64,000 nt of DNA from Phoenix dactylifera (taxonomy: Eukaryota; Streptophyta; Magnoliopsida; Arecales; Arecaceae). The stretch is from NCBI RefSeq assembly GCF_009389715.1, contig NC_052399.1:2930938-2994937 (forward strand), read 5' to 3'. A program made the position numbers and the translations under genes. Below the pieces are notes generated by a model, which did no database searches, was not told the DNA's origin, and was given only the letters and a program-made list of their open reading frames with translations. Positions 1 through 64,000 of this stretch are shown piece by piece. Positions within the stretch are counted from its first letter, which is position 1, and every line of letters begins with the position of its first letter.

Positions 1-215
1 ACGAGGCAGTGAGGGCACATGCACTGGTTGCAGTCGATGCAGTAAGTATTCTCCTCGCTCTTCCTCAGCTCCTTGTGAGCGTCGCACAGCCCGAAGAACT
101 TCGTGCTCAGCAGCGGCTCCATCCATGAAGGCTTCCTCCACTCCCTGCTTCTCTTCTCCTTTTTCACCAGATTGTTCTTGTTGTGGAACGCACACCCCAC
201 CTTCAGATCCATCAT
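1..215 (-). CDS. PLATZ-family zinc-binding protein, N-terminal part (gene continues past left edge)
   Basis: The first 71 codons of a PLATZ (plant AT-rich sequence and zinc-binding) protein are visible. The start is the first of two adjacent ATGs (215-213). After a basic stretch comes WMEPLLSTKFF, the conserved lead-in of PLATZ proteins. The zinc ligands then appear as C44-x2-H47-x11-C59-x2-C62-x4-C67-x2-C70, which matches the first half of the PLATZ signature exactly; the second Cys/His half lies outside the window. PLATZ proteins are plant-specific nuclear proteins that bind A/T-rich DNA, and some affect RNA polymerase III or endosperm and leaf growth; which role applies here cannot be told. 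The opening MMDLKVGCAFHNKNNLV is not the commonest PLATZ start and suggests the subgroup often annotated as uncharacterized At3g50808-like proteins (from memory). No break is seen in the visible part. Confidence 0.82.
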   Translation of the reverse strand, partial: MMDLKVGCAFHNKNNLVKKEKRSREWRKPSWMEPLLSTKFFGLCDAHKELRKSEENTYCIDCNQCMCPHCL

Positions 216-1330
216 CGTCACCAAAAATTAGATCACAAACTAATAGTTTCAAATAGAAGAATAATTTCGATCGATGATTCATAGGTTGGATGAAGAGAAA
301 TTTTATAGCAAGGATTTGAGATTAGAGTAATTAATTTATCATTTCAGATCTCTCTCGCCGGAGGATCTAGAATTAAAACTGAAAATAGGAAACAGAATAA
401 GAAATAGCAATTCTGGAATCGATTAGATGAATAAGCTAGATGGAGGTTTGTTCGAAACTGATAAAAAAAATTATAACGAGCAATGGAGATTAGGAAACTC
501 ACCACTTCGTCTCTATACAAGATTGAAACTAGAAAAAGGAAACAAACGATAAGCAAGTGAAGCACAGATGAAGCAGCAACTTGTTCAGACGAAAATTTTG
601 TTCAAAATTGGTAGAAAAAAAAAAATTACAATAAGCAGTGGAGATCAGGGGAAAAAAATTGTCGTTTCTTCACGTTCAAGAAATGATCGAGATGAAAATC
701 AAAGAAAAAACAAATACAGACAACGAAAAAGCTAGATGGAAAATTAGATCAAAATTTGTGCATAAAATCATAACGAATCCACTGAGAGATGGTCAAGACC
801 TTACGCAGCGATCATAAGTATGACGCAAATTAGAAAGAAAATTAAAGTATAAATAAACAAAAGCATAATTACCATTTTTTTTCTCTCCGCCGTATCGTTT
901 GACGGCGCGGGGAGAAGACGAGATGCTAAATAAAAAAGAGGAGGGATGGCCTCGTCATTTACAGGCGCGGCGAGGGGAGGATATTAATAGAAGGGAGCGG
1001 GAATGTCGACTTATCCGGGCCGTCCATCTCGGGCCAGGAGCTGCTCCAATCTGTGAAGAATCTCGACGGCTGGTCTGGAAAAGGCCAAGACCCGAGCCGT
1101 CGGATGGTGGGCCACGGTTCCCACGTGAGGCGTGTCGGAAACCGCCGAAGGGACGGCCCTTTAAGTGTCCCACGCACGACGCACGTGTCTCTGCTGCAAC
1201 TTTGGATTGTCGTTTCCCGCCATTCGGAGCGTCTTTTGCGCGGTCCAAAGACGTTACTGAGTGTGCTGGAGGAGCCGCGGCAGGGGCGCCAGCTCACACC
1301 CCACGTCACTCTCCTTTTCCTGTGTAACTG
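216..1330 (-). promoter_or_regulatory. 5' leader and promoter region of the PLATZ gene
   Basis: No coding region is supported here. The part next to the ATG (216-870) is A/T-rich and could be a 5'UTR intron. From about 890 to 1330 a GC-rich island holds G-box/ABRE-like cores: CCACGTGA near 1119, GCACGTGTC near 1179 and CCACGTCA near 1300. A TATTAATA box lies near 984. ABRE cores of this kind are bound by bZIP factors in abscisic-acid and stress responses; that the gene responds this way is an inference. Long ORFs in the island exist on both strands in several frames and look like GC-content artefacts. Confidence 0.4.
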
Positions 1331-1739
1331 CTGGTGAGTAGTAGCAGCTTGAGTCTTGGCAGTTTCTATTTACTATCTACAAAGCAAAGCAAGCGTCCGT
1401 TAATGCTTCGGATATCTCGTTTACCCATTTAACCAATTTGGTGTTTTTTTTTTTGAAATTCAAAAAACATTTTTTACAAAAATATCTTAATGATTATCAT
1501 ATTTGTTTCTACATGCATGACTCGAGTGCATCTTAAGTACTAACAAAAATATACTTAGTTTGATGGCCAATATGAAAATACAAAGGCTATGCCTATAAAT
1601 ATTACCTATCACGAGTCTCTAAAAGTATTAGCTATATATTGTCATTTATGGAAATATTCTAGCAATTGTTGTATCTACTATACATATGGCTTAAACTACA
1701 TTTCATTTGTCATATCTAATAGCATACATATATTTAATT

Positions 1740-3700
1740 TCACAAGGTAAAAAGGGTTCAAAAAAGGAGTCAAGTGAGGCTACATAAATTTCTTTTATAT
1801 AAAAATATGGAGAAAAAATAGCGAGGCCCAAATGTTATCTATCGTAAGTTTATAGAAATATATTGATGATTGTCATATTTGCCTTATATACAACTTAAAA
1901 ATATCTCATTTGTCGTGTTTGCTAACATTAATGCAATTTGTCGTGCGCAATTAGTTTCTCAGGGGTTTCAAGGTTTATCTGGAAAGAAACTTCAAGATTG
2001 TACATGGATATTTTAGCCTAAAAATATCTCATTTGTCGTGTGCAATTAGTCTCTCAGGGATTTCAAGGTTTTATAATTAATTGTCATTTTAAATATTATT
2101 TTTGTCGTATATGTTAGTTTACAAAAAAGTTATTTATCATTAAGTAACAATAACTGAAATGCTTGTCGTATTTGCGCATGTAAATCAAGCATATGTTATA
2201 TATTCATCATTTTATAATGCTCAACCGAGTGATGTTTCCATGAATTGAGGCAGAAGTACCGACTAGTCCCTCTCCAATGTGGCATGAGAGGATTGGGATA
2301 ATTCATAGGATTTTAGCAGCTTTTTCAAGATAAATTTTCTATTTTGACATTATTCTGTCGGTGCTACATCAAACTAGATTATATGCGGTGCTTAGATTTT
2401 TTTTTTTTTGCCAACAGAAGAACATGCCAACTACATGATCTATCATAGTTTTACAAAGTATCTAAGTAATTGTCATATTTGTCGTACATTCATATGTTAT
2501 CTATCAGTGCTTAAAGTTTTCTTTTGCCCACAAGAGAACATGCCAAGGCTACGTTATCTATCAAAAGTTTACAATATATCCTAGTAATTGTCATATTTAT
2601 CGTAGATTCATATGTTATCTATTATAAGTTTTTAGATGTATCTAAATAATTGTTGTATCTCCTTTGCGTACAAGTGAAGCATATCTTATCTATCGTGCTT
2701 GCTAACACGAATACATTTAGCCACGTGAGATTTCAATCTTAAAGATGAGTACTTTTGTAATTTCGAGCATTCTACAGGTATTTTAAACAGGGGTTAGCCT
2801 ACATAAGATACTATTTATATCATTAGTTAACAGTAAGTCTAATCACTTGTGTTGTGCCACATGTGCAAATCAAGCTTTTTTTTAATTCATTCATCAGATT
2901 GTGCTTAATCGAGTAAGAGATTTCCATGAATCATGTGCCTATCGGTTCCTTCCAATGTGACATGATAGAATTAGCACAATTCACAAGAATTTATTAGCGT
3001 TTTCGGGAGAAATTTTCTATTTTAACTCTGTCATGCGATGCCACATCAAATTGGGGGATCCAACAATGCTCAAAAGATTCCCTTCTATGAAATCTATATT
3101 AACTAGAGTGTGCCAAGCCTACATAAATTTTATCGATATATTATAAATCTAGAAAAATATCTCATGATTGTCATATTTGATTATGTACATAGAGCTCAAA
3201 CACATCTTATCTGTTGTGTTTTCGATACACAAATATATTTAGTATCATAGGAGTTTGATTTTTATGATAGATATTTTTTATTATTTTAAATATTATGCAA
3301 GTATTTTTATTATGAGTTGAGCTACATAATTTCTGTTTAGATAAAGGTTGGGAGACCCACCAGTATTTTATCTACAAGTCAATGCACTTCCCGTTGAACC
3401 AAAATCATTTTTCTAAGAAAAGAGGCATGACAATACTATTTATCATTAGGCAATGATAAACCTAAGAAACTGTCATATCTATCACATATGCAAATCAAGC
3501 ATATCTTATCTATCTATGATACGTATTGTGCTTCAACTGAATGTGAAATTTCCATGATTTGTGTCGCCATCAGCTACTAGTTCCCTCTCCAATATGGAAT
3601 GAGGGGATTTATGAAATTCCCAAGGTTTTATTGGGTTTTATAGACAAATTTTTCATTTTACTCTTGCCATGGCAACATCACATCAAAGTGGGCAATATGG
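1740..3700. repeat. Degenerate tandem array, about three units of roughly 630-680 bp
   Basis: The same ordered set of short blocks recurs three times. Block A, fitting AAATCAAGCATAT, lies near 2186, 2867 and 3495. Block B, TTTCCATGAATT/TCATG-like, lies near 2236, 2918 and 3548. Block C, CTCCAATGTGGCATGA-like, follows each B by about 35 bp. Block D, AAATTTTCTATTTT-like, comes about 70 bp after C and is followed by a CATCAAA block. Spacing is about 680 and then 630 bp. A partial extra unit is suggested by the duplicated GCAATTAGTTTCTCAGGG-like block near 1948 and 2043. Sequence divergence is high, so the array is old. No ORF of note is present. Confidence 0.6.
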
Positions 3701-3759
3701 TAATGCTCTTTTTTTCCGGCATACGATGATTATTCATTGCTACAACATGAAATTGGCCC

Positions 3760-4230
3760 CGGAGGGGATGACTTTGGGTCAAGCCTTGCGCTAGGCCTGA
3801 GACTGTTCAAGTCAGACTTGGACCTAAACATGAGCCAGGCACGAGCCGATGTTTGGCCCAGTCCAAGCCCAACCCGAAGCTCGAGCCCAGAACCTAATCC
3901 AATCTTGGACTGAATTTATTATCAGAATTTTCTACCATGAATATTTCAGGTTGGGATGAACATTTTGGGTCAGCGAGGTCAAGATTGTTGGGCCAGTCAT
4001 GCCTATTTAAAACTGACCCAACATTTTAGCCTAAACGTCCTTATTCGGTTTAAGCACAATTATGTTTTGTGCCAGGCTTGAGCTCAGTCTCGAGTCAGAT
4101 CTGGAAAGAAGCTTCAAGCTTTAGCCTGCCCGGGCAAGCGTGTGGGCCAGCCCAATTGTCAAACTATTCGCCGCAACTTAGGTTTGAAGTTTGAACCTAA
4201 AACCTCTCACCTAAAATGGAAGGTACTAAC
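3760..4230. repeat. Dispersed repeat rich in GGCCC/GAGCC words
   Basis: The stretch is full of short words such as GAGCC, AAGCCC, GGGCC and GGTCA in both orientations, a texture typical of subterminal regions of plant non-autonomous hAT-type elements. Similar texture occurs at 19800-20070 and 36190-36830. No terminal inverted repeat or target duplication could be matched, so the element type is unproven. Confidence 0.35.
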
Positions 4231-5286
4231 GAAGCTAAGAGCTATTGGTCAAATTTTTAGCCAACATGAGAACATGCCAAGCCTACATAAACATCATCTA
4301 TTATAAGTTTATAGAAAAAGATATCAACTATTGTTACATATGCCTTATAATACATGATTGAAATGCATTTATGTTGGCGTGAATGAACCAATGCACGTAA
4401 AACCATCTTATCTGATAGCCAATGGTGACCATCTAGACGGATCGGTAGGGACCAGAGGGGGCAAATAAAAATGCCTGCCAGCAAGTAGCATGCTCGTTCG
4501 GTAGCTAGCTCTTCTGGGAATCTAAATCTTTTTGCACTCTTCTCGGGGTTATAGTAGAGAAAAATATATCATCCTGTTTTAAGTGGGTTCAAACATTTGT
4601 CTTGCAAGGATGGAAACAAAGACATTTGTTTAATATGAGTCAACTTTAAAGACGCACTATATAATATTGAGGATTTTGTCTGCAGACCATTATGTTTATC
4701 CTTTGCAGCTGCTCTGACATATTTTTGAATCTGGGTTCGCCATGGCAAGGCCAGGACACGGCATTAAAAAATAGAAAATAGAAAATGCTTGCGAAGCGGT
4801 GCTCTCAGAGAAAAGGGAATACATGAGGAATCGTAATAGAACGGCGACTATGGGGAACCGAGATATGCTGCAGTGAAGGGAACAAAAGAGTAAGAAACGA
4901 GACAGTTGAAACTAGTATCATGTGTTGAGTATTTTACCTGGAAAAAATTTCATCAAAGAATTACGCTACTTCATTCAGGTAAAGAGAGGTAAAAGGAATC
5001 CCAGATCTGCCTGATCTCAGGACTATTTCTGCTATATCGTTAACTGGGGCTTGCAGCAATATAAAAGCAAAATTCAAGCAAGCCGCTATGAATTTGATCT
5101 CCATGGATATAAGAACTGGAGCACAATGATGTATATCTTGATTTGTATGCTTTATGCACAAAGGTAAGAAGCTGCTGTGTCCCGTGAGCAACGGTATCTG
5201 TAAGCTGGTAATGTTGGACTGCTTGACTTGATCCTTATCGTAGAACTTTCTCTCACATCAGACCTCTAATCATGTATGTGAAGGTA
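4231..5286 (-). other. 3' flank and probable 3'UTR of the POD1 gene
   Basis: No gene is seen. The part next to the POD1 stop codon (about 4900-5286) is probably its 3'UTR; short ORFs here do not continue the conserved protein. The rest is A/T-rich spacer. Confidence 0.4.
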
Positions 5287-8200
5287 TCAGTCCACATGTT
5301 GTTTACTCTCAAGCCGCTGAGTAATGTACCAAGTGGCAAGGTGGCGAAGGCTCAGTCCCACAAGCATCTTGCAAATGGCAAGCATGATGTAGGTCAGACT
5401 TGACCAGAAGATGATCCAGATCAACCTCCATGGGAGTGGACCATAGGGAAGAACAGTCGCATATACTGGAGTTAGCACTCGGATGACCTGCAACAAGAAA
5501 GGAAGGGTTTCTGATATACAACCACAGCCAAATAGTAGTCATTGATGGACCAAAATGCTAGTTCAAATAACCTACCACACAGGCTGGTGCAAGAGGAATG
5601 AAAGTAAGATCTTTCCGATGCTCATCAGGCTTCTCATTCAGAATCTGAACAAGATCACAGGATGATAACATACCATGAGCCATGGATTCTCCTTAGAGGC
5701 AGAAGAGTTTACTAGTTCAAGGTTCTTTTAACAGGAAAACAATGAAAAAAAGCCTAGCCAGCTGAAGACCAAGAAAGATTATTCAACACAAATGGAAAAT
5801 GCATGACTTTGCTAATTTCAAACCAACTACCTCAAAAATTAATGCACAGTAGGTAGATGCCAAATCCATAACAGTCAGTAAATTTTGGTTAGTGCTCATC
5901 TGATTCTTGCAGAAAGAAGAAAAATGCCAAAAGAGGCATGCAGTGCTGGTCAGAATATTAATCTAACAGAAGGATTCACTGATGTGAATTGGTGATGGCG
6001 AAAGAAAGCATTGCAATGTTGTCAAGCCAAGTCAAAGTTGCACATGCCAGAACAATCTCGGTTGTTTCTACAGTTGCCACAAACCTCCAATTTATTTAAC
6101 CTCCGCTCTGACTCAAATTTACTCATTCTCATCCTAGCTTCATTGTACCATGCATCAACTTTAACATTCTCACATCTGCAACTCCTGACTTTTATGTTTG
6201 AAAGTTAAAACACTCAAATTGCAGAACATTTAAACCCACATAATGTAGCATGCCATTTTGTTCTTTTAAGACCTTCCTTCAAGTCTTGTGGACATGCTAA
6301 TCACAAAACACACATGAAGCAGTTGTTTGTCTCATTCACCTAAGTCTACTTCTAAAGTATATCCTCATATAAGATACTTAAAATTAAGAAACGGATCAGA
6401 AATAATATTCTTCGGCCATCAGTTTCAACTAGAACCTTGCCCCTTTTTCTTTCACTTCTATTTCCATTTTCTAAAAGCTTTCCCCAATAAGCATTCACCA
6501 TATTCTTGTCTTGCCAATAAACCCCCAAATCCCATAGAAAACATGGCATTTATAAATATCAGAACAAGTTTACCTACAATGATATAAAAATTGAAACCTA
6601 GATTAGTAAATATTGAACTTTTTGCTCCTTTTGATGAAGTTTCTTTATTTTTTAATAAGAATAAAAGACAGTGACCAGGTCCATTCTTCATTCACACACA
6701 AAAAAAAAGACTGCTCCATTCATTGGCATATTAACAGCCACTGATTAGTTGGCTGTTAGTGACAATTGATAGAAACTTTTTGGAGTTTAAGCTTTTCAGA
6801 TTATTGCAAGTCAGGCAAAATATTCAGACGACCTAAAGGCTGAATTATATATTAGTGGATTACATCACATCCTTTCAGGAAGGAATATAACCCCCAATTA
6901 CTTTCTAGCAAATGCCCGGGCTGGTTTCTTGAGACTGGTGTTGGTTCTCTAAAACTTCTCTATTTTTCTTTTCCAATGTGTAATCTCATATAATCAATTT
7001 CATGCACCAAAATGATAAATTAGAGTCCACCACATGGACTACATGAACCTCCTCAATATTAAAAATTGTGTTTCGGCAAAAAAGTAGCATTGCTCTTCTA
7101 AAAGGATTAGTTGCTCAGACCGCACCAAACGCTATGAACATTTTTCTTCTCTTTAAATAGTTATCATATATATTGTTTTAGCTGACAAGGTTATGTGAAC
7201 TTTTTTACAGCTAATCATTTCACTTGAAATTGAGGATAGCTGGATTAGTTATCAAAATCCTGCACATATAATCTCCAAGCAAAACAGAAAATAAGAATAG
7301 TGCTAGGAATTTTGCAATGAGTCCCGAGACACATTCTGATCCCCAGTCCCAACTTATGCTGATTACAACTCTGAACAAACTACTCAGGACTTGCTTTCCT
7401 GCAGCAATTTCCGTCAAAGAAGGGAGATAGCACAGACAGCCAAGCAGGCTTTGGAAGTAACATGTCATCTCAATGCACTAACCTCTGTTAAAAAATTCAT
7501 TAACTTCAACCAAAAATTAATATTAAAGAGCTAAGAGGAACTGGTTTTGATTACATAGGAACCCATAGGTTGCAACTTAAAACTTCTAAGAAAATAATTC
7601 CATAATTGACCCAAAATATACCACAACTTCCCCTAGATTTATCAAGATGATCTTGCCAAAAGTACTTATAGGACTCAGTTAGCATGTCTACATTATGTTA
7701 CCTGTACATAGCTACATATACATTCAGAAAGGTTAACTCTTGAGGCATTATAACTCCATCATACATACCACATCTGATATAGCTTCTAAGCTGGATATGT
7801 TAAGAAAACAACATTCCACAGCCGAAAAGGTAGAATGAGTAATTAATTTTAGGATGGATAGATGCAAAGAAACTTAGTAGTGATGAAATTGTAGATTTAC
7901 CTGTTTACAAAGGTCTTCTAGAAAGTCAGAGTATGCATTGGGTTTTATTTCATTAAATTTTGCAAGAAATGAATGCTTGATCGTATCAATAAATGTTTCA
8001 CACGCATAAACCTGGAGGGCATCCTGGGGGATTAAAATTAAGAAAAAAAGGTGATATAAGTTCAATAAGACAAGTTTCATTGCATTCACTCTCGTGGTAA
8101 TGGAAACCATGCTTATACTAAAAAGCAAACTTACGGTAGCGAAACTCTCAAACCAGGGACCCTCTGCCTCCAAGATATTCTGAGATAGGACAAATAACAC

Positions 8201-8991
8201 ATAAGTTGTGATGTGGAACCGCTCAATGATATCTGGATATGAAAATCAGCAGTGAAAAAGGTAAGGTCCAAGATTTTGAAATCAGATGACTATTTCTTTT
8301 GCCATATATATATATGTAGGTGGACACAGTCAAATACGCAATATGTATGTATGTATGTATGTTTGTGTGTATGTGTGTATGTAAGCATGCATGTATCCGT
8401 ATATTATGTGTGTGTGTAGAGAGAGAGAGAGTGACTACTCTCCATCCAAAAGGATGAAGGCCTCAATCCTGCTGAAGCAATAATAGACGTTTTAATTTGA
8501 AGATTGATACCGTTATTCTGTTAATCATTATTTATATCATGGAAAGTATCTACAAACTGAAAAAGCATGTGTTTGTCCTCCTACCTATGCATCAAGTGGC
8601 CACAAAAATGGACAATAGTTATAATGTTAGTACATTAAACTATATGACAAGGAATAAATTGATAATCCATAGCATTGATCATAATATACACAGCATATAA
8701 CGTGTAAACCAGAATCCAATAGATTTAGATGCTTCCATACTGTAAATCATGAAACAAATCATATCAAACCATTAAACAGTTTATTTTTGGATCATTTCAT
8801 GCATAGGCAAATGATATCCAGAACAAGATGAATTTTGGCTCATACATAATTTTTATGATGTAAATCATGATCAATGGTGTGGATCCTCCATAAAGAATCT
8901 CCATCACTGATTTTGTGCCAACAGGATTGAAGCCTTAACCTTCAAGGAGGAGAGTGGACAATATATACACACATATTACATATTATATATA

Positions 8992-9041
<50 letters not shown>

Positions 9042-12000
9042 GGACTACATGATAAACATTAAATCTTTGCTAGAAAATTTGATGACTCAAAACCAATGGA
9101 GCACACAAACTGAAGACATGCATACATAAATATGTGCGTGTATCAAGAATGCAAGTGCCAATCTGACCCAACTGTACCATGCCAAGATGAGTTAGCACTA
9201 ACATTTGGCATACATGTGTGGCACAACCCTGCATACATCTTGGTACCACCCATACCAAACCAAGGGCTCGTTTGGTTCGTGGGAAAAGAAGGGAGGAAAG
9301 TGTGGTCAACAGGAAAGTAATGAGATGCCGCTTGTTTGGTTGGAGTTTTCAAAGGAGAGAGATGGGAAAGTTGTATTCCCATGGAAATATGATTCCCACA
9401 TTTCATGGGAAAGTCTTTTCCATGAGAAACATGGAAAGTTACTTTCCCATGAGGTGGGAATTACTCCTTTTTTATTTTTTCCCAAAAAGACCCTTCAGCA
9501 TTAAAGAAGCATTAAAGAGGCATTAAAGACCTAATTTTTATTAAGGGTATAATAGGAATTATACATAACTTTCCTAGGAAAGTGAATGGTCAATCAAACA
9601 TAAGCACTTTGGAAATCTGTCACTTTTCCATGGTCAACCAAACATGCCAAAAGTACTTTCCTAGGCATCCTCTTTCTAGGAATCTGCTTCCCAGAAATCA
9701 TATTCCTAGGAGGAAAAATACTTCCCGCGAACCAAACGAGCCCCAAAAGTTTTTTTTTGATTTTTTTTTTTGAAATGCCATGATTTGTGACAGCTGCCAT
9801 GGCAATGGCACCAATACTTCATTCCTTGATATTTATGTGTATATTAAATATATGGACATGTAAGCTACCAATACACGCACATGTGTAGATATACATGCCT
9901 ATATACATGTTCATATCTATAGATAAATAAATACATTACATACATGTTGCGTGTATGAGTCAATGAAAGGGGGACAACGAAAGGAATCAAGCAACTCATA
10001 CTTACAACTGCATATATTGCAAAGGTGAAGTATTTTTGCATGTGTATGCAAAATTTGAAGGTATGCAAATACATCTAGACCTTCAAATGTAACTAAACTA
10101 GTGATGTTTATTTGTTAAAGGTTGAATTCAGATTCTTATGTGATGCCCGCAAGAATCTAGCATAAGGTCCAAAGATACAAGAATATAAAATGAATATTAG
10201 GAGCTTTTTCTGGAGTGGTTCTTGAATAGTAATGTGCAATTCATCAGTACTTATCTTGTGATTAGGATTTAGTAAAGGAGATAGACTGGAATCTTGTGAA
10301 TGAAACCACACATAAAAGAAAAAAACCATTAGGTCCAGATACCAGTATTAGGTGCATATCAGTTATGACCAATACTTGTACCATATCAATGTTGATAGTA
10401 CACTAGCTAGAATGCTATGACTTGGGGTTGGAAATACCAGCTAAATTGTACATGTTAAAAGACAAGTAAGTACAAGAGAAAACTAAGAAAAAATTTAAGC
10501 AATAGGAAAAACTGGTGCAGGTAAGTTTAAAAAACATAATTTGTGTGGTTTCTTGACTATTTTAGGTTCAGACGTCAAAACACTAGAAGCATGTGCAATT
10601 GTGCATACCATCTAAAGCCAATAAGAGCATATTAACCAAAATGGACTATCAAGCTAGCAAAACAATGAAGCGATCATATATCACTTCAAATGCCAAAACT
10701 GCATGGATTTGGCCAAAAGGCCCAAAACAGATACATACTGATCATATACTATACTAGCAATGCTTGGTATGTGGTTCCTTGATCTTAAGGTTCAACCTTG
10801 ACCAACAGAACAAGAGACACATAGCTAAAAGAATCAAAATGAGATGTTAAAAAGTATGGCACACAAACACATGATCTAGTTGACTCCATGAGAATGTTAT
10901 TTGCTGCCATGCATAAAAAGAATATAAATGCTGAAATGGCAACAAGAGGAATGCCATAAAACAAGGCTAGGTGAGGTTATTTGCTGCCATGCAAAAATGA
11001 GTAACCAACCGCCAATTGGCAGTTCATTGATATACATCAGTCTTCTGGGTCAAAGTCCAATCGATCAGTACTTAGGGGCATTTGACTCTTAGCTATCAAC
11101 TTGATGCTAACCCTATGAATTGAAACTGAACTACCGGCAAAAGCAACATTTGCCAAGAAAGGGGCCCACCATAAGTCTTGAAAAGCTAGGGGGTAGGATA
11201 CCTACCATATTGGTTTTATAATTTGATAGTATGCAATAATTGTAGAAGCAACCACATAAGTTTTTTTAAGCTTTGAATGAAATTTGATGACAGGGAAAGA
11301 AAGAAAATTACAACGTAAAAGTAGCATCCATCTCTTAGACAAGGTTTCAAATACCGGTGACTATACTTGTGCTGGATGTGTGCTGGCACGACACATGCCA
11401 TCCCAACCGGAAAATGTGCCTTTCCATGCCGAAGAATGAATGAATGAATAACAAGCCATTTCAGCTAAAAATATTAAAAAGAAGAATTTAATAGATGTTA
11501 TGCAGACATCTCAGTGCCGGTACTAGCCTGATACCGTATGTGCCAACCGGCACAAACTAGAATAGCCAGCACTTGAAACTGCTTTAGTACATTATTTGAC
11601 AACCATTTTGTCAGCTGTTTGGGTTAAACTCTACAGAGTACAGACCAACAAATAAACCATTTAAGTTTGAGAATGTTTGGCTTGACAATTGACTCTCAAC
11701 CTACCATTAGCCCTCTATATCAAGTTGGAGTCCCCAGCCAAGGCAATATTATGCAAGAGAGGGGCCTAGAGTAAAACCTAGAAAATAAATTGACAAATAG
11801 GGAAACCTATCCATTGGCTATGCACTTTTCTTGCAGAATCAGTTTACAAACCAGAGAGAGAAGGAATTCGGGGAGCTAGTGCTCATGCAAAAGCAAGCGA
11901 GAGTGGACAATTTGATACAGGAAACCACATCTTTCTCTTAGGGCAAAAATAAGAAGCCGAAAGGGCAAACTGATATAGAATCTTTAGCTCAATAAAGAAA

Positions 12001-15000
12001 TACATTATAACATGTTATAATGGAATTCCTCCATATATACATCAAAGCACGCGTGAAGTTACAAGTAACAAATATTCTCACAGTTAATTCATTTTGTTGT
12101 TGATTATGAAAACAATTTAAACAACCTGAAATTTAATTTGACCTCACTAAATTCATAGATCCTTTCTGTATTATATTTTCGCTTCCACATGAGATAATAT
12201 AATAATGAAAATTCATTTAAAACACACGTAAATCCAAGCAAACTAATAACTCTTAAGAGCAAACATTTACAAGGACAAGGGGAAAAAGGGAATATGATAA
12301 ATGATAAAAAGTAACACATAGCCACTCTTTAATGCTTAACTTGGACATGTTAAACAGCCTAAACACCAAGCAAAATAATGAACTCTGCTACTGCCAATTT
12401 TAACCTCTTACATATCTAGTACTATCTCCCTTTATTCCCTCCCCCCGCTACTTGTTGTCTTATTATTTGTTCATTGGTGTCACGCCATCCTAAGAGCTGG
12501 GATGGGACACCATTTAAAGTGTCGAAATGGGACAAGCTAGGTGGATCGGAATGGGATAAGACATTTACCATCCTGAGTGTTGGGACACGAGGTGTTTTAT
12601 TGCACTGAAAAATGGGATGGGCCCCATCCCATAGTATCTAAAACCTTGCTCTATATGATTAGCTTGTGATTGTTCTTGTTCCATTTAGAAGGATCTAGAT
12701 ATCACCTTTACAATCTAAGGGAATGGTTGGTTGACTTGAACATGGCAGATATAAAGGTCCTTTTAAACCAATCAAGATCTGAATAGTGGCATTTTAAGGG
12801 GGAATCAAATGCAGATATCATAAAATGGCCTATCAGCAAGAGAGAGTGATGCAAAAGACATAGACTAACACACCTATGAAAAAGCATGCCTGGATCTTAT
12901 AATCATAAGACGCAAGGTATTTAAGTAACTACCAATGAAAAACTTGCATGAAAAATGACCAATAAGTGTATTGACAGTGAGGCAATGGAAGATAGAGTGC
13001 ACGAAGGTATATGATTCTCTGTCAGTTGTGAACACTCCGTTCATGCAAGAAATTGTATTACCCTGAAGCAACATTATTAGGTTGCAAGCAATCAAATGTG
13101 AATTGTTAATGGTTTTTTTGGTAAATTATTGATGACTTCACTGCAAGGCACATAGTTGTCATGCACATGACCAATTAACCCAATCAAGTGACAAACATGA
13201 TGACAACTAAATCCACGATGTGTATATACATTTACATATGATGTCACCAAGTTCGTGTCTGTGACAATGGTTGCCTTTACCAATGATTGACATAAGGTTA
13301 ACCTACAACTAATGTTTTAGAACAATATATTCACAATGGGCAAACAATAACACCCCAGCGCCACTTTTCCTCTTACTGGTTGTGAATTAAGAAGAAAAGA
13401 AAATGAAAGAAACTAACTCACCGTAATATACCAAACTGTGAAGGTTTTCTTTGCTAACACGTTTGAATACATTGCTTTTAACCTCAGAAAAATTATTTGA
13501 CACCAGTAAAGCCAGCAAAGCATTGTTGTGGGCAATAATGCAAGTTGATAAAGTGATAGCCTGAGCCAATAAGATGAAAGAATGGACAAGTATACCTAGT
13601 TAAGGAAATGCAATTCAGAAATGAATCCAATAAATGAAAATAAAAAATAGCTTTTTTTCATAAAGGATATCAAATGCAATGATGGCTATTGTTTCATCCA
13701 AGATAAATCTCATTAGTTGAAATATCATATTCTCTGGTGAACAATTTGAAAGCCCTTCTGCAGAGTTGAACAGAACTTGCAAAACATCTTCGCCAAAAGA
13801 TTGACAGAGTCTGTCAAATATCTGTCATGAATTTGAAAAATTCATATCAGTATTCATATGGTGCATATTAGCAAAATTATATATTTTATTTTCTCACCTC
13901 CAAGACATTGTATACCACATAGAGTTTGACTATTCCTTGTCCACGTATGATATGATATATTAAACTGATATCTGATGCACGAGAAGACAAGTACAGAGGG
14001 ATTATGTACAGGTAGAAAGAATATTGGAAGCAATGTGAAGAGGACAGACGTTTTGCCTGACCTGTCATTTGTAGTGGAATGACTCCTATAGCCAACACAA
14101 TGAAACAACCAAAATCTGCTAACTCGGCAGCATTTGGCCTCTGAAACTTCCTGCCATGAATAGGTTAGGTTAATGAGCAGCTTTTACAAGTTGGTGAACA
14201 TCAGGACCATCAACAGAATAGTGATCCAAAGCAGAAAAATGAGTGAAATGAAAGAATCACATAAAGCAGTACACACCTACTTCACACTGCCCTTAATGCT
14301 TCACTATGCTTCATTAAAGATCAAACTATCTGGAAGGTAATTGGATGAACTGCTATAAGTGCATGACATGCATGGAACAGTTGAAAGAAAACAACTTGCG
14401 AAGCAGGTTGTAATTCAACTTCCAGCAGTCTATAGGTAGTAGGTATCCTGCTGAGGCAAGGAATTGACATTTCTAAATATGCCATGGAGCTACTACAGAT
14501 GAGTGCAAAGGAAATTAAAAAGGAGGAACCTTCAAGAACAGGTACTACTAATAATGACATTTAAAACAATAAACTCTACATAGGACATGTCTTTGTTTGA
14601 CTCTTTACTGATGTCAACTCTGAATGGTTTCTTATGTGCAACTTAAGAGAATATACGCTTCCTATGATCCCTAATGATTATATGATGCCATTCATACATC
14701 ATAAAAGCATAAATGTAGAAAACTACATCTTAAAGGTTCAAATATAAAAGTAGTAATGAAAAAAATACAAAAAAAACACATACATACACTTATGGCCCAC
14801 AAGCACAAATTTTTATTCCAGAGAACCAATTAACATGAAAAGATTGCAACCCACCTGGTGTGCAGCACCCTCCAAATGGTCATAACAATTCGTGCTGGCA
14901 TAATAGTTAGCAATGACAGAAATGAATCCAAACAGACAAAGAAGCCTGCAACAATAAGCTGCAAAATAGTAATTAATGTCAGAGGTGCTATTCCCTAACA

Positions 15001-18000
15001 AAGGATTATACTATTACAAAGTCATTCATTACAACAAAAAGTAAACGACTTTAGCTGACTCCTCCAACTTTTTAAATGGTTTTGACAAGATCATCGGTTT
15101 GAAATCTTGCAGTATGCCCTCATATCATTCATGAACCAGTGTGGTACAAGATGCAGTACGTCTACCCATATCTACTCAAGGTTCGCTGCACAGGAAGATA
15201 GCCCCATGTTGATATGGGTCAATGCAGCATGACATGGAGTAAGGTCAAGATTTCTAACCTTGATAAGATTATGATAATACCTCATGAGTCATGGCTATGT
15301 AGCTCCATGCTAAATTGTGCAGAATATTAAATTAGCAGCAGCAATTTAGTTGTGCAAGTACAGCACCACAAAAGGAATCATATGATATCTACTCCATCAA
15401 TTAAATTGTTCAGAATTTCCAGTCAAACATTACTATAAAGTATAATGCTAGACATAATATTCAACATTGGGTCTATGTCATTCATAACTAATTCAACTAT
15501 CCATATATCAGAAGCGCAGGTGTACCCGTTCACATCTCCATGGAACATGGAACATAGTGTTATAGACCCCCTGTCGTTTCTTCTCATTCCCAGTAGATAT
15601 TGTGCTTCTAAGTGAATTACCACCGTACATCTCTCCTATAAAGTATTTTATGGGCGAACTGTCTGACGATGAGACTTCTGCAAACAATACATAAATGCAA
15701 ATGGATGTATCACTTTGAGCATCTAGTGGATAAGAAAAGGTAAATAAATGGAATTGTTCTAGTATGCAACAAAGTTTATTAAATTTTAGTATACAAGTAG
15801 CATTAGAAGAGTACAAAAGTGAAAGAAAAATACATATATATTATTAGCTCAATAATCATATATTCAATTAATAGATTTACTGTATAGAAAATTTTTGATA
15901 TCCAATTTTGACTAAAATTAGAATCACAATAATATAAAGATTTGCCAACGTGCTTTGCCATATCTAGATACATAACATATTGTTTCCAAAATGAGAAAAT
16001 AAAGTTACTACTCACTTAACAAAGGTGGCATTTAAAGTAAGAATGACCATGAAATGGGTTGGTTGATCTCCCCTCATCTCGAGAAAGAAAAATAAAAAGA
16101 AAACGCATAACCAATAGACAATATTTAGTTTAGAAAAACAACATTCACATGATTGTGGAGAATGAAACAAGTCACTTTTTAAATTAATAAATTCATTTTA
16201 CTTTCTGTGGGATTCATTGGAAATTCCACATGGCCCTCCGAATACCCAGGCCCCTTAAGCAATGCCATTCTTGAACTAATGCATCCAGAGACTAGAAGAT
16301 GAGAATTGACACAGATTCTAGAACTTCATTCTTTCAAATAGGCATTTACTAATTAAGTACATCAGAAGGGACAAAGATAACAAAAAAGGTATCAGAAAAT
16401 CTTAACAGCTCTCGCGCATTATAAGCTCCGCTCCTCTTATTCTCTAGAGTGCAATCAAGTGCCAACATTACAAGGATGACAGCCATATAGTGGTGAAAAT
16501 GGATTGGATGATATCCTTATGGATCCATTTATGTCTCCGAATCTACCTGGATATGGTTATAAATTATAGCATCGAACTAATAACTATATCCATATTTCTG
16601 TCAAAAATAAAAAACAAAAAGCAGATACAAATAGGATAACGACATTGTTAAAAGGGGCCCACAGACTTAATTTGGCACGTTTGCCTAGCCAAGGTTGCTT
16701 AAACTGTACTTTTTAAGGGTTTCTTTTCCCCTTTTTTCCTCTCTTTGATCCTTATATGCACCATAAAGAGGGAAATGAAGACTACTACAAACCTAGCAGT
16801 AGCCAGTGAGCTAACCAACAGCTACCAACAAGTCTACTGGTACTGGCAAGTGGCAAAGGTGACTGCAGTGGCTAGCACTAGTGCCACATTTGCGTATACC
16901 CTTTTCTCTCTCACTTTCTTTTTTCTTCTTCTTCTTCAAACCAATCATCATCTTCTTCTTCTCCTCTTTTCCTTCTACTCCTAAATTTTCATCTACCCAT
17001 TCCTCTCCTTTTTTATTATTATTTTTAGTTCTACTTGCTAGCCTCTACTCGACTTGCCTCCTCCTCCTCCTCCTCCTCCTCCTCCTCCTCTTCTTCTTCT
17101 TAACAAGTCTAGGTTGTGGATCTACGGCTTGTTGGCTGCCGCTTCCATGCCCTCCTCCTCCTACCACTTCCTGTTAGGAGTTGGACCTACTAGCTACCTA
17201 GTTGTAACCCTGCACCTTGTCTGCTGCAGTGGCAGTAACGCTATTGTTGTTCTCCTTCTTCCTGTGGATTCTGATTTTTGATTTTTTTTAAGCATGAAAA
17301 GTAGGTTTTATAATATCATATATGGTGAAAAAGATTGCATATATAATATATGCACGTGCTTGTTTATGTATGTGATTGAAGGCATGCCTATTAATAGCTT
17401 GAAATGTTTTCCTCCATGGGCTACCCACAAACTGCCGCCTAGCATCTCTTAGGCAATCTGACAATCTTAATGGATACAGAGATATCTGATCCATATGCAG
17501 ATATCTGATTCCACTGCTTTCTTACTCTAAATTAGCTGTCATGAACTATGAAGGGAAATAAGAGAAGACATCAATTTGTCTTTAATTTAATTTTCTTTCC
17601 ATATGGTGATATCTTTGATTTGGTTGATTGCAACCCTAATAGTCAATGTAACTTAGCAAAATTATTAGGATCTACTAAAGAGTCAAGGGATTAATTAGAT
17701 GCAATTATATTGCTTTTGTTTTTTGTACATTATAAAAATAATAAAAGAATGTATTGGGAGGCTTATATACTTATTTGCAGTTAATAAAGCATAAATTCGA
17801 ATAATATCCCTACCCATAAGTTTCTTACATACTTCTGCACTCGTATTCGTATTGTTAATTTCCAATCTTTCACCTGTATTCATATTTGCCAAATAGAAAC
17901 AGACGAAGCAATGTATATATTGCCATCCAATCCATGTCCAATCCATTTTCAACCCTACAGCCATACAACCATAAGTGCAAATCCCGTATCTCTAAGCATG

Positions 18001-18828
18001 TACCACAACCATGCTAGCTGACATACAGAACTGAAAATCTTAAGAATTCCCTAGTTCCGAACTGCGACCAGATGGCACTGCAAAACATTTTGGCACTCAA
18101 TTATTCTACGCAATCAAGAAGCATAATTTAAGGGGCTATTGCACATCAAACACAAATTTGATCATGTTGAGTGATCAGCCAATAACTAATTGATATTGCA
18201 AGAATTTTTTGAATTGCAGTAAACAAACAATTTAACAGGCTTAGTACTTGCAAGTGGATTTACCTCCTAACAAATTTGGATCTTCCGCCATGACCCGATT
18301 CCAATCCAAGGACCCCTCTTTCGCCAGCGTGCCGATGTTCCCTTTAGATTCTGGCCTCCATGGTCCTGCAGAACTCACCCTTGTGCTGGTCTCCTCGTCC
18401 CTCGGCTCATCCCCAACACTCCCGTTCACGTTCCTCTGCCTCAATTCCACATAAGAAACACAGCTCCCTTGGGAGCTTTCCGGCTCCGGCGCCGGCACCA
18501 CCACCGTGTTCTCACAAACGGACTCCACCACCGATCTGTTCTCCGAGACGCCGAATCCCATCCCATCCTCACAGTGACCATTCTCGGCCAAAGGCCGTGT
18601 CTGGTGATCCAACCCTGCCAGGAAGCCTGGATCCCCGGCCACCGCCGCTCTCTCGGCCAACTTCCCTTTCTTCGATGCCTTGGATTTCCGCTTCCGGCGG
18701 GTCGAGCGGCCGTACTCGCCGCCGAAGGGATCGGAGGCCGGCCGAAGGGAGAGGCCGCCGTCGTCGCCGGAACTGTCGCTGGCGAGGAGGTCGAAGGACA
18801 CCTTCCGCCCGCCGGATCTGATGGACAT
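5287..18828 (-). CDS. POD1: POD1 / TAPT1-family ER membrane protein (POLLEN DEFECTIVE IN GUIDANCE 1 homolog), complete, 11 exons
   Basis: CDS exons on the minus strand: 18828-18264, 15677-15526, 14958-14855, 14150-14062, 13971-13898, 13821-13671, 13589-13422, 8232-8135, 8023-7901, 5644-5576, 5487-5287. They total 1794 nt (597 aa) and all phases agree. ATG at 18828 gives MSIRSGGRKVSFD, like known POD1 starts; the frame is open upstream but has no ATG. Residues 1-188 are hydrophilic, with an RRKRKSKASKKGK patch and the family motif ELRQRNVNG. The TAPT1 domain (DUF747) follows: IKYFIGEMYGGNSLR, NTMFHVPWRCER, LSTCIIAHNNALLALLVSN, FKRVSKENLHSLVYYD, SQNILEAEGPWF, KHSFLAKFNEIKP, FLEDLCKQ. Several hydrophobic segments fit a multi-pass membrane protein. 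In Arabidopsis POD1 is an ER protein that works with calreticulin CRT3 in pollen-tube guidance and early embryos. Introns 1 and 7 carry transposons; intron 6 is U12-type. No disabling change is seen. Confidence 0.92.
8341..8425. repeat. TATG/TGTG microsatellite
   Basis: Imperfect repeats of ATGT and GTGT, followed by a short GA run, within POD1 intron 7. Confidence 0.8.
8994..9039. repeat. (GA)n microsatellite
   Basis: About 23 uninterrupted GA dinucleotides within POD1 intron 7. Confidence 0.95.
9264..9743. mobile_element. Tourist/Harbinger-type MITE, 480 bp
   Basis: The element begins GGGCTCGTTTGGTTCG and ends with its exact inverse, CGAACCAAACGAGCCC. It is flanked on both sides by CAA, a 3-bp target duplication. 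Termini of the GGGC-CGTTTGG type with a 3-bp duplication are typical of PIF/Harbinger-derived MITEs, although TAA/TTA is the usual target. The interior is rich in TTTCCCATGG/CCTAGGAAAG words and has no transposase. It sits in intron 7 of POD1. Confidence 0.85.
11330..11580. repeat. Dispersed repeat with ACCGG/CCGGT words
   Basis: Words such as ATACCGGTGA, TGCCGGTACTAG, GATACCGTATG and AACCGGCACA occur in both orientations. They resemble the GTACCGG-rich repeats at 29595-29750 and 38218-38400. No gene is present; this is POD1 intron 7. Confidence 0.4.
12480..12660. repeat. Short dispersed repeat with GGGATGGG/CCCATCCC words
   Basis: GGGATGGGACACC-like words at the left and GGATGGGCCCCATCCC at the right give a partly palindromic block inside POD1 intron 7. 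No target duplication could be defined. Confidence 0.35.
13590..13670 (-). other. U12-type AT-AC intron (POD1 intron 6)
   Basis: Phase and protein conservation put the exon 6/7 junction where no GT or AG fits. The intron starts ATATCCTTTA, a perfect U12 AT-AC donor. It has TTCCTTAAC at 13607-13599, a perfect U12 branch-site match, and ends TATAC, with the terminal AC about 10 nt after the branch adenosine. Splicing here gives IIAFVVHSFILLAQA, which agrees with the family. The intron is 81 nt. Minor-spliceosome removal is therefore strongly indicated. Confidence 0.9.
16488..17957. mobile_element. Non-autonomous hAT-type element, 1470 bp, in POD1 intron 1
   Basis: The left end is TAGTGGTGAAAATGGATTGG. 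The inverse of the right end is TAGGGTTGAAAATGGATTGG, so the terminal inverted repeats are at least 20 bp with 2 mismatches. CAGCCATA occurs immediately outside both ends (16480-16487 and 17958-17965), a perfect 8-bp target duplication as hAT transposases make. The interior contains CTT/CCT tracts (about 16918-17100) and A/T-rich sequence, but no transposase. It lies between exons 1 and 2 of POD1 without touching the splice sites. Confidence 0.9.
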
Positions 18829-18998
18829 GGGCGGAGGAGTCCGGTGGAATTCGATCAAGAGGAAAGGAGGAGGGGACCAGGAAGAAACCCTAGAATTTCC
18901 CAGATGGGGATCACGGCGCTGGCGATTTCACAGCGGGGAGGCGACTTTAGGGGGGAGCACCTGCGAAGCGAGAAGTAACGGCCACCGCCGGGGGCGCC

Positions 18999-19005
18999 TT
19001 ATATA
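18999..19005 (-). promoter_or_regulatory. TATA box of POD1
   Basis: The minus strand reads TTTTATATAAGGCGCC. This lies about 170 bp upstream of the ATG at 18828, which puts transcription start near 18970 with a leader of about 140 nt. Confidence 0.6.
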
Positions 19006-19009
19006 AAAT

Positions 19010-20263
19010 CTTTATGGGAATAATTATTCCATACGTCCTTCTGCCGATATTAATTATCTACAGGTCCAAGTTCCATCTTGTGCATGGAGGACGCAAAGAA
19101 TCTGCGGAAATGTTAAAAGAAAATTAGAAATAGTAAATAATTATTCGATGAAAAATATTTTGAGGCTCAATTTTGGAATCGGGAAGAAGTTTTCAGGCCA
19201 CTTATGATAAGCACGTTGGTATTTAATACCAAGATCTACCCATAAATTATGCCAATCTCGTGAATCACATTAATCCATTTTTCATACTTGGCGCATCAGT
19301 TCATCAAATGGGAGAGAGACCCGCCAGTAATTTATATTATTAAAGTTAATCATAGATGTAGAAGACTATATCAAAAGTAGAATATTGACAACCCAAGGGA
19401 CGAAGGGAGGAAAAAAAAAGGACCAAAATTCCATCTCACAGTTAGATGAATTTCTCTTTTTTCTACATATATGCTCTGTCTTTTATGCACGCTAAGAGAG
19501 GTTTCTGAGACCGGGCTCCCTCTTGTAACTAAATTTTCGATATGTAACTAAACATTTTTTTATTAAAAAGGGTCCACTATAAAAAGAGGGAGAAGGGACT
19601 AATCATGGGCGGTCCCTCCCTCCTTCCTCTGGTTCGCCATCTGTCTCCTTATTTGAGCCAGCTAGCTAATCTATCGAATGATCTCGAGTATATTATTTGA
19701 TGGCTTTTGTCCGGATATAGTTTATATATATATAATTATCATTGTATAATAGTAGAAGTCTAATTGAATTGCAAAGTAAGGGCAAGATTGAGCTTGCATG
19801 TCTTGCATTTAGTGCGGGAAATGGGTCTCCGGGTAAAGTCTTAGCCTAGGCATGAAACTGTATGGATCGAGCTTGGGCTCAACATTAAATTTGAAACTAA
19901 ATTTGAGCTAACGGGCTCGTCCTTAGCCTGGGCGGAAGCCCGAGGTCAGAACCTTGTCAGACTCTGGCTCGATTTGGTCTTGTGTGAGGAATCTTTCAGG
20001 TCTGACTGAGTAATTGGATTAGTCGGGCCAACAATTTCGTGCAAATCGAGCCATTCGAGTTGGGCCTAAACATACACGTTGCATGAAGCTAGGTGAAAGC
20101 ACACACGTCCTTCCCAAGTAGGAGGAAACAGTGCCGGATTGGCGGCAAAATACAAGCCTTTGGTTTCGGGGGCGGTCATGAAGGGTCCTCTACTGTTGCT
20201 TCCACCACTCCGGCTCTCCCCTTCCCTCCCTCTTCCGAATTCTCAGGTTTATTGGTGCTTTCC
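19010..20263. promoter_or_regulatory. Divergent intergenic region between POD1 and the PPR gene
   Basis: The two genes face away from each other across about 1.4 kb from ATG to ATG. The middle is A/T-rich. Positions 19800-20070 are a GAGC/GGGCC-rich dispersed repeat, so the two core promoters look separate rather than shared. No clear TATA box was found for the PPR gene. The reading frame of the PPR gene is open back to 20093 but has no in-frame ATG before 20264. Confidence 0.45.
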
Positions 20264-21718
20264 ATGGCCTTCTCCACTATCCCTCGATCTCTCTTCTCCT
20301 TCCTCCCTAACTCCTTCGAAACCCCCTTCCCCTACCTCTCCGTCCCTCGCCTCCTCTCCACCGCCGCCGCCGCAGCCGAATTATGTCACCTCCTCCGCTC
20401 GAACTCCTCCCTTCCAGCAATCGAAAGAGTCCTCTCCCGCTCCCAGACCAAGCTCGATCCTTCCATCGTCCAATCCGTCCTCCGTCAATCCTCCGACCGC
20501 GTTTTGGCGCTCCGCTTCTTCGTCTGGGCCGGCCTCCAGCCCCGCCACCGCCACTCTGCCGCCGCCTACGCCGCTGCTTCCGACTCTCTCCAGATCCCCC
20601 GCCGTCCCCAGGCCCTTACTCACCTTCTCGACTCCTACCGGGCCGCTGATGCCCCCGTATCTCTCAAAACCTTCAAAATTCTCCTCAACCTCTGCCGCCA
20701 CGCCAATCTCCCTGACGAGGCCCTCGCCCTCCTCCGCCGAATGCCCGAGTTCGATTGCCGCCCCGATACATCCTCTTACAACACCGTCCTCCGCCTCTTA
20801 GCCGATAGCGGCCGCGGCGAGATCGGAGCTGCTCTCTTGGAGGAAATGGCCATGGCTAGGGCGAGCCCAGACATGGTCACCTATGTGACTGCGGTGCGGG
20901 GACTCTGCGCCGTGGCCAAGATTGAGGCTGCCCAGGGCCTCGTGGCCCGAATGCGGGCAAATGGGTGTGTTCCCAATGTGGTTGTTTACACTGCACTGCT
21001 CGATGGGGCCTGTAGCTGTGGTGATCTCGTTGCAGCGATGCGGCTTTTGGATGAGATGGAGAGTGAATTGGATGACGGGTGTGCGCCGAATGCTGTGACA
21101 TACACTTGTTTGATAAAATGCCTGTGTGAGAAGGGCCAGGGCCGGCTGGAGGAGGCTTTGGAGATCTTGGACCGGATGGGGAGGCGGGGGTGTCCCCCCA
21201 ACCGGGTCACGGTTGGTACTATCGTGAACGGGTTCTGTGCCCAAGGGAAGTTTGGCGGGGCTTATGAGCTGATCGAGAGAGTGGTGGGGGAGGGGAGTGT
21301 TTCTAGCGAGGACTGCTATAGTTTGCTTGTGGGTTGTTTGTTGCGAGTCGGGAATGTACAGGAGGCGGAGGATCTCATGACGAGGATGTTGGAAAAGGGT
21401 ATCAGTCCAAGTGGGGTGGCGTGCAATTCTTTGTTGAGGGAGCTCTGCAATCGGAGGCAGTTCATGGATGGGTATAATTGGTTTCAAAAGATGGAAGAGA
21501 AGGGGTTGGCATGTGTTGATTCAGACGTCTGTGCTCTTCTTTTGGTAGGGCTTCATGAAAAGGGTCATTCAACGGAGACATCGATATTAGGAAGGAAGCT
21601 TGTCGAGAGGGGTATTCATATGGAGGCTTTTAGTGTTGATGGTGTCGTGGAGGTGTTGCAGAAGTTCAGTGAAGGTGACTTGACAACACAAAGCATGATA
21701 ACAACAGAGCCACGGTAA
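20264..21718 (+). CDS. P-class pentatricopeptide repeat (PPR) protein, intronless, probably organellar
   Basis: The product is 484 aa, starting at MAFSTIPRSLFSF (ATG 20264); the frame upstream is open but without ATG. The first 40 residues or so are rich in Ser, Arg, Pro and Ala and lack acidic residues apart from one Glu, like a mitochondrial or plastid presequence. PPR-type helical pairs follow from about residue 130, with diagnostic pieces PDTSSYNTVLRLLADSG, PDMVTYVTAVRGLCAVAKI, PNVVVYTALLDGACSCGDL, PNAVTYTCLIKCLCEKGQG, PPNRVTVGTIVNGFCAQGK and PSGVACNSLLRELCNRRQF. There is no E, DYW or SMR tail, so it is P-class. Such proteins bind organellar transcripts one base per repeat and act in stability, splicing or translation. 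At5g47360-like proteins have similar length and order (from memory). GC falls from 5' to 3', as in many monocot genes. It is head to head with POD1. Confidence 0.88.
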   Translation: MAFSTIPRSLFSFLPNSFETPFPYLSVPRLLSTAAAAAELCHLLRSNSSLPAIERVLSRSQTKLDPSIVQSVLRQSSDRVLALRFFVWAGLQPRHRHSAAAYAAASDSLQIPRRPQALTHLLDSYRAADAPVSLKTFKILLNLCRHANLPDEALALLRRMPEFDCRPDTSSYNTVLRLLADSGRGEIGAALLEEMAMARASPDMVTYVTAVRGLCAVAKIEAAQGLVARMRANGCVPNVVVYTALLDGACSCGDLVAAMRLLDEMESELDDGCAPNAVTYTCLIKCLCEKGQGRLEEALEILDRMGRRGCPPNRVTVGTIVNGFCAQGKFGGAYELIERVVGEGSVSSEDCYSLLVGCLLRVGNVQEAEDLMTRMLEKGISPSGVACNSLLRELCNRRQFMDGYNWFQKMEEKGLACVDSDVCALLLVGLHEKGHSTETSILGRKLVERGIHMEAFSVDGVVEVLQKFSEGDLTTQSMITTEPR

Positions 21719-24700
21719 TTGTAGCTTTGAGTTGATGCAGCAGGTAATTTAGAATCACCTGCATATTTTGTCTTCCCAATAGTTCTAAGCACATCAAACA
21801 TCTAACAGTGAGTAAGCATTGTCTTCTTGTCTCCTGGTAATATTAATTTGGTAAAAAGATGAATATCGTTTTTCTTTTTATCATGTTGATTGCTCTTGTA
21901 TATTGCTTCGTTACTTTGCACACTCTTGTTGCAGATGTGCCTCTTAGGTGGAAACAAGTTTTCATATATTCATGTCAATTGTGTAGTGGATATTTCTGAA
22001 TTTAACCTAGGGAATTAAATGAGATGGTATTATTATGATTTTATCCCCTATAATACCAGAATCGAATGACAACGATCTTGCATCATAAGAATGTTGTCCT
22101 TTTCATTTACTCTGGGCATATTCGTGGCCAAACTATCACCTTCTAAAAATTGAATCAGCCTCTTGTATGATGGGGAATCATTAGATCTTTCAGATATATA
22201 TAGTTGTTTCTAATATTACTACCATACTGATCCATCATGTCATGATATGCTGAGTTAAAAAAAAACTGCTCGTTGCACTGTTGTACTATTTCAGAACATG
22301 AAATATCATCTGTTGCAGTTAAACCAGTTTGTTCCTGATGGGATCCAGTGCATTAGTGCTGGTATGATCACACCCATAACCAGTTATATATGATAAATGC
22401 TCACTTATTAGAATCTGCAAACCACTGATAAATTGTGTATTTTCTTATTCAATGCTTCCATATATTCATGGTAGATCATTTGAAATCTATAAATACTGTA
22501 TTCTTTGGCACCTGATTGTGATGATATTCACACTTTTGTTCGTTTGTTTTGACTTTTTAAGGAGTTGCTGAACGAACGTGTGTAAAATTTAAGATAGTGA
22601 TTGCAGATTAGTAATGCATAAAGAGCATGAAGTTGGTATTGCACGAGGAACATAATAATCATTAAAGATGGATTTGTACCTTGATTTTCAAAGAAATAGC
22701 CAATAGTGCAGGCAAAAGGGCCAAACCCCATATAAATGAGGAGTCACCACACTGACCTGCCAGAAGAAAATTTTATTCATCAATATCCATGGATGCCATG
22801 GTCTTGTAGTTGATATGGTACATTCTGGAAGCTATTTTTCAGAATGCTTACCAATAGCAGGTAACAAGATTTGATCAAAATCATGATTCATGACTATTCA
22901 AAATGACCCAAGAACCTTAATTTTCAACCCCAAAATTCTCTTTGCCAATTGGATCATTCTTAATTTGAAGCTCAAACAACTTCTTCCTCTCTTTTGTTGA
23001 AGCAAACTGAAATTATATTGCTATCTCATCTTGGAACTCATTGATACTTCATGCAATCATGCTACTTGATATGTATGTGCTCTCAGAGGAATGTCAAGCT
23101 ATAGAGCAAAATAATCAACTCATCCATGGAAACAGGCAGGAGGTAAACTATAGCGTGTGCATTATAATTAAAATTAAGATCTTAGTTGAAACTTGACATC
23201 AATGGACGGACCCTTACAAAGCCTGTTTGGCAATGCTTGGATCATGGTGGTATGCTGCAGTTCTTTAGCAACAGCCTTGTCTTGGGGCATCCAATGCATC
23301 TAGCCGAGTTATTATCTGAAGATTAGTGAATGGTAATTGTGCATGCTGTATTGTTTTGCTCTGATTTAGGGAAGCCGCTAGCTCCTTGGTCAATTTGTTG
23401 TAGCCGGCTATGCACAGTGGTGGATAAGGCAACTCTGTGGTTCTTGCACTGTAGTACAGTTTAAGAACCTTATTTTGGGGGTTAATGGAGCTTGCAACCT
23501 TAGTCTGGTTCACCACATAATATGATACATATTTTTAAAATTTCGTAGTTCTTTTATGTGTTTTATTGCTTGTGTTTCTCATTTCAGGAACCAAAACTCT
23601 TCCCTAACTCAACCTTTGATTGGTAAAGGTGGATGGGTTAATTAAGCCTTGAAGGCCCTGTGGCCGCGCAGAGGCTTTGAACTTGTCATCACCAAGAGAA
23701 GCATGAGTCCCACCCACCGTTCTCTTCTGCAATGATTCATCTTTTCGAAGCTCCTACTGCCCGAGAGTTAATGGTATTTTCATTTCTCTTATGTTGTTTG
23801 CTTTGCTTGTTATAATTCTCTTTAGCAAGTTGTGGTTGATAAAGGAAGCCAGGTATATATAGATATGTTCTCAACGTGTTCTGTTCCAATTAAGTTCTTT
23901 GCTCTATTGCCATGACCATGAGTGAACGTGGGAGAGCTTCTTACGTCTAACCGCAGCTGTAAGAAATTACCATCCCACTTCCTACGAACTACCATCCCGC
24001 AGCTATAACACTCTCTATCCCCCTTCCAGGCTCTTTATACTCTACTGGCTGGCATATTGTTAGGTGTCAGTCATTGATGTTGCTAAACCATTGAACCATA
24101 ATTGATTTAAGAGAGAGAGAGAGAGATTAAAACTTCGAATTCAAAAAAAAATGAGATATAATTGCCAAATACTTGTGTACACTTTAATCTACAGACGGGA
24201 GCATCATGGCTCAATAAAGTCCAAAACAGACTATTTCTATTTTTTTGAAAAAAAAAGACTTTATGACTTTTATAATATAAAAATAAAGCAGTTTTTTTTT
24301 TTCTAAAACCCCTATGTACAATATAACTGGTGATTTCTACAATAGGAGTTTTTTGGTTTTTTCCCTTTTTTTAATATGGCTGTCGAACAGTAGAAGCATG
24401 TTACCTATGGCGGGTTGCAAAACATAAATAACAAATCTTCAATAAGATCATAAGCTACAGCCCTGTCACTGCACTTCCTTTTTCTTGCAAAATAGTTTGT
24501 TTATATATATATATATATATATCTATAATGGAGACTGAGGAGTTAAACTTCTGCTATTCCTCCAAAATTTTATTAAAGAAAGGGGAAGTGTTGCATAGAA
24601 AAGGAAGGAAAATACATAGAACAAGAAGGAGCACAACAAGAGCCTCCGATTCGTCTGAGAGGTTGAAGGGGAAGTCGCAGTAGGAGATGCGGAGAGATTA

Positions 24701-25065
24701 GTCATCATAGCAGAATATTTGCCGTTGGCCAGTATCCTGTAGCCCTTTGCGCATATTTCATGTCTATCTCCGACCTAACGTAGATGAAACAAACAAAATG
24801 ACCATTTTTTCCTCTTACAACAATGCTTACGCCATAAATTTTAGCTCAACCTAACTTGGCATTTTCCATGCCACCAAACACAAAGGTGAAAGCTAGAAAA
24901 CTCAGCAAGAAAGAAGCAATGCTACAATGTGAAATTAGCAGCCCTCTCCCCCCTCCTCTCTTCTATTAAAGATCACATACTAGATTCCTGCACCGGATCG
25001 CTGTGAAAGAGGCTCAAGGGCACCATCCAACCAAACCAAAATGTTTTTGTCCAGAAAGAATCTAG
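21719..25065 (+). other. PPR 3' flank and gene-free spacer
   Basis: A possible 3'UTR donor (CAGCAG/GTAATTT) follows the PPR stop near 21743. Beyond it no conserved ORF, RNA gene or bounded transposon is seen. There is a GA run near 24113-24126 and an AT microsatellite at 24501-24522. Confidence 0.4.
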
Positions 25066-25296
25066 TCAATGAGGCGGGGTTGGACACGGACCCTTTTGAT
25101 TATTGGGATTACTCGTGCAGCCCGATGATGTCGAGGAACTCACAGAGCCTTGTGGCAGGGAGTGCAACCACAAACCTGTAATGCTGTGCCACCGCTGCAT
25201 GTCTAATGGCCTTGCTGCATGAAGAGGCTGCAAACTCATAGTCACCGTGAGAAGAAATATAAGTACCCCAAAAACCTCTCCTCTGCATGTACTCAT
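25066..25296 (-). CDS. Secreted small-peptide precursor, CTNIP/SCREW-like
   Basis: A single-exon ORF of 76 aa starts at ATG 25296. Residues about 9-27 (FGVLIFLLTVTMSLQPLHA) form a signal peptide with a good cleavage site after LHA. A variable middle follows. The C-terminus is SSGCTSNPNNQKGPCPTPPH: two cysteines, a C-T-x-x-P-N core and a Pro-rich end. This is the layout I recall for CTNIP/SCREW phytocytokines, which are named for a CTNIP core and sensed by the receptor kinase HSL3/NUT in immunity and water-loss control. Precursor size, signal peptide and C-terminal position of the motif all fit. A TATA-like element lies about 100 bp upstream. Without an alignment, another cysteine-containing secreted peptide family remains possible. 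Confidence 0.68.
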   Translation of the reverse strand: MSTCRGEVFGVLIFLLTVTMSLQPLHAARPLDMQRWHSITGLWLHSLPQGSVSSSTSSGCTSNPNNQKGPCPTPPH

Positions 25297-25395
25297 TGGT
25301 CACAGAAGTCAGCTGGCTTCCTCTCTCCTTACAGAAAAACTTCAGTTTCTCTTACTCTCCACAAGACAAAACTGAGAGGGAAGCTGGAAGTCGTA

Positions 25396-25401
25396 CATAT
25401 A
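25396..25401 (-). promoter_or_regulatory. TATA-like element of the peptide gene
   Basis: The minus strand reads GGGTATATGTACG, 100 bp upstream of the ATG at 25296. That fits a leader of about 70 nt. Confidence 0.4.
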
Positions 25402-25406
25402 CCCAC

Positions 25407-26767
25407 AGAGGAGAGGGGATTTGCGAAATTTCTCATCAGCACCTAAGAGAGTCTTACGTAGAGAAATTTCTCTATCCTTTCCCTTGGAAATTGTAGTTCA
25501 AATATGTAAGTTGACATGTGTTTCCTTTCATTGTCTTTGGGTGGACCCAATGGACAGAAATGCAACCAAATTGCTAATTTTATTATTATTATTTTGTTAG
25601 TTTACCTTTTTCTTTCAGTTGCTGCATTGGAGACAAACATACCATAGAATATCAACGCAAAGATTTCATGAGCCCCAAGGATCAAAAGTCCAATGCCTGA
25701 GGGGCCATCCACCTTGAGACAATTCCACAGGCCATGCACTCTGACATTTACATGGCTATAATGACGGAAAGCCGGATTCCTTTTAATGTAAGTTTTCATG
25801 AAGGTGAGGTCTACCTGAATGGTAACTGTGGACGCAATTTCTCCAGGCCACGCACGCTGAAACTCCCACTAAAATTCACCTACCACTGCAGAAAGCAATT
25901 AACTGCATTATAAAATGATGGATGTAAGGCTACAGGAAGACCAATGTGGTCCCTGGGAAAGCTCTAAACACCAGCTTAGAATTTTAGCAGATCATTTCGA
26001 GTATAATTAATGGGGCAGCCTTTTGAAGCTACGATAAACCTACTTCATTTTAATCCGGATGTTATGGGTTCAAAATATGGAAACAATTTCTTTGCATGCA
26101 AGAATAAAATAACATATATCTGACCCTCCAATGATAGAAACCCATGCATTGGGATGTCCTTTTTTTATTATAATCACAATTGACACTCCTGTAATGCAAT
26201 TAAGTATAGTCCTTGTAACCTTCCCCTCTACCACTAAGCCTTTCACCATGTCAGCTTAAATAGTTCGTTCCATGATCAGGTTGTCTCAGCAGCCGTACCC
26301 AATAACATATTCTCAGTGAAGCTGTTTAAAATTATCAACATCTCTCCTGCACCTGCAAACTGGAATATATCACATGCTATGCTCTCATGGCAGTCTTGCA
26401 AGCTCTGAAGACTCCTTGCAAAGGAGGATTTGAAGGAGAACAGAGAAGAATCATATAATGTAACTTTGTGAACGAATCCAACGGAACTGCATTTGAATAA
26501 ACTAAAAGGTTGGGAAACACAGATGAGCTTTCACTGGCACAAATTTCAATCTTATTCATGGTCCATTACATACATTTCCTCTATTGCATAAACTCCTTGG
26601 TGCATCACAAATCAGGATTATACATAAAACACTCCAATGAAAATTAATAGGATCAGAAATTTCAAGGCTTATTTTCGTTGTTATGCAATTTCAATAATTA
26701 TATATCACTTGAAGATATCGAAGGACGATGTACAAACATTGAGGTTGTAGGAGAGACACTTACCAGA
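25407..26767. other. Spacer between the peptide gene and the WAHD-like gene
   Basis: No conserved coding region is seen. Part of it may be 3'UTR exons of the WAHD-like gene, because a strong donor (CTG/GTAAGTG) lies at 26762, just after that gene's stop codon. Confidence 0.35.
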
Positions 26768-29700
26768 CTACCCACCACTCGTAGTTGTGTCAGAAACTAC
26801 AGCCGGATCAGAAATGGCATCCTTTGTACTTGAAAGCTTGACAACATGTGATGGTTCAATGGTAGATATAAATCTGAAATCTTCTGATTTCTCAAGTGAC
26901 TACAAGATTTAAAAGTATACTTTCCAGTTACAAAATGTGTACAAGATTCTTCTACGTAATATGAACAGCCACATAGATGAATGAAGACCAAGACCATTTA
27001 TGAATACCACATATGAAGTACATTACAAAATCATAATAGTAGCATGTATGTTGCCATGCAAGAACTGGAAAAAGGTTAATAAAGCAGAAATCATACTCGA
27101 AAATTATTCAGAAGCAAACTGGGCGGTGGAGGTGGTAGCTCTTCCTTCTTAGGGACCAATGTGGAGTCTGAGGCATCCACTGCCAGTGAGCTGTCAACAA
27201 TGATCAGCACAATTATGCCAAAGTTTCAATTGCAAAGCTAATAAAGCCATATGATAGAGGATTGAATACCATAAAAGCAAATTCAGAGCTAAGGTAAACC
27301 AAGTCCATTGGACAATGGATTAAGTCAAGCCAAGCTAAAAATCGACATTGATTACCTCTTGTCAATCAATTTTGATGTTTCAAAAAGATTCTCGATAAAT
27401 ACATCATCTTTTGGATGGGCAAGCTTGACTCCCGCCTAGAACGATACAAAACAAGTTAGAACATGTTCGTGCATCTTCAACCATAGATGAGATTGGAAGT
27501 TACATTGGCATGAAAACATTAATCAACAGAAAAATAAATAAATAAATATATAAATATTTAAAAAGGCTGCCTATGATTATTATTAGGCATTTTTGCTGTT
27601 GGCTGCAAATTAATTGTAAAATATGTTGCCAAAAACAAAACAATTCACTCCATCTACATAAAAAGTTTAAGGAAAACATTTGAACCAATTTTACCCTTCC
27701 GTGCCTGAAAATCTGTCTGTTCTAGAAACTGATTGCAATCTCACCAAAATCTTAAGAAATGTCAATTTCATGTAGCAAATTAGCGTTGTTTACGATATTT
27801 AAGAGGCGATATCAGCGATGTCAAATCTCCAGGTGGGTTAGATAGATAGGCATTCTTAAGCAACAAGGTAAGCATAGCATAAGATCTGAAGTCAAACTTA
27901 AAGTGGTGATATATATCTTGAGAGAGGGCTTCAACAACCATCCAGCAATTTATTGCATGATCAGCATACCTCATCTAATGAATATCAATACCTTCTCTAC
28001 TCCCAGCAATGCGACTCACAGAGCCAGACAATAGGTTTGGTTATAAGGTCAATCTGGGGAACAAGGATAGTTTGCAAGGCACATCATCAGTGGAACTTCA
28101 TTAGCAACAAGTATTATCTCATCTCCCTGTGGTACTAATAAAGTTTTTGTCTCCACATTAAGATTCAAAAACGGATCACAAAGATGTATTGGGACAGACT
28201 ATGATGTCGTACAGTATCCTCATGTTTATATATTACCTGCGCATATATCAAAACATATGTTTCATGCGGGAATGCTAACCCATCTTACTTGTACAACTAG
28301 GGTTATTTCCCTCATCAATGGAGAAAATATTGCACCATGTACTATAAATTAGCATGTGTTTCTCCAGCCTCATCATATGAAAAGACTAGAATCATCATCC
28401 TAAAGTAATAAAGAAAGCTTTCAACTTAAATATGGAGGAATTACCCATTTTTGGATGATTTGCTTAGGTTGACTGGTGAATATATCCAACCATCCTGGGA
28501 TAGCGGCCACTGACCAATCATAAGTATAGCTCAAAACAGTAAAGTTTTAAGTTGGCCTAAGAAGGGACATTACTTGATGAATTGATTCATTTTCTTAATA
28601 AATTGACAGGCTTCCATCTTTCTTCCAAAAAATTACAAGGGAACGCCACTCACCTTCTGCTTACTCTCTCGGCGTGGAGGCAAGAAGCACCGCTAAATAG
28701 TGACTATTGGAAGGTTTCTTGATGATTTCCTTACATCATTAACATCACTTAACCTAGAATTTATTGTTGAAGTATTACTCTGATACTGAAACTACAAATC
28801 TCCCCCAGCTCCCTTGTTTCATATGAATGGATACACTTGATGACCCTAATTTTGCTATTTGAGACATGTTGTCATCTCCTGTACCCTTAACACTTTTTCT
28901 ATACATTTTTCATTCTCCTGCCTCCTTTTTGTGTTTTTTCTCTTAATTTACAAGTGCTTTGTGGTTTTCCTTGTCTCCAGTTGTTGTCTTAACACCTCCT
29001 TCGAAGTCAGCCTTTAAAATATCTCCCATCTTATTTCTTATAATTATTTTTAAACGTGATTTTCAGCTTGCTTGACGAAAATCTAATTGAACTTTTATAA
29101 TGAGATTTTTTGCATGGTGGAAGAGATAGATGGGATGATTACTAGTGGTTGTGCAGTAGAGACTCAAAGAAAGGCGCATAGATCATTTTTGCAGGCTGCC
29201 TAACGACAAAGCTGAAACTTGCTTGAGATCTCCACGGTGTAAAATTATATTTATCTCTACATCATCTTCCTACTTCACATTAACACAATGTAATGCCATT
29301 TACAAGCATGATTGCGTAGACTTAATTATTTTAATGAGTTGTGATAAAAGTTAATGCAAAATTACCTTCCTTTCATGGGTTAGAAAACATTTTTGAGCAG
29401 CAGAAAAGTGTAACTAGGTATAAACACAAATTGTTTTTGTTACATCTAAATAAAACTGTAGGATACTTTAAGGGTTTCACATTCCACTTGCAACAACAAA
29501 TATCATCATCATGTGAGATTTTTGTTACAAAACCAAATTCTTAAATTCATAAGGAACCAAACATATGACATTGATAATATTTTGATAGTTTTGCATTTTA
29601 AGCATGGTACGCCATATCGGTTTGTACCGGTGCATTCCGGGCATATTATATCAGTACCAAACCGATACATGGTACTATAGGCATATAGAGTATCGGTACG

Positions 29701-31475
29701 CCATATCAATCCCCATACCGGTGTACTGACATTGCACCAAGATATTACAGGTAGAGGGTATGAGCTTGTGAATTTTGATTTTATGTACAGGTGAAACATC
29801 CTCTAAAGCAAAAGGGTTTTATTTTCAAGTCTTAGTGTGCTTTGTGTACAACGTCGGTGAATGTTTCATAAATCTAATGCATTGAAATGACATGTAGGAT
29901 GGAGATACATTAATGACACCAAAAAGGCAACAATCCGGGTTGAGTATTGTATAATTTCATAATTAGATAAGCTCATAGAAAGACAGGTATTCTATTATTT
30001 ACCTTTGACTGGGTTTCCTTTGATGGGTATCCAGTATTTTCTTCAGAAAAAAACTGAAAAAGCTCAAGGGTTCCATCTATTCCAAATTCCTGTCAAAATA
30101 GTGCTATGAGTAACGAAACCTGAAACAAGAACTACAGTGAACAAACAAACTCAAGTCATAAAAGTGCGCACTCTATTCAACCCTCCATTAACTAACAACT
30201 TTGTTGGAAACTCGGGATCAGTTCCTTCATCCTTATACTGAAATAAAGGTTGAAAGTCCTTGTCACTGATACAACTTGATGGATACCGTGATGGTGATGT
30301 GATGGTCACTGCTCGCTCCGAACGAGATATGTCATCAATCTTAGCCTACAAAATGCAGCAAATTTCAATATACATGACAATGAAGCACTATAGGGCTGAT
30401 TAATATTTAATGCAACTAGAAATCATTAAGTGAAGGAAGCAAAAAATGAAGACAAATACGCATTTCTGCACTAGACGATTTATTAGTCTATAAACATAAA
30501 ATTTGAAAAAAAGAAAACAAGGTTCCACAAGACATCTACATGAAAGGCTAATATACCGACTAGTTTAGCCAATCTATGTTCAAAATATAAAGAGAAACTG
30601 AAGTAAGTATTTCACAGCTGGGCACCGCAAACAACTGGTACCTGTATATCTCACAAGATTGCAAAATTTCCTGGGCAAAGATTAGTAGCGGATCTGCCAA
30701 ATTGCCTAAGTGGCCACCTAGAGATGAAAGGTGGAGAAAAATGGCATCTTCTCTATTATACAACGAACCTAAATTTGCGATGGTTGGGCTCTTCAAGGCA
30801 GTATTAGCCCCTTTATAGGTATGATATTTTAGGTCTACATCATATCATAGTATAATTTAACCAAGAACAGCTAATTTCGTTGTCCTCAGTTCTCGCCCCT
30901 TATTCAATGGGGTCTTGGCGTTCTACTAGCTTTCTCATTGTAAAGGATTGTAGTGATAACACCAATCTTCAATCCAAAGATGAACAAGTATACACGCTAA
31001 AATGCAATATACAGCACGGATATGGAAGAAAGAAGAAAAGCTAGCAACAACACCACCATCTGGATAGGTATTCCATCAAATTCAAGAAATTATTAGTAGA
31101 GACAGTACCAATTACTGGTTTATACAAGGAAAATAGAGAGAGAGAGAGAGAGATTAGGTTAGTTACTTTGGCTAGCTGAATCCTCCGAGAGATATCGGTG
31201 AGCATATCCCGCTCCTGGGCAGTCTAAGAAAGAGGAGAGGAATCGGTGAGGGGAAAAAGTATAATCTGAACAAACAACTGAGAGAACTCGATCTTAAGTA
31301 TAAAAGGAGGGGAAAGGAAGAGATCGAGAGTGAGTGATGGTAGTACTCTTTGGGAGATGGCATCGAAGATTCGATCAGCGGCGTGCTCAAGATCGAGGAG
31401 AGATCGCCCCAGCTGCCGATAGCTCTCCACGTAGCTCTCGCGCCGCCGGTTCCCGTCCTCCGACACCCGAAGCAT
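26768..31475 (-). CDS. WASH1-like protein with WAHD-type N-terminus, 7 exons
   Basis: Exons: 31475-31347, 31223-31167, 30345-30172, 30089-30003, 27435-27356, 27190-27097, 26899-26768. They total 753 nt (250 aa), with GT-AG borders and consistent phases. The N-terminus has a helical segment (DLEHAADRIFDAISQR), then DISRRIQLAKAKIDDISRSE and AVTITSPSRYPS. This follows the WAHD domain of WASH complex subunit 1 (ISxxV...LAxAKIxxIxxSxKAIxVFSSAKYP). A short proline run (EELPPPPPSLL) lies near residue 190. The C-terminus is acidic and Ser/Thr-rich and stops at TTSGG, with no WH2/VCA motif for Arp2/3 activation. WASH drives actin on endosomes in animals and amoebae; a plant role is uncertain. Exon 2 could start 9 nt later at 31214 in the same frame. 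The gene structure is more certain than the family call. Confidence 0.62.
29595..29750. repeat. GTACCGG-rich dispersed repeat in the WAHD-like gene
   Basis: Words such as GGTACGCCATATCGG, TTGTACCGGTGC, AAACCGATACATGGTAC and CATACCGGTGTAC occur in both orientations. The same texture is at 38218-38400 and 11330-11580. It lies in the intron between exons 4 and 5. No transposase or clear target duplication is seen. Confidence 0.5.
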
Positions 31476-32094
31476 TCTTCTTCGCTTCCTCTCAGTGCGA
31501 GAGAGGGGGACGGAGAGCGACGGAGAGTCTCAACCGATTCCGGTGGACGGTGGAGGCTTAACCCAGAAGGCCAAAACCCAACCCAATTATGTAGTTTAAA
31601 TTGAAAATGAGCACTTGATTCACTGAGACAAAACCGATAAATTTATATTTTATCACTTATATCCACTTTTTAAGCGTAGTAGGATGACCGGTATAAATAA
31701 CTCACTTCTTGGTCTTCGACCCCCTCAATCACTACGAGGGCCCCCCCCCCCCGATCAGTGCAATGGGATGTGTCTATTTATCTATCTCTTGACTCGAAAT
31801 GGAAGCAGGTTTGAAAAAGGATCTTAAAGCAAGTCTTTGTGAAATAACTTCCGATGGGAAGAAAAAAGAAGACGTTAAGAGACGCTCCTGGCCCAACCCT
31901 TAAAATTTGACCAAATTTTTTTACGTGTGATTTGTATTTTAATAGACATACATTTTCACAAATAAATTGTCCAAGGCTAATTATTGTAGATGTCTCTTCA
32001 CAATAATCGTGATGGAGAAAGCACCAATTCAAATGGAATGGATTCAAAATTATGTTACCGCAGGGATCGGGATTATAAATCCTCCTATTTTCAT
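31476..32094. other. Upstream region of the WAHD-like gene
   Basis: GC-rich sequence just upstream of the ATG (31476-31560) is probably 5'UTR. A 12-base poly-C run lies at 31741-31752. Positions 31960-32094 contain an unidentified open stretch adjoining the plastid-derived block and may also be organellar, but I could not place it. Confidence 0.35.
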
Positions 32095-32614
32095 CTTCAT
32101 AGGGTCTTTCTGTCCAAGTGCAGGTAGTCCGCATCTTCACAGACATGTCTATTTCACCAAGCCTCTCTCCGAGACAGTGCCTAAATCGTTACGCCTTTCG
32201 TGCGGGTCAGAACTTACCCGACAAGAAATTTTGCTACCTTAGGACCGTTATAGTTACGACCACCGTTCACTGGGGCTTCGGTCGCCGGCTCCCCTGTCAT
32301 TAGGTCATCAACTTCCTTGACCTTTCGGCACTGGGCAGACGTCAGCCCCCATACATGGTCTTACGACATTGCGGAGACCTGTGTTTTTGGTAAATAGTCG
32401 CCCGGGCCTGGTCACTGCGACCCCCTTTGTGAGGAGGCACCCCTTCTCCCGAAGTTATGGGGCTATTTTGCCGAGTTCCTTAGAGAGAGTTCTCTTGCGC
32501 CCCTAGGTATTCTCTACCTATCCACCTGTGTCGGTTTCAGGTACAGGTACCCTTTTGTTGAAGGTCGTTCGAGCTTTTTCTGGGAGTATGGCATGGATTA
32601 CTTCAGCGCCGTAG
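32095..32614 (-). pseudogene. Nuclear insertion of plastid DNA: 23S rRNA fragment (NUPT)
   Basis: About 520 bp read as the complement of plastid 23S rRNA, for example AGGGTCTTTCTGTCC, GTAGTCCGCATCTTCACAGA, CGTTACGCCTTTCGTGCGGG, CTTACCCGACAAG, TTCGGTCGCCGGCTCCCCTG, GTCGCCCGGGCCTGGTCACT and CCTTTTGTTGAAGGTCGTTC. It starts and stops inside the rRNA gene. Compared with the plastid sequence as I remember it, nearly all differences are C to T or G to A, as expected when methylated cytosines deaminate in a silent nuclear copy. It cannot act as an rRNA gene. Transfer through mitochondrial DNA is also possible. Confidence 0.9.
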
Positions 32615-32976
32615 ATAGCTCATCATTTTACTGTACTTCACATTATTCACTATCTATTGTTAGGGCATCATAATTCAAAGTTTATTTCTCCCCTCTTCCA
32701 CTGAGATTCTCTTACATATTTGAAGGCTAAGAAACATGATATATACTCTCACTCGAGCGCGGAGACAAAGACATTGGTGCCAAGGTTGTCTGGTTGCTAT
32801 ACTTGTTTACTAGCATAGGGGTTATTGTTGACCACTTATGCCTCTCTATGGTGAGAATCAGAGTGTTTTATACTTCTAGCAATCTAAAGTTTCCTAAACT
32901 TACCAACTATATTGAGATTGGCTGTTATTTCACTCAATATCACTATATTGCTCTAACGTTCTCTCTACCATATAAC

Positions 32977-33440
32977 TAGGGATGGTAATCTGATCTAATT
33001 AGGTCGGATACACATCTGGTTATATGCAAGTCAGAACAAAAATTCATCAATCCAAGTCTGACTTCTTTATTAATTAAGCAATCCGCTTCGACTTGCATAA
33101 CCCGTTTATTAAATATATCAAGTCAAGTTAAACGAGTAAAGTAGATTTTTAAAGAATTAGATGAATTTAAACAAGTTAAGTAGCTCGAGTTAATAAGATA
33201 GAAACGGGTTAAGTAGGTTTTAAACGGATTAACCGTAGGTTAAATAGGTTGGGTTATGATCTAGCCCAATTATTAAACAGATCAAAATGAATTAAATAAG
33301 TTAAATATTCAAACATGAATCTGTTTTTTTTTCTTTTTTGCTAAGAACCCGATCTATTTAATAAGCAAATTTAAAAAAAATTGATCTATTTACTATTTAA
33401 ATCTATTTATGTCAAATCCAAACTCATTTAAAACAGATTG
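32977..33440. mobile_element. Degraded hAT-like repeat, one end visible
   Basis: The left end TAGGGATGGTAATCTGATC fits TAGGG-type hAT termini. The interior repeats GGGTTAAGTAGG, AACGGATTAA and GATCTATTTA words typical of such families. No matching right terminus or 8-bp duplication was found, so it is truncated or too diverged. Confidence 0.4.
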
Positions 33441-34130
33441 TTTGCAACTCGAGTTGAATGGTCGGCAAATAAATTGTTGCTCCCACGTATATATTGAATG
33501 GTTGTATCAGCTTGCCTCCAAATTTCTCTCAAGTTTGCGCATGTGTGTGGGTGCACCGGTGCGTGGGCGTGTGTGCGTGCGTGGTCCCTGAATATTATTG
33601 CGGTGGTATTCTCATCGTTGTTGTGACTCGGGAGATTGTTGCACATTCTCATCGAGTAAAAGTAGTTTGCTTTGGAATCAAATATCGTACTAGAGCTAAA
33701 GGTTGTAGTTCAAATCTTCATTCACGTGATTGATTTATTTATTTTTCTGATTAAAAAAAGAAAAAAAAAAAGGAGGGTGAGGTTCTCCTCACCCGTGTAG
33801 CAATTCCTACTGGCTCTTTCTCCGTCAGAGGATGTTCGATATGGACAGATAAGTTTTACTCATATCCTTTCCATTCGTAGAAAGCCACCAGTGTGAGTAT
33901 GTCACATCAGCATTATTTAAGCATTCGACAGACCAAATAGCGACTCCGATAAATCAAGTGAAGGACATCTGATTTCTGCATTTAATTGACGCCCAATCTG
34001 AACCACTCTCGTGAAATCTTTGAACCATTCTTTTCGCCTGATTCGTACCATCGTGCCTGTAATTTAGCTTACGTTTCAGACGTAATGTTAATATCAGATA
34101 TTTATTGTTGAACCCGTCTCCAACGGTTTA
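33441..34130. other. Upstream region of the BPA1-like gene
   Basis: There is a GTGC/GTGTG-rich stretch at about 33535-33580 and a short purine run near 33756-33780. No gene is seen. The BPA1-like 5'UTR probably begins after about 34130; no convincing TATA box was found. Confidence 0.35.
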
Positions 34131-34311
34131 AGTTTTGGATCTGGTTAATAAACTTGCCGACGTGGCGGTTATCCCGACAAAATTTACCCCTTCCCCTCTC
34201 CCTGTCTCGTCCCAATTCCAACAAGGAAATCGGATCGAATCAAGTGCTCGATTGCTTGTTCCTCCTCAGATCGACTCCCGGGTTCTGCGGCTGCTCTTCA
34301 AGATTCTCCAG

Positions 34312-37300
34312 ATGCCGGTGAGTGGAGAGCTAGCCGAATCTTTCTATCCAATTTCTCGAAAAATTTCTGGCTGCAATTTATGATTAATAGATCCGAGCAT
34401 TGCACGGTGATTTGGTTATTTTCTTGAAAATTTTTTCCCCCGTTTGATTGAATTATTGTAAATGTGGTACGAGTGGATTCTCTTTTCCTGGTAGATCCGA
34501 AGCCGATTCGGTATTGATTGCAAGCAATTCAAATCTGCGTTTCAAGAATTACTTGTGGATTTTCTCTTCGTCTTTCCTTGTGCATTTCTCTTTAACCTAA
34601 TGGGTCGGTTCTTGACGTAAGCGGATTCTTGGATCGCAAAGCTCGTTGTTAGGGTTAAATCGGTGCTAATCTGTTGCATTTGCCTGCTCTTATGCTAATC
34701 AGGGTTTATTTCCTCAAAAGAAATTTACTAATTAGGGTTTCTAACGTTCGGATAGATCTGCAGCTAACGCTGTATGATTCTTTTTAATTTAATTCCTGTG
34801 TTCATTTCTTTAGTTCAAGATCCAGACGTAATGCGGTGCAAAAGTATGCGGCAATTTTCTATGCCGCCGTTTTCAGATGATTGAAGGGGAAATGTAAAGG
34901 AAAAGGAAATGGTTGATGGGTAGACAGGGCAGGGGAGCACTCATTTAAGTCAGAAGTAACATGATGAAATTTGAGGAATTAATGTGATATGCTACGTATG
35001 GAGGAAAAGGTATATAGCTGAGACGTTGGGGTTAAGATGTCCATATCATTCACAAAAATAATCTTATGTTTGAATGTGCATTACATCAATCGGCTTCTTA
35101 CAGACACCAAATGGTGGGGCCTCATGCACTGTGCCACCCTTTTAGAACTTGTGGGCTCTTAGAAGAAGCTTCATAACTTTCTTAAACTCATATGAACAAT
35201 AATAAATATATATTTTTAATATTATAGGTACCTATGTCTATAAAAGTCTTGGTTGTATTCATCTCCATGAATGAGATGATTTGAATTGCCTAATCAGTAA
35301 ATGCAACTCTTAGTGTTGCCAAATGGCTAGGTCTCAACTAGCCATTTGTGCACCAACAAAGATAACGTCAGGAACATCATAAGACTATTCAAAATACATT
35401 AGCAAGTAAAAAAGTTTATGTAGATGAAACTTGACTTATACACTACCTAAAGTAGCCTTTTGAGGTCTTTATGTGAGAATGGAATCATCTAATTTCAAAC
35501 ATCAGTGGTCCTCTTGTTACATGCAGCATTTCCCATGGCATTGAGCTGTATTATGTTTTTAACTTGGACCTCCAATAGTTACAAGCAGAAAATATTTGTT
35601 ATAATTGGTTGAAGCGAGCAAGCGCATATATTTTATGCTGGACAAATTCTCTTAAAGTTGCCTCTAGCTTGTTATTATTTTACTGCTGTACTGAAAGATG
35701 GGCTAGACTTGGCGAATAAGGACTCATAAATCCAACCCCAAATTGGTAGGGCAAGGCTTATTTTTATTATTATGACACATCCGATCATTTGATTGTAACT
35801 TTTGAAACTTAATCGCTACAACTGGGTCGGTAGACTAAAGCCAGCCCCAGTTTGTTTCTCATGAGTGTCGGATTCGCTGTAATTATAAACTCCAACAATA
35901 ATTTATCATTTCAATATTATGTTACCTCAAAGTTAATCAACATCTCCATTCCCATTGATCTTGAGCCAGCATCTTTCTCGGGCTCAAAACCTCTCTGGCC
36001 TAATTAACAAAATACTAGATGGGTGATATTTGGTTTTCTTTCTTATGGTTTAGATTGATTCAATGATGACTGATAGTGGCAATCACCTTTATTGTGTTCA
36101 GAATCAATGGCAATCACCTTTATATGAACCCATGTCTTGTCCTTGAATTTTTATTACTTTTTATAGAACTTTTTTGCTTTCTACTTTAGTTAGGGCTAGA
36201 AATGGCTCATGCTTGGGCCAGCCGCCTCTATCCCAACTTTGTCTTGATTAATGAAGGTAGACCTAAGCCCAGCTTGAATTAGGCCAAAAGCTTGTTTCCA
36301 ACAGGAGATTGAGGAAAGGAGGACCTGAAGTAAGGAATATAATAGCAAGTTGGCAGATGTTGTATGGGATAAGTAAGCAATCCTAGAAGTTAAAAGTAAA
36401 TGAATGATGATATCAATGGCGACAGATGATTGAAGATGATATTTTGAGGACAACTTCAGTAGAAAGGCAAATGGCTAAGACGGCAAACAGTCAAAGAAGG
36501 TCTTGAGCAATGGGGGAAAAGGGAACAAGGAGAGGACATGAGGCAAGAAGATAAGATGGATGCAAGTAGTGGATTTGATCAGGTATGAATTTAGGATTTG
36601 TTATATTACTATTCAGACATGATAGCATTTTGTCTGTTTTTCCGATTTTTATATACTTAGGCCCCAGGATGTGGTTCAGTCAAGTTAGATTGGGCCCATA
36701 CCTTGCCCAAAAGTGCACCGGACCTCAAATCATGAGCCAAGCCCAACCCACAACCTTCACTTTGCCAACCTGATTTTTGGTCAAGGAAGTTTCTCTGGGT
36801 GTGGCCCATTCTTGGCCCTAATGCAACCTGTACCAATTCCCCCATTTCCAGACAAAGTAAGGGGAAAGAAAAGCAAAACATACACATATATCAACTTTGC
36901 TATATGATTCTAAAACTTAAAATGTTTTCTAATAGAGAATTACCAATCATTGTGCTACTACTTACCTGGCCTTTTATGTTTTACCTGTCATATCTTAAAA
37001 TGTCACAACCAGTTGAGCTCTTGTGGGACTGATATTAATCATGATTCTTATTATACTATACTATTTAATTTGATATCATGGATGCTTCCTGGTGTTTCCG
37101 CAATCTACATTCCCCACTGCTTCCTTGCTCTTGCACCTGTTATGCTCCGACATGTGCCTGCAGATTCACTCTTGTTTGAAGCATCTTAACTCATAAGAAT
37201 ATCCCATCAATCCAAGGCAGTTAAAAATGCTATTGCTAAATGAACCTTGGTAGTTTGTAACTTTGAAGATTAGTTGATTAACATGATATTACTAGGAAAT

Positions 37301-40300
37301 TGAAGTTTGAACATAAAACTTAAATCATAACACCATAGCATACATACCTGCAGCATGACTAGTTGTAAGTAGGGTTGACTGAATTGTCTTGAATCAAGTA
37401 GTTTAGGGTGTATCGAGTCGGACCAGCCATGGAATGGTTTCACCAACTGAGTCATTCTAGGTCAAATTTGACTTGAACTAAATTGCATCGTTTGGTTTTG
37501 TCCGGTTTCAACCGATTTCAGTTTGTTTCGGAGCTGAACCGGGTTCATTCTCCTATAACTCTCCTCTCCCTCTCTCCTGGTCCTTCTTGCCTCTCACGAC
37601 TCTTCTCCTATCTCGTGATTCCCCTCATTAGGTTAGGATTTTGTCACTGTTGATGATGATGATTACGTGACAATGGACCACCATCTCCTTTTTTTCTCTT
37701 CTCTCACACCATGCCACCACCTTTTCTCACCACCATGCTGCCGCCACCACAAATGATGATAATGGTTATTGGGCCTCGGAGATCATAGATCAAAGGTCCG
37801 ACGTATGCATGTCTCTCTCTTCCTCCCTCCCTCTCTTTCCTCCCTCTGTCTCCCCCCTTCTATCCCTCCTCTTCCCCCACTCCCTTTCTCTCCCCTTTGT
37901 TCTAATATGCCTCAGATTGGCACAGTACGTATGCCAATACAACCCTCGGTACCAATTTACCGAACTTGGGTTATAATTGTCGGTGCAAATTATACCTTTT
38001 CATTTTTTGATGATTCAATTTAATCAATCAATCCCATCTACACATTTAGAATTTACATGTTGGGTATTTTTAATGTCATTCCCCATAGAATGAATAGAAA
38101 CCTTTTTTTAACCTGCCCTAGATGATTTCCTACAATTTTCAAACATTGGTCATGTATGGTCGTAGCAATGTATGTTCATTTTACTTTCTTGCAAAGGAGT
38201 CAACTTTTAATACACATTTAAGCAAGGTTCGCCGTCTCGGTACCGGACCCCATACCAGTGCCACACTAGCATAGTGTCAGTACAGTACAGAGTTTTTTTG
38301 AAGTACGGAATATCGGTACGCCACCTGTACCGGGTACCGATACCAAACAAGTATGGTACGCATTGCACCGCTCGGTTTGGGCCGGTATGGCATAACATGC
38401 ATTCAAAGATAGACAAGCACCATCCTGGAATGTTAGTGCATATATGCATGTATATGCAAAACATTTCTCAAAGGAAATTTTGTAAAAAAATATAACTTTG
38501 CCGACCTGACTGGTAAATGCATTGAGCCTTTACAGATTGAGGATCCTTTCTACTATAAAATTTTATTTCTCAGTCAGAAATGAGCTTGAGGATTTGCATG
38601 GATGATCAGTTGAATTAGTTAGCAAATCAGGTCAAGCTGGAACATGCCCTGAAGATTTTCATTTTTGCAATATCTTTGGATACGGCAAATATTGCTTCTA
38701 TACCAGTGACAATTTGGACTGCATGTTATCCTATTTTGCCATTTCAAAAACTATCAACATATTAGACTCCCTGTTTCTGGGTCAACTCCATCCTACTCTG
38801 GAACTTCAAAAGTGAGTGATTCATCAAAGCATGTCACACCTTATGTCTCACTATCTCCTTATGATAACTTCAGTCACTCCCGTATATCTCTATTCCATCA
38901 ATTCTAATGCTTCTTGCTTTTAGATGTTTCCTTGCCCTGTTCTTCTCCCTTCATTTCATGAGAAGCACCTAATGGAGCATGTTATTGCAGGTCCCATTGG
39001 ACCAGGATTTTTTGAGGATGGGAATGGATCCTCAGTTGATTGTTGCATCAACCTGGGCTATTGATGTCTCAGATGTGAGATTCAGTTTTTTTTTTTTTCA
39101 ATTTGATTTACTGATGCTGGTGAAAATAGTGCATGATGCCTCAGCTGACTCCATGAATTGGTGCTAGATGGTACATGTAGATCTATCTCTTTTTCCCTGA
39201 CAAAGCATGGTTATTTAACTTGATGTCAATGAGTAGGATCTTTTAGTAAGAAGGATCCTGTGGCTATTTTATTGAAATTTGTATTTGATATAACATTACA
39301 TCTATCAGTTTCCCATGATATCCCTGTCACTGTTTTAATACATTTTCCCCAAAAAAGCTCATTGATCAGTAGTTTCTAATTTACTTTTTTCTGTCATTGA
39401 CATTTCTAATGAATCTTTGATAGCCTGCAGCATTGCCATGCATGGCATGTATACTTCAATGTGTGATAAGTTATTGTCTCTGAGATAAATCAATTACCAG
39501 GTGGATAACTGCAGCATTTGTGAACTATCATCCTTTTCTCCTCGTGCAGGTAAGAACAGTGAAGGTTAGCAATATTTCCCTGGCTGCATCTGAAAGGGAC
39601 ATCAAGGAATTCTTTTCCTTCTCTGGGGACATTCAATATATTGAAATGCGCAGGTCATTCTTCTTATGATTATGTCATATAATTTTCTATTTTGGGAAAT
39701 AATTAACAAAATCATGTTGTTTTTCTTCGGCAGTGAATCTGAAAGGTCTCAGCTTGCTTATGTTACTTTCAAGGAGTCACAGGGGGCAGACACAGCAATG
39801 CTTCTCTCAGTGAGTTAAAGTTTTAATGATACAACATAATTACTAATATGTTCCCATCTTCGGGAAAAAGATTTTAGACATAACCTTCATGCCTTTAATG
39901 GTTTTCCAATCTACAATATGGAAGATTTCATGCGCATCATCTCAGTTCTCTATGGATACAGGGAGCAACTATAGTTGATCTTTCTGTCAGCATAACACCA
40001 GTTGAGGATTACCAGCTTCCTCCTGAAGCTTTCAAAGGCATACCGGTAAATCTGACTCCCTAATTTTTGTGTGGATTATGTTTTCAGATTTCTGCATGAC
40101 GTGAAAGGCATAATGTGACTTTTTGTTTTTAATTTTGTATACCCGGTGGTTTTCTCCTTGAAAAAAGAAGGAAAAAGATGTCATGTCGTTCGGTTTCATT
40201 TTCATCTTTCAAGTGTTACTCTATAACTATATCATTCAGTTGTAGTGGTAATTTTCAAAAACAAAGTTCTGAACAGGTGGGCCAAAATTCTTCCGGAGTC

Positions 40301-41273
40301 TTTTGTTTTTGGGATTATAGGCTCTTGCATACATGTTATATCTCAACAAGAATGAAGATGTCAGAGCTAACAACCTTGTACATTAACATATTTGGGATTG
40401 GGAAGCATTTAGTTGAGATTATCAAGCTGGTAGTTGGTTCTTTTCTTTTCTTTTATGTTTCCTGTTTCAAATTTACAATTTTAACCTATTTTATAAAAAA
40501 GATAGAAGTACATTGATTTTCTTTTCCTTGGCTCTCTATATGTGTGCTTTTCTTTTTTTTTTCTCATGTGTGTGCACGCGCTTTGGGTGGGGGTGGGTTG
40601 GGGAGGGGGGAGGTAATGACAAGATTAATTCAAAAGGCTTCATTGCTTTTCTTTCATTCTTTTCTCCTTCTTTCTGGTGCTGCAGAAGGAAGGGAAGCTC
40701 TCGTCAACTGAGTCTGCAGTCAGGAAAGCAGAGGATGTCGTGAGCAGCATGCTGGCCAAGGGTTTTGTACTGGGCAAGGATGCCCTTAAGAGCGCAAGAT
40801 CCTTTGATGAACAGCACCATTTTACATCCAATGCCTCAGCCACAGTGGCATCTCTGGACCGTAAGATGGGCTTGAGTGAGAAGATCGGCATGGGTACGGC
40901 TGTGGTCAGCGGGAAGGTTAGGGAGGTGAATGAGCGCTTCCAGGTGTCGAAGATCACAAGGTCTGCCCTCAGTGCAGCTGAGCAAAAGGCCAGCAGTGCA
41001 GGATCAGCTATCATGGGCAGCCGATATGTGTCAACTGGAGCATCTTGGCTCTCAAGTGCACTTGGCATGGTGACCAAGGCAGCTGGCGATGTGAACACAA
41101 TGACCAGAGAAAAGGTGGAGAAGGCTGAGGAGGAGAGGAAGGAGATCCTCTGCAGGGAGAGGAGGGAGATTGTTGACGACTTTGCCCAGATTCACCTAGA
41201 CGAGTCATCACTGGGGGAGCCTCCAACAGTGCCAGTTGATTCAGTGGATGAACAAAAGCTACAAATCATATGA
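34312..41273 (+). CDS. BPA1-like RNA-recognition-motif protein (binding partner of ACD11), complete, 5 coding exons
   Basis: Exons: 34312-34317, 39550-39653, 39734-39809, 39962-40045, 40686-41273. They total 858 nt (285 aa), with GT-AG borders and consistent phases. Exon 1 carries only ATG CCG before a 5.2-kb intron. Residues 3-75 form an RRM: VRTVKVSNISLAASERDI with an RNP2-like VKVSNI, then SQLAYVTFKE as RNP1. After ITPVEDYQLPPEAF comes a long Ala/Lys/Glu-rich helical part with AEDVVSSMLAKGFVLGKDAL, KMGLSEKIGMGTAVVSGKV and WLSSALGMVTKAAGDV, as in BPA1/BPL proteins, and an acidic tail. In Arabidopsis BPA1 binds the ceramide-1-phosphate transfer protein ACD11, and the family restrains reactive-oxygen-linked cell death and defence. 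Monocot members are often labelled only RNA-binding protein. No disabling change is seen. Confidence 0.9.
36190..36830. repeat. Dispersed repeat with GGCC/AAGCCC words in BPA1-like intron 1
   Basis: The left part begins TAGGGCTAGAAATGGCTCA, like an hAT terminus. The right part (36655-36830) holds GGGCCCATACC and AAGCCCAACCC words. An exact right end and target duplication could not be found. Confidence 0.35.
38218..38400. repeat. GTACCGG-rich dispersed repeat in BPA1-like intron 1
   Basis: GTTCGCCGTCTCGGTACCGG, ATATCGGTACGCCACC, GTACCGGGTACCGATACC and GGGCCGGTATGGCA show dense inverted GTACC/GGTAC words. The pattern is the same as at 29595-29750. Confidence 0.5.
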
Positions 41274-42856
41274 ATAACTGTGCAGGATTTAGCTTCCTGG
41301 TATTTTTTTTTTCCTCATATTGGTAAGTTTTGGTTGCTGATTAGAGAATTGATTGGACGGATGTATCATTCATGGTAATGGGGGATGCTTCTAATGTTGA
41401 TGACGGTACATTTATGTTCATATGACTACCTTTTAAGTAGATCGTGATATTGTTTTTCTTGTGATCCACTGTTTCAAATTTCCTCCGTTTCATTATCAAT
41501 GAAAGGAGTGGTGTCCACATTTTGCTCAAAAGAAGAAAAAAAATCCGCTGTTTCAAATTTTCCAGTCTTTCTGCTGCCGGTTTCTGAGTTGGCAAAGACG
41601 CTAGCCCGACTATCAACTGACTACTTTCCTGGGCTCCTCTTCTCTACTAACTCTAATAATTGTGGTGATGCTTCCTGTAGACGGTAGTGAAGAGTCAGTT
41701 CACGTATTCTGAAACCGATGCCAACCTGATGATGTATCGTTTATACTGACCTATTCTTGGGGAATTTGAATTGCTTTAGCTAAGCCTATGTTCTTTCTTT
41801 GCTAGAGTTAAACATCTGATTCTTAACACAATTTTGTAAGTTGACAATTAAAACTTTCTATGTTCTAATATACTTTAATGTTGCCACTAACCCATAGATC
41901 GCACTACTTATAATTCAATCATTTTAGTTGTAAACAATTAGAATAAATGATTAGATTTCTTCTGGGAGGCGTGTTCAGATCAGCTGAGAGGTAATAGCTG
42001 AAGTTGAGCTTTTAGAGCTTTGTCTGGCAACTCCATAGCATTACGGCTCAAGATTACACATATTTTCCCTTGTGACAACAGTTGAATCTCTTCTTTTTTT
42101 TTAATAAAAAAGAAGAAGACAACAGTTGAATATCGAATACTGCTGGAGTATTACCACCAGGTGGCTTTCCATCTATCCGCATCACCTCTCGGGCAAGTGA
42201 TTTGTGAGAACAGGAAGTTTCTTATATTCTCCTCCCAAGGACGCATTTGACCCTGGATGCCACGTAAGCTTCTAAATAATTTTCAGTCCATGCTTCAACC
42301 GCAGGCCGCAGGAATCTGCTGTCCTACAGGAAGGGAGCCAAGTGGACGAGAAACAAGGGCACAAGTTTTCCCGTGAAGGACTATCACATATCCCTTCAAG
42401 GTATCCAAAGTTTCAATTCATTCCAGACAGCCTTTCTGTGTTTAACTAATGGAGCCATTAATACGTCAGATTGAAGTCATAATGTGAGAAGGAAACACAA
42501 GAAAAGAGAGTGAAGGTGTGGACAGGCAGATGACAAACACCTTTCAATCTATATGAATTCATGAATTAGGTTGGTTTTTTCTCTCCCTCTTTCGCAAGAA
42601 AAGATCTACACGAGTTCTTTTGCCCACAGCAAGTACAAATGAGAAATATCTGCAAATCGTTCTAGGGAGGTCTGTGCACATTTATGGTTCCAATTTGGAA
42701 CAAAATGAAATGGAATGGTCCTGGAATGAAATGCATCCTGTCTATTACTTAATACCTTTATATCTGACACCTATTATTACTCTGTAATCTGAAACAACAT
42801 CGGAAAGAACTGACATGAACTGAGGGAAGTCCATGATCACCTGGAAGATCCAAGTG
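41274..42856. other. Convergent spacer between the BPA1-like gene and SDS
   Basis: It contains the 3'UTR of the BPA1-like gene and the 3' flank of SDS, which face each other. No other gene is seen. A small duplication with a palindromic insert is at 42074-42131. Confidence 0.4.
42074..42131. repeat. 14-bp direct repeat around a 30-bp near-palindrome
   Basis: GACAACAGTTGAAT occurs at 42074-42087 and 42118-42131. Between them lies a CTTCTTTTTT...AAAAAAGAAG near-palindrome. Confidence 0.7.
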
Positions 42857-45800
42857 CTAGCACACGTACTTCACCAACCACTCAAGCCCCTGCAAAAAAT
42901 TGACCCGTCCGGTCTGATTAAAGATGTGCCACTAGTTCGCAGATAAATTACCATTATACCTAATATTCCTTTTTTTTTTTTTGTTGCTTTGAAGTCCTTG
43001 GAGACTAGTAAAAGAGAAGGCTGCTCAAGGAACTCTAATCTATACGAAAAGAAGGAAAAAAGATACCTGAATGCATTCCGGTAGATCATCATTTTTAGTT
43101 CTCACATGCGTCTGCGTAGTTTCATAAAATTTCATAAATTAATACTTGCAAAAACCAGGTATCTACAGTTTACAACAGAATTGGTTTCAAATTATCCTTC
43201 GAGGGCGGATCAATATCTTATAGAATAGGCATCTGATTGGTTAAACTATGGAAGTGATGAAAGTTCTATCCATCAAACCGAATGGGAACATAAAGTAATG
43301 TACAGTCAGCTACATCAGTTACACTATGGAATACAGGGCCGCCAGCTTATTTGATACAAGGAAGCTTGTCTGCCACGCTGCAGTTAGGTTATCTTGGCAT
43401 TTGTGGCATGAACATTATCCAAAAGAGAGTTGTTAAATTTACCTCCATGACTGCAAGGCACGAGGACTCATGATTGGTGGCCAGGCAAGCAAGGATGACT
43501 ACACCGGCAGCGACTGTGGAGGGCTTGAAGCAGAGCCTTTCATGGTTCAGGAGGGATAGGAGAGCGAGATGCCTTGACAGATTCTGTACACTGCTGTCTG
43601 CACCTGCTGCCTTGAGATAAAACCTGGCAAAAGATCACGTCTCCCACAAATTAGATACCTAATATTTATCTAATGAAATACAAGACAATTCAGAATAGGA
43701 AGGGGAGCAAAGTATGGAGCACCAGAGGAAGTGGTGGATCGTCGGGGGGAAGCATTTAAACTTAAGAACCTCTTGCACAAACCATTCCATGGCTACTACT
43801 TCGCTCCTGCTGTAGACATTGTTCCCCACCTTGAAGCATCTCTGACGAATGCTGATAACAAACCAACACATGCAATAATTAGTAATGAAAATAATACAGC
43901 GACCAGTGAATTAGGGAATAAAAAAACAGGCTGCCAAAATTTGTACTTGTTCTCATATTGTTCTCTCTTTCTAACAATTACTCGTTTAGTTCAGTGTAGT
44001 TACGATTCATATAGTTTGATCGAGTCACCGTAGGGAAGGTATAACATTGTCCAACCAGCTGCACAAGAAAGAGAGAGAAAGCAAACATAATCCAACCTCA
44101 TTGACTTGTTTCATACCCTAACAGCAAACTAGTGTTATGGATGATTATGATGGATTCTAATGCGAGACATTTTCTTCAAAAGAAACAATGTGAGAGAATA
44201 TCGCCATTGTACTTTTTTCTCAACCTTGTCTTTGGTGCCGAGAGCGGCCATCGATAATAATGGCATTTTCCTTCTTTTGTGTTGTTGTTTAGTGCAAAAT
44301 AGTGCTATATTGTGTGCTTATCTAATGCGATGGAAATTTGAATCCCTGGATCAGGGCCATCCATCGGCATGCTGTCCAAGCAATTTATGGGTCCCAACAA
44401 ACCAACGAGAGGGAGTCGTTGGGGCGTCATCAGAAGAGTGTGCATTAATTATTGTTTCAGATTATGTAATCTACTTTAAAGTAGAACCAGACTTTTAAAC
44501 CACAGCAGCAACTGTACTCAGTTAGCGAACCAAGGTTTCAAATCAAGGCAGACGAACGAAACAATACAACCATTGTAAGGAGTCTTTTTCTCGAAAAACA
44601 AATAAAAAAACATGCAAGGAGTCCGGAAAATCAAGAATGCACCTGTTGCAGAGCTGGTTCTCCTCGATTCTGGTAGCGAGGGTGATGCATGCTACGCCCA
44701 ACAACTGGAGATTTCTCTCGTTCTTGAAGTATCCTCTGCTAAGGAATCTGTCCATCAGGCTCACCCCCAGGAACAGCGTCTCGCTCTGGAGCTCCATCGC
44801 ATTGGCATGCTGCCATCAATAAAGCAGTCATAAAGGCAAGGAGCCACGCATTCGCCAATAAAGACATCTTCAGGATTTTTAGGGGTAAAATCGGAATTAC
44901 AGCCATACGGAACTATTTAAAAACTGAACTGCCCTATAAATCAATGGCAATCATTGCTCATGCCAGGGGCATTTTCCTGGAATAATTTCCTCGAACGTAA
45001 TGATCTCCATACGAGGCCAACCAAAAACGCCAAAATAAATCGTACCTCTTTTTGGAAATAAAGCAAATCGTACTTCCACACAGGATGATGTCACGATTGG
45101 TACTTTCTTTCCACGAAACGGAGAGTTCAGGTCTACTGTACTATTGGAACCGGATATCTGTCAGATCAGTAGACACTTTGTTGCTATTGCAGTGATTAGA
45201 TGGGTCACCTAATCGCCACGTATATTCAATATCCAGTTCCGACGGAACGATAGAGCTGAAGTTAGTGGATGTACGTACAGGACTACCGGGAAAAGGGTAG
45301 ACCGGCAGTTAGATGGGGACCACTGGGGACGAGGTTCCGAAATCCTCACCTCCATTATCCAGTTAACCATCTGAAGGCGTTGCTCCAGGATTAGATCGCC
45401 GTAATCCGTCGACGAGATGTATTCCTCGGCGTAGTCTCGGAGCACCGCCTCATTCCTCTCCCTGCCCCGGAATCTCTTGTAGCTCTCCTCGTCCTCCTCC
45501 TCCTCAAACCTCATTAGCTAAACCAAATAATAATTTCAAAAAAAAAGCATTTGCAAATCACTGGAAATTATAAATATAAAACGGATCTCAAACTCACAGT
45601 AAATTCCTGTGGAGAATCCTTCTGAATTCCGGACGAGGAATTGGATTCCGGGCTCGAGCTCGATCGCGAGAACTGCTGCGCGAACTGGCGGAAAAGAGAG
45701 AACGTGGCGGAGGGGGCGGAGTGCTCGCACGATTTCTCGGAGAACTCGTCGGAAGAAGAGTCCGCAAGAACGGAGAGGGAGTACTCTGAGGAGTCGCCAT

Positions 45801-46638
45801 CGGAGCTCCGGGGGAAGAGCTCGGCCTCCAGCTCCGATAGCGTCAACTCGTTGCACGTCGAGTACTCTGAGATCCCGCCGTCCGCGCTGGAGAACTCCTC
45901 GGAGCACGCCAGATCGGAATCGAGGTCCTGATCGAGCGGCTCTTCGCCTCGCGACGCGAAATTCTGGGAGATCTGGGACCTTCCGCCCTCCTCGCCCGCA
46001 GATTTGCGAATTTTGGCGGCGATCGCGTCTGAGACGGATTCCAGACAAGAGGACTCGGAGATCTCTGCATCTTTCTCCGGCAGCTTAGTCGCTACGGCTC
46101 TGTTCTTTAGATTTCCATCCGGGAATCCTCCGATGACTTCGGAAACCTCGGAGACGGAGGTCTCCAAGGCGGCGTTGCTCGTATTTTCTTCCATCTTCGC
46201 TCTTTTCGCAGACGCAGGGCCGACTCCTCGGGCCCCGTCCTTCTTGCTTTTCGCCGATCGGAGCCTCTCCCTGCGCCGGGCATACGTTTTGGTAATACGG
46301 CTGAACTTATCGTCAGGAGAACCTCTACCGATCGCAATCGTCGCCGAGTACCCGGCTCTCCGGTGAGGAGATCTCGGCCGCTTCAGACCCCCGGATCCGG
46401 CGAAGACAAAGCTGGACTCGCTCGAGATCTCGCTCCGGAGGCAGGAAGAGGACGACTCCGCCTCGTCCTCGGTATCAAACGGCGCATTCAAGGAGCCGTC
46501 GACGATCGGGAGGGGAGGAATTCGCTGGCGGCGAGAAATCTTGGATCGGAGCTTTCTGACATGGGGGACCGCCTCGATCGTCCTCTTCCTCCCGGAGATC
46601 GGCCGCATTGAGATTTGATCGGGATCCGTGGGAGGCAT
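42857..46638 (-). CDS. SDS: Meiosis-specific cyclin SDS (SOLO DANCERS), complete, 7 exons
   Basis: Exons: 46638-45598, 45517-45350, 44809-44643, 43851-43723, 43623-43443, 43111-43067, 42889-42857. They total 1764 nt (587 aa), with GT-AG borders and phases that agree. Start is ATG 46638 ([11 protein letters not shown]). The long Ser/Glu-rich N-terminal half includes [14 protein letters not shown] and [14 protein letters not shown], both SDS-like. The cyclin box begins at [20 protein letters not shown] and continues [78 protein letters not shown] and [20 protein letters not shown]. It ends [26 protein letters not shown] is a plant cyclin-like partner of cyclin-dependent kinase, expressed in meiocytes and needed for homolog pairing and DMC1-dependent recombination in meiosis I. 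A TATA box lies about 140 bp upstream of the ATG. Confidence 0.93.
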
Positions 46639-46775
46639 CGGAGCGAGAAGAGCTCGGATCTGGAGCCGGGAAGGGTTTCTTAACTCTTCTGCGAGGGAGG
46701 GAAGAGTGAGAGGCACAAACCCCACTACCGGGAGTGAGAGTGAGTGGTGGAGTTTTGGGCCCTGGAAATGCTCCT

Positions 46776-46784
46776 CATTTATAG
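46776..46784 (-). promoter_or_regulatory. TATA box of SDS
   Basis: The minus strand reads CCCCTCTATAAATGAGG, about 140 bp upstream of the SDS ATG. That gives an expected transcription start near 46750. Confidence 0.65.
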
Positions 46785-46859
46785 AGGGGAGGAGGTCGGT
46801 GGGCCACGTCACTGGAGAATTCTTGGGCTTCGTGCACAAGCCACGAACCGGTCGTTAGC

Positions 46860-47368
46860 CAAGTCCTGAAGCACGTTCATCCGGTCGTTAGCTCAGGCAC
46901 CAGGTCCATCTACCAATTCGATGAACAACATCTGACCGTTGATGACGGATCAGGTAAGGCTTCATAAGTAGATGATGATCAATTGCAATAATGTTATATA
47001 GCAATCATAGTTGCCATAATTTGAACTTATACTACTTAATATAATTTATATAGAGATCAACGTAAAATAATAACAAAAAATTAAGAACTTGTTTAGATGC
47101 TTTGTGATGGAAAAAATATTGAATGTCTTGACTTTGGCTTAAACCAACCACCTTGGCCTCACTATTAATCGAGGTAAACAATTTTGGTGAAAACCGAAAT
47201 GTTACTTATCTCGTACTAATAAAGACCGGCAGTTATGGCAATACTGCAGTCAATGTACCACAAACATTATTGCCACTGCATGCTGTTCACGTGGGACGGT
47301 TTCCACGTTGTTAACATGCAGCCGACCGTTACCTTACAGTTAATGCACATCGCCCCAAATCAGGTAAC
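46860..47368. other. SDS upstream spacer
   Basis: No gene is seen. The part from about 47200 may be the undefined 5' portion of the first LTR copy. Confidence 0.35.
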
Positions 47369-48352
47369 GGATCAGTATTCTACCCTATAAAAAGGGATGG
47401 CCCAGGGATCCTCAGGTAAGCTCATTTGGAGACTCCTCTCTGTAAATTTTCTTCCTTCCATACTATTGCACTGTTATTCTGACTTAAGCATCAGAAGGTC
47501 TCCCACTGAAAACTTTTTGACAAGTGGACTTCTTGTAGGTTGGCTTTAACGGCAACCAATTCTTCCTCACCTCGGTCTCATCCAATCTCACTCAGTTCGG
47601 TTATTACTGACCTCAAAGCGAGACAAGTAATGTCTCCGCCTCGATTCAAATTTAGCGGTAATAGATTGGCGTTAGAGGAAGGGTCCTATAATATTGGGAC
47701 TAAACAAAAAGAGATTCTCATCAATATAAGATCACAAAGGAGTCGCGGAGCATCCCATACCTCGCAACGCTGAGCTCTGGCCTCACAAGGTTCATTGTAG
47801 AGTTCGGAACATGCCCCGCCGGTACAACCCAGTACACCTATGAATACTATGCAGTTTAATCTACTCATACAATAGGTGCAGGTCTTGACTGCAGCAGTCC
47901 AGGGCTTACAGCAAATAGCAACACAACTGAAACCAATCCAACCAGAACCTATTCAACTTAGCTGCCATTCCCAACAACCAACACGCCATAAGCGCCAAAT
48001 CATCCGCCATTCTCAACGCCAAAGTCTAGAGCGATCTCGTCAGCATTGGCACACTTAACAAAGGATCAATATTCTATCCTATATAAAGGGGTGGCCCAAA
48101 GATCCTCAGATAAACTCATTTGGGAACTCCTCTCTACAAGTTTTCTCTCTTCCATACTGTTGCACTATTATTCTGACTTAAGCATCAAAGAGTCCCCCGC
48201 TAGAACATTTTTCGGTAAGTGGACTTCTTGCAAGTTGGCTTCGAAGGCGACCAAATCTTCCTCACCCCGATTTTGTCCGACCTCACTCAGTTTGGTTATT
48301 GCCGACCTCAAAACGAGCCGAGTAGCATCTCAGCTTCGGTTCAGAATTTAGC
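47369..48352 (+). mobile_element. Gutted LTR retrotransposon: two partial LTR copies around a gag-leader remnant
   Basis: Positions 47369-47656 and 48063-48352 are direct copies about 695 bp apart. Both have TATAAA-type boxes (CCTATAAAAAGGGATGGCCC and CCTATATAAAGGGGTGGCCC), a shared TTCTGACTTAAGCATC block, a GTGGACTTCTTG block and a common CTCACTCAG block. Copy 1 is followed by GATTGGCGTTAGAGGAAGGG, as at the LTR-leader junction of plant Ty3/gypsy elements. A short gag-like stretch (MQVLTAAVQGLQQIA at 47876) comes next. Everything from gag onward is missing, so the element is non-functional. Its exact ends and target duplication were not found. Confidence 0.6.
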
Positions 48353-49768
48353 AAGAACACTTTGCAACTATTATTTATGGTTAACTTGCCACTCGTCGAA
48401 AGCTCGAAGGAAGGAAGATCAATGAAAGGAAGCTTCATATATATGACCTTGCCGTTTGGCTGCCGGTGAAATCCGTTAACTCCTATGTTTAAATGACAAT
48501 GTAATCCATCCAAGTCTTGATTTATGTTACCCCTAAAACATAGAAATTTGTTACGACTGGCGGTACTTCTCCTGCCCTTTAACTTTCTAAATTTTCTGGC
48601 ATCCCAGTATCCCTTAATGAATTTGATATCGTCAATACTTGACTCACTACCTTGCACCTGCACAGCCACATTAGGCTCCAGTCATCATGCCAAACTCGGG
48701 GCTGAATTAGGTAACCGGTTTCCTACAAACTTAACAAGGGTCTATGGGTCTGCATGGCATTGCTTTTTTTATATTGTTGTTTCTCCATGAATTAATAAAA
48801 TCTCAGATGGAAATTGATATCGAAGATCGTACTTGCACAAAGCTTGTGCCATCTTACTCTATTTTAGAAGTCGTCGTCATTGCTTCGAAAAGCTTTAACA
48901 TTTTACGAAATGAATTCAGAAATAACATATTTTCATTATACAGGTTGTTTGGTCCAGTACATTTCCTTCTTAGATTTTTGAATACAAAAATCGAAAACAA
49001 GCGCAATACTGGATGGGCCCCAAGCTTGTTGCTGAATTTGATCTCATTTTCAATTTTGGGAGAGCAAAATTTTCCTAGGTGATGAATTGTAGCTATCCAC
49101 CTAGTTGACTGTGGATCAAGCAAGTACTATAGGACGAGTGCCTCCTTCTAGAAGAAAAACTATAATTATAAGAGCTTGTATCCGATCATAAGTTCAAATC
49201 TGATTATAAGCATCATAATTCGATGCCCGCTTACACTACGTGGAGGCTTTTGGGCTCATAATTTCAAAATTTTCAGGCTACTCGAAACCATCTTTTGAAA
49301 AATTTTGACATTCCTGGCTGTTGATATTGCCGGATCCACAGCCTCTCCCCAGTCCAGGTATCTAAATAAAGCCTCCAACGTTCACTTATCACTACTTGAT
49401 GTGTCATCTATCAAAGTCTCATGCACAGGCCAACTCGAACATTATTAAATGACAGGATTCCAAAGGGACTCTCCAAAAGCGCGTGCTAAAGTCTTACCCA
49501 AGAGCCAAGGCGCAAAAAAGAGAGAGAGAGAGAGAGAGTCTTACCGAAGATGCGCGTGCAAGACTTAATGCTCCTCCACACGATTCCACTTTATAGATTC
49601 CATATTAATTTGGTAAAGTAGGAGGAGAGAGACCAAGCAATGAAGAAAATGGAGTACCAAAGCAATAGACTTTGATCTTTTATGTATTTGCTTCCTTCCG
49701 TTCTCATATAGGCAGCAGAGAGTCATTTTTCTTGAGAAGTTTCTCTTGCAAACACATCTGCAGGGATT
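48353..49768. other. Spacer with one unrecognised minus-strand open stretch
   Basis: Positions 48669-48283 on the minus strand are open for about 128 codons but lack an ATG at the front, and the protein (for example IDDIKFIKGYWDARKFRKL) matches nothing I recognise. A GA run lies near 49520-49537. Nothing else is seen. Confidence 0.3.
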
Positions 49769-49978
49769 ATGTCTAAAGGGGCTGATCAACAGGTGGAGTG
49801 GATTGATGCTATATGCCTTGGTTCTCCCTTGTTGAGGAGCCTCTTGGGCTGCCTGCTTCTATGCTTTCCACAGCAACCTGATTTGGAAGAAGAGCATGGA
49901 GTTGAAGGAGGAGATTATGGGATCATCCAGAACCGCACCGCACAAAAGCACTTCCGTCAGTGTAATCTCAGCCCTTGA
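49769..49978 (+). CDS. Possible small protein of 69 aa, unrecognised
   Basis: The ATG-started ORF reads MSKGADQQVEWIDAICLGSP, then a hydrophobic patch (LLRSLLGCLLLCFPQQP), then an acidic part and a basic tail. There is no signal peptide at the N-terminus and no known motif. The upstream pyrimidine-rich stretch and a following untranslated-looking stretch make a short transcript conceivable. Chance occurrence is just as likely, because ORFs of this size are common in this window. Confidence 0.25.
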   Translation: MSKGADQQVEWIDAICLGSPLLRSLLGCLLLCFPQQPDLEEEHGVEGGDYGIIQNRTAQKHFRQCNLSP

Positions 49979-52435
49979 GCCAGTCCTCCTCCAGTACTAT
50001 TGCTCTCCTTCTATTTTTATTGCAGTAGTATAGCTAGCTCTTATAACATATAGACTTATATCAGCTGTGGTTCAAACTTCAAACTTAGTACTCCTGTCTC
50101 TATTTTAGACATGATGTAGATATTAATTAGATGATGGGGCTATAATAATAATACAGGAAGTGCTTTCTTTGTGATTTTGAATGACTTTGGGTTGTTGGAA
50201 ACTGTTGCCGGGGGTTGTGCAAGGTTGGTAATTGGCATCCAAAGGATTTGAAGTTGCATAGCAAGTTTAGAAATTTTGAAGTCTACCGTGCTGTGATTCT
50301 AATCTCTTTTCTTCTTGTTCGTTGGGTGTAATTGGTTGAAATCTCTCGTGTGCGGTTGTTTGATTGATCCTTAATTTCATAAAGATTCATCTGTCGGGTG
50401 ATTAGAATCAATAACCTGGATCATTGAAGAGCCTGAAGTGAACTAGGAGAATGGCCATGGGTTGATTAAGTTTGTATGTGAAGTCATTGAAGAGGGGAAA
50501 AAATTTGGAATAGTCATCACAGAGATAAGAAGTCATAATTAATATAATAATATACACTCAATAGCTTGTTGTGGCCCATGGGTCTAGGATCCAGATAAAA
50601 ACCCATGCGCATTTTACCCTGCCCATGATCCCACGAGCAAAACACTAGTGAAAATTTTGCTGAAGAGGAGACAGGTGGTTTCGGTCAATCATTGGACCCG
50701 GCGGATAACCAATGTAGAACTAAGCATACGTCCGCACGGGTCCTCACATACTCTTCCCATTTTAGGGGTAAAGATTCAAATCCATTTAAATTTAATCACA
50801 AGCACCACAATCGGATTGTGATCAGCCCTAATGAAACCGTGCTATAGTATCCCATAATCCACATACATTATGGGCCAAATGGAGTCTTATACTATTTGAA
50901 ACAACCTAGGATCTCATTCAAAGTGGCTAGCTGGAAGATATTATTTGGGTTCCTTAATCCTGTATAAGTACCCAAAATCTACCTAGCAGATAATCGATGT
51001 GGGACTAGACACACGCCCGCCATTAGAACTTTCACGAGCGATAATCCATATATTATGCTTGACGATGTCGCTCATCAGGTGGCGTCCGAAAAAGCAAAGT
51101 TGGCTTTGTGACCAGGATAACTTGAATCAATCTGGCATCGTGTGGTCCGATGCGGAGTAAATTGTAAGTTCTAACGCCATTTATTAGTTATATTAGAAGA
51201 AAAATTCTCCCGAGAGAATGTTATTGAACATCATAACCGTTCGTGTTGATAGAAGGGGAACAATAATTGCACAACATTGCAGCAAGTTAGGCAAAAATGT
51301 CCAAAGACCTCGTCTCCCTTCCTTTACTTTTGGTGGAAGCTCAGTTTCGTGCATTATACCTATAGTTAAGTTAAAATTTTGTACAGGTCACTCTCTGAAC
51401 TTTGAATTACTTTTAGCCTTCTGACTATCTAAACCTTTTATTTTTCTTTTGAGACCTAGAATCTGAAGTGCACCAGCAACAGATGATATAAAAATGATAT
51501 AATTAGTTTGAATATCTTTTTTGTGTTCTGATTACATTGAGTATCTATTGCGATGTTTGCGACATCTTTACATGGATGATCTTGTAAATATTTCAGATTA
51601 TTTTGCTAGAGAATTCTAAATGGATAATTTTGCCGTTCGAAATAGCATCTTAATGAAATGGATTTGTTACTAAACTCTACTAACTTTTATGGGCTCAAAG
51701 ATCAATCAAAATGCTAGCATACCGTAGACTCAAAAAAATATAACTTTTCCTATTCCAGAAGTGACATCAAGAGTTGTCTAAACTGTGAAATCAAAAGCAT
51801 CTTATAGTCAAAAGAAATTGAACAATTAACTACATCTTCTTTTTTTTCATACTGCATAGAACTATTGTTTACTTCTTGAAATTTTTTCCTTGAATGAACA
51901 TAATTGTATATAATTGTTTTTTTCTTTATGACAACGAGGACAGAGGAAACTTGGCCTAAATCAGGTGAGGGCGGGAGTCACTCAAGTTACTGGGACTCTT
52001 CAATAACCTTACAAACTGCATGAATTGGCCCCTTAAATTAAACATTGACAAACACCATACCATGTTGTGCAACACGTGCAAAAGACAAGGCTCGTTCCGT
52101 GCGACTCCACAGAAGAGTACGCGTGCTACAAAATGCAACTAGCCTAACTATGAACTAACTCGACTCATAAGCCCGGAGTAGTATATAAGCCATGTTGACC
52201 CGGGTCATTTTTTGGTTTTAAGACATCATTTGATTGTTAAATTTTAATGAAAACGAAAATTTCATATCTTATTATCTTACTTTAATTAAAGAACATATGT
52301 TTCGAGTTTGTGTGCTCTTTATTTTTTTATTTTTTTGATAAGTCGGAAAGATCGTATATATCTAGTATAAATACATCCCATAAGATCAGAAAGTAAAAGA
52401 GAATTTTAAAAAGGTATAGTTTCATGGCTATGCCA
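49979..52435. other. Gene-free spacer with a dispersed direct repeat
   Basis: Blocks at 50704-50735 and 50989-51020 are similar (GGATAACCAATGTAGAACTA and AGATAATCGATGTGGGACTA, each followed by a CATACGTCCGC/CACACGCCCGC block). They are about 286 bp apart, as if they bound or repeat within an old non-coding element. No gene was recognised. Confidence 0.35.
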
Positions 52436-53937
52436 AAGAGTGCCACCCTAATGCCGAGCAATGAAAGGGGCAGTCAAATCTACTGCTCCGTTCATCTTTC
52501 TGTAGATATGGGAAGCTTGAAAGCACTATAATCCCTAGTCATCTTAAGGATGTCCTGCAGCAGTGAGTGCCCATATGGCGCCCTGCAATAATCTTGGATC
52601 CATTGAATCACCACAACTGAGTTGCCTTCAATCTGAATGTGATCTGCTCTTAGGGTGAGCCTGGCATAGGTAAGACCCTCTCAGGCTGCCCTCAACTCCG
52701 CACTAGAAATAGTGACAAAAAATGCAACTACCTCTAGTCGCAAACAATCAAGAATTCAGACCTCTAATCACAAATCTGGCTCCAACTTTGCTACTGTCCT
52801 CAAATATATTGCCGTCAAAATTAATCTTAAGAAAGGCTGCTATTGGATGAATACTGCCTGGGTCGCTGTAGGAACTAAACAAGTGTCCCAGATGTCCCTC
52901 GCAATCATGGCATCTCCAAGAAAAGATGACTGAGAGAACTCAGCCACCTAAAGTAAGGCTCTATCGACCATGAGCCTTGAGTATTGCCTCTTATTCTCGA
53001 AGACCTGAGCATCCTGTCCAACCAAATTTGGTAGGCAACATAAGCATCCCTCACCACCCACGACCCCAAAGCAGAAATCCTCATAGTTTCTTCCAAGTAA
53101 TTCAGAAAGGTAGTGATGGGAGTCGGAGATTGCCAGAACCTCCCATCAACACTAGCTAGCATCCAGGTCTGTCTCAAGCCCGACCCAACCTCCATCATAA
53201 CTAGGTCCAAAGGCCCACTATCACTGTCGAGGCCCACTAGGCCTCCATCATTGCCTTCTGCTTTTTCAAGTTGGGTTCCAACCTGGGACCGGGTTTACCA
53301 GCCTCCCCACCGATCCGCTACAGGTCATCAACAATGTAGGTCTTCTCCGGTGATCGTCGCCGTGCCACCTTTGCCGCTTTCGCTAGCCGCTGAAGTCCGA
53401 CAGGGACCCCGGTGAGCTTGGCCGGTTCTGAGGGAAACTCGCCCCAATTGAGATGAGCCCATGCTGGAAGTTGACTCCGGGGTAGGAGTGGCTGCCTTCT
53501 TCAAACTTACACCGGCTTTGGAAACCCTAGGCCATCGGATCCTTGCTGTGGCAAGCCAAGGCCCGAACACCGGTCGACGATTCGAGGCAGGTTGTTCAGC
53601 GTCCACCAGGTTCAAGGGCTCTCGGCCAATTTCCACCATCATCGGCATTGGACGCTTCCTTCGCAACTCACCCTCCATCATCCTCGACAGTGGTACGGGG
53701 GATTTGCAATCTCTGTCTCGGTAGCCAATTCTTTCACGGAGAAAACAGAATTCGGGTATGTTTTCGTAAACAAAGGATTGCCAGAAGGTCCTAGAGTGCC
53801 CTCGGATGAAAATTCCTAGCATCACGGGCTCTGAAGAGTCGATTTCCAACTTAATTTGGGATTATTCCAGCTTCCACAGCCGGTCCGTGAACCTATCCAG
53901 TGCCAACAGCTACCACCACAATGTCGAGAATGGAGTC

Positions 53938-54717
53938 TGTTACGGGGGAACTTAGCCACCATGCCCCACGTGACCGGCACGCGCGCCCAGGAAGACTACG
54001 GCAGCCCCTTGATCCAGCAATCCGACCCCGAGTCGGACATCTTCGGCTCCGCAGCCCGACCCCGAGTCGGCTGCCCCTTGATCCAGCAATCCGACCCCGA
54101 GTCGGACACCTTCGGCTCCGCAGCCCGACCCCGAGTCGGCTGCCCCTTGATCCAGCAATCCGACCCCGAGTCGGACATCTTCGTCTCCGCAGCCCGACCC
54201 CGAGTCGGACATCTCTCGACAACGACAGGCTATTCCCCAGAGGCACGCCGCAGCCTCCTGCTCCACTACTCCCTGCAACGGTTGTATCTGGCGCTGCTCC
54301 ACGATCCCCTGTAACAGCCGTACAAGGCGGAGCTCCACTACGCCCTGTCACGGCCGTACCCAGCGCTGCTCCACGACGCCCTGTAACGGCCGTGTCAGTG
54401 GCAGCTCCATCGTGCCCCACGATGACGAACCCCCCTGAAAGACCCCCCAGCCTGGTATATATGCGGCTGGAGGGAGAAGGGGGGGTAAGCAAGAACTTAC
54501 AGAGCATTTTCCTACTTGCTACTATTATCTCTCCTTCTCCTCCAATCTCCTCTGACTTGATCGTCGGAGGGCCCCCACTACCCCAGTGGTGGTGCGAGGC
54601 TTGCTTGCAGGTTTCCCGGTGGAAGGTGGAGCGCAATCAACACCAACCAAGGCAACTTAGACGGAATCCCGTTCACACCGCTGTGCCAATCGTTCTCGGT
54701 TTGGACCACCAGCAACA
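53938..54717. mobile_element. Solo LTR, 780 bp, inserted in the LINE ORF1 remnant
   Basis: The element begins TGTTACGGGGGAACTTAGCC and ends GACCACCAGCAACA, the usual TG...CA ends. GAGTC flanks both sides (53933-53937 and 54718-54722), a perfect 5-bp target duplication. A TATATAT box lies at 54456-54462. No internal region or second LTR is present, so this is a solo LTR left by LTR-LTR recombination. Removing it rejoins the LINE frame pieces EYWEK and DSILDI. Plus orientation is likely from the TATA box. Confidence 0.9.
54005..54211. repeat. Three 69-bp tandem units in the solo LTR U3 region
   Basis: CCCCTTGATCCAGCAATCCG starts units at 54005, 54074 and 54143. Each unit carries CCGACCCCGAGTCGG twice, a near-palindromic 15-mer. 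A second family of about 45-bp repeats with CTGTAACGGCCGT words follows at about 54265-54400. Confidence 0.9.
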
Positions 54718-55310
54718 GAGTCCTTCTCCCAGTATTCCAGGGGAGGCTCGGAAGGCGAATCCAAAATCTGGCACCCATGGCTTCATCGCGAGGAGCTTCT
54801 CAGCCACCAGCCACATACCGTCAACGATTGCCGCATCCTGATCTCCGTCGCACCTGAATCGCAGAGTAATGTTGTCCTAGGCCATGGGAAAAACCTTCAC
54901 CTCATAGTCCAATTTTCCCCTAGCCTTGATATCTTGAGCCACCCATCAGCCGATACCCGCCAGCCAAGACTTCGAGCAATCAATGCTATTAACTCCCATG
55001 CCTGCCTCAACGTCTCCACTTTTTTCTTGGGCAACTCTAAGACCCTTGTGAAGTAGCGTTGAAGATTGTCGAGCTCCTCCTAAAAGATCTTGTGGTTGGT
55101 CCACTGAGGTTACCTAATGATCCCTGCACCATGTTCGTCCATGTCGTGCTAGCCTCAGTCCTCCTTGGCTGAGGACGGTCGTCGCTACTGGAAGACCCTC
55201 TCACCTGACTGGAGCTCCGATCACCCATGGTTGTGCCGACCTTACTATTCGCTGGAATGACACAGTCACCGCACAAAACTTGAAGCATCCAATCGCAGCT
55301 ACTGCTCAAA

Positions 55311-55885
55311 GAGTGAAAACTACCTTGATGTTATAGCGCATCCTCAGTGTGCGTTTTATTGGTATTCAGAAGTTGAAGGCATCCATCTTTTTAAAAAGGA
55401 GACGAAGGATGAGAAAAATGGAGCCTAATCCATAGATATCAGTGCTATTGTGGATCAACATCGTAGCTATGGCTCCATGCGATGGGATCTCGCTGAACCA
55501 CTCAATCTTGTTTCCGTGGATTGATTCGTATATTTTGATTATGAGAGTTCTGAGTCCCCGCGTATAACCTCATGCACCTTGGAATAGCTGCTGTTGCGGT
55601 ACGCTTGGAACAATCCAAAGCATATATAAAGTGGCATTACCCTCACATGTAACTAAAGCATCCCCATCTTTCGTATTGATGGCACAGAGAGTGTAATGGG
55701 CTGGCACTGCAACTAGGTCCCAACTCCCATGTATCCTGATCCAATTAGTTCCTTGCTTACATGGTCCAATTTCTGGACCAACTTGATGGGTATCTTAGAT
55801 TTCTTGTCAAGGAGAGAAATGCGTACTGTTTGCTGCAAACTTCGTGCAACCAAATAATATTTGGGCCTCTTTCCAACCTAATTAA
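55311..55885. other. Spacer between the LINE remnant and the Harbinger-type element
   Basis: No recognised gene. Part may be LINE 5' leader sequence. Confidence 0.3.
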
Positions 55886-56961
55886 GGTCCTATTTGGAGG
55901 AGCTTTTGGAGGGCCAAAAAGCACTTTCTGGCCCTCCAAAAGTACTTTTAGATAAAAAAATTGTGTTTGGTAAAATTTTTGGAAAGCTTTTTCAACTTTT
56001 GCGGGAAGCTGAAACCAGCTTTTGGGGAGAAGCTCTAATTTGGAGCTTTCCGGAAACACTGTTTTCAGCTTTGTCGAAAAGCTATTTTTTGGACCAAGAT
56101 ACCCCATTTAAATCTCACTTTTTCCCCCAAAACTCTCATTCCGCCTCTTCCTCTCTCGCCCATCCACTCCCTCTCCCTCTCTATCTTCTTCTTCCTCTCA
56201 ACGCCGCCGCCTCTATTCCTTCTTTCTCTTTTTTTTTTTGTTTTGGGAGCTCGTGGCTGCCCACGGTGGCAGCCACCATGTCGGCCACCACCCATGGCCG
56301 GCGACCCCTCTATATTTCAATAAAATAAAATAATAAAATAATAAATAAATAAATAAAATAAATAAAAAGAAAAATAATGAGTGAGTGGCAAATAATCTGA
56401 TCTAAATAAATAAATAAATAAATAAAAATATTAGTAATTATTTAACCAATTTTATCACCTAGCTAGAAAATTTGTTAGAGAGATAAATGGTCATTAGAAG
56501 GATGAAAAATTAATTTACACTAATAATTATAATATTTTATATATTTATTATTGTATTATACTATAAATATGATATTATATTACATTATTTCATAATACAT
56601 TGATATGCTATGTTAAATAATTTAATATTATATTAAATTATTATTCTATAATACATAATGTTATAATACTATATTATAATAATATTATATTACATTACAT
56701 TAATATTATACTATATCATATATTTATGTATTAATACATATTATATTTTATTATACTCCGTTGTATAATATTGGTAATGTCCTTTATGTTTATTTTGTCA
56801 CACAAAAATACTTTCTCAGTTTGTTTACCAAACACATGTTAAAGTGCCACAGTACTTTAGAAATATAGTTACTAAACAGCAAACAGCTTTTTATAAACGT
56901 TCTGCTTCAGACAGCTCTACTTCCAAAAGCTCTACTACTAACAGCGCCCCCAAACAGGACC
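55886..56961. mobile_element. Harbinger/Tourist-type non-autonomous element, 1076 bp
   Basis: The left end GGTCCTATTTGGAGGAGCTT and the inverse of the right end GGTCCTGTTTGGGGGCGCTG are terminal inverted repeats. TAA occurs immediately outside both ends (55883-55885 and 56962-56964), the preferred 3-bp target duplication of PIF/Harbinger elements. Subterminal AAAAGCT/AGCTTTT words recur on both sides. The centre is very A/T-rich, with AAAT repeats at 56320-56430. No transposase is encoded. Confidence 0.85.
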
Positions 56962-56964
56962 TAA

Positions 56965-58800
56965 ACCAACCAATCAAGTAGCCCCCATCCCATCAGCATC
57001 TCTCTCTCTCACTCATTCTCACTCTCATTCAAGAGCTTGCTCCGAGCCAGACCCTTCACAATAGGATGGGTTTGGTTCATAGCTATCTATAAAAGTAGAC
57101 ATAGCGCAAAACAAGCATTACCTACCGTGTATAACATATTATCATATTTGGTATGAAAAGAGGACAGTAGATTCCATACCTATTTTACTAAGAGAAAAAA
57201 TAAAACAGATACCACCAAAAGATGATATATTTTTTCTCCACACCCAATTGCTTAGAGAAGGTAATCTAAAATCGATCGGCAACAATATCTCCACTATTCT
57301 CATTGGAACCCACAAATACTTGAAACTTCCTTTTAATACATGGTAGCTCAAAATATAATTATACTAAATCCAAATTTCTAATTTTCTATCTAATGATTTT
57401 TTTTCCAAATTAAGCAAATAATGGTGTGATTGTATTTAAATACATTTACTTAATAAAATTAAAATACTAAAATTTATCTATAATAAATATATGTATAATT
57501 AATTTAAAATTATTTATCAATTATGTAGATATATTTTAATATTTGAAATGGCTAAAAAATAGAATGAATAAAAAAATCTTACTTGAATTTTTTTATTCAA
57601 AAATATTCCAAAAATTTAACCATATTTTCATATATGATTACTTCCAACCAAATATAACAATCTTGTTTTGGTGTTATTTTTTAGAGTAATTTATCCATCA
57701 AATAAATATGATAAAATTTACTATACACCATAATTTTTTCAGATAAATAGTTTTGAAAAATCATCACGATAGCTATTCTTGTGTAAATGCACATATGCGA
57801 ACATTTATTGCAAATCGAGAACTTGGTTATTGTGACAAGTTGACCTATGTGGCCCTGATCGGATTTAGACCCTCTGTTGACGAACTCAGCACTCCATACT
57901 TTGGGGCCAAGTTCAGATTTAACGAGAGCCTAATCCAAACTGATGAGCAACTGGAATTGACAGCGGGAATGAACCGGACATAAAAACACGAACCCAATCT
58001 GAGATGACTCGGTACGTACCTGGAAACAAGTTCATGCTATAGGGTTCAATTAGAGTGGAAACTAAGACCAGACCCAAATCCTAAACCAAATGAACCACGG
58101 CTGGACCAGGAACAGCGAGGCGCTCAGGAAAAGGAAGGGACGTCAGCTTAAATCCATATCATGAATCATGCCGGATTCCGGAGGCTAACGGCCCACTTGC
58201 GTCAATCATTGCAACTAAATATAGCCACATGTTATAAATTGTGGAAAGAGAGGGGTGGGTGGAAGGACATCAGATGCATGAATGTGCCCTCAAATGGTAA
58301 GTGGCCTTTTTGGCTTCGGATATGGACAATCTCATGCTTGCCCCATCGGCCTACGTTTATGCGTGTAATTAGGGCCACTTGAGCTGCATACTTTTGGCGT
58401 TTGATGGAGATTGGGCAGCAAAAAGGGACAATGACTTTGGCCAATGTTAATCTCTCTATAAATAGCTGAGGCAGTTGGTATCTGTGAATATATAATCAAA
58501 ACTAACTACTACTAACTAGCAGGGCCAATATGAATTGATTATATATACAATAATTCGAATGACTTGCTTCGGCTTAATTATGCATTCAAAAGTTCTTTAT
58601 TAAGCAAATGACGACGAGGCCGCCACCCTTCTGTTGAGAAGATAATCGGAGATTCATCAAACAAGGAAATTATATTTTTGTGTCCGCATGTATCTTTTAG
58701 CTTGGGCGCAAGGGCATGAAGCAGAGAATCCAACAGAGCATTAAACATATAATAGACTCGAGAAAGTTTTGGGTTTACCCGGCACATCAATGGTATAAAC
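56965..58800. other. Gene-free spacer
   Basis: A CT-rich stretch (57000-57030) and A/T-rich sequence follow the Harbinger-type element. ORFs here are short and match no family I know. Confidence 0.35.
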
Positions 58801-58881
58801 TTTAAGCCAAGTTTTTAACAATATTTATCTAATTCTCTCTCTCTCTCTCTCTTTAAGCCAAGTTTTTAACAATATTTATCT

Positions 58882-58936
<55 letters not shown>
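58801..58936. repeat. 51-bp tandem duplication ending in a (CT)n tract
   Basis: TTTAAGCCAAGTTTTTAACA begins at 58801 and again at 58852. Each copy runs into a CT tract, and the second tract is expanded (58885-58936, about 26 dinucleotides). Confidence 0.9.
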
Positions 58937-58939
<3 letters not shown>

Positions 58940-60471
58940 GTCATGTACCATTAAACTAGATATGTAAGATAACGGATTAATTATTTCATTTTTATAAGAG
59001 AAGTGTTACATAATGGGGTAGCCTTAAGCTATTCTTAAATCTTCAAATTATTGCTGCTATATGCATGCGCCACAGGAAAATCGTAAAACCCTTCTAACAC
59101 TGGTGGAGTCTGAGCCTTCAAGGATTCGTTGGTTTTATGTGTTTAGAAAGATGAATTGAGTCGTGAATTGAGTGACTTCATATGTGACTGATTTCGGAAC
59201 TACTCTATAGAGTGGGGAGAGGAAGTTGCCTATGGCACTTCGTGATTTGCTATTTTCTAATTTTGTTAGGTGGCACTAGATTTATATGAATCATTCGATT
59301 AAAAAAAAAAAAAAAAAAAAACAGCAGCTTCTAATAGATGATAGGACCGACTCCCGAGTTACTCTCACCGGTGTCCGATGCCCTTTGCCAGCGGGACAAA
59401 AATTGGCCGCATATCCATCAACGAAAGATGCAATGATGGGACCAGGAAGGCGTGCCGGCTCTCTCTCTCTCTCTACACGTGAGCCTAGTTCTTTTGGGGG
59501 CATGATTGGTCTCACCAAATTGCGAAAACCGGGGGTATACTTCGTGCTAATCTAACCACATCAATTAGACTCTAAAACAACATGGGGGCTCCCGTTCAGT
59601 GTTATGAAACTAGATAAGTACTTCTCTCCTATTACATTTACCATGACTCTAATGATAAAAGAATAAAAAATAAAAGGAGAGAAAGAGACGGCACTCAAGG
59701 CCTGTCAGGTTCTAGCCAGTTGCGTACGAGGACGCACATTGTTTCAATTGGCATGTGCGCCACGTTTTTAAGGAAATAAAAATTTATAGATCCTAGTGTG
59801 CTTTCTGTTTTCACAAGAAAGCTGCAGAAAAAATAAATCAACAGTTAATTTGGTCGAACCATATTTTCTGGCTAGTTGAAAAATATGAGGAGGCAATAAA
59901 CATCAACGACATGTGCGGTTCTCACAACGGTGAATTGTTTTAATTATTCAAAAACATGATGCAATAGCTTGTTAAACCGCCATCCCTCCTCTCCCCTCTT
60001 TCTTAAAATACTAGTTAACTCTAATTAATTCACCTGCATGATAGCATGAAATTATACTGATGTCTTGAATAGTCATAGCTCTCGATATAGATCGGTTGTA
60101 TGAATAGTGGACTAAAGCATGGTAATTAAATATAATGCTCCGTAAGATTATTGAATCGCTATCCCTTTTTTTTTAATTATTGGCCGCCACCCATCATTAT
60201 CTATCATTGTCATCTTCTGCACTATAATCGCTATCAAATAAGCTTCAAATTTTAGCATTTTGAAAAAAAAATAAAACTAGTTACAGTTAATAAAAGAAAT
60301 AAAAAATGGCAAACATTCACCTAGAATATTAGAACTTTGTCATAAATTTCTGAACAAATGAAACATGTATACCCGGTTAATAGTACAACTTCTTTCCACA
60401 TTCATGCATTTAGTCTTAGTTACTTTTAACCAGCAAGTGACGTCAGTTGGGTGTGACTTAGATTTTGCACA
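58937..60471. other. Gene-free spacer
   Basis: It contains a run of about 21 adenines near 59301-59321 and a short CT tract near 59460-59474. No conserved ORF, RNA gene or bounded transposon is seen. Confidence 0.35.
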
Positions 60472-60479
60472 GTTTTTAC

Positions 60480-61421
60480 TAAGGCTGCAAATGGGTCGGG
60501 TCGACCCGTGATCCGATCCGACCCGACCCGCGTAGACCCGACCCGATCCGAATTTTAGGACCCGCGGGTCCGGGTCGGGTCCTAAAATTGGATCCGAATC
60601 ATTTTCTGGGTCGGGTCTGGGTTTACCAAACGGACCCGACCCGACCCGAATGGACCCGAAGAGAGAGAAAGGAAAAGCAAAAGAAAGTCTTTTCTTTTTC
60701 TTTTTCTTTTTCTTTTTTTTTTTGGCGTGGGTTGTGGTACTGTTGGTCAGTGTGGGAGGATAGCAAGTTAGCAACAAGCATAGGTTCACAGAATCCAAAG
60801 GAACGTCGGCCCGTCGGGATTCTCTCTCGATCTATCACACTGTTGAGACCTCTGGTGTCTCGGTAGCTGCCTTTTTTTTTTTTTTTTTTTTTTTCCTTCT
60901 GTTTTTTGGTTTTTGTTTCTTTTAACTTTTGAAGGGAGAAAGTGAGGGAACACTGCAACTGAATATGGGTCATGTGCCAGTTTTCTGTAATGGAATTGGA
61001 TTTTGGAAGAAGGTCTAGGATTTTTTTTGTCCTCGTGAGAGGGGGGCTGGGAGACACCGAGTTCCGTCCAATCAGTCATACAGATAAAAAATAGTGTGAT
61101 ATGAAATTTGGCTTGTAGACCAACTTAGTTAGTAAGTCATGGGTCATCTGTTCTGACTGGAGCTCAATTGCAAGTCTTTCAAGTCATGGGTCACCCAGCA
61201 CCTCATAATTATGATATGACCAAATTAGATTTGCCCAAATTTTTTTCCAAAAGAACAAAAAAATTAGATCCGACCGGACCCGAACCCGACTCGGACCCGA
61301 CCCGACCCGACCCGATCTTCAACCGGGTCGGGTCCGGGTCCAAAATTGGGACCCGAACAAAAAACCGGGTCGGATCGGGATCACCTAGGACCCGACCCGA
61401 TCCGACCCATTTGCACCCCTA
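60480..61421. mobile_element. Non-autonomous hAT-type element, 942 bp, GGGTCGGGT-rich ends
   Basis: The left end is TAAGGCTGCAAATGGGTCGG and the inverse of the right end is TAGGGGTGCAAATGGGTCGG. GTTTTTAC flanks both sides (60472-60479 and 61422-61429), a perfect 8-bp target duplication diagnostic of hAT transposition. The subterminal 150-180 bp at each end are packed with GACCCGACCC and its inverse. The middle has TTTTC repeats and a T run (60872-60894). No transposase is present. The TAGGGNTGCAAA terminus is the type seen in many monocot hAT-derived repeats. Confidence 0.92.
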
Positions 61422-63141
61422 GTTTTTACTGCCAGCAAAAAGATATTTGAATCTTGTGTTTATTTCTCTCCTATTAGTTCAACCGCCATGGTTACATTGA
61501 TGGCAGCATATTTTATTTGAAATCTTGCAAAGCATGGGAGCGGATTTTCGTGCTCGAGTCACATCAAAGTGACTTAATGCAGCATCCTTCTAACTAATGT
61601 ATGATATGACATGAAAGTCTTGTAAAGTTTTAAATCTTTACCTCACTCTCTTGGTTCATAAATCATAGAAATGTCATGTTTACCAGTGTTAAAGAAGATA
61701 TTAATAATACTCTTTCAAATCAAGATAGAATTAAGTAACCGAATAGATATTTTTAAGAAAAAATAAATATACAAATTAACCAGCTGAAATCTAGTGAAGC
61801 ATTAAATAAAAAAACTGATACTGTTTTGAATACATAGGCATAGATCCAGTTCTTTACGGAAAAAAAAAAAGAAGCTTTTATGCCTATTGTTGAAATTGAA
61901 GAATTAGAAAAAAAATTTATATTTCTGGCTATCAATTATAATATACAAGAACAACTTTATATAGAGTAGAAAGCTGACGAAATTTGGCACAATTAATTAC
62001 AAATCAATCAAGATAAAATTTGATAAGATCGACTAAGTTTGACATAATCAATCAATCAATGGATCTAATCAATCTTATGATTTTAACATCCATATATATA
62101 TATATATAATTTATTTAAATTTAACTAAACATTATGACATACTTTCTAGATTTGATCAATAATGTCCAAACCCGAAATAAATTTTAAAACCATGCATGCT
62201 ACCTCGCATGGCTCCTATGGAAACTCTAGCTTCTACGTTATGACAGACCTAAACGACGGTCTGGAGATATAACGCGAAGACTATGTCCTATAAATTTAAC
62301 ATCATCATTCCATTTTTAGTGTAAGCCATCCACTTAAAGGACTTATCTTGTTGTGATATATACTCCAAGTCAACCATACCCTGTCGCTGGCATCCGGTGG
62401 CGTAGTCTTATCGATCACATGCCCATTTTTATTTAAATTATTACCTGACACCTCATCAGTTACAACACAGAAACAATAAATATATAAAGAATATATTTAT
62501 ATATTTCCTCGTCCGAGCAAATCTAAAGGCTCGGAAAAAAAAAATTGAAGACCGTACCATGGTGGGTCTCAGCCCTTGAAAGGTCCATATCATGCTTGAA
62601 GCCACCAGCTCCCGGCTAGGGCACCGCATGTAAGCTGACACCAAGGCCTAGTGCTAGGAATGCAAGGCTCCCACGAGATAAAAATAGCTCTATCCCTAAA
62701 TTAAAGAATAACTTAAAATATTAATTTTTGAAAATAAGTAAATAATTTTTTTTAGATATGAGAAGATAACTCGTCTTAGCCGATGTTTGAAGGCTTAAAG
62801 ATATTTGGTAGAAAGCCTATCTCATATTGTTCAAAAAAAAAAATTAGGAATATATTTAACTTATAATAATTATTATTATTTTTTTGAACAATATAATTAG
62901 TTTTGTTGTAAGAAAAAAAGGTAATTAACAATTAAGATTGACAATAGTAAAATTATTTTTTTAACTAGCACAAAGATCTAAAATTTCACGACTTTACCTT
63001 CTTTGGATAAGCCTTGTAATAATTATCATTTGCATGTTTCATGATCCATGTAACATTGATGATAATAAAGTTATTTTTCTGATTAGGAGGAAGATTTAAA
63101 ATTTCACGCACTATAAATGTCGAATAACACATGTTTTCTCA

Positions 63142-63181
63142 TTACATGGATCAAATAATTGTCATTTCATGATCCATGTAA
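63142..63181. repeat. 12-bp inverted repeat (hairpin), loop 16 nt
   Basis: TTACATGGATCA at 63142-63153 pairs exactly with TGATCCATGTAA at 63170-63181. The right arm, with TTTCATGATCCATGTAAC around it, is also present as a separate direct copy near 63038-63056. Confidence 0.85.
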
Positions 63182-63567
63182 CATAGCAGGAGGTCTTGGA
63201 AACTCTTGCTATGGCCTTTTGTTTTCTTAGGATCCTTCCAAAATTTCATGCAATTTTTCAAAAGATTGAAGCCGAGGCGAAGGTGATTGGAAGGTGAGCA
63301 TATCGCTGCTGCTGGAGCCGAAGCTAAAAGGCACACGTGAGGGGCCGAGGAAAAGCGGTGGAAGCAACCGGGGCGGAAAGGCTGCGCTCCAATGCTTCCT
63401 TCCAGCACGTGTCGGAATGGAAGGAGTTTTTATTCTTTATTCCCTAACGACTCCCTTTTGGATAGAAACGTGCCGAAATGCGTACGTGCGTCCCAACCAA
63501 AGGCCCACCTTGCGTCGCTAGGCACGTAATATTTTGTTGCCTTCTCTACCAAAAGTGGCCTCTACCT

Positions 63568-63588
63568 CCCCCCCCCCCCCCCCCCCCC
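63568..63588. repeat. Poly-C run, 21 bases
   Basis: Uninterrupted cytosines; assembly length at such runs is unreliable. Confidence 0.9.
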
Positions 63589-64000
63589 TCTTTCTCTATC
63601 AAAAACTACGAAATACGAAATTCTAAGAACTTTAAAGAAAGAAAATCATATTTCTAAACTAAAGAATGAAAGTGAGACATGATCTATTAGAAAAATTAAT
63701 TATTAGTTAATCCTTAACTTTTATCATATCTTTATTTTTTGGTGATAATTTTATTATATATTTTTGAAGTCAGAACTTTACTTAAATTATTCTAGATATA
63801 AAATCTTGTGCCGTTGACATGCATTACAATTAGCCAAGATAAAATTAAGGAGAAAGCCATGGATAACAAATTAAAACCAAAAACTGTTCCAATAATTTTG
63901 TTACGAAAGCACTTGAATCATCTTATATATATATATATATATATCAAAGTATTGCTTTATCCCTAGTATTTATATTTTTTTGTTTTTTGTTTATATATAT

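Follow-up and report, generated by a model that had tools for sequence, protein, structure and literature searches.

Stress signalling in plants involves the CTNIP/SCREW peptides, whose short genes are easily missed by annotation. This peptide type itself is already known. Passages of Rhodes et al. 2022 (PMC9191895) report that the last 23 residues of CTNIP4 are enough for activity, that both cysteines are required for receptor binding, and that HSL3 binds CTNIP and recruits BAK1. In the same passages, the name CTNIP rests on "relatively conserved residues", and a "confident" CTNIP is filtered by two C-terminal cysteines 9–11 residues apart. None of the monocot CTNIPs in that survey had been annotated before, and grasses yielded no clear CTNIP. 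These passages do not claim functional orthology of CTNIPs from other lineages, and they state that an infection phenotype was not seen in the mutants assayed. A role in stomatal reopening and water loss is described in passages of three reviews (PMC13056886, PMC13157962, PMC12907539).

The window, a stretch of 64,000 nucleotides (C8:2930938-2994937 in the contig labelling used here for family loci), carries on its minus strand an ORF of 76 codons at 25066–25296, which runs exactly from an ATG start to a TGA stop (25066–25068). Its translation is MSTCRGEVFGVLIFLLTVTMSLQPLHAARPLDMQRWHSITGLWLHSLPQGSVSSSTSSGCTSNPNNQKGPCPTPPH. Very probably, a secreted CTNIP/SCREW prepropeptide is encoded here by a small gene with a single exon, which is a divergent copy of a family that has been multiplied in tandem.

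Organization of the ORF and its surroundings

The N-terminus of the ORF is hydrophobic and ends in HAARPL. Residues 1–27 (25216–25296, minus strand) form a predicted signal peptide with the core VFGVLIFLLTV and a Kyte-Doolittle value of 3.0 over an N-terminal 11-residue window, followed by a small-residue site, HA^AR; paralogues often read AARP there. The leader was judged by hydropathy and a crude script, the HA^AR cleavage site was placed by eye, and the script itself already accepts a site at residue 21. Residues 28–49 (25150–25215, minus strand) correspond to a variable middle, or pro-region, whose columns are poorly conserved in the family alignment A1 described below, except around ARP and GLxLxSLP. 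The C-terminal tail reads SGCTSNPNNQKGPCPTPPH and includes the two-cysteine core C60-TSNPNNQKGP-C71 (25084–25119, minus strand), in which ten residues separate the cysteines. Residues 50–76 (25069–25149, minus strand) are likely to be the active part, judging from their register with residues 48–70 of Arabidopsis CTNIP4; this segment was set by alignment to three PDB peptides (9w1s_C, 9wum_B and 9uob_C), and the ends of the mature peptide are accordingly putative. The original prediction had described a 76-codon ORF with a signal peptide, a variable middle and a C-terminal core with two cysteines, and this layout is borne out in each part, that of the leader by the crude test.

Elsewhere in the window, a PPR gene lies at 20.1–21.7 kb. 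Read-through Pfam searches of the plus strand at 23.0–32.6 kb and of the minus strand at 22.0–31.5 kb gave only two scores, both below the cutoff (E 0.079 and 0.11). A second candidate leader, an ORF of 41 aa at 23645–23767 (minus strand), reached E 0.0053 but only 0.18 with the held-out family profile, and has no core downstream; it might be a relic and is more likely a chance ORF. A partial bacterial-type large-subunit rRNA (300 bits) was observed at 32158–32499 on the minus strand, and is probably an insertion of organelle DNA in the nuclear genome. Long open frames contain, at 53999–54409, GC-rich sequence repeated in tandem with units of 69 bp (3 copies, 97%) and of 36/72 bp.

Paralogues in the same genome

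A search of the window protein against its own 773-Mb assembly (2391 contigs) yielded at least 40 matches including itself, at least 34 of them at E ≤ 0.005. The 39 other stretches comprised 27 intact, non-identical ORFs with the C-terminal core, four exact protein repeats (L021, L025, L030 and L034), which were left out, and eight further stretches. These eight were also left out: four were broken in frame by our judgement (L039, L042, L043 and L045), one had no core (L009), and three were rejected as non-family matches (L044, L046 and L047). The 27 ORFs and the window ORF make up the counting set of 28. The alignment and profile A1 consist of 26 rows, namely this set minus L016 and L019, with the window ORF included.

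The consensus of A1 is MxxxxRxLLxLxLVISSxQPLxAARPLxGExxxxxxGLxLESLPKGPxxPSGPSGCTSNPxNxGGPCPxx. Like the window ORF, the family shows a leader, AARPL, SLP(K/Q)G and SGCTSNPNN..GxCP, and its other members are at most 52% identical to the window ORF. Many members have GPxxPSGPSGCT, whereas the window ORF has GSVSSSTSSGCT at this place. The cysteine spacing was C-x10-C in 23 of the 28 ORFs and C-x9-C in three. The motif letters are altered within the family (CTSNP, CTHNP and CTSSN), and the cysteine pattern has changed in a few members: L029 has a shifted SCGT core and a cysteine spacing of eight residues, and the tail of L033 contains six cysteines. L040 reads GCN.

Two large contigs, C8 and C16, carry at least 19 intact ORFs, including the window gene and the altered L029, L033 and L040. 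A tandem array at C8:13.14–13.33 Mb (L051–L070) holds nine intact CTNIP-like ORFs, which lie at C8:13.14–13.29 Mb, and a profile scan over 200 kb recovered the same nine. Another six form an array at C8:25.98–26.03 Mb (L018, L020, L023, L028, L029 and L033), and three intact family ORFs are on C16. The window gene sits outside both large C8 arrays. Other family members are on contigs C65, C155, C242 and C338. Five of the six copies on C242 are 92–99.7% identical to copies of the C8:26-Mb array, and two copies on C155 are 97–99.5% identical to copies of the C8:13-Mb array. These near-identical copies may represent alternative haplotypes and were therefore kept out of the 19, a number that is a lower bound because the search scores only the best candidates. 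With a second query, 32 of 36 matches fell at known places and four were new (E 0.21–0.78, among the best candidates listed). A family profile built without the window sequence found the window ORF at E 1.3e-23 among 2,094 window segments, the next best being 0.18.

Of the 175 pairs with dS of 0.1–1.5 (378 pairs in all), 174 had an NG86 dN/dS below 1 (median 0.46); the pairs share branches and are not independent. Thirteen of the 27 pairs between the window gene and its paralogues had dS < 2, and in these dN/dS was 0.31–0.84; dS ranged from 0.74 upward. The branch of the window gene is long (0.62), those of L037 and L040 being longer, and the gene was placed beside the C8:26-Mb/C242 clade with weak support (81/79). 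By its CTSNP, its absent PSGP and its long branch, the window gene is a divergent, outlying member of the family. A segment of the window at 25124–25655 is duplicated on contig C17 with 94.7% identity over 532 bp. This recent duplication covers the 5′ flank of the window gene and the beginning of its ORF; the C17 copy has a stop codon after HSLPQAL and stops short of the cysteine core. C17 was rejected as a syntenic duplicate block, since over 30 kb only the 532 bp and one 149-bp piece matched at E ≤ 1e-10.

The long branch, the loss of PSGP and the truncated C17 duplicate could also fit a true CTNIP-like descendant that is decaying or not expressed outside the arrays. The 1 kb upstream of the ORF would agree with such decay, as it contained neither the W-box TTGAC[CT] on either strand nor a forward TATA[AT]A, only two TTGAC cores being found on the reverse strand. 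However, the reading frame is unbroken, the leader is preserved, and the two cysteines are present at the family spacing; a pseudogene of such age (dS ≥ 0.74) would be expected to carry stops. We therefore regard decay as unlikely.

Similarity to HSL3-associated peptides

The original prediction proposed the ORF as a candidate of the CTNIP/SCREW type, and the family profile supports this identity. A1, built from 26 own-genome sequences with no known CTNIP among them, was searched against 177,635 PDB sequences and ranked 9w1s_C first (E 1.4e-4), a peptide deposited with Arabidopsis AT5G25930, i.e. HSL3. The next match (E 0.38) was unrelated, and the CTNIP-like 9wum_B and 9uob_C did not appear among the matches at E ≤ 10. 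At this E value the similarity to CTNIPs goes beyond chance, and it is through the family profile that homology to known CTNIPs is seen. A precursor of 76 aa lies below the 150 aa allowed for CTNIP/SCREW precursors with an N-terminal signal peptide (crude leader test), and its length, the C-terminal position of its core and its C60-x10-C71 spacing agree with passages of PMC9191895. The window ORF reads CTSNP, sharing three of the five letters of CTNIP.

Printed CTNIP sequences were not found in the searched passages of the CTNIP literature, and CTNIP terms were not found in the searched portion of PMC11756074. A CTNIP consensus matched PDB 9w1s_C and 9wum_B, both with chains deposited as AT5G25930. 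The 23 residues of 9wum_B have cysteines at 11 and 21, matching the expectation for CTNIP4 48–70 (C58 and C68). The third peptide, 9uob chain C, is wheat TaNNS-C (residues 2–26, RGGGSAGAPNGCTNNPKHPPGGKCH). Its partner, the wheat kinase of chain A, matches HSL3 at E 7.5e-120, scoring below HSL1 and HAESA-type chains. TaNNS-C looks CTNIP-like and was co-deposited with this HSL3-similar kinase, despite grasses being reported without clear CTNIPs in passages of the 2022 survey. A literature search on TaNNS-C gave no paper on the peptide among the matches listed.

A profile of the three PDB peptides placed family members or pieces of them at ranks 1–10 of 8,362 segments with weak E values (0.093–2.8); two of the ten are broken pieces and eight are intact ORFs, including the window ORF at rank 7. 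One intact array member came 12th, below a non-family segment, and another was unlisted; among window segments, the window ORF had only E 0.23. In pairwise comparisons, the score of its mature part against 9w1s_C (45) was matched by 2 of 5,000 self-shuffles, those against 9wum_B and 9uob_C being reached by 11 and 4 of 5,000, respectively. The 28 family members scored from 25 to 72 against 9w1s_C. Among 210 window ORFs, the window gene was the best for each of the three peptides; for 9uob_C, a low-complexity ORF scored 45 against 48 for the window peptide. In PDB searches, the window sequence alone gave no CTNIP match. Its best single match there (E 0.003), a designed repeat protein aligned to a stretch outside the cysteine core, was rejected. 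Pattern searches returned 243 stretches from prokaryote genome contigs and 25 from viral contigs, none of them related to the window ORF.

A family member may also drift to another role, for example as a ligand for another subfamily XI LRR-RK or as a directly acting antimicrobial peptide. Two of the five motif positions of the core deviate from CTNIP, and the cysteine pattern is altered in some paralogues (L029 and L033). However, TaNNS-C reads CTNNP and was nevertheless deposited with an HSL3-similar kinase. Therefore, motif drift alone implies no other receptor class, and we consider a changed role quite improbable.

It is still harder to see in the ORF a precursor of another short-peptide family such as IDA, PIP, CEP, CLE or RALF. 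PSGP, present in many paralogues, is ascribed to CLE, CTNIP, PIP, CEP and IDA in a passage of PMC11331138. The window ORF itself has SSSTSS in place of PSGP. In the two Arabidopsis PDB peptides, N-G-C is preceded by SGSGP and RGSGR, and PSGP was therefore not treated as CTNIP-defining. Against the other families stand the fixed-spacing cysteine pair with the SGCT core, which are CTNIP features, the match of the window protein to 0 Pfam families at E ≤ 10, and the HSL3-associated peptide as the top PDB match of the family. Such a precursor is highly unlikely.

The pattern CTxxP with a second cysteine within the last 30 residues occurred in one of the 206 ATG ORFs of 40–150 aa in the 64-kb window, namely the window ORF. 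Sixty order-3 Markov windows gave 0.05 such motifs per window, and two of the 60 had one with a signal-peptide-like start, i.e. 0.033 per 64-kb window. This rate amounts to about 400 chance matches per 773-Mb genome, and the motif alone is therefore no proof of a gene; gene status is established because paralogues exist in the same genome. The possibility that the ORF arose by chance, its hydrophobic start and C-T-x-x-P...C tail being a coincidence of the kind seen occasionally in random windows, is refuted by these paralogues, which match across most of the ORF (E 2.7e-12; many places < 0.005) and form intact ORFs in tandem arrays elsewhere, and by its recovery with the held-out profile.

Proposed action and comparison with known peptides

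If the window ORF is a CTNIP/SCREW prepropeptide gene, its product would enter the secretory pathway and lose its leader near A27/A28, and a protease would free a C-terminal peptide of about residues 50–76. The C60/C71 core may then bind the LRR ectodomain of an HSL3/NUT-type receptor kinase, and the bound receptor would recruit a SERK/BAK1 co-receptor. Signalling from this complex through Ca2+, ROS and MAPK might tune stress, stomatal or root responses.

Arabidopsis has five CTNIPs, compared with the 19 or more intact ORFs counted here on C8 and C16. It is possible, though doubtful, that this strongly expanded repertoire has diversified for different HSL3-type receptors or stresses, with the window gene as an old, dispersed and specialised copy. 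If true, a diversified expansion of ligands would mirror the grasses, where HSL3 has been multiplied into paralogues and the 2022 survey reported no clear CTNIP. Among the paper titles listed for CTNIP or its gene numbers, none concerns such a family expansion; counts per species are given in the figure and supplements of the 2022 survey. The locus and the arrays name specific ligands with which the co-evolution of a peptide family and its receptor could be tested. The family profile built from them, which represents another plant, can be compared with the Arabidopsis CTNIPs and with the wheat peptide of the HSL3-similar kinase.

Like the window ORF, Arabidopsis CTNIP4 (AT2G31345) is a short secreted precursor, of 70 aa compared with 76 aa. 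The Arabidopsis CTNIPs and the window ORF share a C-terminal active region (predicted in the window ORF), two cysteines, and the register G-x-V-x-x-S...GCTxxP. However, nine residues separate the cysteines in Arabidopsis and ten in the window ORF, two residues follow the second cysteine in the former and five in the latter, the CTNIP motif is replaced by CTSNP, and the G/S-rich stretch by an S-rich one. Wheat TaNNS-C, like the window peptide, has a GCT-x-NP core (GCTNNP and GCTSNP, respectively) and a second cysteine near its end, with 11 residues between the cysteines compared with ten in the window peptide.
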